Source: Chaetoderma sp. LZ-2023a
Lineage: Eukaryota > Mollusca > Caudofoveata > Chaetodermatida > Chaetodermatidae
Length of the DNA stretch: 64,000 nt
Direction: 5' to 3'
Assembly (NCBI GenBank): GCA_034401795.1
Contig: CM067366.1
Location: 81,690,891-81,754,890, forward strand
The translations under genes and the position numbers were made by a program. Of the stretch, positions 1 through 64,000 are shown piece by piece. Below the pieces are notes generated by a model that saw only the letters and a program-made list of their open reading frames with translations, searched no databases and was not told the origin of the DNA. Numbering within the stretch: position 1 is the stretch's first letter; every line of letters begins with the position of its first letter.

Positions 1-1
1 G

Positions 2-83
2 TGAACGTGTTACACTAATGGAGGCCGCGGTTCTAGGGCTAGCAATGAGTGCAATGGCTGAGATCATCGTCGCCTACGTTTAA
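2..83 (+). pseudogene. C-terminal tail of a membrane protein (copy A)
   Basis: This is the last part of an open frame entering from outside the window and ending at TAA 81-83. It encodes an Ala/Leu/Ile-rich hydrophobic helix that ends the protein, which looks like a tail anchor. The same C-terminus is encoded on the minus strand of copy B, ending at 46,284, so this is the homologue of the 46,284-46,686 gene. The function is unknown. Confidence 0.5.
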
Positions 84-102
84 AACCTCTGAATAGTGAG
101 AG

Positions 103-268
103 ATGGATCATGAGACCCCTGCAGCATATGAGACATGGCATGCCGGAGGGCCCGCAAGGCATGCCCCTGCAGAGAGGGCCAGTACCCTGAGCACTGCTAC
201 ATATTACCTTGGCCGACTGTGTGGTCCTCCTATGCCCAACTATTTCACTGGGGGTATGACTAGTAGGT
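103..268 (+). pseudogene. Small protein of the virus-like element, truncated (copy A)
   Basis: This is the homologue of the 74-residue frame at 46,040-46,264 in copy B; both start with a Met-Asp-(His/Asp)-Glu-Thr-Pro-Ala-Ala-Tyr-Glu sequence. In copy A the frame is shifted relative to copy B, and the gene runs into a deletion junction near 264-268 that fuses its end to the middle of the next gene. A TTTAAAACC motif lies about 15 bases before the ATG. I do not recognise the family. Confidence 0.45.
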
Positions 269-513
269 ATGCTCGGAGTCGATGAGGCTGGAACCGTCGA
301 GGTTATGGCTGAGTCCTTTGCACAGGACCTGGTTAAGGATCTCCTGAAACCATGGAGCTCATTCCGACAGGATGGAGAGAATCTCAAGATAGGCACCCTC
401 GGCCTGAGCCATATAACACTGTCGATGGCAAAAAAGGTGCTACCGCCAGCCTCCAGCTACCAGAGGTGAAGAAGTCGGGGTTCTTTGGTTTGCCGTTTAA
501 GACCACAGGATAG
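264..513 (+). pseudogene. C-terminal part of the 170-residue protein (copy A)
   Basis: This matches the second half of the copy-B frame at 45,510-46,019, beginning at its Met-Leu-Gly-Val-Asp-Glu-Ala segment. The first half, about 0.27 kb relative to copy B, is deleted, so translation starts at an internal Met (269). A small insertion near 415 shifts the frame before the end; copy B reads through that point. The frame that should end the protein stops at TAG 511-513. This is a broken gene in the conserved block just upstream of the ATPase. Confidence 0.5.
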
Positions 514-515
514 TC

Positions 516-786
516 ATGGCTTCCCGTGCATGTATCATACAGATACTGGATGTACTAGACACTGGGTGCTGACACAGGCCCTCTACGCTATCTTCTCAGC
601 TGCTGCTGGGATTTCATGCTTGACGCCTCCATCACATCCTTCATATCCGCCGGAGGTGCAGGATTCCCCGCTTTGCAGGCGAAAGAGCTGGTGCAAGAAG
701 TACTGCCCTTTAGTCTCCCAGATATAGACGAGGCTACCGCCGACCAAGTGCTAACCATCCTCCGCACACATGTCTGTGCCATTTGA
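516..786 (+). pseudogene. 93-residue protein homologue, frameshifted (copy A)
   Basis: The ATG at 516 follows a TTTAAG motif by about 15 bases. The start reads Met-Ala-Ser-Arg-Ala-Cys-Ile-Ile-Gln-Ile-Leu-Asp-Val-Leu-Asp, nearly the same as the frame at 45,223-45,504 in copy B. A one-base change around 562 breaks the frame; the rest of the match continues in another frame to a TGA that overlaps the ATPase start. The overlap suggests compact virus-like packing. No known domain is recognised. Confidence 0.5.
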
Positions 787-1405
787 TGGTAGGCCGGCCG
801 ATGCTGGCCAGGTGGTGCTGATCATTGCCCCGTCAGGACACGGGAAAAACATCTTGCTGTGGGCTCTCCTGGCCGAACATCTACACTCTCAATACATCCT
901 TCTGGTGTCTGACTCCGCCGCTGAGGCAGTTGACAGTAATGATCAATGGTACAATGGCCCAATCACCAAGACGCAGAACCTGCAAGCACTGATGAAGAAG
1001 CTGCTGGCAGCCCGACTGACAGAACCACTTGTTCTAGTTATCGATGACCCTGCAATGGACCAGAAGACAGTCACCTACCTCAGCAACATCACCAGGCGCA
1101 TCTGGCACACAAAGATAACTGTCTTCATCCTCTTTCAGAAGTACACCCGCGAAATCTCACCGGACATCCGCGACAATGCCCGGTTGCTATACTTCCGTTC
1201 CAAGTGTGGACATGCCCTGCTCGAGACCATATACAACAGCCTACCCCTCAAGGAGACCAAAGGGGACTTTATCGCAGGGTTACAGAGGGGAGCTGATCTG
1301 TACTGCTTCATCTTCAGCAACAAGGAGACAGGTGAGCTGTCACACTTCAAGCCATCTCTGGAAAAGGCGCAGGCCTTCACCTACAAGCTGAATCCAGCCA
1401 TTTAA
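770..1405 (+). CDS. A32-like (FtsK/HerA-type) DNA-packaging ATPase
   Basis: This is an intact 211-residue frame with the layout of the A32-like packaging ATPases of large eukaryotic DNA viruses, virophages and Polinton-like viruses, which power genome packaging into capsids. A P-loop lies at residues 20-27 (Ala-Pro-Ser-Gly-His-Gly-Lys-Asn) after a hydrophobic strand. A Walker B strand, Leu-Val-Leu-Val-Ile-Asp-Asp, lies at 87-93. A strand ending in Gln123 is followed by Ser-Pro-Asp-Ile-Arg-Asp-Asn (130-136), the Gln/Arg-Asn region typical of this family. The P-loop is unusual: Asn replaces the Ser/Thr after Lys26, and Ala replaces the first Gly; copy B has the same Asn. The start overlaps the preceding gene. 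It is the only clearly intact gene of copy A. The family assignment is by motif only. Confidence 0.82.
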   Translation: MSVPFDGRPADAGQVVLIIAPSGHGKNILLWALLAEHLHSQYILLVSDSAAEAVDSNDQWYNGPITKTQNLQALMKKLLAARLTEPLVLVIDDPAMDQKTVTYLSNITRRIWHTKITVFILFQKYTREISPDIRDNARLLYFRSKCGHALLETIYNSLPLKETKGDFIAGLQRGADLYCFIFSNKETGELSHFKPSLEKAQAFTYKLNPAI

Positions 1406-1546
1406 CTAGCCTGCTCTACGTGTCATCGCTGACAGCCTGTCGCAGCTGCCGCAACTTGTTTTTCATTCATCAGAAGGCTGTGGCTTACGATTAAACTTTC
1501 ACTGAAACTCTTTCCACTGAGGGTCCTTGTCTGGGACTCTCTTCAT
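1406..1546 (-). pseudogene. Tiny degenerate frame after the ATPase (copy A)
   Basis: A minus-strand frame of 47 codons starts at ATG 1546 and ends at TAG 1408-1406, convergent with the ATPase. It is interrupted by two in-frame stops and is Lys/Arg/Cys-rich. In copy B the same place is taken by the SAP-like gene, with the same terminal bases, so it may be the remnant of a counterpart. It could equally be chance. Confidence 0.22.
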
Positions 1547-1567
1547 CTGCTACTCCTCACAGAAGAC

Positions 1568-2248
1568 TCACTTTCCCCATGAGCTCCTAGCATCTGACTT
1601 GTTAGGGGATTTGATAAGGTAGTCCTGGTAGTTATTTTCTGTGAATACCAGAAATGCTGCCAGATCACTGGCCAATGTCCTGTGCCCTTTTTCGTTGAAG
1701 TTGTGCTCAACAGCCTCCTTGCGGCCAACAGTGACCCCATCCTGAGTACCTTCTGCATGACTGATGCCGTGGCTCTTCGCTACAGCGGCACTGACCTGCT
1801 TCGTGAGAGCGTTATTTTCTCCAGAATGGATTCTATCCAGTATCTCTCACTCTTCCTGGCTATGGAGTCTAAATACGTCAGCCCACTTCCCAACCGTTAG
1901 TAGATCTTTGGGTTCGACCCTCGCCCTTTGGAGAGCTAGAATAAAAGGACTGTTGGTTGGGGCCACGGGTCGGTTGGGTAGTACCTTGCCCTGGGTGCTG
2001 TCAAACTTCCGGTAGAGTATCCGAGTCAGAAGTTCTTTTGTATTACGAGCTGGCGCTCCTTCCTCTATGGTGGCCAGTATCTCCGCATCAGACGGAGGTG
2101 TGATCTTGGCTCGCTCGTGGATAATGTTGATGTCATGGAGCAGTCCTCGGACCCTGTCACAGTGGGACAGTGCACGCCGTGGCTATGACGGTCGTGCCGA
2201 CTTGTCCTGCTGCCTATAGACAATCTGCTGAAGAACGTTGCCAAACAT
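1568..2248 (-). pseudogene. Unknown 226-codon gene of the virus-like element
   Basis: One continuous minus-strand frame runs from ATG 2248 to TGA 1570-1568. It is interrupted by TAG at 2185-2183 and TGA at 1849-1847, and its composition is otherwise protein-like: charged, mixed alpha-helical, no membrane segment. The ATG lies about a dozen bases after a TTTTAAAC motif shared with the divergent gene at 2286. There is no counterpart in copy B. I do not recognise the family; position and direction suggest a real but dead gene of the element. Confidence 0.45.
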
Positions 2249-2253
2249 GGCAG

Positions 2254-2285
2254 CCGTTTAAAACCTCTATACCCAGACCTTAAAC
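2254..2285. promoter_or_regulatory. Shared TTTAAAC-type start motif between divergent genes
   Basis: The 37-bp gap between the minus gene (ATG 2248) and the plus gene (ATG 2286) contains GTTTAAAACC, reading toward the minus gene as TTTTAAAC, and CTTAAAC directly before ATG 2286. The same CTTAAACATG arrangement occurs at 46,821-46,830 in copy B. It is probably a virus-type promoter or initiator; this is inferred from recurrence. Confidence 0.4.
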
Positions 2286-3363
2286 ATGCTGCAGTATGTG
2301 CAACATCCAGATGGGACCATTGAACCCGCGACATCGCACCGCACTGATCCTCGGAAGGACTGCCTGACTGTCATTCGACCCAGTATACATGATGAGAACC
2401 CATTGTCCGCTGTTGTGAAGTACATTGACTTTGCAATCTCGGCACAGATCCACGAGATCAAGAGCATGACACTTGAGTTCAAGCTTCAGAACACAATAGA
2501 ACAGACGGTAGAGCTCCCGCAGGTTCTGAACAGGTGGGAGATCGTGCAGAGCAACAGCACCGTGGACACCACCTATGTGAACGATGAGTACCGAGTCCTA
2601 GGTCCGCTGGCTCATGGACCAACCTTCTATGCGAAGGGAAAGGGGTACTACGCTGTGGGGTGCAATGATGGGGTTCACGGAATTCAAACTACGGGCAGGT
2701 GTCGAGAAGCCCGTGGAAGTTCGACTCTTAACCCTCCTCAAGAACACACACGTGAATCTGGCTGCCATGCAGGATAGGCTGTTCCTCCGGGTGTACACTG
2801 AGCAGCTCACAGATGCGACGATGAATGCTCCAAGACTTCATGTCTAGCATGACGATAATGACCAGGAGCTGAAGCAAACGGGTTCCAAACAGCGGATCGT
2901 GCATGTGGAGCGAGAACACCAGCAGGTCCAAGCCACAGCTAACCAACGGGTAGAGCTGACATTGCATCGTGGTGCATTGGACTGTGTCGCTGTTGCGGTC
3001 CTGGTTCAGAAGGGAGGAGCCATCCAGCAGGTGGATAAGCTAGACGACTTTAAGCTTGTGGTAGCTGGGATCAATGTTCTTTGTGAGGCACGCGAGCTGG
3101 CTGATTGCCAACTCTACAGACAGAAAACTAAGTCATATGCACTTCTGCGACTAACCAGTGGAAGTGACGACCTCGTGTCGGCACTCAAGGGCCGTCACCA
3201 CCTCGGGGGCAGGGACATCCCACCTAATGAGGGCAACCGGCTCAGCTTCAGCATCGGAACCCTCATAGCTGGGACTCGCTCATTAGGTGTAACGGTACTT
3301 TACTTTGGCTATGCTAAAGTATGCGTGTCAAACACATCAAGTATTCAGCTTGAGCGTGCGTAG
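2286..3363 (+). pseudogene. Large beta-rich protein, candidate structural protein (copy A)
   Basis: The start is ATG 2286 directly after CTTAAAC. The coding signal runs about 360 codons to TAG 3361-3363, but is broken by a frameshift near 2665 and an in-frame TAG at 2845-2847. The parts alternate short Val/Leu-rich strands with polar loops and have no transmembrane helix or nuclease/polymerase motifs. This would fit a capsid or other virion protein of a virus-like element. That is a guess from size, composition and the neighbouring packaging ATPase; no capsid motif was identified. There is no homologue in copy B. It overlaps the end of the next, convergent frame by about 19 bases. Confidence 0.4.
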
Positions 3364-3584
3364 AGCACGACTCCTGTCGTCACAGCTGCAGCTGCCACCA
3401 CTACTATAAGCTCTGCTGTCTTCTGACCTGTCGATGCTTCATAGTCGAGCGTTGGCTCAGATATCTTTACAGCCTCGTAGTACTCATCGAGACTCTCATC
3501 TGCCTCTTTGATGCTCTGGTTGGCCTGAGCTCGGAGTTGTCGTCGGCATGCCACTCCCCCACCCCCTATTTGGGGTGTAGCCAA
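3345..3584 (-). CDS. Small C-terminally anchored membrane protein
   Basis: This 79-residue minus-strand frame has a polar, Glu-rich helix (about residues 25-55) followed by a hydrophobic segment (about 57-75: Glu-Leu-Ile-Val-Val-Val-Ala-Ala-Ala-Ala-Val) and a short basic end, the layout of a tail-anchored protein. It converges on and slightly overlaps the preceding gene, as is common in this element. The first residues are encoded by the G/C-rich sequence at 3550-3584 that looks like flanking repeat, so the true N-terminus was probably lost or replaced. Confidence 0.4.
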   Translation of the reverse strand: MATPQIGGGGVACRRQLRAQANQSIKEADESLDEYYEAVKISEPTLDYEASTGQKTAELIVVVAAAAVTTGVVLYARSS

Positions 3585-3723
3585 ATCTAAATGGCCTCAT
3601 GCATTCTGCAATCATATGGGTAACTCAGATATCAAATTTGGTTGAGTTCCATCGAACGATTTCAGAGGAGTTGCGTTACAACTGATTTGATGTTTTGATC
3701 CCTGCCACGCCCCCCCCACCCCT

Positions 3724-3759
<36 letters not shown>

Positions 3760-3860
3760 CGGAGCCAAATCTAAACATTGTCTTGCAAAGCAGAATCATA
3801 TGGGTAACCCACATACAAAATTTGATTTAATTCCACCTAATGGTTTGGGAGGAGAAAGCG
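3555..3860. repeat. Two direct copies of a GC-headed repeat with a G homopolymer
   Basis: Two direct copies of about 150-200 bp each begin with a run of G (GGGGTGTAGCC near 3572 and a 36-base G run at 3724-3759 followed by GCGGAGCC) and continue with CCAAATCTAAA and AATCATATGGGTAAC. The homopolymer may be mis-sized in the assembly. No gene is seen here. Confidence 0.6.
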
Positions 3861-4174
3861 TGATGGGCAGACAGGCGGACTGGGGCGATTACAATATCCC
3901 CGATGTTTTTTTAAAATGTGGGGATATTTACATTTTTTGACATCAGAGTGTTAAGGGTTTAGTCAAATTGTTCTCTAAATAGTTTTCGTTGCGACTCACT
4001 GCAGCTACATACATGTACTGTACTATTTTTGTATGTCAGTGTGTTGTCTAGAGTTATCTGTCAGTCAATCGTTTGGCATGCTGGTCAACATCGCACAGAC
4101 CACATTCATGTAAGTATACAAGCTTACCCGTACATGTAGATCTTTCTAAATGTCACCATTCTAAATATCTTCAG

Positions 4175-4348
4175 ATCCGACCCTATGGCTATCGATTATT
4201 GGATTTCTCGTGGAAGAACTGTGGCAAGCCTACTGATCTTGTACAGATACAGAACATTACTCTAGGCCCGGATCCTATCTATTTCCCTGGCAATATGGAT
4301 ATCAGCTTTAAGTTGAACATGCTTAAAGCAGTCCATGCACCAGTTTTG
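4175..4348 (+). CDS. GM2A: GM2A-like, first visible coding exon
   Basis: The acceptor is TATCTTCAG just before 4175 and the donor is GTAAGT at 4349. It encodes the Asp-Phe-Ser-Trp-Lys-Asn-Cys and Gly-Pro-Asp-Pro-Ile motifs near the mature N-terminus. The open frame extends upstream to 4073, but that part is not signal-peptide-like and probably intronic. Confidence 0.82.
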
Positions 4349-7300
4349 GTAAGTTCATTTTTCGTCAAGCCATACACAAATCCATTATTAAATCTGTTGA
4401 AAATATTGTAATTGATTTGACTGTAAGCTACCTTTTACAACCCTTTCATGACGAAGTTGGCCAAAACTGGCCTGTGCAGTGGTCTTGAGGAATGCCCCAT
4501 TGGAGGCGAAGAGAAAGTCATTTTTGAAAATTTACCGCTGGAATGACTGTTACCAGTCATTTTGGTGGTAAATCTTTAAAAAATAGTATCTTGGCCTGCA
4601 AATCAACATGTACATGTAATAAGCAAATATTTTAGTTTTGAAGAGATGTAGCCATGAAAGCGTTAAGCCCTCTTGTGTCAACAGGGTGTCATAGCGAGTA
4701 CTTAGTTAATTATACGTTGATTACTCCTTTAACCCTCAAGATGGTAAAAAATGGCTTCTGCAGTGGTCTTGAGAAATGTACATTTGCAGACCAGGAGAAG
4801 ACTATTTTTGAAAATTTACTACTGGAATCACTGGCTTGATAACCGATTCAGTCATTCCAGTGGTAAAATTGCTAGCCAATTGAAGCTTATCTCTGGAATG
4901 TACAAAATCTCACAGTGTTGTTCTGCAAATTGATATTTCTTCTGACCCCTGCATGTTTAATGGTCCAGATAATTCAAATTTTTGCTAAGTCAGTGTCTAT
5001 TCGCAGGCCAAGAAAAAAATATTATTTTAAAAATTAATCACTGGAATGGCTGGTTTGGTTAACTTGGCTTGCAATTAATTGGACATTCCTCAAGATCACG
5101 GCAGAGGACATTGCTTGACTTGACCGCTATTTGCTTAACACTTTAACACTGATATCAGCCAAAAATTACCTCTGCAGTGGTCTTGAGAAATGTCCATTTG
5201 CAGACCAAGAGAAGAGTATTTTTGAAAACTTACCATTGTGATGACTGGCTCGCTTATCGAGCCAGTCATCACAATGGTAAATTTTCAAAAATACTCTTCT
5301 CTTGGTCTGCAAATAGACATTTTCTATGAGAAAATTGAAATTTTCTTGAACAAATTTGAGTGTTAAAGGGTTAAATTCATACAAGAGGGTTTGAGTTGAA
5401 ATTAATTTCAAAACCTATAGCAGAATCATTTCTATGTTAAAACAGTTGATTACCAGGTCTGTAGAGTTGTACACTATCCTGTTTGACTGACCTGTAGGGC
5501 TTAAAAATGTTACTGATTTCTTCCTGCAGACTGTGTTAACACTGGACAAGAAGGTTGGCTCACAGTGGATCAATGTTCCATGTATGGGTCAAATAGGTTC
5601 ATGCACCTATGATGATATGTGTGCACTTCTAGCAAGCGCTGGAGGATGTCCGAAGGCATTCGTCGATAACAAGATACCATGCAAGTGTCCATACAAAGCA
5701 GTGAGTATGAGGCTATGACCCATGGCTGGACCAACCAGCATGACCAGTAACCATTTATTCAAATAATATTAAGCCTTTAACCTAGAATTTGTTATTTAAA
5801 AATGTCAATTTTCTCATAGAAAATGTCGATTTGCAGACTAAGAGAACTCATTTTTTAAGAATTACCATACCACTGGAGTGACTGGCTCGGTTATCGAGCC
5901 AGTCATTCCAGTTGTAAATTTTCAAAAATTGATATTTCTCAAGACCACTGCAGAAGCCATTTTTGGCTAATATGAGTAATAAAGGGATAATATGTATATA
6001 CGTGTACCCTCACTATGAGCTCATGAGGTACATTATTGAGGTACATGTATATACCCTCACTATGACCTCATGAGGTACATTATTGAGGTACATGTATATA
6101 CCCTCACTATGAGCTCATGAGGTACATTATTGAGGTACATGTATATACCCTCACTATGAGCTCATGAGGTACATTATTAAGGTACATGTATATACCCTCA
6201 CTATGACCTCATGAGGTACATTATTGAGGTACATGTATATACCCTCACTATGACCTCATGAGGTACATTATTGAGGTACATGTGTATACCCTCACTATGA
6301 GCTCATGAGGTACATTATTGAGGTACATGTATATACCCTCACTATGACCTCATGAGGTACATTATTGAGGTACATGTATATACCCTCACTATGACCTCAT
6401 GAGGTACATTATTGAGGTACATGTATATACCCTCACTATGAGTTCATGAGGTACATTATTGAGGTACATGTATATACCCTCACTATGAGCTCATGAGGTA
6501 CATTATTGAGGTACATGTGTATACCCTCACTATGAGCTCATGAGGTACATTATCGAGGTGCATGTGTATACCCTCACTATGAGCTCATGAGGTACATTAT
6601 TGAGGTACATGTGTATACCCTCACTATGACCTCATGGGGTACATTAATGAGGTACATGTGTATACACTCACTATGACCTCATGAGGTACATTAATGAGGT
6701 ACATGTGTATACACTCACTATGACCTCATGAGGTACATTATTGAGGTACATGTATATACCCTCACTATGAGCTCATGAGGTACATTATTGAGGTACATGT
6801 GTATACCCTCACTATGAGCTCATGAGGTACATTATTGAGGTACATGTACATGTATATACCCTCACTATGAGCTCATGAGGTACATTATTGAGGTACATGT
6901 ATATACCCTCACTATGACCTCATGAGGTACATTATTGAGGTACATGTATATACCCTCACTATGACCTCATGAGGTACATTATTGAGGTACATGTATATAC
7001 CCACACTATGAGCTCGAGGTACATTATTGAGGTACATGTATATACCCTCACTATGACCTCATGAGGTACATTATTGAGGTACATGTGTATACCCTCACTA
7101 TGAGCTCATGAGGTACATTATTGAGGTGCATGTGTATACCCTCACTATGAGCTCATGAGGTACATTATTGAGGTACATGTGTATACCCTCACTATGACCC
7201 TCACTATGAGCTCATGAGGTACATTAATGAGGTACATGTGTATACACTCACTATGAGCTCATGAGGTACATTAATGAGGTACATGTATATACCCTCACTA

Positions 7301-10152
7301 TGAGCTCATGAGGTACATTATTGAGGTACATGTATATACCCTCACTATGAGCTCATGAGGTACATTATTGAGGTACATGTGTATACCCTCACTATGAGCT
7401 CATGAGGTACATTATTGAGGTACATGTACATGTATATACCCTCACTATGACCTCATGAGGTACATTATTGAGGTACATGTATATACCCTCACTATGACCT
7501 CATGAGGTACATTATTGAGGTACATGTATATACCCTCACTATGAGCTCATGAGGTACATTATTGAGGTACATGTGTATACCCTCACTATGAGCTCATGAG
7601 GTACATTAATGAGGTACATGTGTATACACTCACTATGAGCTCATGAGGTACATTATTGAGGTACATGTATATACCCTCACTATGAGCTCATGACGTACAT
7701 GTATATACCCTCACTATGACCTCATGGGGTACATTATTGAGGTACATGTATATACCCTCACTATGAGCTCATGAGGTACATTATTGAGGTACATGTATAT
7801 ACCCTCACTATGAGCTCATGAGGTACATTATTGAGGTACATGTGTATACCCTCACTTTGACCTCATGAGGTACATTATTAAGGTACATGTATATACCCTC
7901 ACTATGAGCTCATGAGGTACATTATTAAGGTACATGTATATACCCTCACTATGAGCTCATGAGGTACATTATTGAGGTACATGTATATACCCTCACTATG
8001 AGCTCATGAGATACATTATTAAGGTACATGTATATACCCTCACTATGAGCTCAGGAGGTACATTATTAAGGTACATGTATATACCCTCACTATGAGCTCA
8101 TGAGGTACATTATTGAGGTACATGTATATACCCTCACTATGAGCTCATGAGGTACATGTATATACCCTCACTATGACCTCATTAGAGTCACTGCATGGAA
8201 TTCCATCAAATATTTCATTTAAAATGGTAAAACATAAACTCATTGCTATATCGAGATCTTGCTTCCGGAAAGCTTGAATAACTCCTGTAGACAATGATAA
8301 CCGCATATAGGTACAGCAAAGCGCTTGGTAATGGTCAAGCGACCTGATTGAAAAGAAATTGTAATGGCTTCTGCAGTGCATGTGGTCTTGAGAAATATCT
8401 GCATTGCATGATACATTGTAAGTGAAGACTGGTTTGGAAAAGTTAACGGCAAATTTCCTAAAATAGCATTCTTGTCCTATAGATCGACATGTCTGAAAAC
8501 CACTAGCATGTCTGTAGATGTCATTTTGACTTAGCTGTGCATGGGTGTATTCGTGTGCATGCGTGTGCATGCATGGACATCGCTTGAAATTCCATACAGG
8601 GATTTTAATATTGTAGATGCTTTATTGGAGGCGTTTACTGTTGGGAGGTCCAAGGGATCAGCCTCCACCCACCCCCCATCTAGATGCTCCTTGAGAATGT
8701 CTCCCACATTTCTGCATAAATCTAGACATTGAGTTGGCCGCGAATTCATTCTATTTTACCCATTACTGCCGAAAAATAATTGATTTCAATGACGCATTGG
8801 TCAATGTTCACTTGGGACATTTTTGTGAAACATTCAAATCTGCAAAGAACATTAAAAGAATTGTGGTTTGGGTGGGCGGGGGTGGTGGAGGTGCGCTCGT
8901 GTGTGTGCGTACGTGTGTGCGCGCGCTTGTGTGCATGTGTGTGTGTGTGATGAATTATTTCAGTCTTATTTCAACATGGAATATATGTGTTCAAATGTAG
9001 GAGAATCATCTAGATTTCTTTTCATAATCTCATTTCCAAAAGCATCTGAACGTCCTCCCTGTATGGTGGGGGGGAGAGACACATTCTGGGACCAAGACTT
9101 AATAAAAAGTCATATATCATTAAACCTTGCTTGGCTACACCACTGACAATTTAATAATTGACATTCAACATGTCAGTTTCAATCAACATAATTGTGTGCT
9201 GACACAGTGAAACACTTAATTTTCATGGTGGAACAATTTATAAATTTATGCAATTCGTATTTCAGATTTATTTCCTTTCTTACTTGCATGTTTCAAAACA
9301 TGTATATCTGATAAATGAGTGCTATTGTGTTTGCAATTTTTAAGTTGCGTTTGTTTATAGTTAGGCTATGCAGAGGGTTCGGGTAAACCCAAAATTCACA
9401 TCAGGCCTGGAAATAACTTTTTCAAGTGTCCAACACTTTGTCAGGCACCAGCTACTTAGTACCAGACATCCAGGATTTGCTACCTGTCAACACTATTCTA
9501 CTTCAGTGTTCTTTACTTGAACTTATTAGAGACATTTCATAAAACGACGAAACATGTGTCATAATGATTGTGATTCTCTTTAAGCAGATGAATATTTTAT
9601 GGGTCTATCAACACTTGTATGCAGACTCTGTTTAAATCTGTACCGGACAAAATGTCAGGAACTGGCAGGATGGTGCCTGACATTTGGTAGTTTCGGGCCT
9701 GACAATGTCCTTGACACTGACAGCCACCTTATTTCCAGGTTTGCACATTTGATATTGCCTTTTAGTCCATCATACATATGTAAATCATATAACCTTAGTC
9801 TCTGTGAATATGTATTTCAGTGACTTAATTTTTTTTCAAATGTAGGAAGTGGGGTGTTGTTGTTCGCAGCTACTGACACCCCCCCCCCCTCACCCCACCC
9901 ACCCACCCTCTAGCGACCCTTATGTATGTGTGCTCATTCATGTGTGAATGTTCTTTAGTTATGTCTATAGATACTTTAATAACACACTTGGATTTGTTTT
10001 TGTTTTTTTAGGGCACCTATACATTGCCTGAGAGTAAATTTGAACTTTCCGCTGTTCCATTTCCGGCTGGAGATTATCGTCTTAAAGCTGTTTTCTCCAT
10101 GAACAAGACACCAGTCGGCTGTTATATATTGGTGGTAACCATCGGAAACTGA
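4175..10152 (+). CDS. GM2A: GM2 ganglioside activator-like protein (three visible coding exons)
   Basis: The exons join in phase 0 at GT-AG introns: 4175-4348, 5530-5700 and 10012-10152 (58 + 57 + 46 residues and a stop). GM2-activator proteins are secreted or lysosomal ML-fold lipid-transfer proteins that lift gangliosides for hexosaminidase A. The visible part has all eight cysteines of the family in order: Ser-Trp-Lys-Asn-Cys; Val-Pro-Cys; Gly-Ser-Cys; Asp-Met-Cys; Gly-Gly-Cys; Ile-Pro-Cys-Lys-Cys-Pro; and Val-Gly-Cys near the end. It also has the typical Asp-Phe-Ser-Trp, Pro-Asp-Pro-Ile and Gly-Thr-Tyr-(Thr)-Leu-Pro motifs. The signal-peptide exon is not visible; it should lie upstream, where decayed viral sequence and repeats occur. 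The host gene is probably functional if exon 1 exists upstream. Confidence 0.9.
4437..4668. repeat. TTAA-type hairpin MITE
   Basis: Diverged copy of the family described at 12,099-12,338, in the first visible intron of the GM2A-like gene. Both arms carry the GGTCTTGAG and AAAATTTACC blocks. Confidence 0.5.
4730..4885. repeat. TTAA-type hairpin MITE, partial
   Basis: One arm and part of the centre are visible (CTGCAGTGGTCTTGAGAAATG, then GACTATTTTTGAAAATTTAC); the second arm decays after about 4865. Confidence 0.5.
5138..5373. repeat. TTAA-type hairpin MITE
   Basis: Nearly complete palindrome ending GTGTTAAAGGGTTAAA, with the dyad centre near 5250 (TCGCTTATCGAGCCAG). Confidence 0.7.
5530..5700 (+). 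CDS. GM2A: GM2A-like, second visible coding exon
   Basis: The acceptor is TTCCTGCAG at 5521-5529 and the donor GTGAGT at 5701. It holds six of the eight conserved cysteines and the Trp-Ile-Asn-Val-Pro-Cys and Lys-Cys-Pro-Tyr-Lys motifs. Confidence 0.9.
5768..5990. repeat. TTAA-type hairpin MITE
   Basis: Complete but diverged copy. Its right end abuts the first unit of the 47-bp minisatellite. Confidence 0.6.
5991..8185. repeat. 47-bp minisatellite, about 46 copies, in an intron
   Basis: The unit contains CCCTCACTATGAGCTCATG, AGGTACATTATTGAGG and TACATGTATATA. Successive units start 47 bp apart (for example 6051 and 6098). Units vary mainly at one position (GAGCTC or GACCTC) and between TATATA and GTATAC; a few are shortened or carry an extra GTACAT. 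The array fills about half of the last GM2A-like intron. Tandem repeats without spacers exclude a CRISPR. Confidence 0.95.
8190..10011. other. Remainder of the last GM2A-like intron, no gene
   Basis: It contains a degraded MITE arm (about 8360-8495), a GT/GC-rich tract (8895-8950) and a C-run near 9880. No protein-like frame is seen. Confidence 0.5.
10012..10152 (+). CDS. GM2A: GM2A-like, last coding exon
   Basis: A T-rich tract and TTTTAG precede 10012. The exon begins Gly-Thr-Tyr-Thr-Leu-Pro-Glu, contains Gly-Asp-Tyr-Arg-Leu and the final Val-Gly-Cys-Tyr, and stops at TGA 10150-10152. Confidence 0.9.
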   Translation, partial: GTYTLPESKFELSAVPFPAGDYRLKAVFSMNKTPVGCYILVVTIGN

Positions 10153-10231
10153 GTATACAGCAAGGAGTACACTGTAACCACTTGGTTGTAAAGTGCAGTA
10201 CAGAAATAACTTTAAAATGTTTCCAAGACAA

Positions 10232-10237
10232 AATAAA
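10232..10237 (+). terminator. Candidate poly(A) signal of the GM2A-like gene
   Basis: AATAAA lies 80 bases after the stop codon. A palindromic repeat begins at the same place, so the 3' end of the transcript may lie within a mobile repeat. Confidence 0.45.
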
Positions 10238-10334
10238 AGCATACTGTTGAATATTTTGAACATAATTGGATAGGAAGACATTGCTGCCTAAGGCATCAAT
10301 GTCTTCCAATCCAATTATGTTCAAAATATTCACA
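10233..10334. repeat. Palindromic repeat (AATATTTTGAA ... TTCAAAATATT)
   Basis: This is a perfect-looking hairpin of about 100 bp whose arms start GTTGAATATTTTGAACATAA and whose loop reads TTGCTGCCTAAGGCATCAA. It is the family that forms the core of the longer repeats at 18,832 and 21,828. Confidence 0.7.
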
Positions 10335-10335
10335 A

Positions 10336-10962
10336 GACCCTTTCTTACTAACTAACAAGTTTCTGTGTTTGTTTTGGAAACATATTAACTTATTTCTGAG
10401 CTGTACTGTAATTATGTTAAGATTTAACTTTAACATTTCCATTAGAAAGCTTTAATCAGTTTTTTAATCACCATAGGAAACACGCACACTGGCAGATAAA
10501 AAATATGCGGAGGAACACTCGCATAGAGACAGGAATGTTTCTGAAAAAATTATATCTATCACTGAAACCACTAAACAGCGATATGAGTCATGTAATTTGT
10601 AATTTTTCCAAAACAACATGGACTTTTTTTATTTAAGATTAAATAGTATGTCTGTCATTAAGAGTTCTGACAGAATCACCAGACACATACATGTAAAGAC
10701 AAGTGGCACATTTCCACAGAAAATGATGGGCAATTTTAATGGAATTTAATGGGCAAAATGACAAAAATAACTTTAAATGGTCTTAATTCTTTGAAGCCAA
10801 TTGAGTCTTAGGTTATATTTCTGTTCAAACATTGTAAAGTTTTTAGTGTTTGGTCATATAACTGGCCAGCATTTGCAGAAGTCATATCTTACAACGTTAA
10901 TTATCCACCTTGCCCACCTTGACAAAAATATGTAAGGATTCGCATAGTGGTGTTTAAAAATT
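10336..10962. other. AT-rich spacer, nothing recognised
   Basis: No frame above about 60 codons with protein-like composition, and no RNA gene seen. Confidence 0.4.
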
Positions 10963-11164
10963 AACCCTTTAACATTCAAGCAGAGGCAAAAAATGGGTTT
11001 TGAGAAATGTCCATCTGTGAACTAAGAGATTATTTGTGAAAACTTACGACTGAAATGACTGGGTCCATAATAGTGCCAGTCATTCCCGTGGTAAATATTC
11101 AAAAAGAATTTTTTTTTGCGAAAATTGAAATTTTCTTGAGCAAAATTTAGTGTTACTGGGTTAA
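10963..11164. repeat. TTAA-type hairpin MITE
   Basis: Begins TTAACCCTTTAACATTCAAG and ends GGGTTAAC; diverged arms. Confidence 0.65.
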
Positions 11165-11307
11165 CATTCCTAAACCACGATACAGTATAATCAGTGACCT
11201 GTAAATCCCACCATTGTCAGTGAATATCCTCGTACACTTGGCAGATTAACCATTCATCCCTCACAGACCAGAAACGACAAATTATTTGATGTAGGTTAAA
11301 TACTCTT

Positions 11308-11392
11308 AAATGTTTTGAAACTAATTTGACTGGGAGCTGTTGCTGCCTATGGCAGCAACAGCCCCCAGTTATATTAGTTTCAAAATATTCTA
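11308..11392. repeat. Palindromic repeat (AATATTTTGAAACTAAT family)
   Basis: Hairpin with arms TTTTGAAACTAATTTGACTG and CAGTTATATTAGTTTCAAAA, and loop TGCTGCCTATGGCAGCA. Confidence 0.75.
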
Positions 11393-11394
11393 AT

Positions 11395-12098
11395 ACAAGA
11401 GTAATTGGCGTATATTATTCCATTGTATAAGCATTTGAAAACTGAGAAGCTACATTTTTAAAGGAACATTGACAACACCATTGTTATGTTGTTGTTTGTG
11501 GTTAGGACTGGAAAGTCATCCATAGATTTAAATAATTTTTTTTTAAATAAATTCTTTCATTTCTACTCTAGTCATTCCAGCGGGTCTTTAAATGCCTAGT
11601 GATTATACCTACTGAAGTTCATTTATATTAGAGAAAAGATATTAACAAATAATATCTTAAAAAATACAGTAAACATGTAGTAGAGAGATAGCGTAGGCTG
11701 CATAAGGATGTGTGCCGATATTGACGTGTTGTGGGCGGTGTTTCTCAAGGCATCTAAGTTTTATTAAAGGTCCCAGGGACCCCGCACTCTGCAACATGGA
11801 AATCTGAAATCTGGGGGTTTCAGATTGAAATCTGGTGTTCCCAAGCAATATTTCTAAAAAAAAAAAAAAAAAAAGGCATGAGAGACTGTCAAAGTAAAGT
11901 TATTGTTGGTCCCATGCTGGATTTTGTAGGTATATTTGTATAAAAAAACCTATAAGATTACTTAATATTACAAAATCATACAAGATTTTCAGGGGTCCCA
12001 TGGGACCCACTCCTACTACTTTTTGGGGTCCCAAGCTGCATTTTGGGGACATAAACCCTCAAAAGGACTCTTATGAGGGTCCCTGGTTGTGTGTATAT
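11395..12098. other. Non-coding spacer with GGGTCCC motifs
   Basis: Contains several GGGGTCCC/GGGACCC motifs (11,765-12,085) and an A run near 11,855-11,873. No gene is recognised. Confidence 0.4.
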
Positions 12099-12338
12099 TA
12101 ACCCTTTAACCCGTGAATTCTTTTTTTTTAATTTCAATTTTCTCAGAGAAAATGTCCATTTGCAGACCAAGAGAAGACTATTTTTGAAAATTTACCACTG
12201 GAATGCCTGGCTCGGTTATCGAGCTAGTCATTGCAGTGGTAAATTTTCAAGGATAGTCTTCTCTTGGTCTGCAAATGGACATTTCTCAAGACCACTACAA
12301 AAGGGATATTTGGCTGATATGAGTGTTAAAGGGTTAAC
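12099..12338. repeat. TTAA-type hairpin MITE (best example)
   Basis: Ends are TTAACCCTTTAAC and GTTAAAGGGTTAA, so a TTAA target flanks CCCTTTAAC termini, as in piggyBac-type non-autonomous elements. The arms contain AATGTCCATTTGCAGACCAA and TTTTTGAAAATTTACCACTG. The dyad centre is GGCTCGGTTATCGAGCTAG. At least ten copies lie in 4.4-22.5 kb. Confidence 0.8.
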
Positions 12339-13186
12339 ACAGTGAATAGCCTTCAGAGAGAAAGCATGTGCTGTGATGAGAGGTTGTGCGACTGTACCTG
12401 TATAATATTAACACAATGATCATTTTGTAGAGAGATAAGTAATTGTCTGTGATGAGGGAGTTTGTGCAGTCATTGACTGACAGACTGTGTGAACATATTA
12501 AATGTTCAGCCTTGTATTAGATCCACAGAGACACTCACCCTCTTTTCATTATGCAATCCGAAAAATATTGCTATGAATTTTGTATTTAAAATTCAAAATG
12601 AAGCACATTCCAACATATAGATATATTTTCATATGTATTTTGTATTTGCGCAATGAGGGCAATTGATTATTCCGCTCCATTCTCAGTACTTGAACACGTC
12701 CCGTTGAAACTTGCTCGGACTAGGGATGGTCACTTGCTGCCAGAGGCACTGTAAATGAACAAGCCATTATGGCGCATTTATACCATTCCAACAGAATTTC
12801 ATGAGAAATAGCTAGAAATCGGTCCCTCGATATCTTTATCCATGCCACCGTTTATCTGATAGAAGGATTCTCATTGGCCAATAATTACTACCGGATAGTA
12901 GAATTCTGATAGGTCAATAGCTGAATATCTGAAAGGAGAATTCTTCTAATTTGTGAAAAACTGTGTATTTATAAGAAGCATCCAATAGCTGATTCCATGT
13001 GTCTGATAGTAACATAATTCTGATTCGTCAATTGCTGAGTTTTTGATAATAGAATAATTGTGATTGGTCAATATTTACATTATCATTTGCAATGCCTCTG
13101 CTGGACTGGGGCAGTGAACGGCCCTATCTCAAACAGTGCTTCAACTTTGTGAAATGGGTGTAGTTATAATATAAGATATGCACTTA
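12339..13186. other. Spacer with diverged GATTGGTCAAT tandem motifs
   Basis: From 12,850 to 13,080, about four imperfect units of roughly 60 bp repeat TCTGATAG ... AATTCTGATTGGTCAATAGC. No gene is seen. Confidence 0.45.
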
Positions 13187-13401
13187 TTAACCCTTTCATT
13201 GCGTACTCTTGAGGAATGTCTATTTGTAGGTCATCATAATACTATTTTTGAAAATTTACCACTGGAATGCCTGGCTCGATAACTGAGCCAGGCATTCCAG
13301 TGGTAGATTTTCAAAAATAGTATTCTCTTCTGCAGATGGGCATCCTCAAGAGTCTGCTGATGGGCGTTCAATAAGCAAATATTTTAATTTAAAGGGTTAA
13401 T
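13187..13401. repeat. TTAA-type hairpin MITE
   Basis: TTAACCCTTTCATTG to AAAGGGTTAA; strong dyad around 13,285 (GGCTCGATAACTGAGCCAGG). Confidence 0.75.
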
Positions 13402-13859
13402 ATTGATATACATTATGTTAATTATCATTCATTGCTCATACAGTTATTTTAGAAATGATGTTACTGTGACAACGTAAAACTCATGTTTTATTATCTTTGT
13501 GTCTTCCATTTAGATTTAATTTTTAATTAAAATTTTTCACATACCAGCCGAATAATGTAGTAAATGATAGTAAAATTGAAATTGGCTTTGGCTAAATCTT
13601 TAGCTGTTAAAAGCATATTACATCACTATATATATATTTCTATAATTCTAAATTCAAATTCCATTCAAGCTTGACCCTTAAGTGATTGATTGAATGAAAT
13701 CTAGCGTGCTGATATCATCTTGGTACTTTTTATACATATATATTACCGTATTTATCATAATTTACCTGCTGGGCATGTAGCAATCACATAAGGGGGCGGC
13801 TTAATTAGAAGAAAAATGCACTTAGGTTTTAGATATAAGTTAATATTTTGTGCGCTAAC

Positions 13860-14960
13860 GAGAAAAAAATCTAAATAGTTTAAGCGAAGAAGAGTTATCT
13901 TTCTTGCCGCACTCGTTCCTTTCTACACTGATGGATATAAATTAGATTATCGACCAATTTCTTTTTTTCTTTAATACGAAACACACGCTATCTGAGTGAT
14001 ATAATTGTTAAAGAATAATGTCATGAGACCTATATAAGCAACATTTTGTGTGACGTTATGCCTAATATGAAGCATGTACCTGTTACATCAATTGACTAAA
14101 AGCATAAATTCTCTATCTCTTTAGTACATGATGCTACAGAGCCGTGAAAAGGAGAGTTATGTTATAGTCTTCAGCATTTCATCAAATAATGTGGAATCTG
14201 CCAAAATATCCACAAAACAGGTTACTGCACATGTATTGTAGTTTGAGTGAACATTAGAGTGATATAACTGTTACTAAAAGATTTACATGGATCATTTCCG
14301 CAAGTTTGACCCCTAGCACAAATCTCCCCATGATAACTCGGGTATTTCTACATAAACTCATTTACTTTTCCTAGCAGATATCGAATGTTACAGCTCAAGA
14401 ATATGTTGAGAACGAATGTCATGCATTCATTCTCAACATTTCCTTGAGTTATAGCATCAATATTTGTCAGAAAAAGTAAACAAAGTTGTGTAGAAGAGAT
14501 GTGTTATCATTCCAGGGTGATTTGTGCTAAGGCTGAACTTGCTGAAAATTATCCAAGTAAAACATTTATGAAAGATATCGCTCTAAGTTTTTCTCAAACA
14601 AAAATGTGTGTAGCAGCCTGCTCTGGGGATATTTTGGCATATTCCACATTATTTGATGAAATGCTGACATCTACAAAACATGCTTACTGCTTTGTAACGT
14701 TTTGTAGGCGTACTGTGGTGATAGTTTACGCTTTTAGTCAATCAATATAACAGGTAGATGCGTCACATTGTGCATAGTGCCACACAAAATGTTGCCTATA
14801 CATAGGCCTAGTGACACAATTATTTAAGTTATATCATTTGGATAATGCATATTTCATTTTAAATGATAACTCTTCGTTGAAAATATGCAATACCGTGAGA
14901 ATTTACACGCAATATACAAACGTTGCTGTACAAATGTTCTGGTCTTGTTCCGTTTATAAT
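13860..14960. repeat. 1.1-kb foldback (large inverted repeat)
   Basis: The centre is at about 14,421 (GAACGAATG-TCATG-CATTCATTC). The left arm read backwards matches the right arm over about 540 bp, with substitutions and indels. Matching blocks include TAGTCAATTGATGTAACAGG (left, complement) with TAGTCAATCAATATAACAGG (right), and ATTTGTGCTAGG with ATTTGTGCTAAGG. The arms are too diverged to be a recent duplication. The 83-codon frame at 14,499-14,750 lies in one arm and is probably fortuitous. Confidence 0.75.
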
Positions 14961-15261
14961 TTTTTTTCCGCGACATGATAACATGTATTTCATTGTTTTT
15001 ACTGTTATTTCTCAAAAACATGGGACCAGTATCCTTGGGAGGGGCCTAGCCACCAACAACTTTCAGTCAAATTATTTTCAAACTATTTAGCGCATCTAGA
15101 GATATAACCTCTGGAATATGTTGTCTGCAAAAACTCAGTGGTCAGATAGTTAAATTGGGATAGATACAGTAATACAGTTTAATGATTTTCACATTCGCGC
15201 ATGTATATAAAGTAATTTTTGAAATGTAAATATTTATATTAATTGTATTGCATTTTAACTT

Positions 15262-15486
15262 GTTAACCATAAAATTTGTTCAAGAAAATTTAGACAAACG
15301 TTTTTGAAAATCACCATTTACAGGCCTAGAGAAGATTATTTTTCAAAATTTACCGGGTTGGAATGCCTGGCTCAATTATCGAGCCAGTCATTTCAGGGGT
15401 AAATTTTCAAAAAATAGTCTCGACATGCAAATGGACATTTCTCAAGAACCCATTGATTGTTGGCCACCTTGACCATTAATGGGTTA
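15262..15486. repeat. TTAA-type hairpin MITE
   Basis: Diverged copy with the GGCTCAATTATCGAGCCAG centre near 15,375. Confidence 0.6.
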
Positions 15487-16499
15487 GTAGTTCTCGATTG
15501 ACTGAATTGATTGACTGAATTGATTGACTGAAATTTAGCTGTTGGGATTGTATATATAATACAGCTTAAAGGGGCTATCGCTGATGGAGCTATAAATTTA
15601 ATATACAGAACCGTGTCCATAAAACGCTTCCAGGGGGTCAATACTGTCATTTTAACATCAATTCTTGTATATACAACTACTCATTATCCAAGAAGAAACA
15701 AATTATAAATTCCGCAATTATAAAAAATGTCAACAAAGATCTGAGAGTCGCCTGTATCTCAGTTTCTCAGAGAAACCAGAGTATTGCTACTAAGTGGTCG
15801 CTTGCGATTCATTGCCGGCCTATATATTAATATTATTATTCAACTTGTTTGTTTGATGTCCTGGTATAATTTTTTGTGGCTTCTGTCCTCCCGGCGTGTA
15901 TCTCTGTGATGTTTCTGATCGCCATGGCACTAGTATTTTGTTTCGTAAATATAATGCTTCCCCAAATTGATAAACTCTTCCATTCACACGAGTTTCCAGA
16001 AAAACAATAAATAATAACAAATATGTGTGACAGGGTCAGAATTTGTGTATAAAAATTGGTATGTAGTAATATTACACCAGGACCATTATATTACAACAAA
16101 AACATTGAAAATTTCTTTATATCTCGGAGGTAATGCCTTTTTAAGTGATCTTCACATTTGCACATTTATATAAAGTAGTTTTTGAAACATAAATATTTAT
16201 ATTAATTATATAATATATAGACAGATAAAGTGTGCCGTTTTTGTATTATTGACTCATAGATGTGGCAGAATATGTATATATAAGTATTGCTGTGATCCGT
16301 TAGAATGATCTGAATGTGACGCTATCAACTCATAGATCTGGAGGATTAGATTTACATAACAATAGAAGTTCTCATTGAGAGTGTAATTTACAGTAGAACC
16401 TGTATTAAGTGACCACCTTATGGAGTCACAAACCATTAGCCACTATGCACAGGTCGTCTCTTAACACAGGGACTTACTATAGGATTAATTATATGCTCT
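15487..16499. other. AT-rich spacer, nothing recognised
   Basis: No convincing gene, RNA or repeat boundary seen. Confidence 0.4.
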
Positions 16500-16910
16500 T
16501 TTAGGGCCAGAAGATGGTGGTAATTTTCTCATAGAAAATATAAATTTGCATGCTAAAAGAAGGCGGTTTGGACAATCTTAAAAGCCCACTTTCCATGTAA
16601 GCGATATTGCACATGTTAAAGTCGAAATAAGAGGAAATCTCTGAGTGCATTTCCATGTGCGCGATAACGTGTGTGAGGTTCATCGTGCGCGAAAAAGAAT
16701 CCATCGATAGAAACAAACTTTCATGCGGGCATACTCGTCGACGTTTAAACGCGGCAATGTCGTTGACATGGAAAGTGGGCCTAACACTGGCCAAGTTATC
16801 GAACCAGTCATCCCAATGGTAATGTGTAAAAAAGTTCCCTTGAGCTTAAGACCACTGCACAGGATGTGTTTAGCCTGACTTGACCACTGCATGGCATGTT
16901 TTTAGTCTAG
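16500..16910. repeat. TTAA-type MITE split by another insertion
   Basis: MITE arm sequences (TTTTCTCATAGAAAAT; AACCAGTCATCCCAATGGTAA; AGACCACTGCA) flank an unrelated element at 16,584-16,784. Confidence 0.5.
16584..16784. mobile_element. Short TIR element nested in a MITE
   Basis: It has inverted ends AGCCCACTTTCCATGT and ACATGGAAAGTGGGCC around about 170 bp of CpG-rich sequence without a gene. It is a non-autonomous DNA transposon by structure; the superfamily is not assigned. Confidence 0.55.
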
Positions 16911-17047
16911 TTGGCCACTAAAGGATCGTGGCAGGGGTGTCATTTCATTCACATGCCTTGAAGAACCACAATTATTTGGACCCAAAGTTCTGGAATCTCT
17001 GGAGCTGGTTCAACATTCCTATAACTCATCCTGTTTTACATCTAAAC

Positions 17048-18523
17048 TAGGGTTGCACGATTTTTCAATTATTCGATTAATCGCGATTATATAATTCAAA
17101 ATGATCGTGGACGATTATAAACGGAAATAATCGTATAATCGCCATGTTGAAATTTTTGCAAGACACTTTTACGCTTGTGAAACTCTGCTCGCGTTACCAA
17201 TCATGGAAACAAACATCCGGCTATCAGCCGAATGTGTGAATGATTAAATAAAATAATAAATAACTGATTTGTTTGTATTGACTCATGATTAGTTTTAGAT
17301 GAATAAAGATTGTTCACTTGGTCGCTATTTGTCATTGTTGTTGTAATCACACACGCTTATCCCGCGTTCCCCATTCTCTGAATAGTTATGCTCTAACGGT
17401 TTTCACAAAAAAGTTCTAAAACTGATACCACGGAAATTCAACGCATTTTCTCCTGTAAAAACTCTCACCGTCTACGCCTATATTTAATGTATACCTCAAA
17501 ACATCACCGGGGAAGTGAAATTATTTGATTTGAGCGCCTAAATATATCAAAATTAATCCACAATTTCATATAAAATGGCGTCGCGAAAAAAATAGAAATC
17601 ACGTGATTCGCCTCCAATGGAAGAGTTTATTTTAGAGCGAGTACTCGGATAAAAATTATCTGGAATCGGGGACTTGGAACTCGGGAATTTTTATATATTC
17701 TTATTGCGCGGTAGGAACTGAGTATTATACTGATCTGAATAACGGGTACCCATTTGAAAAACTCCCGTTAGCGTATATTATCTCGCGAGAACACAGCGCC
17801 TCCCATCCCAAAAGAGCCGCTGGCTCGCCAACTTCTCCCGTACTTGTTTGGTACATAAATTTGGTCTTAAAATATATTTATAAGGAAGCTATTTCATCAC
17901 GCTAAGACTGTTTTAAGCGCATTTTGACTACAAAAGTGTCGAATAAACTTTATTATATCTTGAACATACGTGGCCTACTATTAGTATTAATCTAATAGGT
18001 GGTCGAGATTTACAAATCTGAGGCCTGTATTGACTTCTAGAGGGGCCGGAAATGTATCAGGGCAGAGATCGGTCTGAAGCACAGACACCCTGTGACACGG
18101 TTGTCATTATTATACACGCTATTCTTACAAATTTTCTTATATAATCTGCTGAGTTAGGGGGTGGGCTTCTAATACAGTTTTGCCGTTTTGAAACTGCTAA
18201 GAAATCATTGGAGCTCATATGTCAACGTTATGGGGTGGGCTTCTATTAGAGCATAGGCTACAATTAAGCGAAATACGGTACCTTCCGTATTCCGTCTAGA
18301 AAAATCTTGATACATTCCTTTGTTTGCAATCAGCAACTGGCGTGTTCCGTCCATATATGTATAAATATATGTGCCTAACCCATAATCTTACAATCTGCAA
18401 TAGCATAATAACGCCCTCTAAGCAGCATTGATGTAGTCAATATAGTTCATGATTAATCGTATGATCGCGATTATTTTTTTTAAATGATCGCGATTATGAA
18501 AAGTGAATAATCGTGCAACCCTA
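17048..18523. mobile_element. Non-autonomous hAT-type element, 1476 bp
   Basis: The inverted ends are TAGGGTTGCACGAT and ATCGTGCAACCCTA, extended by further ATCGCGATTAT repeats inside both ends. It is flanked by a perfect 8-bp duplication, ATCTAAAC, at 17,040-17,047 and 18,524-18,531. The 8-bp duplication and terminal consensus are those of hAT transposons. No transposase frame is present. Confidence 0.85.
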
Positions 18524-18831
18524 ATCTAAACGTTCCACAACTATTTGAATTTCATTTATCTGACATCAAGTTAAGGGGGATAACCCATCCCCTTTGTATC
18601 CGTCTTCCAGTAGCCAGATTCCCTCGCTTGATGTGATCATCTTTACTATCTCAGCCAATCAGCTGTTCCTACCCTAATATTCATTTAATACTTGCTTACA
18701 AGAAGTTCAATTCCTCAGTTTCCTACTCAACTCCCTCCATCCTAATGGTGAAGGGTGGATGAGTATAATCGTGACTAGTAGAAAGTGAGGACAGGGGTTG
18801 CCTCTCATTGGACCTTTCCACTATCCATCCA

Positions 18832-19172
18832 TTATATGACATAATAATCAACTACATGATGTGTAGAATGACATCACAATCAATGACATCATGAATGACG
18901 TAGATAAGTATGTCACAATTGCATAATTGAAGACGGACTATGCGTTGTTGTACAAATTTTATGTCTACTATTTAATAAATATCCTGTTGAATATTTCGAC
19001 ATAGGCAGCAACAGCACCCAGTCAAATTAGTTACAAAATATTCAACAATTTACCTGTAGTTTCAGGAAATTTATAGTCGGGGCATTCAGGGAATAATCAA
19101 TCCCAACATGGCGAATTATGGGTGGAGCTTAGCTAGAGTTGGGCGTGGCATAACTAAAACTGGAAAGGTCTA
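18832..19172. repeat. About 340-bp repeat with palindromic core
   Basis: This is the same layout as 21,828-22,172: TATATGACAT(A/C)ATAATCAA at the left, a palindromic core (ACTATTT..TAAA..CTGTTGAA to AATATTCAACA), and GGGTGGAGCTTAGCTA near the right end. The left palindrome arm is partly deleted. Confidence 0.7.
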
Positions 19173-19526
19173 TTACTATGTGGCCTAACTGACTCTGTTG
19201 CATTGTATGTTCACAAACAAGGTCAATAGAATCTCAGTAGCTGCGGTTTGAAAATTATGTCACACAGACCGATGTTTGCTATGCTTCGTACCTTAAGCCT
19301 ACAACACATGACAAATGTGTCTTTCATGCACATGGCTATCAGAATAATCATTTTAATTGAGGCAATGTAGCCTTGACCTTTGATCTTTTGACCCAAAATG
19401 TATCACACTTCTTTGGGATCCCATGGGCAACCTTCCATCCAAGTCCTAAGATCTGTCCAGTAAAACCAGTCATTGACAAATGTGTCTCGGGCATAGTTGG
19501 GGTTTTTTTTTTTATAGATTCATCAT
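19173..19526. other. Spacer, nothing recognised
   Basis: Contains no supported gene or RNA. Confidence 0.35.
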
Positions 19527-19753
19527 TTTAACCCTTTAACTCGCGCATTTGTTCAAGAAAATTTAAATTTTCTCAAAGAAAATGTCCATTTGCAGACCAA
19601 GAGAAAACTATTTTTGAAAATTTACCCTTGGAATGACCATTCCAGTGGTAAATTTTCCAAAATAGTCTTGTCTTGGTCTGCAAATGGACATTTCTCAAGG
19701 CCACTGCAGAAGCCGTTTTTGGCAGATATGAGATATGAGTGTTAAAGGGTTAA
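19527..19753. repeat. TTAA-type hairpin MITE
   Basis: TTAACCCTTTAACTCG to GTTAAAGGGTTAA; both arms are well preserved, and the central dyad is shortened. Confidence 0.75.
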
Positions 19754-20419
19754 GCTGCTCATCGTGGCTTTAACCTATTGAGCCAAAATTTATCACACAT
19801 CTTCAGGACTTCAATTGATTACTGGATACCAAACTCTCTTGAAACAACAGCACGAAATAAGCTTTTGTGACTGACTTACTGGTTGATTGACTGTCTAACT
19901 AAGGGACATGGCAGTTTATTGAGCAGCTACCCACATCTAAAAATCAGTTCTGCTCATGAAAGCGTTGGCAAAAAGTCATCTTGACTAACCAGCCATTAGT
20001 TTACGAAGTAGGGAGAAACTGTGATAAGACAAAATGAAATCGGCCAGGACATAGTTGGCTCCCCCTTCCATGCAACAAGGCAACTGATGTCTGATTCACC
20101 GTGTAGAAAAGCAGTGAATACGTTAATGCACCTGACCCAATGTCCATGGACATTGAAGTTATGGTCTGGAGGTTCAGCCTTATGATTATCAATTTATCTG
20201 TAGCATGATCGCTGACCATAAGGCACAAAACAATGTTAGTATCTGATTTTGATAAGGAGTCTAATCTGGCTGTTGAAAGACGACAAGATGAATCAGCTCG
20301 CTAAATCTTGGCTTGTTGGAAGAAGGAAAACTTTGGCTAGCCTATTCATGTGTTTACTTAGTTTCCGCGAGAAAATGTAGATGAAGACAATGTGATGCAA
20401 GGATTCGCCTCTCAATTGA

Positions 20420-20500
20420 TAGGCCAAGGGAATTTTAAAATTAGTATTTTTCACCTAGAATGACTAACTCCAGTGGTCAGTTTTCTAAAATACTCATCTC
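20420..20500. repeat. TTAA-type MITE fragment
   Basis: Only the AGTATTTTTCACC ... CAGTTTTCTAAAATACTC centre remains, next to the minisatellite. Confidence 0.35.
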
Positions 20501-20514
20501 TTGGCTAACACGGG

Positions 20515-21215
20515 GATGTTTCTTGACACTACAGTCAGGACCGCTATGGGTGGCTTGACTACTCGCTTAACCGCTATGACTGTCTTAACCATTATGGCTG
20601 GCTTGATCTCTATGGCTGTCTTACATTATGGCTGGTTTGACGTTTATTACTGGCTTGACCATTATGGCTGGCTTGACGTTTATTACTGGCTTGACCATTA
20701 TGGATGGCTTGACATTTATTACTGGCTTGACCATTATGGCTGGTTTGACGTTTATTACTAGCTTTACCATTATGACTGGTTTGACATTTATTACTGGCTT
20801 GACCATTATGGCTGGCTTGACGTTTATTACTGACTTGACCATTATGGCTGGCTTGATCGCTATGGCTGGCTTGACGTTTATTACTGGCTTGACCATTATG
20901 GCTGGCTTGACGTTTATTACTGGCTTGACCATTATGGCTGGCTTGACCATTATGGCTGGCTTGACGTTTATTACTGCCTTGACCATTATGGCTGGCTTGA
21001 TCGCTATGGCTGGCTTGACGTTTATTACTGGCTTGATTGCTATGGCTGGCATGATGTTTATTACTGGCTTGACCATTATGGCTGGCTTGACGTTTTATAC
21101 TGGCTTGACCGTTATGGCTGGCTTGACTGCTATGGCTGGCTTGACATTTATTATTCACTTGACCATTATGGTTGGCTTGACCGTTATGGCGGGCTTGACC
21201 ATTAATTGGTTAAAT
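20515..21215. repeat. 36-bp minisatellite (GGCTTGACCATTATGGCTGG)
   Basis: The unit is built from shorter GGCTTGAC-(N)7 blocks such as CATTATGGCTGGCTTGAC and GTTTATTACTGGCTTGAC, about 18 full units. The period is a multiple of three, so long frames run on both strands (for example 20,628-21,272 plus and 20,610-21,158 minus). They are repetitive and are not treated as genes. Confidence 0.9.
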
Positions 21216-21827
21216 GAAATTTTAAATCGACACAATAACACAGATCTTGATCTCGAGATAATTTTCATTTAATATCCATTTTTTCCCGCTTTTTTACATC
21301 ATTAATGCTACTGTAGGTAGACATCTTTTTTCTCATTATGTTTTTCTTCCTACAAGAGCTCAAGTCTTAATTTAATACAACTTGGGAATGTTTGATATTT
21401 TTTAAATATTTTCTCAAATCTTAGGCGTGTTGACATTATTTATTTGGTTAAGACATTGTTGACCAGGTTTCATACAGGTCATAGAATTCGTGGAGTCACG
21501 TAATCTGAGAATTTAGATTCATGGAAATTCCTTTGAAATCAACATGTTTTCTCATACTCATGTAAAATTTTAGATTCTCAGATTCCATAAATTTCCAGGA
21601 ATTCCATAGCCAGCAACATCTCTAAGTCAAATTAGTTTCAAAATGTTCAAATGAGTATTTGGTAAATTGAAATTGATTTTTTGTATCTGATCTTTCGGGT
21701 TCAAACAGATTTTTTGTATCCAATATGTTATCTATTGCATCTGTATGAGGACCATTATTTTTTTTCTTCAGTGTCTTGAAATGTTGTAATTTTGGACATG
21801 CAATGGATTAATCCAATCTGGCACTCC

Positions 21828-22172
21828 AGTATATGACATCATAATCAATTGCTTCACATGGAGGCTGATGTCACAATCAAAATGCATAATTATTGACGTA
21901 GCTATGTCAGTCATGAACCTTGAATAGTCTGTCAAGTGTATGAATTGTATGTCTCTACTATTTTATAAACATTCTGTTGAAAATTTTCAAACTACTTTGA
22001 AGCAACAGCGCCTAGTCAAATTAGTTTCAAAATAGTCAACAGGTTACCTGTATAGTTAGTTGCCTTGAAATTCGTATTCTGGGAAGTCAGGATTTAAAGT
22101 ATAAATCGACCATAACACACACTAAGCATGGGTGGAGCTTAGCTAAAAATTGGCGGGGCATAGCTAGAAATG
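21828..22172. repeat. About 345-bp repeat with palindromic core
   Basis: Second copy of the family at 18,832; core AATTTTCAAACTACTTTGAAG with GTCAAATTAGTTTCAAAATA, and right end GGGTGGAGCTTAGCTA. Confidence 0.7.
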
Positions 22173-22352
22173 GATCCCTCTGTTTTACAGTGTGAAATAA
22201 CTATGAGCCCTGAGTGACCCTGCTTTCTCAACAATGTCTCCCAAGTTTTCAAGCAATCCTCACACAGTTGTTTCTTCCTGAATACTGTTATGAACCATTA
22301 GTTCACTAAGCATGCCAATACCGGTGAGGCATTGCAGGCTTGTATTCTATTA

Positions 22353-22475
22353 AACCCTTTAACACTTAAATTGGTTCAAGAAGATTGCAATTATTTCATT
22401 CAAAATGTCCATTCGCAGACCAAGAGAGGACTATTTTTGAAAATTTACCACTGGAATGATTGGCTCGGTTTTCTT
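22353..22475. repeat. TTAA-type MITE arm interrupted by a LINE fragment
   Basis: AACCCTTTAACACTTAAATTG through ACCACTGGAATGATTGGCTC, then the sequence switches to the endonuclease fragment. Confidence 0.6.
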
Positions 22476-22800
22476 TTTGCGTAGTTATAGCCAGGTCAAT
22501 GAATGCAACGCGATCACTGACGTATCCAAAACTAATTACATGGTCCAAAACCGTTGGGTCAATTACGAAGACTAAACCTCTGTATGTGGCGTGTTTTTGC
22601 GTATGGCCTGCCTGTAGTTGTTGCTCTGAGTGTTTAGCTACTTTAGTCTTGAATGCATGCAATATCGATGTTATAGTGTTCACAGTCTGCACCTAAGGTT
22701 TGCCTCTGATGTTGCGCTTAGACCACGTACATTCCACGTAGCGGTAAGCTCCTGGGAAGATTGCGTCGTCCGAGAATGTCGAGCACAGTGTCTTGTTTGA
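22476..22800 (-). pseudogene. LINE apurinic endonuclease-like fragment
   Basis: The minus-strand frame 22,396-22,692 contains Arg-Gly-Leu-Val-Phe-Val-Ile-Asp-Pro and Tyr-Val-Ser-Asp-Arg-Val-Ala-Phe-Ile-Asp-Leu. These resemble the (V)GFV...SDR(I/V) block of APE-type endonuclease in RTE/CR1-like retrotransposons. Upstream minus-strand sequence to about 22,800 keeps traces of the Trp-Asn-Val-Arg-Gly-Leu start, in broken frames. No RT follows. The assignment is by motif only. Confidence 0.5.
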
Positions 22801-25779
22801 AGAAGGTTAGACATAATCAGAGTTGCCTCTGTATGCGGATATCAGCCCGCAATCCTTGATGACTTAGTTTCCCAGCAAAGTTGGTACTTATGGAGGAGAC
22901 TGGCGTGAAGGTGCCAAATTTGAATTTGTCAAATGGTGCCTTTTAATCAATCTTAGGCTGTTAAAACTAGAATGTTCCTTTACTAGTGCTTGGTCAGTGA
23001 TAGCAACATACAGTTGCTAGATTTTAAGCTGTGGCGAAGATTTGTGACCTTTTGACCTCTGCCGACCTCATTATAACACTGATTTGCATGTAAACTATAT
23101 ACAATCGTAGACGGTACTATAAGCAACATTTTTAGTGGTCGATCACCAATCTACAATGATTCTATCAAAAGATATGTCAGTTTTTTAATATCCCTACCCC
23201 TTAATACGGTCTACTTCACTGTGGGTATTAACTCTAATATAACCCATCAAAAACCATATTGAGTCCCAGTTTATCACATGTTAACATACATAATCTTAAA
23301 GAGGACATCTTAAGCTGTTAGAAAAATATAGTTTTGTCAATTAGTAGGGGTGTATCCAGGTGGGCCCCTCCAGCCCACGGACTAACATGCTCGAGAGTCT
23401 ATAGCCCTTAAAAGGATCTGCAGCCGCTAAAATGGATTGACACAGTTACCGCCCGAAGATGGAGACGGGATGAGGGGAGATGAACAGCAGACAAAGGACT
23501 GGACGACCATGTTTTTGTTGGCAGGCTTATGGTTGAGCCGCAATCAACATGCTCTGGAGAGATGCTGTTGGTCGTGTGGAGATGCTGCTGGTGTTGCTCG
23601 CTCACTGCTGTGTTCCTGGTAGCCCCTTGCCTATGATGCAATGACGCAGACGTGAAGACGAGGTGTTCAGCTCTGGAAACACGAAAATTGGACGCGGTAA
23701 TCATGGCTGACTTAGCTTTGCTCTTGCTGTGGATGCTGTAGCTCTGCTTTGATTGCCTTTGCCAGCGCTGGATCAAAGTTGTCGACGTGACTGTTAGGCC
23801 CCTTAATCCATAGACAGCGCCATTTGCCTTAATTTATTATTTCTAACAGCAACAGGTTATAATTTTAGGTTTTAACTCAGGATTTTCTCTTTACAAACAC
23901 TAGTTTTTAAGTTCAGTTTTTCCCGTTTCTTGTTTATTTAATTACATGTAATTATCTTAATTTGTTTACTTTTATTAGATAGAATTATTTTTCAGTATCA
24001 TTTCTTAATATTTTTTATTTCCAAATTTTTACCTCATTTCTGTTTTTAGATTTTATTCCATAGACTGTCAGCCACGCCATCCTCCCTCCGACAGAAATGA
24101 AGCGAAAGCATACAACACCTACATCCGACAATAACAGCTCATTATGCAGCATCAGGCAACACATACACCGCTAGCAACATCCTAATTTTGTATTATTTCA
24201 GTTTTAACTTTTATTTAGAACAAAAACCAGTTCGCAATTATATCTCAATGCCTCGCAAAGACTCACAACACGCTCTTCTATTCTGGTAGAATGGGCCCAA
24301 AGGTACTCCAGCAACGGCCCATAGGCCAAGTACAGGACTGTGCTATACATCGCCAACTACTCACACCTCGGTGGTGGGCGGCGTTAAGGCTTGCAATAGT
24401 ACAGTCTTGTGGGTCAACCATTCGAACATAGACTATATCTGTGGAGTTCAGACTTTAATTACTGACGCCAGCTATCGGACTTCATTGTTCATTTTCAACA
24501 AATAATTCTACCAGTTCCTTCATACGGGCTTAGACTATTTTCCGTGGTGCAGTGATATTCCTTGCGCCAGCTGCCAGCTAAAAGGCTACGGCCATGTTCT
24601 CACTAGAGGGTTAATCCGGAATAACGCCATACCTCACTATGGCGGTACACTGGTTATGTCTCTAGTGAGAACACGGCCTTAGTCTATTTTCCAAACGTCT
24701 ATCAAAGACCAGAAACTATATAGTGGTTTGCCCATCGGTGTTCGCTACCCACACTATCGTGGTGGGTAGCACTAGGAACTAGTGTAATGCACAAATTCTG
24801 TCTTTAGGCAAATTTTGGTCATACTAGCGTGTGCAGGAGTATACCTGCACCAGAGCAGTAACCTTCTTACAACTTAAATCCTCGTATACTTTGAAGATTA
24901 GATCGTTTGACATAGGAAATATTAGTGGCGTGTGCAGGAATACTTCTACTATACAACAAACGCCAGCAATTAGTGCTTAATAGATTACTTGCACTTTTAA
25001 ATTCTTAGGAAAAAGTGAGCACAATTTCTGATAGGACAGTTAATTTTCATACATTTACACCACAAGTACACAAGTCTAGCATGCACCATCACCATCTGCA
25101 TTCACCACAAACGTCAAAGCTATTAGTGCACTATACACATCTTCTGCACACACACACACCATCCGCAGACTACCCTAGGTTGCAGGGATGGCAAACGCAA
25201 ATATGCATTATATGCCATTGACACCAATTGTCACCAAGCGATACAAGCCTGTCTGCATTCACACTTGGCTCGCACATAACACTAACAGAATTCATGGATG
25301 GGAACTTAGAAAATCTTGTCGATGGCACAGACGATGGCACCAGGACCGTAAGGTTCACTGGTACCACTTCATCTCTCCCTGACATGGAAAGCGGCGATGA
25401 GTCAGAGAGGGAAGCTGGGAGTTTTACTCTCAACGTCTTGCACTCTTGTGCTTTCTGTAACAATTTGCTACACCAACAGCTGGATAGATCTCATACAGTC
25501 TTCATACTCTCGCATGGGGCTTCTGGCCCATTGAGCAGCCCAGATATATAATAATTAAAGGGACGTGCACATGGCTGCTGCGCAAGCAGCGAACATAGAT
25601 ACTCTGGAGGAAACGCCTAGCAATCTTACGCTCACACATAGTCGTGATGTATCTCATGTAGTCGCCAACGACAGTCTCGTGCAGGAATTACAAAGGCAAA
25701 TTAGAGAACAAGCACAAGAACAAACAGCATGAATGTCGAGAGCAGAGGCCCTCGTGGTACAAATGGGTGGACATCTCAC
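22801..25779. other. Unassigned region with short frames
   Basis: Contains several short frames without recognised domains (23,408-23,776 minus; 25,228-25,551 plus, acidic and Ser/Thr-rich; 25,571-25,732 plus, Gln/Glu-rich coiled-coil-like). The last two are adjacent and could be remnants of a retroelement 5' region; nothing confirms this. Confidence 0.35.
24589..24680. repeat. Short inverted-repeat element (about 90 bp)
   Basis: Ends CGGCCATGTTCTCACTAGAG and CTCTAGTGAGAACACGGCC are inverted copies; the interior contains CATACCTCACTATGGCGG. MITE-like. Confidence 0.55.
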
Positions 25780-26115
25780 AAATCAAATCAAATCAAAGAT
25801 TATTTATTTGACAGTAACATGTTTTTACATAACTGAGTCCAGGTTGTCCGCCGAAGACATACCCTATAGTTTTGGCGTACACCTTACATATAGAGACAGA
25901 ACAGTAACAATACAGACAACAGAGAGAGTTAGATGCCAGGATATACATTGCATTTAGGAGATAGTATTATAAAACACCTGGGAAGGGTGCGGGTGGGGTG
26001 GGGGTGGGTGGGAAAGCTATGCCGGTGTTATATTTACCAGCTCGTCCAGTAGTTTTAATGTAATATTCAGTAGCAGTATTGATAGTGGTAATGGCAATTG
26101 GGTTCATCCAGTAGC

Positions 26116-26176
<61 letters not shown>

Positions 26177-26855
26177 ACGGTGGTGGTGATAGTAGTAGTA
26201 GTAGTTTCAGTGGCAGTAGTACTGTTGGTGGTGGATATTTTGTGTGGTGTTGGTAATGTTATTTATGCGAGTCCTAGTATGTGTCGATTATGTAATCTTT
26301 GTTTTGTTTTCTTGAATGATTTTGCTGTTAAAGTTTTGTCGTGTGTTACCTGTTTTGTACTGTTCCATAATTTGATGGCTGCAATAGATATTCTGTTTTC
26401 CCTATTTCTGTTCGTGCATATTCAACGTGTAGATTATGTCTTGTTCTTGTGTCATGTTGGTGAATGCTGATGTTGTGTGTGAAGTATGGAGGTGATGGAT
26501 TTGGGTAGGGCATTGCGATGAAAGTCTAACAATAGTAAGCATTTGTGATTTTTCGACATCTGAGTTTAAGAAGATTTTTTTCAGTTTTAAAAATGCTCTG
26601 GCCCTCTGCTGGATTAGCAAATAGTTTAATGGTTTTTTCTGGAGACTGACGTTTTGATTATTTATTTTTGTGCGTGTTAGTCCAAACAGAATTGGAGTAT
26701 GTGAGATGTGAGAGGATCAAGGTGCTGTACAGTGTTTTAACAGTGTCGTGTGTCATATATGGTTTTAGTCTTTGGATGCCACCCATGCCTCTTGCTACTT
26801 TGGCAGTTACTGTGTCAATCTGTTTACACCAAGTCAGGTTTTTATCTAAATATAC

Positions 26856-27221
26856 TCATAAAAACTTAGCGAAAGGGGCTTCTTCAATTTCTTTTTTGTT
26901 AGCATAAATGTTTGGAATATCTTTATTTAATAGTTCTCTGGATTTTGAAAATAGCATATTGTTGGTTTTATCGACATTTATTGATAGCTTATTCAGCGAA
27001 AAACAGTTAGTAATTTTCTCCATTTCCTCATATGCCTTTTCATATAATGTAATTATGCCTTCGTCACAACATAAGGCATTGATGTCATCAGCAAATAGTA
27101 TTAGTGACATGTGTTTGCAAGTAGTGGGTATGTCATTCATGTGCAACAGGAACAGCAGAGGGCCCTGAGGAACACTGCTGGTTAGTCTCCTATTTTCTGA
27201 GCTAGTTGAATTAAATTGCAC
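26856..27221 (-). pseudogene. Reverse transcriptase core fragment of LINE family 1
   Basis: Contains Ser-Val-Pro-Gln-Gly-Pro-Leu-Leu (RT motif 4/B region) and Leu-Ile-Leu-Phe-Ala-Asp-Asp-Ile-Asn-Ala (the catalytic FADD motif). The downstream Asn-Val-Asp-Lys-Thr-Asn-Asn-Met-Leu-Phe motif is typical of non-LTR RTs. It is cut off by frameshifts at both sides. Confidence 0.75.
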
Positions 27222-27876
27222 ACATTGCGTTCTGTCGCTTAAGTAGCTGTGAAACCAGAAGAGTGCACTTCTCCTGATTCAATAATAGGCAAGTTTGTCT
27301 AGTAGAATTTTGTGGTTGATGGTGTCATAGGATTTCGACAGGTCCAAAATGATGCCTATTATATGTTCTTTCTTATCAGTTGTGGTTTATACAAGATTGA
27401 TTTGTCTAGGTAGTTTGTAAGCCCATTCATTATGCATAAGGCGTTCCAGTAATTTGGAAAAAGTGGAAGTATTAAGACAGGTCTGTAATTTGTGAAATCA
27501 GATGAATCTTTTGCTTTGTATATACACGTTACTCGTGCAGATTTTATTTTTGATGGGAAAATGCCTTGTGTTGGAGATAATTTGCATATGTAATTGAGTT
27601 CTGTTAGTAAGTCTATTATGCAGTGCTTGAAAATTTTCCATTTGAAATTATCAAGGCCAGGACTTTGTAGGTTTACGTGTGTTCAGAATGTTAAAACTTT
27701 CTTCATTGCTGACCTGTTTAACGAAAAAAGAAGATTGGTAGCTGCCTGGCAGGTAATCACTGTATTTCTTTCCGGACATTGGTTTTATTAACACAATAAT
27801 CATGGAACCCGTTTGCAATTTCCTAACACCAGTTATAATTTTGTTGTTGAAATGAAATTGTGTCTGCTGCGCTTTG

Positions 27877-28125
27877 TCAATATTTTTTATTCAAAAGTGA
27901 TTTAATTATTGTCCATGTTTCATATATGTCATTTTTAGATTGTTCAAATTTATTTTGGTAGTAGTTTTTAGCTGTTATTATTTGGTCAAGTTTGTTTCTG
28001 TAGTTCTTAAATTTCTGTTCGTGACAGGCAGTTATCAATCCATTTGTGAGCCAGGGTTTGCAGATTTGTGCTGAGATATTTTCTTTTCCTTCATAGGGAA
28101 GCTGTGTTAAAAAATGCGGGTGCAA
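27877..28125 (-). pseudogene. Pre-RT region of LINE family 1
   Basis: An 82-codon frame with Pro-Trp-Leu-Thr-Asn-Gly-Leu-Ile, the usual linker between endonuclease and RT in CR1/Jockey LINEs, followed by a Lys/Asn-rich helix. Confidence 0.55.
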
Positions 28126-29200
28126 ATGTTATGAAACTTGGAGTAGGTATCTTCACGGAACTGAATATCTGTGGCAGTATTCCAATTTACCTCAGACATG
28201 GGTTTGTTTTGTTTTTTTCAATATTGTCCTGACTGAATTCTGTGCACTTAATTTATTTTTCATGCATGAATGGTATTTGAGAATTTCTGGTGTTTTTCAA
28301 GGTGATAGATTGGTAAGTGATCTGAGGTGTTTGTTACTAAAATTCCTACCTTCGTGTTATTACTGGCATTAATGATATTACAGAATATGTCACCAATAAT
28401 TGTGGCCCAAAATTCACCCATTCTAGTTGGTTTGGTTATGATTGGATAGAAAGAGTGAGCAGTTAATAAGTTTGTAAAAATATTTTGTTTGGAAGCTGTG
28501 CTGTATCATCAGGTTAATATGTATGAGGCAGACTGTTTTATTTTATTTTTGAATTGATTCCAAGGTTTTGACAAATAATTCAATACATTTTTCCTTATTG
28601 CCACTGGGTGATCTGTAGATTGTTGCAATAATTTAGTTTTTTCCTTTGGTGGTTTGGATTTCGATGAAGACTGATTCAATGTTTTCTTCTATAATGGAAA
28701 GATCATCACGCTTAATGCATTGGATATTGTAGTGTCTTTAATATACATGCCTACACCATGTCTATTGCTGGTGCTTATGTGTGTTTTCTATGAAGGTGTA
28801 GTTATTAATATTTATCAGGTTAGTAGGTGAATTTGCATATATGAATGTCTGAGTAATTCCAATAATGACAAATCTACGTGCACTGAGATCTAGGCGACAA
28901 TGTAACCTGCCAATGTTCTTCAGGGGCGATTGCATATTGATAAATAGGAGTGAACAGTTTATATGTTCCTTGTGTTGTATAAGGTTGTCATTGAATGTCT
29001 GTTGTAGGATGTAGTCACAAGTGGGTGAAGCTGTGCTAAGGTCGTGTCTAGTGTCAGGTTGGTCGTATGGGATGTGTTTAGTTCAAATGGGTTCAGGGTA
29101 GTTGTGTTAATATCATGTCTTGTGTCAGTCTGGTCGGACAAATGGTTCAGGGTAGTTGTGTTACTATCATATCTTGTGTCAGTCTGGTCGGACAATAGGC

Positions 29201-30873
29201 CTAACAGCCTTTACTGTCGTACCATACTAACAGATGATGATGATGATGATGATGAAACAGATGTTCCTAGGTCAGTTTCGTGTTGGGTAGGTACATGTAT
29301 GTTGCAATATGGAGTTAAAACGGCAAGCATGTAGTCTGTCTTGTCATCATAGTGATTGTATGGCGAGAGTGATTTGTTGCAGTTAGTGGTGGGTGGGAGT
29401 AGATATATCAATATAAAGATTTTGCAGTTGAGCCCGCTAACCAAGAACCAATTAACCTGTTCATGTCGTCCGCTACAACATTGTTCTAGGTTATTTAGGT
29501 TTCAACATACCGGTACTGCCGATAGCAGAAGAAAATATTCAAGTGAGAACACGGAAATAGAACCACAATCCTCATCTGCTACGGAGACACTGTCATGGTC
29601 CACTTATAGAGGGGCACCGCATATAACAGACAAAGGGACAATCTGTTCAGCTTTCTGTTTGTAGAAACTCGCTTATTAGTAACCATACCATACTTAAAAC
29701 ATGAGACAAGTATTCACACACCATATATCACAGCCATCAGCACATACCCGTAAGGTAAGAAATGTGCTTACTCCATTAATTACTCGCAATGGAACACGAT
29801 ATTCATCATAAACGCTGATGAGTGTAACCAAACAAAGTATGAAATGGCAAAATATCCCAATTATCCATCTAGGCATTTCTAAAACTATTGGAAGACTATG
29901 CCCTGAATCGATAGGTTACATGGCTTGTTGACACCGAAGCACAACAATGTAATAATCGAGGTTGTTGGTTACAAAAAAACCCAAAATAAAGGTTTTGCAA
30001 AAACAACAAATTTTTGCGCTTTAACGATACAGCAGTGACGATTACACATAACCAATCAACATTTCAAAAACTGGTTATGTAATAGAACACTAAATTGATT
30101 GCTGATGGGTTTTTAAAAATAAATACTATGACAAATTACAGAACTTGTCTGTGCCAAATATCGATACTCTCTTCATTGATGCCAGCAAACAAGCATTAAT
30201 GGCTCAAATTCAACATCTGTGCCAGCGATTGATTGTGGAACACAACTTTTGACTGTTATTTGTCATAAATAATTAACAGACTTAATTAGTGGCTGCACTA
30301 GCAGCAAGTAAATTCTCCAAAGAGAAATTATTGTGATGTAACAGGGTGTTTTTGTAAGAAGACAAAATGGTATAACAATGACAGTCAATGCCATCAATAG
30401 CAACATTCAATTGGTTGAGCTCACGAATAATGCCTTCAGGAACAGTGTTTTGATAACACATATTGGCCTTTACAAATCAATCGCCAATTCCCAGAGCATT
30501 GTATTTTTTAGAATACAATTTTGCAAATTTGTCCCTAACAAGCTTGAGGTTTTCATAATGCATACATCATTTTCCACAGTGTTGATTAATGCCACACTGG
30601 AAGTAGGAATTTGAAGTCACATTGAATGAACATTACTCGGATTTAGTGTTTGAAGTGTGCGTTTTAATAGAATGTATTTACTTTATAGGATATTTTGACC
30701 ATGCTCAATTACGAGGATTACCTGATAAATATGCACTCTCGACTGCAGAAAGTGTGAAAACATCTGGAGATTAACTAAGCAATTCCTTCAATCACTGATT
30801 AACTTAAAATTGATGAATAATTTGATGAACACATATATTCCTTTTGTATTAAAGAACAACAAATCGATCAAAG
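29201..30873. other. Spacer, no gene seen
   Basis: Short (GAT)n near 29,233-29,255 and scattered short frames only. Confidence 0.4.
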
Positions 30874-30874
30874 C

Positions 30875-30888
30875 TCTCTCTCTCTCTC

Positions 30889-30967
<79 letters not shown>
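30875..30967. repeat. (CT)n microsatellite
   Basis: About 46 CT units with one CCCT interruption. Confidence 0.95.
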
Positions 30968-30970
<3 letters not shown>

Positions 30971-31109
30971 GACAGTTTGACCGTAACTGTGGTGACATCA
31001 CCTGTTTCTCTCATTTTTTATTTTAATTTCCTTCGTGTTTCTGTGTGTGTTGGCTAAATAAAAAATACTTCTAAGAGGGATAGCGATTATTACCATTAAC
31101 TAAAAAAAG

Positions 31110-31510
31110 TGAGAGAATACTGTGGGGACGGTCCCCACACAGGGCGGGGACCTAGTGAGAGAGTCCGCACAAATGCGCCTCTGATTGGCAGTTCACGCAG
31201 TAGCAACAGTATGTGGATGGGAGATTACACCGCCGCCTAGTCTGCGCACGTGAGTGTTTATCATATCACGTGTTCGTATGCCTCGTGCAATATTTTTTTT
31301 ACATGAAAGTGTGCGAAAATTTTGTGGGGACATTTCAATGTGAGAGAAGGTGAGAGAAATGAAAAAACGTGAAAAAATGGGAAAACATGCATCGTGGGGA
31401 CACAAATTCTAAATATATTTTTTGGACATTTCACGCTTATCCCGATCGTTTGAGCTACCGTAATTGTGGGGATGGGGCATTGTCCCCACAATCCAAGCAT
31501 GTCCCCAGAG
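31110..31510. repeat. GTGGGGAC-rich segment
   Basis: GTGGGGAC or its complement GTCCCCAC occurs repeatedly (around 31,123; 31,131; 31,325; 31,396; 31,483), one pair forming the hairpin GTGGGGACGGTCCCCAC. No gene is recognised. Confidence 0.5.
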
Positions 31511-31511
31511 T

Positions 31512-31513
<2 letters not shown>

Positions 31514-31579
<66 letters not shown>

Positions 31580-31671
31580 GCAAACGCACACGCACACGCA
31601 CACACACACACACACACACACTTTCATCAGGAAGTATACCTACCTATATCATGATCCCTCCATTTGTTGAT

Positions 31672-31745
<74 letters not shown>
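31514..31745. repeat. Compound (CT)n-(CA)n and (GA)n microsatellites
   Basis: (CT)n at 31,514-31,564, CA-rich with CG variants to 31,620, then (GA)n at 31,676-31,745. The long frames here are simple-sequence artefacts. Confidence 0.95.
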
Positions 31746-31749
<4 letters not shown>

Positions 31750-31899
31750 CGAGAGAGCGTTTAGGGAAGAACTTACAGACGCAAGATAACAGCTAGACTA
31801 ATAAAAGGTGCTTAGACACACTTGGTACATAAGACTTACACACGCACTTAATGCCTAGGTCTACCCACTCCATTATGTATGTTAACTTAATACATCGTC

Positions 31900-33710
31900 A
31901 CTGCGAAACTACGCCGAGCGTTGTCACAATCTGGCATTGATATCTGGATTCTACCTTCGACAATCGGTTCAATACGTTTTTCTCTGAGAAAATTGCTAAC
32001 ATCCGCAATAATCTTGACAATCAAAAGCCAGTAGTTATGGATGACAATGAGGCAATTAATCAACCGCCAATACTCGAAAGCTTTGCACTAGCTACTGAGT
32101 CCGAGATCACTAATCTCATTGTGTCATCCCCAAGCAAAACGTGTTCACTAGATCCTATACCAACATCAATAGTAAAGCAACATGTGCACATTCTTACACC
32201 AATAATCACTAACATCGTGAATATGTCTTTAACAGACGGTGTTTTCCCATCTATCATGAAGAGTGCCTTAGTTACGCCATTGCTGAAAAAATCTTCACTA
32301 GACCCTGAACAATTGAACAAGTACCGACCGATTTCGAATTTAACATTTCTGTCTAAGCTCGTTGAAAAGCTTGTGTCTACCAGAATAACTGTGCATATGC
32401 AACAGAATAAATTGTCCGAAAAATTCCAGTCCGCATATCGAGAGAACCACGGTACGGAAACTGCCTTGTTACGGGTCCAAAATGATATTCTGAGATCATT
32501 AGATAATCATAACGCAGTTTTTCTCGTATTATTAGATCTCTCAGCCGCGTTCGATACAATCGACCACGAGATACTATGTGAACGACTGAGGAATAACATC
32601 GGCATCAGCGGTACAGCCTTAGCCTGGATAAAATCATATCTTACGGACAGACATCAATCAGTGTGCATTGACAAATCATTAAGTTCCAGCATTCGGCTAA
32701 AGTATGGTGTCCCTCAAGGATCGGTCCTCGGTCCCAGATTCTTTACTGTTTACTCTGCTCCTATAGCAGATATAGTGCGGCGACATAACCTTCAGGTGCA
32801 TATGTACGCAGATGACACGCAGCTTTATCTAACATTTAAGCCTAACATACCTTGTCAGGAAACATCAGCTCTACAACAGGTCCGAACATGCGTCGCCGAT
32901 ATTAGCCGGTGGATGACCAAGAACAAGCTAAAACTCAATCCAGACAAGACTGAGTTCCTTATCATAGCGACAAATCAACAACGCAGCAAAATCGGCACTA
33001 CGGAAGTTCAGTTAGTTGACAGCGTGATCCCGGCAACTACATCCGCTAGGAACTTGGGCGTGTATCTAGACCAGGCTATGAATATGGATGCACATGTAAG
33101 CTCTGTGTGCAAATCTGCGACTTACCATTTGCGTAACATTAATTCCATCAGAAATGTGCTGACATATCAGACCACAGAGACACTTGTTCACGCGTTTATC
33201 ACATCACGATTGGACAATGGAAACAGTCTCTTATATGGCATCACCGAAAAATCCCTTGATAAACTGCAATATGTGCAAAATGCTGCGGCTCGTCTGGTAG
33301 TCAAGGTCGAAAAGCGTCATCACATAACACCAATTTTGAAAGATCTTCATTGGCTCCCCATCCGGAAACGGATTGAGTTCAAGATTCTGCTCTTGACTTG
33401 GAAATGTCTAAACAACAACGCTCCCGACTATTTGCAGGAACTTCTCTTGACATATGATCCATGTCGCAGACTTCGTTCTGTGGATAAGCTATTGCTCCAA
33501 ATTCCGCGATCGAATTTACGCTCCTGTGGGGACAGAGCCTTCAGTGTTGTGGCTCCGAGACTATGGAACCAGCTACCTGTCCACATCAAATCCATCCAAT
33601 CAATTAATGATTTCAAACAAAAATTAAAAACACATCTCTTCACAAGCGCCTTTGAAAATTGACATTGACACATGGCGCTTTACAAATGCTGTATTATTAT
33701 TATTATTATT
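31900..33710 (+). mobile_element. 5'-truncated L2/CR1-type LINE with intact RT frame
   Basis: The RT and C-terminal region (32,037-33,662) are uninterrupted; the same frame extends upstream to about 31,955. The 3' end GGCGCTTTACAAATGCTGTA followed by (TTA)n at 33,691-33,710 is the usual tail of L2-like LINEs. No endonuclease domain is present, so the copy is 5'-truncated, as most LINE insertions are. Confidence 0.85.
32037..33662 (+). CDS. Reverse transcriptase of a non-LTR retrotransposon
   Basis: A 541-codon frame without interruption. RT motifs appear in order: Tyr-Arg-Pro-Ile-Ser-Asn-Leu; Leu-Leu-Asp-Leu-Ser-Ala-Ala-Phe-Asp-Thr-Ile (motif A); Gly-Val-Pro-Gly/Gln-type Tyr-Gly-Val-Pro-Gln-Gly-Ser-Val-Leu-Gly-Pro (motif B region); His-Met-Tyr-Ala-Asp-Asp-Thr-Gln-Leu (catalytic YADD, motif C); Asn-Leu-Gly-Val-Tyr-Leu-Asp. 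The C-terminus has the His-Trp-Leu-Pro-Ile-Arg-Lys-Arg-Ile and Arg-Ala-Phe-Ser-Val-Val-Ala-Pro-Arg-Leu-Trp-Asn motifs typical of L2/CR1-type proteins. It copies element RNA at a nicked target. The Met at 32,037 is the first in frame, but the true protein began further upstream and is truncated, so this copy is not autonomous. Confidence 0.9.
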   Translation: MDDNEAINQPPILESFALATESEITNLIVSSPSKTCSLDPIPTSIVKQHVHILTPIITNIVNMSLTDGVFPSIMKSALVTPLLKKSSLDPEQLNKYRPISNLTFLSKLVEKLVSTRITVHMQQNKLSEKFQSAYRENHGTETALLRVQNDILRSLDNHNAVFLVLLDLSAAFDTIDHEILCERLRNNIGISGTALAWIKSYLTDRHQSVCIDKSLSSSIRLKYGVPQGSVLGPRFFTVYSAPIADIVRRHNLQVHMYADDTQLYLTFKPNIPCQETSALQQVRTCVADISRWMTKNKLKLNPDKTEFLIIATNQQRSKIGTTEVQLVDSVIPATTSARNLGVYLDQAMNMDAHVSSVCKSATYHLRNINSIRNVLTYQTTETLVHAFITSRLDNGNSLLYGITEKSLDKLQYVQNAAARLVVKVEKRHHITPILKDLHWLPIRKRIEFKILLLTWKCLNNNAPDYLQELLLTYDPCRRLRSVDKLLLQIPRSNLRSCGDRAFSVVAPRLWNQLPVHIKSIQSINDFKQKLKTHLFTSAFEN

Positions 33711-33759
33711 ATCCTACACTCTTATCACTTGCTAGAGTGAGACTGCGTTGATCCACATA

Positions 33760-34290
33760 CCTCAGCAGCCCAGCCACATCTCTCGAAAAGCTCGATCGGC
33801 CATTTCGTCAGGATTCTAGAGACTACCGCCGCTAACCAGAAGGTAGCTCGTGATGAAGATCCTGATGGTTCCATCGAATTCAACCTTGAGAAAGAACTTG
33901 GCTCTGTTCATATATGGCAGGGTCTACAATTAAAACATCCAGAGATGATGCAAATTCTTCTGGTCTGCAAACGTTTGTAGTGTAGCTCGCGGTGGTACGT
34001 GCTGTTCCGCCGATAAATATCCGCCAATTGCACTGCAAGTGCACAATGACCAGGATGGCTGGTTATCTGTGGATCTCAGAGTTGCGGATCCCGTATGACG
34101 TCTCTCCACAGTGTACAAAGACCGACTTCTAGAGCCGGTGGAACACTGATGTTCCAGTTGGCCCATGCGACCATTGCCGCCAAGATTGAACCACACGGTG
34201 TCATCCCAACTAGTTGTGTCACTGGTGTGTCTATCCATACTAATTTAGCAAATGGAACAATTAGAATAATTAAACAGTAGAAATGTTAAT
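33760..34290 (-). other. Conserved short-ORF region of the 3.4-kb unit family, copy 1
   Basis: Lies just beyond the tandem 3375-bp units and holds the 102-codon minus-strand frame at 33,930-34,238. Nucleotide similarity to 60,060-60,350 extends past the ORF (GGAACAGC ... CGCGAGCTACA in both). A LINE ends at its other side. Confidence 0.5.
33930..34238 (-). CDS. Conserved ORF beginning Met-Asp-Arg-His-Thr (copy 1)
   Basis: A 102-codon frame whose first 15 residues, Met-Asp-Arg-His-Thr-Ser-Asp-Thr-Thr-Ser-Trp-Asp-Asp-Thr-Val, closely match the frame at 60,098-60,349 (Gly, Asn and Glu substitutions only). It points away from the promoter-bearing units, the same relative arrangement in both places. 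Ser/Arg-rich further on; no domain recognised. It may be the start of a longer, decayed product or a first coding exon. Whether it is translated is unknown. Confidence 0.4.
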   Translation of the reverse strand: MDRHTSDTTSWDDTVWFNLGGNGRMGQLEHQCSTGSRSRSLYTVERRHTGSATLRSTDNQPSWSLCTCSAIGGYLSAEQHVPPRATLQTFADQKNLHHLWMF

Positions 34291-34510
34291 AAATACTATA
34301 CAAACAAGGTGATTCATTTCACAGTAGAATGAGCACAATAATACACAATATAGAGCTAGCTGGTGTTCTTTGCACGTGGTGTCGCTGAAGGTACTACACA
34401 GATCCTTGAATCCGCTGAGGTAAGAGAAGCATCCGCATAAGAGATCACTGAGTAACTTAATATAAGTTAATAAACCCCTAACATACACAGAGAGAACAAT
34501 GTTGCTGAAA
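34291..34510. other. Spacer between conserved ORF and tandem units
   Basis: AT-rich; nothing recognised. No similarity to the end of the 3375-bp unit was noticed. Confidence 0.35.
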
Positions 34511-36797
34511 ATCGTAGTGAAGCCATAATTAACATGATGCGTACTAGTTTACGTGAAGTCGGAACGAGCGATTTCCAAAGAATTCCCACGTAACTGTCTT
34601 ATGTAGTTCCAAGATGCTGTATTGGTAGATGCCGCTTTATTTATACGGGCCTTCTGCTACAGTCTAACTTACCAATTAGTTGTTAGAAACGAAAACTAGC
34701 TTTGGCCGCAAGTGGCAGGGATTCCTACCTATCATTAGATACAGCTGTCCAATGGGCGCAGACGCTTAATTTCCCATAGGTCGCTTTGAAAGAGCATCTA
34801 CCTCCACAGACAGTATGTGTACATGTTACATCGCAACGCATCCGAATTTGATGAAAATCCGGATACCTTGCTCCGCAACCACATAAAACATCATCTGGAC
34901 AATGGCTACATTTCACATAAGCAAGTTTGAATACTGACATATCGTTAAGGCGGGGATAGAGAGGTGAATATTCACCGCGAGCGTCCTTCCCGTGAGGGCG
35001 TGGCGGATTCCAAGAACCTTCCCAGACACTCCAACAAGTTGGATGGAGATGCGCGTCTCATCCATTACCGATTCCTACGGATCTAACTTTTGACCTGTCA
35101 TTAGGATTAAGTTCCAATGCACCCAGATATGCACTGCTGGCCGGTAAATAAACTATCAAACACATTTATAACTATATGTTTTCGTAGTGCTTTCCTTCAT
35201 TGGCAGGGTTATCTAGCTAACACGTATCCGAGGATACGGGGGAGATGTATGTAAATCAGCACTTTAACCATCACCGCTTGGAAACGTCCGATAGTGTCCC
35301 AGTGTCGGATCTGATGAACGTGCTGATGGGACGTCCAAACAATTAAAAGCCATGCGGCTGGTGGATCATGGAAAGAGACAATAACTTGATATATACGAGG
35401 CCCTATAGGTATTTGGCCAATTGTACACAACCTTGCCGGAGTGCAGGGCTACATTATTGCAACACCCGGAAAAGAGGCGTGCACTATATGTCTCCTAATG
35501 AAGAGATGGTCCCTAACCACTTTAACCTATGCTATCGAGCTAAATAGTAAGGTTAAGTCGGTAACATGCTGGGCTCAAACAATTAGAGCACAGTCAGCGA
35601 CCTCAGTGCAAAATTGATGATGGTGGGAATAAGTGATGCGGATATAAATCTTGCTGTATAGTATCTCCTAGCGTACTGCGGTCCAAAGTTTTCTACAGTT
35701 AAACAAAACATATTAACTGGATGGATATATGCCATATACAACTAACCAAAGCAATAAGTAGATTGTAATTAAATTAAGTAACTAAGTATCATAGACTGAG
35801 AAACTTAGACGGTGCTGCTAATTGAGAGCACCACAGTAAACAAGAATAATATTCACAGCAAGAAAGAAATTAAAAATTGCGGTCCTAAGACCGGGAAGGC
35901 ACCTATTAGTCATCAGTACCAAATACGGAAATAACAATTAGATGTACAATAGTATAGTTATTTGAGTACCTAATAGTCATCAGTACGGAACAGGCTACTA
36001 TGTTACTGAAATTGAGGTGCTTACATATTCATGGTGCGAGTCGACACGTTCCCTGGAGCTGGAGAGATTTCTGCAGGCGATTCCCGCAGCTGGTTTCCGC
36101 AGGTTGGCTCCACAAGCTGACTCCTCCCGACAGGGTAGTTACGGTGCACACTCAGGACAGTGAAACAGAGCAGTGAAGTGACATCTATTAGATAATCTCT
36201 GTAACTAAATCATAATTTATGTGGGAGTGAGAAAGTTATCCGTCCGGCGACAGAAGTAGTAAAGTTCAAGGTTGCCCATTAACAGAGAGGGTGGTATACA
36301 ATGTTAAGCAGTTGCATAACTTGGCACATTGTGCAGGATGCGTCGTATAGCTCTTGTGGCACACCTAGCAAAGTCCACCAGACTGTGGTCAAAAAGTTAA
36401 TTAAAACACACACGACATGCAGTGCAGAATTTAGTGTCAACTTTTCAGCGTGGTAGGCAGATCTGGCGAGTCATCCACCAAGAATCACCGTAGCTCTACA
36501 TCGTGTGTGATTACATTCCGGGCCCGCACAGCCCCTCCCGCAGAAGTTGAGTTAGGAAAGTCCGGATGCGGAAGGTCTAACTTTAAATTAATTTATTACT
36601 CCCGGATGACCGTCTGGGAGTATACAAAAACTGGTGGAATCCGAGGACCACCGCGGATGTGCTGGGTTCCGTAAGACACAGGTATAAGTGAGAATCACTG
36701 GTAGGTCAGCAGGTTACATCCGTCATCCTGATGGTACAGAGGTCCAGCATGGGCCAGCTTCCACCCCGGCTATGCTCCTGATTCTCGATTTTTCACC

Positions 36798-36864
36798 CCT
36801 TTTATACTCGCTGTGACGTCAGAGCTGGGCGCCTCAAACAATCATCGGCCAAGTGCCAGCCAAT
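36798..36864 (-). promoter_or_regulatory. Promoter-like module (CCAAT, CRE, TATA) in unit 1
   Basis: On the minus strand, in order: CTGATTGG (CCAAT box, 36,860-36,867), TGACGTCA (36,814-36,821) and TATAAAAGG (36,798-36,806), 7-8 bases apart for the last two. Unit 2 and the diverged third copy keep the same order and spacing. Confidence 0.65.
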
Positions 36865-37068
36865 CAGCATGCTGGTATACTAGTGACGTATCGACCACGT
36901 GTACAAATCACTCTGTATTTAGTTTAATATATATACGCTGTGACGTCAGAGCCGGGTACCTCAACCAATCATCGGCCGAGTGCCAGCCAATCAGCGTGCT
37001 GTTATACTAGTGACGTATCGACCACGTGTACAAATCACTCTGTATTTAGTTTAATATATACACGCGAT
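36808..37068. repeat. 127-bp tandem duplication of the promoter upstream region
   Basis: TGACGTCA recurs at 36,814 and 36,941. Each repeat also carries GCCAATCAG and the E-box CACGTG. Repeated upstream modules of this kind are typical of LTR or viral enhancers; here that is inference. Confidence 0.6.
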
Positions 37069-37885
37069 TACAACGTCATAACAATATTCTAAGTATAATT
37101 GAATGGGGAGCTTAGCCATTTCTGGGCCGATTTTAAAATGGTCTACAGTTTTAGAAAACTCGTTTAATTCTAGTCCTAATCGGTACCAAGAACAACGAGA
37201 ACGGATGAATTATAATTAGCATTTACGAGTACCTACTCGTTACAGTATAGGAATGCACTCGCTTCCAATTCCGAGACGTGTTGTAAGGGAAGCCCTGATG
37301 CGCGCGCATGCGCACCACACGTTTTATCGGACCGATTTTTTACGAGAAACCTCTCTCATAGTGCTTATGTATGCGCACTATCCTACCCATGGGGGCGTTC
37401 TTGGAGCGAATCCGGAGTGGCCGTTCCATACCCAGCTTTGCTGGGATGGTCAGTACCCGTTAGGTCGGTCCGCGCTACAGTAGCGAGAAACCATGAGGGT
37501 GAGTGCCCCTGGGAGATCCAAGCAAAAGGATGTCCACCTGTCTTCCCGCGATCAGATGACACCGCTTTCCCATCAGCAGCATAGGCCAGCTGCCCAATTC
37601 CAGCCTTGTCAGCCAGGGCCCACTCAACGCCCACCGCTGCGAACATCTCGAAGCATCACCAGTTTGACCCTCTCACCACTCAATGCCACATGCCCACATC
37701 CTCACAAGCTTCAGGCTCCACCTGCTCATGAGGACAGAGCTCGTAATCACCCATGGGACACGCTCGCTGACAGTGGTCGGCGGCGCAGCACGAACAACTC
37801 CCTTCCAGCTACACACTAAACTTCTATAATATTAAATCTCTGTTAATTAGATATATCAACACGTCAGTGAAATAATGATAATTTA

Positions 37886-40800
37886 ATCGTAGTGAAGCCA
37901 TAATTAACATGATGCGTACTAGTTTACGTGAAGTCGGAATGAGCGATTTCCAAAGAATTCCCACGTAACTGTCTTATGTAGTTCCAAGATGCTGTATTGG
38001 TAGATGCTGCTTTATTTATACGGGCCTTCTGCTACAGTCTAACTTACCAATTAGTTGTTAGAAACGAAAACTAGCTTTGGCCGCAAGTGGCAGGGATTCC
38101 TACCTATCATTAGATACAGCTGTTCAATGGGTGCAGACGCTTAATTTCCCATAGGTCGCTTTGAAGGAGCATCTACCTCCACAGACAGTATGCGTACATA
38201 TTACATCGCAACGCATCCGATTTTGATGAAAATCCGGCTACCTTGCTCCGCAACCACATAAAACATCACCTGGACAATGGCTACATTTCACATAAGCAAG
38301 TTTGAATACTGACATATCATTAAGGTGGGGATAGAGAGGTGAATATTCACCGCAAGCGTCCTTCCCGTGAGGGCGTGGCGGATTCCAAGAACCTTCCCAG
38401 ACACTCCAACGAGTTGGATGGAGATGCGCGTCTCATCCATTACCGATTCCTACGGATCTAACTTTTGACCTGTCATTAGGATTAAGTTCCAATGCACCCA
38501 GATATGCACTGCTGGCCGGTAAATAAACTATCAAACACATTTATAACTATATGTTTTCGTAGTGCTTTCCTTCATTGGCAGGGTTATCTAGCTAACACGT
38601 ATCCGAGGATACGGGGGAGATGTATGTAAATCAGCACTTTAACCATCACCGCTTGGAAACGTCCGATAGTTTCCCAGGGTCGGATCTGATGATAGTGCTG
38701 ATGGGACCTCCAAACAATTAAAAGCCATGCAGCTGGTGGATCATGGAAAGAGACAATAACTTGATATATACGAGGCCCTATAGGTATTTGGCCAATTGTA
38801 CACAACCTTGCCGGAGTGCAGGGCTACATTATTGCAACACCCGGAAAAGAGGCGTGCGCTATATGTCTCCTAATGAAGAGATGGTCCCTAACCACTTTAA
38901 CCTATGCTATCGAGCTAAATAGTACGGTTAAGTCGGTAACATGCTGGGCTCAAACAATTAGAGCACAGTCAGCGACCTCAGTGCAAAATTGATGATGGTG
39001 GGAATAAGTGATGCGGATATAAATGTTTCTGTATAGTATCTCCTAGCGTACTGCGGTCCAAAGTTTTCTACAGTTAAACAAAACATATTAACTGGATGGA
39101 TATATACCATATACAACTAACCAATGCAATAAGTAGATTGTAATTAAATTAGGTAACTAAGTATCATAGACTGAGAAACTCAAACGGTGCTGCTAATTGA
39201 GAGCACCACAGTAAACAAGAATAATATTCACAGCAATAAAGAAATTAAAAATTGCGGTCCTAAGACCGGGAAGGCACCTATTAGTCATCAGTACCAAATA
39301 CGGAAATAACAATTAGATGTACAATAGTATAGTGATTTGAGTACCTAATAGTCATCAGTACGGAACAGGCTACTATGTTACTGAAATTGAGGTGCTTACA
39401 TATTCATGGTGCGAGTCGACACGTTCCCTGGAGCTGGAGAGATTTCTGCAGGCGATTCCCGCAGCTGGTTTCCGCAGGTTGGCTCCACAAGCTGACTCCT
39501 CCAGACAGGGTAGTTACGGTGCACACTCAGGACAGTGAAACAGAGCATTGAAGTGACATCTATTAGATAATCTCTGTAACTAAATCATAATTTATGTGGG
39601 AGTGAGAAAGTTATCCGTCCGGCGACGGAAGTAGTAAAGTTCAAGGTTGGCCATTAACAGAGAGGGTGGTATACAATGTTAAGCAGTTGCATAACTTGGC
39701 ACATGGTGCAGGATACGTCGTATAGCTCTTGTGGCACACCTAGCAAAGTCCACCAGACTGTGGTCAAAAAGTTAATTAAAACACACACGACATGCAGTGC
39801 AGAATTTAGTGTCAACTTTTCAGCGTGGTAGGCAGATCTGGCGAGTCATCCACCAAGAATCACCGTAGCTCTACATCGTGTATGATTACATTCCGGGCCC
39901 GCACGGCCCCTCCCGCAGAAGTTGAGTTAGGAAAGTCCGGATGCGGAAGGTCTAACTTTAAATTAATTTATTACTCCCGGATGACCATCTGGGAGTATAC
40001 AAAAACTGGTGGAATCCGAGGACCACCGCGGATGTGCTGGGTTCCGTAAGACACAGGTATAAGTGAGAATCACTGGTAGGTCAGCAGGGTACATCCGTCA
40101 TCCTGATGGTACAGAGGTCCTGCATGGGCCAGCTTCCACCCCGGCTATGCTCCTGATTCTCGATTTTTCACCCCTTTTATACTCGCTGTGACGTCAGAGC
40201 TGGGCGCCTCAAACAATTATCGGCCAAGTGCCAGCCAATCAGCATGCTGGTATACTAGTGACGTATCGACCACGTGTACAAATCACTCTGTATTTAGTTT
40301 AATATATATACGCTGTGGCGTCAGAGCCGGGTGCCTCAACCAATCATCGGCCGAGTGCCAGCCAATCAGCGTGCTGTTATACTAGTGACGTATCGACCAC
40401 GTGTACAAATCACTCTGTACTTAGTTTAATATATACACGCGATTACAACGTCATAACAATATTCTAAATATAATTGAATGGGGAGCTTAGCCATTTCTGG
40501 GCCGATTTTAAAATGGTCTACAGTTTTAGAAAACTCGTTTAATTCTAGTCCTAATCGGTACCAAGAACAACGAGAACGGATGAATTATAATTAGCATTTA
40601 CGAGTACCTACTCGGTACAGTATAGGAATGCACTCGCTTCCAATTCCGAGACGTGTTGTAAGGGAAGCCCTGATGCGTGCGCATGCGCACCACGCGTATT
40701 ATCGGACCGATTTTTGACGAGAAACCTCTCTCATAGTGCTTATGTATGCGCACTATCCTACCCATGGGGGCGTTCTTGGAGCGAATCCGGAGTGGCCATT

Positions 40801-41262
40801 CCATACCCAGCTTTGCTGGGATGGTCAGTACCCGTTAGGTCGGTCCTCGCTACAGTAGCGAGAAACCATGAGGGTGAGTGCCCCTGGGAGATCCAAGCAA
40901 CAGGATGTCCACCTGTCTTCCCGCGATCCGATGACACCTGCTTTCCCATCAGCAGCATAGGCCAGCTGCCCAATTCCAGCCTTGTCAGCCGGGGCCGACT
41001 CAACGCCCACCGCTGCGAACATCTCGAAGCATCACCAGTTTGACCCTCTCACCACTCAATGCCACATGCCCACATCCTCACAAGCTTCAGGCTCCACCTG
41101 CTCATGAGGACAGAGCTCGCAATCACCCATGGGACACGCTCGCTGACAGTGGTCGGCGGCGCAGCACGAACAACTCCCTTCCAGCTACACACTAAACTTC
41201 TATAATATTAAATCTCTGTTAATTAGATATATCAACACGTCAGTGAAATCATGATAATTTAG
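37886..41262 (-). repeat. 3375-bp unit, tandem copy 2
   Basis: Head-to-tail with unit 1. It is followed by a C-rich tract at 41,263-41,330. It carries the same short frames and promoter module as unit 1. Confidence 0.85.
40173..40196 (-). promoter_or_regulatory. Promoter-like module (CRE, TATA) in unit 2
   Basis: TATAAAAGG at 40,173-40,181 and TGACGTCA at 40,189-40,196, minus strand, as in unit 1. The second upstream TGACGTCA of unit 1 is TGGCGTCA here. Confidence 0.6.
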
Positions 41263-41500
41263 TCCCCCCACCCCACCCCTCCCCCAAACACCACCCCCTC
41301 CCCCCCCCGCTCCCCCCCCCCCCACACACATAACAATTGCTCTAATTGTTGTGTAGGGGTGGGTGGGATGGGGGGGGGGGATGGAACTAAATATAACGCA
41401 CTATGTGTGTTCCAAATTTCTATGATAAGTCTCAAATATTTTTTACGTGATATGGGGGTTGAAATCTGTTGGCAAGTGTTTTGAAAATGAGTTTTTGTTA
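41263..41500. other. C-rich/G-rich spacer
   Basis: C runs at 41,265-41,325 and GGGGTGGGTGGGATGGGGG near 41,355; nothing else recognised. Confidence 0.4.
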
Positions 41501-41505
41501 TGCTG

Positions 41506-41691
<186 letters not shown>

Positions 41692-41714
41692 TGTCTCGGT
41701 AATTAACAATTAGC

Positions 41715-41907
41715 CTTTTCAGTTTTCACTATAGCCCGCCCAGCTCTGGCTAAGCTCCACCCACACATCACTTGTGTTGGCATCAATCGATCCGTGAACT
41801 CTTTGACTATCAATTTCCAGAAAATTATATACACGTAAACTGTTAAATGTTTTGAAACTAATATGACTGGGTGATTTTGCTGCCTATGGCATCAACAGGG
41901 CCAATAG
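41715..41907. repeat. Left part of the palindromic-core repeat, interrupted
   Basis: In reverse orientation relative to 18,832 and 21,828: TAGCTAAGCTCCACCC-like end at 41,745, then TTTTGAAACTAATATGACTG and GCTGCCTATGGCATCAACAG. The other arm, ATTAGTTTCAAAATATTCAA, resumes only at 51,597, after Tc1 and the virus-like element. Confidence 0.65.
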
Positions 41908-42233
41908 TATACACCTGTGCAAAAGTTAAGCACCACCCTATTTTTACGCACATGCGAGGGTATATTCATGTGCTATGAAGAAAGCAATAGCATAAACATT
42001 TATGTACCCATCCATCCTAGTGCAAGAGCTAATAATGCAACTAGAGGAATGCTGATTATGATGGTGGGGAAACACTGTATGTTTTTGTTTGAACTTGAAA
42101 ACGAGGCCTGAATATGGTTACGTTGACACAACTGACAACTATTGCCCTACAGTTGACACACGTGGCTAGATTGTCATTAATGGTGTCTGAAAACGAAGTT
42201 TAACATCTGTGCACGAGTTTGAGACTGTCATTA

Positions 42234-43007
42234 TTAATACCGGGTATATCCACCTTGTGCCTGGATGACGGCCTGGACACGACGTCTCATGCTGGTCACC
42301 AACCGACTGATACGCCATTGTGGTATTCGTTGGCATTCAAGATGGAGTGCGTCTGTTAATTCCTGTAGGTTCTGCACAGGAGGATCCCCCCTTCTCACCA
42401 TGTTTCCCAGAATGTCCCAGATATGCTCAATAGGGTTCATGTCAGGGCTCCTTGCTGGCCATGGTAGGGTTTCGATGGCATTCTGGCGGAGGTATTCATG
42501 CACAGCTCTAGCACGATGTGGTCGGGCGTTGTCATCCATGAATATAGGGTGGGTTCCAGGTGCATGATTTACGAAATCAGGGACCACAACTCTATCCAGT
42601 ATGGAATCTTGATATCTTTGTCCATTTAGTGTTCCAGGTACAGTCAACAGATCCAGCTTACAATCAAATGAGATGCACCCCCATATCATAACGGAACCTC
42701 CACCAAATGGAACTTCTTCCATGATGTTACGTTGGTCGTACGCCATGCGTCTGGACCTCCATACACGAGTTCGACCATCTGTGGCATGAAGCAGGAACCG
42801 ACTTTCATCGGACCAGTGTACCCGTCTCCAGGATCTCATGTTCCAGTGTCTTCTTTCGTTGCACCACCTCAGACGCTCCTCTTTGTGGTGTGCAGTGAGG
42901 AGAGGACGTCTGACAGGTCTCCTAGCTTTCATGCCAGCAGCATACAGTCTCCTTTTGACGGTAGACATTGACACTCTATTGCGCGTTTCCCATTGCTGGC
43001 TGAGCAC
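42234..43007 (-). pseudogene. Tc1-like transposase, catalytic part (frameshifted gene)
   Basis: A 257-codon frame holding the DDE triad of Tc1/mariner enzymes: His-Trp-Ser-Asp-Glu-Ser-Arg-Phe (first Asp), Phe-Met-Asp-Asp-Asn-Ala-Arg-Pro-His (second Asp) and Ser-Pro-Asp-Met-Asn-Pro-Ile-Glu-His-Ile-Trp-Asp (Glu, 34 residues after the second Asp: DD34E). It catalyses cut-and-paste transposition into TA. The DNA-binding N-terminus lies in another frame upstream (43,046-43,258), so one frameshift near 43,065 separates the two. The copy is probably inactive. Confidence 0.9.
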
Positions 43008-43045
43008 TCTGCTGTTGGTGAATGGAGATCTCCTAACAAGGCGTA

Positions 43046-43258
43046 CTAGGGCTCGATCATCACGGCAGTAGTCTTCTTCGGTCTTCCAGATCTAGGCCTG
43101 TCCTTCACCTCGTTAGTTTGCCCATGTTTTGCAATCAAACGACTGATTACAGTATGGTTAATGTTCAGCTGTCTGCCAATCTCTCTGCAGGACATACCAG
43201 TGGTATGCATGCCTATGATTTGCCATTTCACACGATCACTTAACCTTCGTCTTGCCAT
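43046..43258 (-). pseudogene. Tc1-like transposase, N-terminal helix-turn-helix part
   Basis: A 70-codon frame with Gly-Met-Ser-Cys-Arg-Glu-Ile-Gly-Arg-Gln-Leu-Asn-Ile-Asn (HTH of the paired-like domain) and the Gly-Arg-Pro-Lys-Lys (GRPR-like) motif before the second domain. Out of frame with the catalytic part. Confidence 0.85.
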
Positions 43259-43575
43259 AGCGGTTCACAATCGAGAGCTAATTCTCTCTGTACAAATAAA
43301 CCACGGTCATGAACACAAAATTCCTAATCTTGTCGCCTAAATCTGTATGTAATGTTCTACACCTCAAACTGGACTTTTACATAACTGAACACGTGTGCTG
43401 TTTCCCGCCACGCGCGGACATCAAGTGGCGTGAAGTCATGCATGCATGTGCATTTCGTACTTGGAATTATGTCAGCTAACGCGGGGACAAAAAGTATGGC
43501 AGCCTAGTTGTACCATCATGTTTCCACGTTCTATTGTTTTTGCTGGTGCTTAACTTTTGCACAGGTGTATATATA

Positions 43576-44005
43576 CGGAGTCAAAATGATACCACCTCAA
43601 AATGATGCCGCCGTAGACCGACAATCGCTGCCGCGTAGACCGACAATCGCCGATTATTAATCTACGCAGCGGGCCACCGCCGTAGACCGACAATCGCCGA
43701 TTATTAATCTACGTCTGAGTCAAAATGATACCACCTCAAAATAGATATGGGGTAGATATGGGGCAAAAGTTATCTACATCGCGGCCCGTACTGGTAGAAA
43801 TGTTTTCGAACAAATCTACGTCGTGGCCCTCTACACATGGCAGGCCCCTACTGGGCGCCGATCGGCGATCCGTAGCCCCCACAGCTATCTCAAGCCCTGT
43901 GGCCACCAATCGGCGATCCGAAGCCCCCATAGCTATCTACGTCCCAGTAGAAAGGTTTTCGAGCAAAAAGTTATCTACGTCACCGGCCGTTCGGGTAGAC
44001 GCAGA
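43576..44005 (+). repeat. Left terminal inverted repeat of copy B
   Basis: Contains internal direct repeats: GTAGACCGACAATCGC three times, CGATTATTAATCTACG twice, the terminal GAGTCAAAATGATACCACCT again at 43,717, and AAAAGTTATCTAC at 43,764 and 43,965. It pairs with 51,168-51,595. Confidence 0.75.
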
Positions 44006-44029
44006 ATTTGATCTCATTCCCGTGGCTGC

Positions 44030-44403
44030 GAATGGTGTGAATTTCCATTTAGGGATAAGCAACCACAGTGATATACAAGCTGATCGCCTTGGTCTGAACG
44101 TCCATTTAGAGACAAGCATACTCAGCGGTATACGAGCTGATCAAGCACACATTACAGGGTCTGAACGTCCATTTAGAGACAAGCATACTCAGTGGTATAC
44201 GAGCTGATCAAGCACACATAAAAGGTCTGAACGTCCATTTAGAGACTAGCATACTCAGTGGTATACGAGCTGATCAAGCACGCATTACAGGGTCTGAACG
44301 TCCATTTAGAGACAAGCATACTCAGTGGTATAGCTTGTGATCAAGCACGCATTACAGGGTCTGAATGTCCATTTAGAGACAAGAATACTCAGTGGTATAT
44401 ATA
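44030..44403 (+). repeat. 67-bp tandem repeats between TIR and the SAP-like gene
   Basis: GGTCTGAACGTCCATTTAGA starts at 44,091, 44,158, 44,224, 44,291 and 44,358, with a diverged unit before. Each unit has CTCAGTGGTATA and TGATCAAGCAC. The last unit ends in GGTATATATACC, directly before the gene at 44,408. They could serve as promoter elements or an origin. Confidence 0.85.
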
Positions 44404-44407
44404 CCCC

Positions 44408-44599
44408 ATGATAACTGTTGCACAGCTTCGCGCTATGGCAAGGCAATTCGGCCTTAGAGGCTACTCTAAGGCCAAGAAAGCCGACCTGCTCCAGATGATC
44501 GGACAGGCCCGTGCCGAGGAATTCATTGCACAACTAAGACGATCAGTGAAGACGGGATGGTTTCTAGCGACCACCAGAGATTATCCTGAGAACGCGTAG
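44408..44599 (+). CDS. SAP/Rho-N-like small DNA-binding protein
   Basis: A 63-residue frame starting Met-Ile-Thr-Val-Ala-Gln-Leu-Arg-Ala-Met-Ala, then Gly-Leu-Arg-Gly-Tyr-Ser-Lys-Ala-Lys-Lys-Ala-Asp-Leu-Leu, the two-helix pattern of SAP or Rho N-terminal domains, which bind nucleic acid. The C-terminus is short and basic. The start at 44,408 is chosen because the upstream open frame is tandem-repeat sequence. It converges on the ATPase; its stop codon marks the exact point where copies A and B stop matching. Such small SAP-type proteins are common in DNA viruses. The function here is inferred. Confidence 0.6.
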   Translation: MITVAQLRAMARQFGLRGYSKAKKADLLQMIGQARAEEFIAQLRRSVKTGWFLATTRDYPENA

Positions 44600-45245
44600 A
44601 GCAGGCTAGTTTCCTGACTGGATTCAGCTTGTAGGTGAAGGTCTGCGCCTTTTCCAGAGAGGGCTTGATGTATGACAGCTCACCTGTCTCCTTGTTGCTG
44701 AAGATGAAGCGGTACAGCTCAGCTGCCCTCTGTACACCTGCGATAATGTACCCTTTGGGCTCCTTGAGGGTTAGGCTGTCGTATATGGTCTCGAGCAGGG
44801 CACATCCACACTTGGAGCTGAATTATAGCAACCGGGCATTGTGGCGGATGTCTGGGGAGATCTCGCGGGTGTACTTTTGAAAGAGGATGAAGACAGTTAT
44901 CTTTGTGTGCCGGATGCACCTGGTGATGTTGCTGAGGTAGGTGACTGTCTTCTGGTCCATTGCAGGGTCATCGATAACTAGAACAAGGGGTTCTCTCAGT
45001 CGGGCTGCCAGCAGCTTCTCCATCAAGGCTTGCAGGTTCTGCGTCTTGGTGATTGGACCATTGTACCATTGATCATTACTGTCAACCGCCTCAGCGGCGG
45101 AGTCAGACACCAGAAGGATGTATTGAGAGTGTAGATGTTCGGCCAGGAGAGCCCGCAGCAAGATGTTTTTCCCGTGGCCTGACTGGGCAATGATCAGCAC
45201 CACCTGGCCAGCATCGGCCGGCCTACTGTCGAATGGTACAGACAT
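44600..45245 (-). pseudogene. A32-like packaging ATPase, interrupted (copy B)
   Basis: The start is ATG 45,245. The frame keeps the P-loop (Gln-Ser-Gly-His-Gly-Lys-Asn), Walker B (Leu-Val-Leu-Val-Ile-Asp-Asp) and Gln ... Ser-Pro-Asp-Ile-Arg-His-Asn, but stops at TAA 44,825-44,823, where copy A has a Tyr codon. Similarity to copy A continues in the same frame to the end of the gene; the original stop codon has also changed (TAA to AAA). It is therefore a copy inactivated by at least one nonsense change. The start overlaps the upstream 93-residue frame as in copy A. Role as described for 770-1405. Confidence 0.8.
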
Positions 45246-45504
45246 GCGCGGGGAGGATGATCAGCACTTGGTCGGCGGTAGCCTCGTCTATATCTGGGAG
45301 ACTAAACGGCAGTACTTCCTGCACCAGCTTTTGTGCCTGCTGTGTGGGTAGCGTTGTACCTCCGGCGGATACGAAGGATGTGATGGAGGCATAAAGAAGC
45401 ATGAAATCCCAGCAGCAGCTGAGAAGATAGCGTAGAGGGCCTGTGTCAGCACCCACAGTGTCTAGTACATCCAGTATCTGTACGATACATGCACGGGAAG
45501 TCAT
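45223..45504 (-). CDS. 93-residue protein upstream of the ATPase
   Basis: Met-Thr-Ser-Arg-Ala-Cys-Ile-Val-Gln-Ile-Leu-Asp-Val-Leu start; helical, with a hydrophobic middle (about residues 24-45, Leu/Trp/Phe/Met-rich) that may be a membrane helix, and an Asp/Glu-rich C-terminus. Ends inside the ATPase start. Conserved with copy A (there frameshifted), so it is a real gene of the element. The family is not recognised; the tight coupling to the ATPase suggests a packaging or virion role. Confidence 0.55.
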   Translation of the reverse strand: MTSRACIVQILDVLDTVGADTGPLRYLLSCCWDFMLLYASITSFVSAGGTTLPTQQAQKLVQEVLPFSLPDIDEATADQVLIILPAHVCTIRQ

Positions 45505-45509
45505 GACTA

Positions 45510-46019
45510 TTATGTGGGCTTAAACGGCAAATCAAAGAACCCCGACTTCTTCACCTCTGGTAGCTGGAGGCTGGTGGTAGCACCTTTTTTGCCATCGACA
45601 GTGATATTGCTCAGGCGGAGGGTGCCTATCTTGAGATTCTCTCCATCCTGTCGGAATGAGCTCCGTGGTTTCAGGAGATCCTTAACCAGGTCCTGTGCAA
45701 AGGACTCAGCCATAACCTTGATGGCACCAGCCTCGTCGACTCCGAGCATACCTCGCATCGTTGCCCTGTCTTTGACATCCATCCCCTTGTATACAGTCTT
45801 GGCCTTGTTAATGGCCGATCGTCCTACTGTATCAGTGTTCCCGACGAGATCTCGGGCTGGGATGGTACCTCGGATCTCCCGCAGGTCTCCCTTCTCATCG
45901 AAGTCTAGGAAGGAGATAGGGGCAACAGTGTTCTCTGAACCTAGGCGTGCCTCGCCCAAGTGAGCAAGATCGCCTAGCTCTTTGCTTTCTAGGTCTGTGA
46001 GTGACAGAGTCATAGTCAT
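45510..46019 (-). CDS. About 169-residue conserved protein
   Basis: An open frame on the minus strand. I prefer the Met at 46,019 (Met-Thr-Met-Thr-Leu-Ser-Leu-Thr-Asp-Leu-Glu), which follows GGTTTAAGCC by about 10 bases; an upstream GTG-initiated extension to 46,040 is less likely. Charged, with Asp-Val-Lys-Asp-Arg-Ala-Thr-Met-Arg-Gly and a Lys/Leu-rich helix near 110-130; no membrane segment. Its second half is preserved in copy A. Unknown family, possibly a structural protein. The gap to the next gene is 5 bases. Confidence 0.55.
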   Translation of the reverse strand: MTMTLSLTDLESKELGDLAHLGEARLGSENTVAPISFLDFDEKGDLREIRGTIPARDLVGNTDTVGRSAINKAKTVYKGMDVKDRATMRGMLGVDEAGAIKVMAESFAQDLVKDLLKPRSSFRQDGENLKIGTLRLSNITVDGKKGATTSLQLPEVKKSGFFDLPFKPT

Positions 46020-46039
46020 ATACAGATGGCTTAAACCCA

Positions 46040-46264
46040 CTAGTCATACCCCCAGTGAAGTAGTTGGGCATAGGAGGACCACGCAGTCGGCCAAGGGAAT
46101 AGGTAGCAGTGCTCAGGGTACTTGCCCTTTCTGCAGGGGCACGCCTTGTGGGCGGTCCACCATTCCTGGGCATTGGCAATCCTCAGGCCGCGTTCTTGAC
46201 TATGGGCTACACACTGCCCTCTGGCATGCCATGCCTCATATGCTGCAGGGGTCTCGTCATCCAT
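46040..46264 (-). CDS. 74-residue Cys-containing protein
   Basis: Trp/His/Tyr-rich with Ala-Cys-Pro-Cys-Arg-Lys-Gly-Lys-Tyr-Pro-Glu-His-Cys in the middle, a possible small metal site. The frame differs from that of the copy-A homologue, so one of the two is shifted. The start sequence (Met-Asp-Asp-Glu-Thr-Pro-Ala-Ala-Tyr-Glu) is shared. Function unknown. Confidence 0.4.
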   Translation of the reverse strand: MDDETPAAYEAWHARGQCVAHSQERGLRIANAQEWWTAHKACPCRKGKYPEHCYLFPWPTAWSSYAQLLHWGYD

Positions 46265-46283
46265 CTCTCACTATTCAGAGTGG

Positions 46284-46686
46284 CTAAACATAGGCGACGA
46301 TGATCTCAGCCATTAAACTCGTTGCTAGCCCTAGAACCGCGGCCTCCATTAGTGTAACACGTTCACCCATGATCTTCGCAGTGGCAGTGTAGGCGGCACC
46401 ACTGAGGGCGATCTTTGGGATGGGGGTGAGTTATTCCGAGACAGTGGCCGGCCACCCCACTCACCACGGTAGCAAGGACAGCCGCAGTGGTGGCAGGAAG
46501 AACCTCATTTCCCCCTGTCATCTTCGCCACGGCCACATTCGCCGCCACATTACTGGCGACATGGACTGCCAGAGGCTTAGCCTGTGTCAGTAACTTCTGT
46601 GTCTTGGTTCGCAGCAGGTTCTCCACCTTCTGAGGACTCGCCTGGCTCTCGGGAAGTTGCTTCACGATCTGTACCGTTGGCGTCAT
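46284..46686 (-). pseudogene. Membrane protein with Gly/Ala-rich segment and tail anchor, frameshifted
   Basis: The start is ATG 46,686, 1-2 bases after GCTTAAACA. The N-terminal half is basic and polar, then comes an Ala/Val-rich segment (about residues 42-80). A frameshift near 46,430 separates this from the conserved hydrophobic C-terminus, which ends at TAG 46,286-46,284 and matches the first bases of copy A. It overlaps the upstream gene (46,577-46,804). It is probably a virion membrane protein; that is inferred only from hydrophobicity. Confidence 0.5.
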
Positions 46687-46804
46687 TGTTTAAGCCCTGA
46701 GTATACAATGCAGTTAAACGCCTGTGTTCCCTGTCGAGGGAGCTAATAAGATTTTCCCAGTCTGCATCTGCTAGGTGTCCGGGTTGGTACTCAGGAATAT
46801 TCAT
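46577..46804 (-). CDS. Small acidic hydrophilic protein
   Basis: A 75-residue frame: helical N-terminus (Asp-Trp-Glu-Asn-Leu-Ile-Ser-Ser-Leu-Asp-Arg-Glu-His-Arg-Arg-Leu) and a disordered Glu/Ser/Gly-rich tail. It overlaps the next gene by about 110 bases in another frame. It shares a 23-bp divergent start region with the gene at 46,828. Unknown function. Confidence 0.4.
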   Translation of the reverse strand: MNIPEYQPGHLADADWENLISSLDREHRRLTALYTQGLNNDANGTDREATSREPGESSEGGEPAANQDTEVTDTG

Positions 46805-46827
46805 CTCTCTATTGAGACATCTTAAAC
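46805..46827. promoter_or_regulatory. Divergent start region with TTTAAG/CTTAAAC
   Basis: The 23 bases between two divergent ATGs hold CTTAAAC immediately before ATG 46,828, which reads GTTTAAG toward the minus-strand gene. Same arrangement as at 2254-2285 in copy A. Confidence 0.45.
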
Positions 46828-47325
46828 ATGTCCGGGCTCACGCTATGCGCGAAGTACTATGAGGTCTTCCGGAGGGAGCTGAAGGTCTACAAGAAGAAGA
46901 CGCCAGATGAGCTGGCTCAGCTCTCCGGTGCTGAGCTGACAGAGGAGCTGACAGCTGTGAAGCTCTATCTAGGATTTGGTAAGGGGCAGATCTGCTTCCT
47001 TGAATACCTTATCATGGGCGGGAGTATCGTCGAGCAGCTCCTGCAAGCTAAAGGTTTCTACAAGGATTGGGAGTATCTGTCAGATGTGTTCCAGCAGTTG
47101 CAGACTTCCATGGCCTCACGTGACTCAGAGCTGAACAAGGCTCTGCGATACTACAAGCTGGAAAAAGGATGCGCTGCGGAGCCCTCCATCCCTTGGATGT
47201 GCATGTTGGTAGCGTGTATAGGGGCTGTAGGGCAGGCCAAGCTGGCTCAGTGTCTCACCGTGGTCCCCACCGCTACTGACGAGAGTCAGGATAGTCTTTT
47301 AGCTGATTTGCTAGCAGCGGGGTAG
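46828..47325 (+). CDS. 165-residue helical protein with C-terminal hydrophobic segment
   Basis: The N-terminal two-thirds is helical and charged (Leu-Lys-Val-Tyr-Lys-Lys-Lys-Thr-Pro-Asp-Glu-Leu). There is a hydrophobic stretch near residues 122-142 (Pro-Trp-Met-Cys-Met-Leu-Val-Ala-Cys-Ile-Gly-Ala-Val-Gly), then a short tail. One intact frame preceded by CTTAAAC. Its last 15 bases overlap the convergent gene at 47,311. No family recognised. Confidence 0.55.
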   Translation: MSGLTLCAKYYEVFRRELKVYKKKTPDELAQLSGAELTEELTAVKLYLGFGKGQICFLEYLIMGGSIVEQLLQAKGFYKDWEYLSDVFQQLQTSMASRDSELNKALRYYKLEKGCAAEPSIPWMCMLVACIGAVGQAKLAQCLTVVPTATDESQDSLLADLLAAG

Positions 47326-48504
47326 GCTGATCCCGAGCACCACGATAGTAAGGCCTGACACCACTCGTAGAGCTGCCACGGGAAGCGGTGTCGTGTCGAC
47401 TGGCTGCAGTGGCGGGGTCGGAATGACTGTATGGCCCGTACTACGTGTAGGTGTGTTGATATCCATGTTGAAACCGAAGTGGACACCGGGAGAACTCCCC
47501 TCGACTATCATGTTGTTATAGCCCCTGACTTGGAGGTCAAGTTTGCGACGGGCCTTCTGCAAACCCTGCTGGAACTTAGCAATAAGATTGCTGGGATCTG
47601 CCACGATGATCATATCCTCAACGAGACTTATGAACATGACCTGGACCTCTGCTCCGCTGACACCATCTATGGAATGACGCAGCTTGGTCTGTGCTGTAAG
47701 GAGGCAGTAGCACAGTGCTTCCAGGGACTGGTTGATCCGAACGATCCCTGCTGGTGTGAGGCCTGAGGTGGTGTGTGGGACAAAGTACTTCCACACATCT
47801 GGATAGTCCTGACTGATTCCGGTGATGTGCATATTTTGCACTATCGCTCCAGGATCGGAGTCTGGATCGAACGAGAATGTCACTGTCTTCCGATGGCCTA
47901 CTCGTCGGGGTGTTCGATAGGTGAATCCTGAGTAGTCATGTCTCGGGTCATCGTACATAACCCCTAGACCGCTGTCGTCGCCGCCATGCCACCGATAGTC
48001 TGGGTGAGCTCTGAACTCTCTCTGTAGTCTGCTGGCCGCTGAGACGCTATGACTGTTGAGCTGTGGGTCGAAGTCGTTTGTATCAGGGAGGCTTGCACCC
48101 AGCTCATGGAGGATTCGTCGCATAGTGAAGTACACGTGGAATCTGAGACAGCTGGCGATGAGCACAGCTTCAGGAGTACCAGAATAGGAGTGAAGCAGGG
48201 TGGAACTTACTCCACAGCCTGCCGTGGCACACCACACGGCAAAGTTCAGCTGCCGATTCCAGTATGAGAGGCTTGGAGCAGCCATCCAAGTATGAGCTTG
48301 CTTTGCATCCTTGATGGTGATGGGGCGGTTCGTCAGCGGTCGTGGGTTGATGGAGAAGCTGGTTCGGGCCCGTCGATCCACTGTGATAGAGAATGGTACT
48401 AGCTCTGGTATATCATCCAGTAGGCCTCTCAGGTCAGTCAAGGGTGTACCCAGGAGGGGCGGATGGCTCCGGATGACTGTCGTGAGGTTCAGTGGGAAGG
48501 CCAT
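47311..48504 (-). CDS. 397-residue protein with C-terminal anchor, longest gene of copy B
   Basis: An intact frame. The first about 350 residues are soluble and mixed alpha/beta, with Asp-Tyr-Arg-Trp-His-Gly-Gly-Asp-Asp-Ser-Gly-Leu-Gly-Val-Met-Tyr near 170-185 and a His-Asp-Tyr-Ser-Gly-Phe block. A Pro-rich linker (about 362-372) leads to a hydrophobic C-terminal helix (Val-Val-Ser-Gly-Leu-Thr-Ile-Val-Val-Leu-Gly-Ile), so it looks anchored by its tail. GCTTTAAGAACACC lies about 20 bases upstream of the ATG. It is a candidate spike, receptor-binding or other virion surface protein by architecture only. I do not recognise the family. There is no homologue in copy A, which does not cover this region. 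Confidence 0.55.
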   Translation of the reverse strand: MAFPLNLTTVIRSHPPLLGTPLTDLRGLLDDIPELVPFSITVDRRARTSFSINPRPLTNRPITIKDAKQAHTWMAAPSLSYWNRQLNFAVWCATAGCGVSSTLLHSYSGTPEAVLIASCLRFHVYFTMRRILHELGASLPDTNDFDPQLNSHSVSAASRLQREFRAHPDYRWHGGDDSGLGVMYDDPRHDYSGFTYRTPRRVGHRKTVTFSFDPDSDPGAIVQNMHITGISQDYPDVWKYFVPHTTSGLTPAGIVRINQSLEALCYCLLTAQTKLRHSIDGVSGAEVQVMFISLVEDMIIVADPSNLIAKFQQGLQKARRKLDLQVRGYNNMIVEGSSPGVHFGFNMDINTPTRSTGHTVIPTPPLQPVDTTPLPVAALRVVSGLTIVVLGISLPRC

Positions 48505-48543
48505 CTATACTGGTGTTCTTAAAGCTACCGTATAGGCAGCACA

Positions 48544-49170
48544 TTATTTGTAGTCGTCTCGACTCCAGAGACCGGCGAGGTGACCTCGCCGTAACATCTC
48601 CTTTTTTAACTCCTCCATGTCAACCCGCCCGCTGGAGCCTTTGACGTATTGCTGTCGCACTTTAGGTTTCTCAGTGTGGTACAGGGCTTGGACCTTCAAT
48701 ATATGGTGGTACTCTTCATCAGTGACCTGGCCATCCTCGAGAGCTTTGCTGACAGACTCGTCGATAGTCCGTAGCATACTCTGTGCTAGTGTCACGTACT
48801 TAGCATGCTTCTCCAACCTCCTTGTGATCTGCCACTACCCCACCCGCAAGCCCGTGACCAAGACAGTGGCGGCTAGTGCCACGCCACCCAGCGGAATGGC
48901 GACGAGGGCACCCACCCCTGTAGCGAGAGTGGCCACAGCTGCCACACCAGCAAAGGCTCCAATCACACCCACAGCAGTGGTTGTACGCGCGAGGATGTTG
49001 TAGGCTGTCTTATATCGACTGCGCGTTCAGCCATACTTTTCTGCCTCATGGACGAGATTCTGCCTGATGCTATATATCTTCTGGAGTCACCAGCCGTGGA
49101 TGGTACCTCCCTCGTCAGCAGTCAGGGAGGGGTATAGTTCTGGTTGCTTCCGCCACTCTGACTTTGCCAT
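48544..49170 (-). pseudogene. Membrane protein gene with three in-frame stops
   Basis: One reading frame of 208 codons runs from ATG 49,170 to 48,544. It is interrupted by TGA 49,089-49,087, TGA 49,029-49,027 and TAG 48,837-48,835. Between the second and third stop lies a long Gly/Ala/Val-rich hydrophobic stretch (about 50 residues, two possible membrane helices). The last 90 codons are a helical domain with Asp-Gly-Gln-Val-Thr-Asp-Glu-Glu-Tyr, similar to an EF-hand-like turn but without a full calcium loop. TTTAATCCC precedes the ATG. The preserved frame shows a single gene decaying by point mutations. Confidence 0.6.
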
Positions 49171-49184
49171 AGTATACCTAGGGA

Positions 49185-49784
49185 TTAAACCTGCATCACC
49201 TGCATCACCTGCATCACCTGCTTATGAGTCATAGATGGGTTCATTGTGGAGAGCCTGGCTAACTGTGCCAGCTTCTTGGTCTTGAGACAGCTGTCTCTTA
49301 GAACGTGGTCATCCAGCACTATGTCGGGTGCCAGTAGCGTTCTGAGCCGTGACATCTGGAACTTCACCTTATCACCAAGATAGTAGGTCCACCGCTGGAT
49401 GGCTTTCTTGATCTTATACTTCCGTGCCATCTCCTCTTCCCACTGTATGACCTCTGGCTCATCCTCGTCTGAGAACACACCTGGCTCATCGTCGTATGTG
49501 AAGACATCTGGCCAATCGTCGTCTGTCAAGACTCCTGCATCCCGCTTACTCTCCTCCAGGAGGGCCTGCCAGTATCGGAAATTTTCCCTGTCCCTCCTTG
49601 CCCTGCGCGCATTCTGTTGATACCAGTTCTCCCACTGTAAGCGCTCTCCTTCTTGCTGACAGATCTGTTGCTGTGCGGGCATCTGTTCGTTTAAGACCTT
49701 TATCTGTGCAGGGGTTATGAAGGGGCAATCCTCTATCGGCTTCATCATCTCGGCCAAGGCCAGATATTGCTGGTATGATATCAT
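49185..49784 (-). CDS. 199-residue acidic coiled-coil-like protein
   Basis: Gln/Glu/Arg-rich helices at residues 40-75, then a run of Asp/Glu-rich repeats (Asp-Asp-Asp-Trp-Pro-Asp-Val-Phe-Thr-Tyr-Asp-Asp-Glu-Pro-Gly-Val-Phe, about 86-115), a basic region, and a C-terminus made of three Val-Met-Gln triplets from a 9-bp DNA repeat. No membrane segment. Probably intact, though the repeat-encoded end may be recent. Unknown family; could be a scaffold or nucleoprotein. Confidence 0.5.
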   Translation of the reverse strand: MISYQQYLALAEMMKPIEDCPFITPAQIKVLNEQMPAQQQICQQEGERLQWENWYQQNARRARRDRENFRYWQALLEESKRDAGVLTDDDWPDVFTYDDEPGVFSDEDEPEVIQWEEEMARKYKIKKAIQRWTYYLGDKVKFQMSRLRTLLAPDIVLDDHVLRDSCLKTKKLAQLARLSTMNPSMTHKQVMQVMQVMQV

Positions 49785-49877
49785 GTTGTCATCAGGTCAA
49801 TGAGTAATAAGAGTGTAAACTCTAAATGGGCGTCCGATATCCCATCCATGCTGGCATATATGTTAATGGAGGGGCTG

Positions 49878-50159
49878 TCAAACGGGTGATTTACAGGTGT
49901 GAACAGGACTGATAGCTTTCCATAGGTTGCTGTTGGCACCTGGGAGATACTCTATCACGTCCCGGCCGACTTCTACCAGTGAGCTGCTGTGTGCACTGCC
50001 CAGAGGTTGATGTAGCTCATCGGCGTGTATGTATGTGGTGCCCCGCTGGGGCACCTCGACGAGGAACCATTCTACATGGTACTGTACCACCCGTCTCCCC
50101 TCTAGAGAGGGTGAGATTATGTTCTCACCACCGGAGAGCAGCAGTCGGACAATCGGCAT
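49878..50159 (-). CDS. About 93-residue small protein
   Basis: Met-Pro-Ile-Val-Arg-Leu-Leu-Leu-Ser-Gly-Gly-Glu-Asn at 50,159 is the preferred start; an upstream Met at 50,174 would lie across the TTTAAA motif. Beta-rich, with Val-Glu-Trp-Phe-Leu-Val-Glu-Val-Pro-Gln-Arg-Gly-Thr-Thr-Tyr. Divergent from the next gene, sharing TTTAAAC at 50,171-50,178. Unknown function. Confidence 0.45.
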   Translation of the reverse strand: MPIVRLLLSGGENIISPSLEGRRVVQYHVEWFLVEVPQRGTTYIHADELHQPLGSAHSSSLVEVGRDVIEYLPGANSNLWKAISPVHTCKSPV

Positions 50160-50165
50160 GGTTAT

Positions 50166-51141
50166 ATGTCTCATTTAAACCCATCCTATAAGCGTGCTAT
50201 GGAACCCATATTTGCTCACTTGACTGGTCTTGCTGACCTCGCAGATGTGTACGCAGTTGATGCTGCCAAGGTAGAAGAGAGTGATGGCAAGTCATTCGCC
50301 CTACAGTACGAAGCAAGCTCAAAGACATTCTCCCTCCACAGACCTCAAGGATGTGTCGAAAGGGCGTCTGGGCGGCAACATAGATGGCCACAAGATCGTG
50401 TTTCGGTATGATTTCCCGAAGAAGAAGTACATCCTCGAGCCGTTGATTGAGGTCTCGGATACAGAGGTGGCAGAAATCAACACCCTTAATGACGACCTCA
50501 GCTTTCATCTGGTCAAACCCTATTCGAGCAATGCCCCGCCGATGACACATGAGGGTCTGCTATTGACCCTGGCAAACCTGCAGTTCATGTTTGAGAAGAA
50601 TGAAGTGTGGTACCGCGCTGGACCTGGGGGTAACTGGCAAACATGGTTGCCCCTATATAGACCTCCCGCAGTCATTGACATAGAGGTTACTCCCCTCTCC
50701 ACTGTTGTGAAAAGGGATGGGAAAGTTCGAAAGCTCTACAATCGGGGATCATCCTTCCTCACCTACATAGGTGAAGGTTTCTCCCTAACGAGGGTGGGTC
50801 CCCGGATCGGGGTTACAGGTGGAAAGCTCCTGCTGCTTCGTCCATTGGACGGCCCAGAAGAAGCTGGTAACCTCCAGGAGGGCATCCTACGGGTAGATGG
50901 GGTGTCACATGCCACCAAAGCCAAGGGTGCTGTTAAACTGCTTCAGCGAGTGGGACTCACTAGCCCACAAACGACTCATATAGTCCAAGAGCTACGTTCC
51001 TTAGCCGGCGGCAAAGTGAAGCAGCTAGCCCCTGCCCCTGAGGGGATGAAGATCACTATCGAACCGGATGGAGCAGGGCTCGATCTGGCACAGATATTTC
51101 TCGAGGCGTTCACTCTGTTCAGCTTAACTCTTCATGTATAG
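50166..51141 (+). pseudogene. About 325-codon gene, frameshifted
   Basis: Begins at ATG 50,166 (Met-Ser-His-Leu-Asn-Pro-Ser-Tyr-Lys-Arg). A single frameshift near 50,340 divides the frames 50,166-50,411 and 50,281-51,141. The second part has a globular, soluble composition: Tyr-Asp-Phe-Pro-Lys-Lys-Lys-Tyr-Ile-Leu-Glu-Pro, Arg-Ala-Gly-Pro-Gly-Gly-Asn-Trp-Gln-Thr-Trp, and a basic helical end. It is the gene nearest the right TIR. No recognisable enzyme motif. It could be a replication or DNA-binding protein or a virion protein; undecided. Confidence 0.5.
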
Positions 51142-51167
51142 TCAAGATGCCTTCTTGTATATAAAGC

Positions 51168-51595
51168 TTGGCGTAGCTGGCAAAAAGTTATCTACCAGAA
51201 CGCGGCGCGATGTAGATGGTAAAAAGTTATCTACCGGAATGAGCCACGATAAATAATTGGGGCAAAAGTTATCTACCGGGACGCGCAACGACGTAGATAG
51301 CTGTGGGGATCAGCTGCCCCAGGGCTTGAGATAGCTGTGGGAGCCACGGATCGTCGATCGGCTGCCCCAGGGTCTGCCTTGCGTAGAGAGGGCCGATAAC
51401 ATTTTGATCGATAACATTTCTACCGGGACGGGTCGCGACGTAGATAACTTTTTGTTCGAAACATTTCTACCAGGACTGGCCGCGACTTAGATAACTTTTG
51501 CCCCTACGCCGAGCCTTACGTCGCCACGTAGATTAATAATCGGCGATTGTCAGTCTCCGGCGGCATCATTTTGAGGTGGTATCATTTTGACTCCG
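51168..51595 (-). repeat. Right terminal inverted repeat of copy B
   Basis: Carries AAAAAGTTATCTACC-type boxes at 51,183, 51,222 and 51,265 in one direction, and GATAACTTTTTG / GATAACTTTTGCC at 51,435 and 51,490 in the other. Ends in TGATACCACCTCAAAATGAT (complement). Matches the left TIR with several internal rearrangements. Confidence 0.75.
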
Positions 51596-51596
51596 G

Positions 51597-51703
51597 ATTA
51601 GTTTCAAAATATTCAACAGACTGTTTATTAAATGGTAAAGACATACAACGTGTCAGACTATTAAGCGCTAAGGACAGACTATTTCGAATCATTTATGACG
51701 TCA
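51597..51703. repeat. Right arm of the interrupted palindromic repeat
   Basis: ATTAGTTTCAAAATATTCAA followed by a tract matching the complement of 21,897-21,985. This is the missing partner of 41,715-41,907. Confidence 0.65.
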
Positions 51704-52271
51704 TCATCATCATCATCATCATCATGGATCTCAGGACACAAGCTTATGGCTTTTTATATCCCGGTTGTTGTAGTAGTTATACAAACTTTGTTCCAGCTTC
51801 CGGCGTGGAGGAACAGAGCAATTTTGTACACTGTATAAGATTTTAATGTATTCTACATGTGCATTTACATATCTGCAATTATTTACTATAGTGCTATTAT
51901 ATTTTAAATAGTTTTTGTATTGCACATGATATTTGCATCGCACATAGCTTCTTACAAAGACTCTACATGATTACATATCTGTAATTTGGGGTGTTCTAGT
52001 TTATGTGGTTTAAAATGTATTTTTATAAAAAGTTTATACCGTTTTGGCATGCATTTTTTATACTTTCTGATTTGCATGTATATTAATTGGTTGTTACTCT
52101 GGTGTAGTATTACTCATAGTGGCTGCCAAGAATTAAAAGAGGGATAGTCATTCCTAGTCAAAGATGTACATTATTTCACGGAAGTGCTGGTCAAGTTGCA
52201 GTTTGAAGATCCCCAGTGTGTTTGCATTCACGGTATTTGCTGGCAGGGAATTTCAATGTGTGACAATCCTG

Positions 52272-52922
52272 TTAAAAAAAGTTCTTACGTATGTCTTTGT
52301 TACCATGATGTTTATGTAATTTCAAGATATGTGATTTCTGTAACAGCTTTCCATCATCAATATTATAGTAGCCATGCATAATTTTATATGTCTCTATTAA
52401 ATCTCTTCTGAACCGTCTGTATTTAAGAGACATTAGGTTTAGCACTTTTAGCTGGTCTCCGTAGCTGAGTCCTTTTAACTGCGGAACAAGTTTGGTTGCT
52501 TTGCGTTGGACACTTTCTATTTTTCTTGACTGACGCAGTAGGTAAAGTGACCATACAGCATTAAAGTATTCTAGTATTGCTCTTGTTAGTGTTTTAAATA
52601 GAGTAGTTAAAATGGTTCCATCTACAGACGTGAATGACCGCATAATCACTCCTAGTATTATGTTGGCTATGTTACCCACTGTGTTGATGTGCGCATCGAA
52701 ATTGAGCTTGGTGTCGATAAGTACCCAGAGGTCTTTTTCATTGTCCGTAACTGAGATTTGAGGATGGGTCTCATCGTCAGTCATAAAATACTGCATCTTA
52801 GGGTTATTACTACCGAGATGTAATACATGGATCCTTGTGGAATTGAAACTTAGTTGCCAGTCTAGTGGCCATTTACAAGTTTTGTTTATGTTGTTTTGAA
52901 GGTTAGCACTAGTTGGGTTCAA
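52272..52922 (-). pseudogene. LINE family 2, RT thumb/C-terminal domain
   Basis: Asp-Trp-Gln-Leu-Ser-Phe-Asn, Asp-Leu-Trp-Val-Leu-Ile-Asp (the GV-type motif changed), Ala-Ile-Leu-Glu-Tyr-Phe-Asn-Ala-Val-Trp and Ile-Glu-Ser-Val-Gln-Arg-Lys-Ala-Thr-Lys-Leu-Val-Pro are typical of CR1-group RT proteins. A 216-codon frame, out of frame with the catalytic part. Confidence 0.8.
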
Positions 52923-53100
52923 TCAATTTGGTGTCATCGGCAAAGATCTTGCAGCAACAATCTGTTAAGTCTGGCAGGTCATTGATAAATATCAGGAACA
53001 GCACTGGCCCAAGTACACTCCCTTGGGGTACCCCAGTTACTACCTCTTTCCATGCTGATTTGGCATTGCTTATTTGGACTTTCTGTTTTCTATTATACAA
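52909..53100 (-). pseudogene. LINE family 2, RT catalytic segment
   Basis: Thr-Gly-Val-Pro-Gln-Gly-Ser-Val-Leu-Gly-Pro and Ile-Phe-Ala-Asp-Asp-Thr-Lys-Leu (FADD). A 63-codon frame between frameshifts. Confidence 0.8.
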
Positions 53101-53117
53101 GAAACTTTTGATCTAGT

Positions 53118-53766
53118 TCACGAATTGCACTCCAATACCATAAGCCTGTGTTTCACTAGCATCCATTCGTGTGCAACAGTATCAAATGCCTTCTTAAATT
53201 CAAGGTATATTACATCAACAGGTTCTTTTCTCTCGAGCATGTTGGTTATTGTTTCTAAGTATTCTAATAACTGTGTTTTACAGGACAAATTTGGTCTAAA
53301 ACCATGCTGACATACGCTAAATAGGCTACGTTCTTCCATGTAATTCATGATGGCATCTCGCACAAAAGACTCCAGTACTTTGCAGAGAATGCATGCGAGA
53401 GTCACCAGACAATAATTCCCCGGATCATGCTTAATACCCTTTTTTAATATACATGTGACATTTGCTGAAGAGAAAGCTAAGTAAAGTACTGATTTCATTT
53501 GCTACTTCTACTAGGACGCTGGATGGTATAGCATCAGGACCACAGCTTTTGTTGGGATTTAGATAATTTAGTCTTTTCGCTATAGCTGTGGCTGTTATAA
53601 GTAGGTCTGCAAGCTGGGATTCATCATTCCGAAGCGTGAACTCTGGTACTGTGTCCCGATTCTCCTTAGTGAATACACTTGCAAAAAAGTTGTTAAGTAC
53701 TTCAGCCTTCTCGCTGTCTGTCTTAGCAGTCCAATTGTCGTTAACAGCTTCTCTTAATTCCCCCAA
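53118..53766 (-). pseudogene. LINE family 2, RT fingers/palm segment
   Basis: Two overlapping frames (53,431-53,766 and 53,118-53,498) hold Leu-Asn-Pro-Asn-Lys-Ser-Cys-Gly-Pro-Asp-Ala-Ile-Pro, Glu-Phe-Lys-Lys-Ala-Phe-Asp-Thr-Val (motif A) and Gln-His-Gly-Phe-Arg. One frameshift joins them. Confidence 0.75.
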
Positions 53767-54293
53767 TTGATTCTTTTATTTGGGTGTTTGACTTCACATA
53801 CTTCCAAAAAGCCTTTGGATTTGACTAGGTCTAAGGCTAAGTTTCTTTCAAATAGTTTTTTTATTAGTCTTAGTTTGGCTGTTGTATTATATCTGGCTTG
53901 TTTGTACGTGTCATAGTCACACCTTCTCACAGTTTTCCTGGATTTTCTGAAGGCTCTTTGCTTCGCTTTCACAGCTTGTAGTACGTCTTTGTTTGGCCAC
54001 ATTTTTTTCTTGGGTGGTGAGCTCGAGACTGTATATTTTGAGCTATTGCTCCATTTAGCAAATTTTGTGTGATGTCCCATGCTTTCCTTATATTCATGTT
54101 GACCATGCTGCTCCAATCGAGAGCCCTGAATTGGCTACGCATGTTTTCATAGTTCCCTTTAATTAATAGTAGTTTGGACTGTGCTGTGATTGGAGGGTTA
54201 GCAAACAGGTATGGGTGTAATGAAATTTTCAGTATGTCATGATCGCGTTTTCCTAGTGGTGCTTCGTGGCTGATTACTGAGATCATGTGCTCG

Positions 54294-54728
54294 TCATTGG
54301 TGATGACGAAGTCCAATATGTTGGTGTGTTCTGTGTCTTGTTGGTGCAGTGGTGTGTTGATTAAGAAAGTTGTTCTGGATTGTTTGGACGAATGCGTCCC
54401 CATCCGAATCTGATGAAAGTCCAGTTTCCCAGTTTATCTTCAGGAAGTTCAAATCTCCTGTAATCAGGGTGTAATCCGTCCAGCAATTTCCAATGTTATT
54501 CAGTAGGGTTATTAGGTGCATGTTGTTAATTTCATTTGAATATGGGCTCCGATATATGCAACCAGTTAAGACTTTTTTGTTGTTTAGCGTTTCCCAGGTG
54601 CACCATACTGATTGTTTATAATCCCTGATGAATGGGGGTTCATATGCTTGTGCTTTTAGGGCTTTATGTGTATATATAGCAACACCTCTAGCTGGTCCTT
54701 CATTCGTAAAAGTATCGTACTTACTCAC
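54294..54728 (-). pseudogene. LINE family 2, AP-endonuclease part
   Basis: Gly-Val-Ala-Ile-Tyr-Thr-His, Cys-Ile-Tyr-Arg-Ser-Pro-Tyr-Ser and Ile-Thr-Gly-Asp-Leu-Asn-Phe correspond to the conserved blocks of CR1/Jockey AP endonucleases, which nick target DNA. Confidence 0.78.
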
Positions 54729-55005
54729 CTCTAATTCACTTTTCTGTATTGGACTACATGTATTGCTATTTTTTGGGTAGGATTTCTGAGATGCATATCA
54801 AAGCTGGTGTATTACATGTGTCACTTAAAATCTGTTTGAGTTCTTCACACTTGTTGCCGAGGCTCTCTGCATTTGTATATATGCATGTTGGAGTATACGA
54901 CTTTTGATTGCTATTCACACTATTTACATTCCTACTTGTATATTCTTGTAGTCAGTTTGAGCTGTGTCTAGGTAGCGATGAGTCGACCTTGATCACTTTC
55001 TTATT

Positions 55006-55443
55006 TCAAATTATGTACATGCTATTGGGGTGTGTATTTAGCATTTCTGCTAGCTCTAGTCTAATTGCACGTTGTTCCTCACTTTCTTTTGGTGTGAGGT
55101 CTGGATTTACATAGATCTTGTTTGCAGAGTGCTTTTTGCCCTGGTTGAATTTTATGGCCCCATTTATGAGCCTATCTCTACTCTCATCAGTTTTCATCAC
55201 TAGTTTGATAGGTCTAGTCTTTTCATATTTCTTTCCTAAACGGGAGAAGGATCTAATCTCATCAGGTGCAATGTCTGACATTTCCGTCACTATTTCATTA
55301 ATTATGATAGCCTTTTCCTCCTTCCTTTCTTGGTCCACCTCACACATGCTTTCGACAACATTGACCAGAACAACATTTCTTTTCCTCTTTTGTCGATCCT
55401 CAAATTTCTGAAAACAATCCTTTACTTTAGAGTCTAAAATCAT
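55006..55443 (-). pseudogene. LINE family 2, ORF1-like protein
   Basis: A 145-residue charged frame starting with a helical segment rich in Lys/Arg and containing Ser-Arg-Leu-Gly-Lys-Lys and Thr-Arg-Pro-Ile-Lys-Leu-Val-Met, the RRM-like part found in ORF1 proteins of CR1-like LINEs. Its position upstream of the endonuclease supports this. Confidence 0.6.
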
Positions 55444-55589
55444 GATTGTGACATCATCCTAAGCATAACATAGTTGATTATGACGTCATATGATGGATGG
55501 ATAAAATGCAAAGGTGAATTATTGCTGATCATTAGATATTTACATGCCATGGGCTGAAGCCCGAGGGTATGATGTTTCCCATTGTTTGC

Positions 55590-55735
55590 TATTCAGTATT
55601 CAAGATTCAAGATTCAATATTATTTATTTGCTTCTTGGATACCAATTTACATATTTATAATACAGGTTGTCCGCGGAAGGTATTGCCTATAGTGGTGGCG
55701 GATAACTAACATTAAACATACATATACAATTACAC
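55590..55735 (-). repeat. 3' end fragment of LINE family 1
   Basis: (ATTCA)n, ATATTATTTATTTG and AGGTTGTCCGCGGAAGG ... CCTATAGT match 25,783-25,880. A dead-on-arrival 3' fragment. Confidence 0.65.
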
Positions 55736-56213
55736 ACACAGCTTAACATAGAATGTGTAGTTCGGACCGACCGGTCGGGTACCGGCCATACCAGCCAAGC
55801 TGGGTACATGACGCCCATCCTGGATTCGTTCCCTGAACACGCCCCCCCTGGGTAGAGCCATAAGCGTATATGGGCCTATGGGAGAGATCGCGTTGTAAAA
55901 ACGACTAAGTTTGTTAAAGCGCATAGTGCACATGCGCATGCTTAGATGCTATTTTTGATGGAGCACGTAGTTTACGACCAAGATAGGATGACGCATTTAG
56001 TGTACCGAGATGGTATCGTGTTATCTTTCTTAATTACTTGTTCTTGCCGAATCTGGCATGAATCAGGACCAGAATTCGACGGGCCTTCTAAATCTGTAAA
56101 CCATTTCAAAATCGGAGAACTTCTAGAATGTTCTAGAACATTCGACAGCGTTAGTATTAGCTACGCGCTGATCGGCTGTTGCTCGAACAATGATTAGTTG
56201 GAGCCTGTGCCTG

Positions 56214-56236
56214 TGACGTCACGAGGGGTATAAAAG
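56214..56236 (+). promoter_or_regulatory. Promoter-like module (CRE, TATA) in the third copy
   Basis: TGACGTCA at 56,214-56,221 and TATAAAAG at 56,229-56,236; upstream GCTGATCGGCTG replaces the CCAAT box. Survival in a diverged copy suggests function when the family was active. Confidence 0.65.
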
Positions 56237-57279
56237 GAGATGCGATCCAGAGATCGAGAGCATCCTTGGCCAGGGGCCGAATAGGTTGGACCTGTACCAG
56301 CTACTACCAGCACGACAGCTATTACGCATATAACTTCGCTTTCTGTCGGTTTCTCTCCCGTAGCTAGCAGTTACCCAACCCACGCGCTAAAACAATTTTG
56401 TAACTCCCTACTTGCGGGAGCAATTTGGAACTTTCTATTATTGTTCACGAGTAATAAGATCTACTTCGGAACACGAACTTGCGGTGAGGCCTTTACGGCC
56501 TTAATATGTGATTCTACAGATGTAGAGGCAGGATGTTCTTTGATGGATGACGTGCCGGATCTGTCGGCCATGACTAAAAATGGTATTTCAACCCTCCTTG
56601 CACTGATGTTGTGCAGGTTCTTCTAACTTTCAACCGCAGCAAGTAAACTTTGCCCAATGCGTCTTCAGAGCTGGCTGACGTACCCAGTACCATAACGCTT
56701 TGTTTTATATCTTCATCTGCATTTAACAATGCCCACTTGTGATCGCGTTGTTGTCAACTTCCATCCGTGCCATCGGTGTATGGGAACCTTCTTCACAGCA
56801 GTAATGTTATTGTATCTCTTTTGCTTTCTACTCATTAGACATTCCATTGTGCTTACAGTCCTGAGCAATGTGCTCCCACCATGAGCTTCTTGCGGGAATC
56901 CTGTTTGCGGGAACCAACCTGCGGGAACTTTCCAGCTTCAAGAGAATGCATCAACTCACGTCAACTAAAGGATGACGTATCAATTTCAGTAACACGATAG
57001 CCTAATTTAAGAACGGCTACCGAGTATTCAAGTAACTGTACTTAACATTTTAATTATTCCGCTAAATGTACTTTTATAATTATATTGTATCCGTAAAAAC
57101 GGTCCCAAAGACTAAAAGGTACCGTAACTGTCTTAGGACTGCTAGGTATAATTTCTGTATATGTTTATAGTTATTCTTATTTTCTGTTATGTGTTTTCAC
57201 TAACCGCACCGTAGTTGGTTCGTTAACCTGTACTAAGATATATCATTCCAATCATTTAATACTGTATTGATGTTCTGGT

Positions 57280-57398
<119 letters not shown>

Positions 57399-58440
57399 CA
57401 GTAGCCATCAGTTCATATGTTTTGTTTATGTATAGAAAATATATGACTGCAGTGCATGTAGGAAACACTATACAGCAACACTTATATCTGCAGCACTTTC
57501 TTCCGCCACCAACAATTTGTCACTGAGGTCGCTGTCCATGCTATAACTTTGTTTAGCCCGGCATGCTACCGACTAAACCTTTTTCTATTCAGCTCGATAG
57601 GATAGGTTTAATATGATGAGAGACACTTTCTTTGTTAAGAAATCTGTAGCATACGCTTCTCTTCCGGTAGTGCGATAATCTAGCCCCGCACTCCGGTAGG
57701 ACTCACAACTCTAAGATTGTGTCTCTCTTCATGTTCCACTCAGCCTTGTGGCTTCTTAATTGTTTGGGTGTCCCTATCCGCACCATTGGCTGATCAGACT
57801 CTGTGAAACTGTTGGGGTTTCCGAGCGGTGATGGTCAGGGTGTGGTGTCACATACATTCCCCTTGTATCTTCGGATACTTAGTAGTTAGCACTTTTGCCA
57901 ATGTAGGAAAGCACTGCGAACACATCTCTTAATTATTATTTTATTTGCTGAACAATCCTCCCGCAGTGCAAAACTGGGCAACTTGTATATAAACCTAATG
58001 ACAGGTTAAACGATTAGGTCCATAGGACCCGGTGATGGGTGAGATGCATATCCCCACCGAATTCCATAAAAATGTCTGGGCATGATATTTAGATCTGCCA
58101 CGCCCTCACGGGAAGAACATATGCGGTGGGTATTCGTCTCTCTTACCCCCACCATAACGATAGAACATTTGCCTAAAAAATGCGTTTGTGAAAAGTAACC
58201 AGTGTCCTGTGACGTTTTATGTGGTTACGGAGCGAGATGTCCGGATTATTATCCAGTTCAAAGATCTTACTATGTAACATGTATGAGCGCTGTCTTCAGT
58301 ATTGATGTCTTAGGGCATCCGTTCTTAATGACAGCCATATCTAACAGCTAGGTAGATACCCGCCATTTGCGGCCTAAAATAGTTCTTGTCACTAAAAACT
58401 AAAGCTAGTACCAGAGAGGGATAGGCTCCTCGAATTGATG

Positions 58441-60059
58441 CTAGCAACAGGCGGCAGTGGGCCCGCAAGGGTCCGGGGCACGTAAATCATTAGTATAGGA
58501 CAGAGGGGATGTAGAAGGCCTCCGTGTCAAATGAAGGGTGAATTAACATCCTACTGTGGTACCGTCTAGTCGGCGTATTGTTCGGGCTACTGAGATTTTT
58601 GGTTCATCCAATCTCAGTAAGTGGACATGCATGGTATGTGGATGACAGTCCACAACCAGGGCGCTACAAGGCTCTGCAAACCCTTTAGGAACACGGTTTG
58701 TAGAGGCCCTGCAGGCAAGGCTGGGGAAAACGGTCAAAGTTTGTATTCTGTTGAGATAGGTACGGATCAGACCATCGGTTGCCCCTGAGCGGGAGCTCAG
58801 ATGGTGGTTGCTATCGATTGGGTTGCCGGCCGGTCGTCTTGATCATGTCAGTTCATCTGTGTGATCAAGATGGCTCAATGTAAAGTCAGGCCATGGCAGG
58901 TGTTCGTATTGCGAGTCATGCCTCCTGTGATCAGATGTCATGAAAAGTGATTCTTTGGGAAGCAGGAGGGTATGTGTGTGAGACGGTGTAACCTGTCACT
59001 TGCCGGATGGGTGGGGCAGTCTGGTGCCCAGGTACCCATGGGGTGGATGGTCTGTCTGGTACGATCTGCGCAGGGCCGCGCAGCTACAATGATGTCAAAG
59101 TACGATCTACACGAGGGCCTTAGCTGCGATGCGTCTAGTGGACATCGCCTCCATGGTACAGTCTTTCCAATGGCTACGGCCCCCTTGCCAAGATGATCCT
59201 ATTGGCGCCCAGTACTGTGTTCACTCGGCTCGGAAGTCGTCAGTGTGCATCTTGACTCTGTCCCGGATTATGTTCCCATAACTTGGACAGGTCTTTATCT
59301 CAGGCATATACGGAGAGGTACCTAGCCTAGGCTGCATCCTGTGTGGGGAACTGGGCGTCCGTCCGGCGTGGTAGGGGACAGCAAACCACACCGGGAAGGA
59401 CAAAGGGTACAAGTGTAAGCAGAGCAAAAAGCCCGCAAAAATCAAGCGGCAACTACTAATTCAGCATACTGAGAATCGCATAAGACAGTGACGTGGAAAT
59501 CCTTCGGGAATCGTTCATCCCGTCTTCCCATAAAACCGCACGCATCCCTATAGTCATAATCTCACTAGGTATGGTCTTTTCTTTTTCAAGCATTTTTGTT
59601 TGAAATATTAGAGTGGTCCATTTTTGCCTACTACTCTTCTCCCACTTTAAGCAGTAGCGACACCTTCCCCAGACGGAGGCCCGTGTGAGGCACTTGCCTC
59701 TTGCAAGGATTCAGCGACGACGGTCACGTGAGGATAATACTCCTCACCCAAATTAGCACTAGGAGTAGTGCCCGCGTGAGGCACATGACTTTTCGTCCGA
59801 GATAATCGTCTTCCTTTCAGCTTAGAGGTATAATAACTTATATTAAGTTAATTAGTTAAATATCGTGTATGGGAGCCTCCCTTGCGGGGATACATCTGCG
59901 GACCTACGAGTCTGTGGGGTACCTCCGGGGGCCCCCATGTTTAAAAGTTCATCTGGCTGTCTCTATGTCTTGTATTTTCGTATGCTCCTCATTTTTATCT
60001 AGCATACTCGATAGTTTGTTTAGGTAAAATCATTGTATAGACTTATATTTTAGGTCACC
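58441..60059. other. Spacer between unit copy 3 and the conserved ORF
   Basis: No protein-like frame and no similarity to unit 1 was noticed; may be internal sequence of the same element family that is deleted in copy 1. Confidence 0.35.
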
Positions 60060-60097
60060 AAATCAAATCTTGTAAGTCCATAGATCACGAAATTGCT

Positions 60098-60349
60098 ATG
60101 GACAGGCATACTGGTGACACAAATTCTTGGGATGAGACCGTTGTAGTTAATGTTCGCAACAATGGTTGCACGGCCCCACCAGAACGATTGAGTTCCACCG
60201 GCCTTAGGAGCCAGTTTTTGTTACCCGTAGTGCAGTCTCGTCCAGGATCCGTCACCCCGAGACCAGATCCTAACCAGTGTCTTGTGGCACGGCGAGTCGA
60301 CATGATACACCGGAACAGCCTAACACTATGCCGCGAGCTACAAATGTGA
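60098..60349 (+). CDS. Conserved ORF beginning Met-Asp-Arg-His-Thr (copy 2)
   Basis: An 83-codon frame that starts Met-Asp-Arg-His-Thr-Gly-Asp-Thr-Asn-Ser-Trp-Asp-Glu-Thr-Val, as at 33,930-34,238. Its position downstream of, and pointing away from, a promoter-bearing 3.4-kb unit is the same. Later residues diverge between the copies, partly by frameshift. No known domain. An untranslated conserved sequence cannot be excluded. Confidence 0.4.
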   Translation: MDRHTGDTNSWDETVVVNVRNNGCTAPPERLSSTGLRSQFLLPVVQSRPGSVTPRPDPNQCLVARRVDMIHRNSLTLCRELQM

Positions 60350-60605
60350 GATATACTTATGAATGTACAGAGCTAAGTAGACATAGAAAAAAGAACAAAC
60401 GATACAATACATCTATGTTTTTTCCTTATTGAGATTAGAGATTTGTATTTTTGGTGGGGGGAAGGGGGAGAAGGAAGGGGGATGGGGCCATGCATGCCAA
60501 TTACCCCAACCCAAACCGTAGATTGCTATTTAGTAGTAGCACTTGTTGAGGTGCATCAGTTTGAAGGAAGCAGTAGTCACGATAGCAGTAATTTTGCATT
60601 ATGAT

Positions 60606-61030
<425 letters not shown>

Positions 61031-61135
61031 TTGTTGTGGTTGTTATGCTAGTAGCTATGGCAATGATACAGGAAGTGTGTGATCTTGGTTATCATGTCAT
61101 TATGCAATGATAGCTGTTTAGTGTGTTATCGAGAT

Positions 61136-61846
61136 CTAGTATGTATTGAATATGCTAGATTTAATTATGTCTTTGTATGATTTTAGTGTTAGTATTTTTT
61201 CGCATGTGTGTTTATCTGTACTATTCCATGCTTTGGCAGCACCAACTGAAATTCTACATTTCCCTGTGTCTGTTCGTGTGTATCTAATGTGGAGATCATG
61301 TTTGTTACTAGTGTTGTATGTGTGGATTTCGATGTTGTTTGCAAAGCTGTGGGCTATAGATCTAGGTAGGATTTTGTGGCGAAAGCCTCTGGCAATGTTG
61401 ATCATCTATGACTTACCTATGTCTGTGAGTTTAAGAAGTTTTTGTGTTTTGAATATGTTTTGACCCTTTGCTGTTTTTGAAAACATTTTAATGCATTTTT
61501 TCAGCATGCTTTGTATTTTTGTTAATTTGCCTTTTTGTGTGTTAGTCCAGATGACATTGCAGTATGTGAGGGGTGGAAGGATCAGTGTGGAATATAGGGT
61601 TTTAATGATGGCTTGTGCTAGGTATGGTTTTAGTCTTTGAATTACCCCCATGCCTCTGGCTACTTTAGCTGTGACTACCTCAATTTGTTTGCCCCAGGGC
61701 AGGTTCTTGTCTAAATAAACTCCTAAGAATTTTGCAAAGGGAGGTTGGTTCTTCAATTTCTTTTTTATTAATACAGATTTTTGGAATGCTAGCGTTTCTT
61801 GATTGTCTAGACTTTGAAAATAACATATAGTTTGTTTTATCAACAT
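61136..61846 (-). pseudogene. LINE family 1 (copy 2), RT C-terminal domain
   Basis: Phe-Leu-Gly-Val-Tyr-Leu-Asp-Lys-Asn-Leu-Pro-Trp, Thr-Leu-Ile-Leu-Pro-Pro-Leu-Thr-Tyr-Cys and a final Arg-Ile-Ser-Val-Gly-Ala-Ala-Lys-Ala-Trp-Asn: thumb and C-terminal motifs of CR1/Jockey RTs. Two frames (61,406-61,846 and 61,136-61,405), the first ending at a stop next to the second. Confidence 0.75.
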
Positions 61847-62057
61847 TTAATGATAGCTTGTTTACTTTGAACCAATTAATAACTTCTTCCATTTCATTAT
61901 TTACTCTTTCGTATAATATATCTAAGTTTTTGTCAGAGCAAAAGGCATTGGCGTCATCAGCAAACAGTATTAGTGACAAACTGTGGCAATTTTTTGGCAA
62001 ATCATTCATATAGAGTAAAACAGCAGAGGGCCAAGTATTGCCCCTGAGGAACACCAC
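61680..62057 (-). pseudogene. LINE family 1 (copy 2), RT catalytic part
   Basis: Leu-Ile-Leu-Phe-Ala-Asp-Asp-Ala-Asn-Ala-Phe (FADD) and Asn-Val-Asp-Lys-Thr-Asn-Tyr-Met-Leu-Phe-Ser-Lys-Ser-Arg; frameshifted at both ends. Confidence 0.8.
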
Positions 62058-62289
62058 AGGTTAATATCCTGTTTTCAGAGCAGGTTGCATTAGATTGCGC
62101 GCATTGTGTTCTTTCAGTTAAGTAGCTCTGAAACCAGGAAAGTGCACATCATCGAATTCCATAATAGGCAAGTTTTCCTAATAATATATTGTGATTGATA
62201 GTATCAAAAGCTTTTGAAAGGGCCAAGAAGATGCCCAATATATGTTCTTTCTTTTCAATTGATTCAATTATTTTTTTCTGTCATTTCAA

Positions 62290-62872
62290 CTAGTGCGAGC
62301 ATTGTTGAGTGTTTCTGGCGGATCCACAATGAAGCATATAAAATGTCCTTTTTTCTAGGTAATTGATTATTCTATTATACATTAATCGCTGCATTAATTT
62401 AGAGAAAAGTGGAAGTATTGAGACAGGCCTGTAATTTGTGAAGTTGGACGAGTCTTTTGCTTTATATATTGGAGTGACACCAGCAGATTTTAGTTTTGAT
62501 GGAAATATGCCTTGTACTAGTGATTGATTGCAGATATGGTTGAGTGGCATTAGTAAATCAAGTATGCAGTGTTTAAATATGCTCCATTTAAACCCATCTA
62601 CGCTAGCACTTTTCACAGGATTAAGTGAATTAAGTATAGTGAAGATTTCTTCATTGTTAACAGGATAAGCAAAAAATGATTGATAAGCGGGAGTACCTGT
62701 GGGGGTAATCACTATATTTAATTCCTGATGTAGATATGATTTTCTTTGAGAGATCTGGACCTATGTTAACAAAATATTCATTGAAACCATTTGCAATTTC
62801 ATTGTTATCCGCGATTACCTTATTATTGTAGATAAACTGGGACTGTTGTGCTTTTCTATTGTTTTTATTCAA
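62290..62872 (-). pseudogene. LINE family 1 (copy 2), RT N-terminal part
   Basis: Asn-Gly-Phe-Asn-Glu-Tyr-Phe-Val-Asn-Ile-Gly-Pro (62,657-62,872), then Ser-Ala-Ser-Val-Asp-Gly-Phe, Lys-Ser-Ala-Gly-Val-Thr-Pro-Ile-Tyr-Lys and Tyr-Arg-Pro-Val-Ser-Ile-Leu-Pro-Leu-Phe-Ser-Lys (62,290-62,712): typical start of a non-LTR RT domain. Confidence 0.8.
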
Positions 62873-63090
62873 GTGATTTTATAATTTCCATGTTTCATTT
62901 ATATCATTTTTGGATTGTTCAAATTTGTTCTGATAATAGTTCTTTTTGATGTTTTTATTATTTGGTCCAGCTTATTTCTATATTTTTTAAACTGTGTCTC
63001 ATTATAGTTTGTTTGACATTTTATAAATGTCGAATAAAGTTGTTTTTTTTATGACAGGCAGATATCAATCCTCTTGTCAGCCATGTTCTG

Positions 63091-63440
63091 TTCTGTTCTG
63101 TTCTTGGAGTTTCCGCCAATGTCTGGCGCACCATCTTTCGGTGTATTATCCGGGAATCTCTAGAATCCGCAAATTACTGGAGTTTTCCATTAATTATATA
63201 TTATATTATATACACACACGCAAACGATCATTAAATCTGACATTTATGTACATGCATGTACACACACAAGTGATTTTCCTATCAATGTATATGGGTAAAT
63301 GGTCACCGTTCATAGACGAGTAAATTTATGTTCACCAGACGCGTAAATGAGTTCATTGTTATTGAAATACATGTAGGAGCATCCAGAAAGCATAAGGTGC
63401 ACCATATTTTTCTATGTGCAATTGATACTAACTTGATATT
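63091..63440. other. Short spacer, no gene seen
   Basis: Contains (TTCTG)n at its start and AT-rich sequence; nothing recognised. Confidence 0.35.
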
Positions 63441-64000
63441 CTATAATGCAAGCTTTGTTAGGTAATTCATTTCATTTAAGAGATGATTACGTCTGATATG
63501 AAGTTTATAGCAGAGTTTCCTGGTGATGGATTCAATTTTCGACATTGAATCGCTTCCAATCAGGCTAAACAAGAGAGTTGTGTCAAGTAACATCTGGAGA
63601 ATAAGATTCTCATCCTTGCTTATTAATTCCCAGCTATCTTCCGCCACTAGATGCTCGATTTCCGCTATATAGATGCTTCTGATATCTGCAAATTCTGGAC
63701 ACTGAACTATGAAATGCACACGGTCTTCTATAACGTTCTTACAAAAAGGACAGGCATCATTCTCATATTGATTAAATTTGGATCTGTGTGCTTGCAGATA
63801 GTATGTACCGGTTAGTAACCTTGCCTTGATGACGGCACATTTTACATCATATGTATTTGCTGTCACTGTTGACCAGATCGGATGTGGCCTTCCGATATCA
63901 AGGATGTCAACATTCACAAACCGGGCTGATGATTTCTACTTAATGTCTTCCTTTAGCATCTCTAGGACTACTGTGTTTACAGCCTTTTGGACATGACGCA
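63441..64000 (-). mobile_element. 3' part of another LINE with C-terminal zinc knuckle
   Basis: The 158-codon frame (63,441-63,917) contains Ala-Cys-Pro-Phe-Cys-Lys-Asn-Val-Ile-Glu-Asp-Arg-Val-His-Phe-Ile-Val-Gln-Cys, the C-X2-C-X8-H-X4-C knuckle found after the RT domain in many LINEs. The same frame continues toward the window edge after an in-frame TAG near 63,940, so the element extends beyond the window. Confidence 0.65.

Follow-up and report, generated by a model that had tools for sequence, protein, structure and literature searches.

The window, a 64-kb stretch of the host assembly (G000:C8:81690891-81754890; the assembly comprises 2.44 Gb in 2753 contigs), contains an element of about 8 kb (43573-51598) that is bounded on both sides by complex inverted repeats, as had been described in the original prediction. 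Three of the pairs of arms are formed by 43573-43628 with 51543-51598 (56 nt, 95% complementary), 43857-43903 with 51316-51362 (47 nt, 91% complementary), and 43765-43847 with 51370-51452 (83 nt, 77% complementary), and further pairs of arms are present. The GC content is about 0.48-0.54 within the element versus about 0.40 on its right side. The features of the element, and those of a second fragment of the same family, are listed in Table 1. The siblings mentioned there are the other copies of this family in the host genome, identified below by their L numbers.

Table 1. Features of the Polinton-related sequences in the window
Feature	Position	Strand	Remarks
Second Polinton fragment, of the same family	1..3552	-	Opposite orientation to the main element; runs to the window edge
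Left terminal inverted repeat with sub-repeats	43573..43999	+	Tip of ~10-12 nt, which reads AGTAGTATATCC in siblings, changed or missing
67-bp tandem repeat, 4.6 copies, within the left end	44091..44399	+	Same repeat in siblings
Rho_N reading frame	44258..44599	+	E 2.4e-7, above the Pfam cut-off; truncated by the deletion
Deletion junction	44592..44593		2-nt overlap AC; 10 of the 19 siblings fetched have 7.4-8.2 kb at this point
Packaging-type ATPase gene (candidate)	44619..45257	-	Single frame, one internal stop; longest open piece 44823-45245
176-aa ORF	45510..46040	-	Matching frames in siblings
Gene for ~134-aa protein	46287..46689	-	Broken across two frames in the window copy
165-aa ORF	46828..47325	+	Also in siblings
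397-aa protein gene	47311..48504	-	Predicted mostly helical; lacks 60 bp present in siblings; 390 homologues
Gene for ~222-aa protein	48547..49188	-	Single frame, three internal stops in the window copy
199-203-aa ORF	49185..49796	-	
Gene for ~132-aa protein	49784..50174	-	Penton candidate by eye only; broken across two frames
Gene for protein of roughly 300 aa	50193..51141	+	Broken across two frames (50193-50339; from 50338 on)
Right terminal inverted repeat	51185..51598	-	Outermost nucleotides gone

Twenty frames were compared with Pfam, and the sole match above cut-off was that to Rho_N, which bears out the Rho-N-like protein of the original prediction. This frame matches residues 2-109 of a 376-aa Rho_N frame in the sibling L013, where the latter lies ahead of the gene for a type B DNA polymerase (PolB) and on its strand; we infer that the Rho_N "gene" marks the beginning of the polymerase gene region that was deleted. 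For the ATPase, the longest open piece (44823-45245) gave AAA_33 (2.7e-4) and Pox_A32 (5.1e-4) as the best of several Pfam matches to P-loop families, all sub-threshold (20.0 bits for Pox_A32 vs a cut-off of 22.8), as well as a match to a PHROG of terminase large subunits (5.5e-5); an NCBIfam search returned weak ABC-type matches only. On these profile scores the A32/FtsK packaging label given earlier to this protein is plausible, although it stays under the Pfam threshold. The region 50166-51141 had been read as one gene and is actually split; no Pfam match above cut-off was obtained for it, and its product of roughly 300 aa has one outside homologue (P0121, 65%). Matching frames for this gene were found in L004, L005 and L007, and its DNA is present in the copies at C2:51.98-52.00M and C2:23.54-23.56M, which are the two copies whose PolB and integrase frames were scanned. 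A PDB search with the ~132-aa penton candidate gave no match at E<=10.

The fragment at the left edge of the window consists of pieces of 79-93% identity, mostly 87-93%. It holds an uninterrupted ATPase frame of 216 aa (755-1405, + strand), and keeps pieces of a capsid candidate that the element at 43573-51598 has lost. The 216-aa ATPase scored 0.055 against Pox_A32, and its matches in the PDB were weak, the best being an ABC transporter ATPase (E 0.093). The 64-kb window also carries a reverse transcriptase and a transposase of the Tc1 type, which together with the genome size point to an animal host.

A search of the host assembly for fuller copies, which the original prediction had proposed, located the family at 20 or more other places, and two of these siblings are about 16 kb long from tip to tip. 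In this DNA search 21 of 10020 first-look candidates were scored, that is, the window copy and 20 others, and the main stretches are 88-95% identical with the exception of one piece of 0.56 kb at 82%. Over 9054 bases the contigs C1423 and C569 do not differ, so that at most 19 of the 20 places are known to be distinct; judging from this identity, both may represent one copy assembled twice. The 10 kb leftward of 19 of the 20 places were fetched, leaving out C1423. In ten of these 19 siblings the left and right parts of the window element are separated by 7.4-8.2 kb (L012-L015, L018, L019, L021, L023, L025, L026), and in five the gap is shorter, 3.7-6.0 kb (L010, L011, L017, L024, L027). No left end was found within 10 kb in three stretches (L009, L016, L020), and for L022 the left part was found at just ~67-80% identity. 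Tip-to-tip lengths were measured for two siblings, both on C2, giving 16,279 bp for the copy of L013 and 15,565 bp for that of L012.

The middle stretch of L013 encodes a 594-aa frame that is recognized as DNA_pol_B_2 (PF03175, E 6.5e-13); a piece from L012 matches the same model below its cut-off (E 0.017), and the motif YxxxDTDS is present in 10 of the 19 sibling stretches, on the opposite strand in L020. A frame of L012 matches the core of the rve integrase (PF00665, E 1.8e-8, above cut-off), and reached E 0.022 against a solved integrase structure. Two frames of L013 from this region had no Pfam match. NCBIfam put the L012 integrase frame close to IS481 transposases (2.7e-13), far below the cut-off of that model, and this assignment was rejected. 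Near PolB and the integrase the siblings carry a frame of ~500 aa that we consider a capsid candidate, for the double jelly-roll major capsid protein of Polintons, by its position and look only: none of 7526 candidates was confirmed as a homologue at E<=0.01, the best match in the PDB (E 0.7) was to unrelated proteins, and the structure model (pLDDT 28.7) was useless. An adenovirus-type cysteine protease had no Pfam match among the frames scanned, which are a subset with many broken frames. Used as tblastn queries against 43500-51700 of the window, the PolB, the integrase and the capsid candidate of the siblings, as well as a neighbour of 184 aa, found nothing (E<=1e-3); therefore the lack of PolB, integrase and capsid candidate in the window copy is real, and the earlier observation that this copy shows neither polymerase nor integrase holds.

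The same ends recur around the siblings, and because of this the inverted ends of the window element are not due to chance; they are, as the original prediction needed them to be, common to other insertions. In the nine siblings with both ends the left tip reads AGTAGTATATCC, from which the right tip differs by one change at most. Target duplications of Polintons are 5-6 bp long, and those of the siblings here are 5 bp, present in all nine end pairs at seven different sites, with CTAGG common to three of the nine. For the window copy no target duplication was found and the tips are altered on both sides, so that insertion of that very copy by an integrase is putative; these characteristics fit age or rearrangement. 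On its right side the window copy is flanked by a host repeat (51597-51648), which adjoins other copies as well.

The window copy is 8 kb long vs 15.6-16.3 kb for the two measured siblings, a length that is accounted for by an internal deletion: relative to L013, 8181 bp are missing at 44592/44593. With as many as 3 mismatches allowed, a 33-nt pattern across this junction was found a single time in the 2.44 Gb, and its reversed control not at all. With a query of 201 bp across the junction, for which 40 of 2560 candidates were scored, one of 41 match rows spans it, and this is the window itself; likewise, in the genome DNA search no match besides the window's own crosses 44592 among the 21 places scored. 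As far as tested, the short form is private to the window locus, and with a junction found once in the genome there is no sign of a propagating short family. The window copy has decayed in addition to its deletion, as is indicated by the stops and split frames of Table 1 and by the in-frame loss of the 60 bp (20 codons) of the 397-aa gene, which are present in L006, L007 and L008 (3 of 3 measured).

From these results we conclude that the window element is almost certainly an internally deleted, decayed genomic copy of a Polinton/Maverick family of the host genome, the deletion derivative that the original prediction had listed among its options. Judging from their gene content and target duplications, full copies probably relied on a type B polymerase of their own for replication, and on their rve integrase for insertion with a 5-bp target duplication. 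What the window copy has lost is a stretch of about 8 kb, reaching from the beginning of the polymerase region to the end of the ATPase gene, and with it PolB, the integrase and the capsid candidate; a joint with two common nucleotides is such as simple end-joining may leave. Stops, frameshifts, the 60-bp deletion and the damage to both outer tips are further defects of this copy, which today presumably has no working mechanism of its own.

The damaged tips, the absence of a target duplication, and a right flank shared with other copies could also be explained by a chimera, in which the left end and the right half come from two different Polintons and were brought together by ectopic recombination or a rearrangement. 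We regard this as unlikely, given that the order and spacing of the parts fit a single deletion of ~8.2 kb (8181 bp vs L013) in a 16.3-kb element, and that the joint has just two nucleotides in common. That the inverted ends are retained along with part of the gene set, and that five of the 19 siblings have shorter middles as well (3.7-6.0 kb), would be expected of a satellite-like non-autonomous short element spread by the enzymes of full Polintons, another option of the original prediction. This option is very improbable and is not sustained by the genome search, in which the junction is found once and spanned in one of 41 match rows; moreover, the tips of the window copy are damaged, its genes broken, and its target duplication absent. 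A new family of elements whose replication protein goes unrecognised, a role for which the 50166-51141 gene had been put forward, would agree with the lack of PolB in the window copy and with the lack of a Pfam match above cut-off for that gene, but it is hardly conceivable, because siblings that share these ends and this gene encode PolB and integrase. The distinct element type once proposed fails: its full-length copies are Polintons with PolB and integrase, the outcome that the original prediction had itself named as speaking against it. The deleted Polinton of the window is thus a fossil, neither a satellite nor a new family.

Virophages and transpovirons are likewise small DNA elements, but need another virus; no sign of such a helper is seen here, and polymerase and integrase are encoded by the siblings themselves. 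The siblings resemble Polintons/Mavericks in their inverted ends, type B polymerase, rve integrase, FtsK/A32-like ATPase candidate and several further small genes, and their length of 15.6-16.3 kb compares with the 15-20 kb given for these elements in PMC4028283. The window copy differs in its 8 kb and in being devoid of polymerase, integrase and capsid candidate. Adintoviruses are defined, in the preprint PMC11071296, by an OTU-like N-terminus of PolB, a recognisable hexon and an integrase with a chromodomain, and the same preprint refers to genomes in which virion proteins of the adenovirus class are present and PolB and integrase are not recognisable. The PolB, rve integrase and packaging-type ATPase (candidate) of the siblings are shared with adintoviruses and other animal 'meldviruses' as described there (PMC11071296). 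In ten sibling frames scanned, which are fragmentary, none matched the OTU-like domain, the hexon or the integrase chromodomain, and, as a difference from adintoviruses, the siblings have a Rho_N frame ahead of the polymerase.

The 397-aa protein has 390 homologues at E<=1, and one cluster comprises 686 members. The 120 homologues listed of the 390 are 375-667 aa long, and none of them has a Pfam domain. In an alignment of the window protein with 34 of these 120, the residues LNFA and CAT..CG are invariant; by eye, the family shows invariant cysteines and a hydrophobic C-terminal tail. The model of the protein is largely helical (pLDDT 68.5), and a fold search with it gave no convincing match. 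Among IMG/VR viral contigs, three stretches matched a pattern when the protein was the query and 25 when the alignment was used, and none was confirmed in either case. It is possible, at a rather low probability, that the proteins of this family are conserved in Polintons as parts of the membrane or the virion, with a fold so far undescribed.

An apparently new virus-like element lacking polymerase and integrase is, in this genome, a decay product of a Polinton family. Such a case is settled by searching the host's own assembly, and one candidate for a new element type is thereby removed. The deletion derivative itself brings nothing new, and the one lead to keep is the 397-aa protein family.

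The element carries on its reverse strand a gene for a 397-aa protein that has 390 homologues, none of which, among the 120 listed, bears a Pfam domain; a fold search with this protein gave no convincing match. The frame on its right side has a single outside homologue, P0121, which is located on a 6.7-kb contig of JGI source; this Polinton lineage may thus have been met in a different sample.

Features in and around the element (window positions)
Feature	Position	Strand	Evidence
Second fragment from the element's Polinton family	1-3552	-	pieces 79-93% identical to sibling copies
573-aa frame with reverse transcriptase domain	31941-33662	+	RVT_1, E 3.1e-32
Tc1-type transposase	42234-43091	-	HTH_Tnp_Tc3_2, E 1.6e-17; DDE_3, E 4.1e-11
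397-aa protein	47311-48504	-	helical by prediction
Frame with a single outside homologue	50281-51141	+	P0121, 65% identity
Host repeat, right flank of the element	51597-51648

The second fragment includes an uninterrupted 216-aa ATPase frame, and pieces of the capsid candidate, a frame of the siblings, are also present in it. The transposase gene adjoins the element immediately on the left, and the reverse transcriptase frame is probably a retrotransposon remnant.

The sibling at L014 is inserted in a different copy of the host repeat that flanks the element, no more than a few bases from the point that corresponds to the present right junction. Other siblings, at different places, have flanks in common: the left flanks of L017, L018 and L019 are alike (84-91%), as are the right flanks of L028, L036, L037 and L038 (93-97%). 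The target duplication CTAGG is shared by all three same-flank siblings for which both ends were recovered. The siblings with the same flanks were probably multiplied inside a larger repeat unit.
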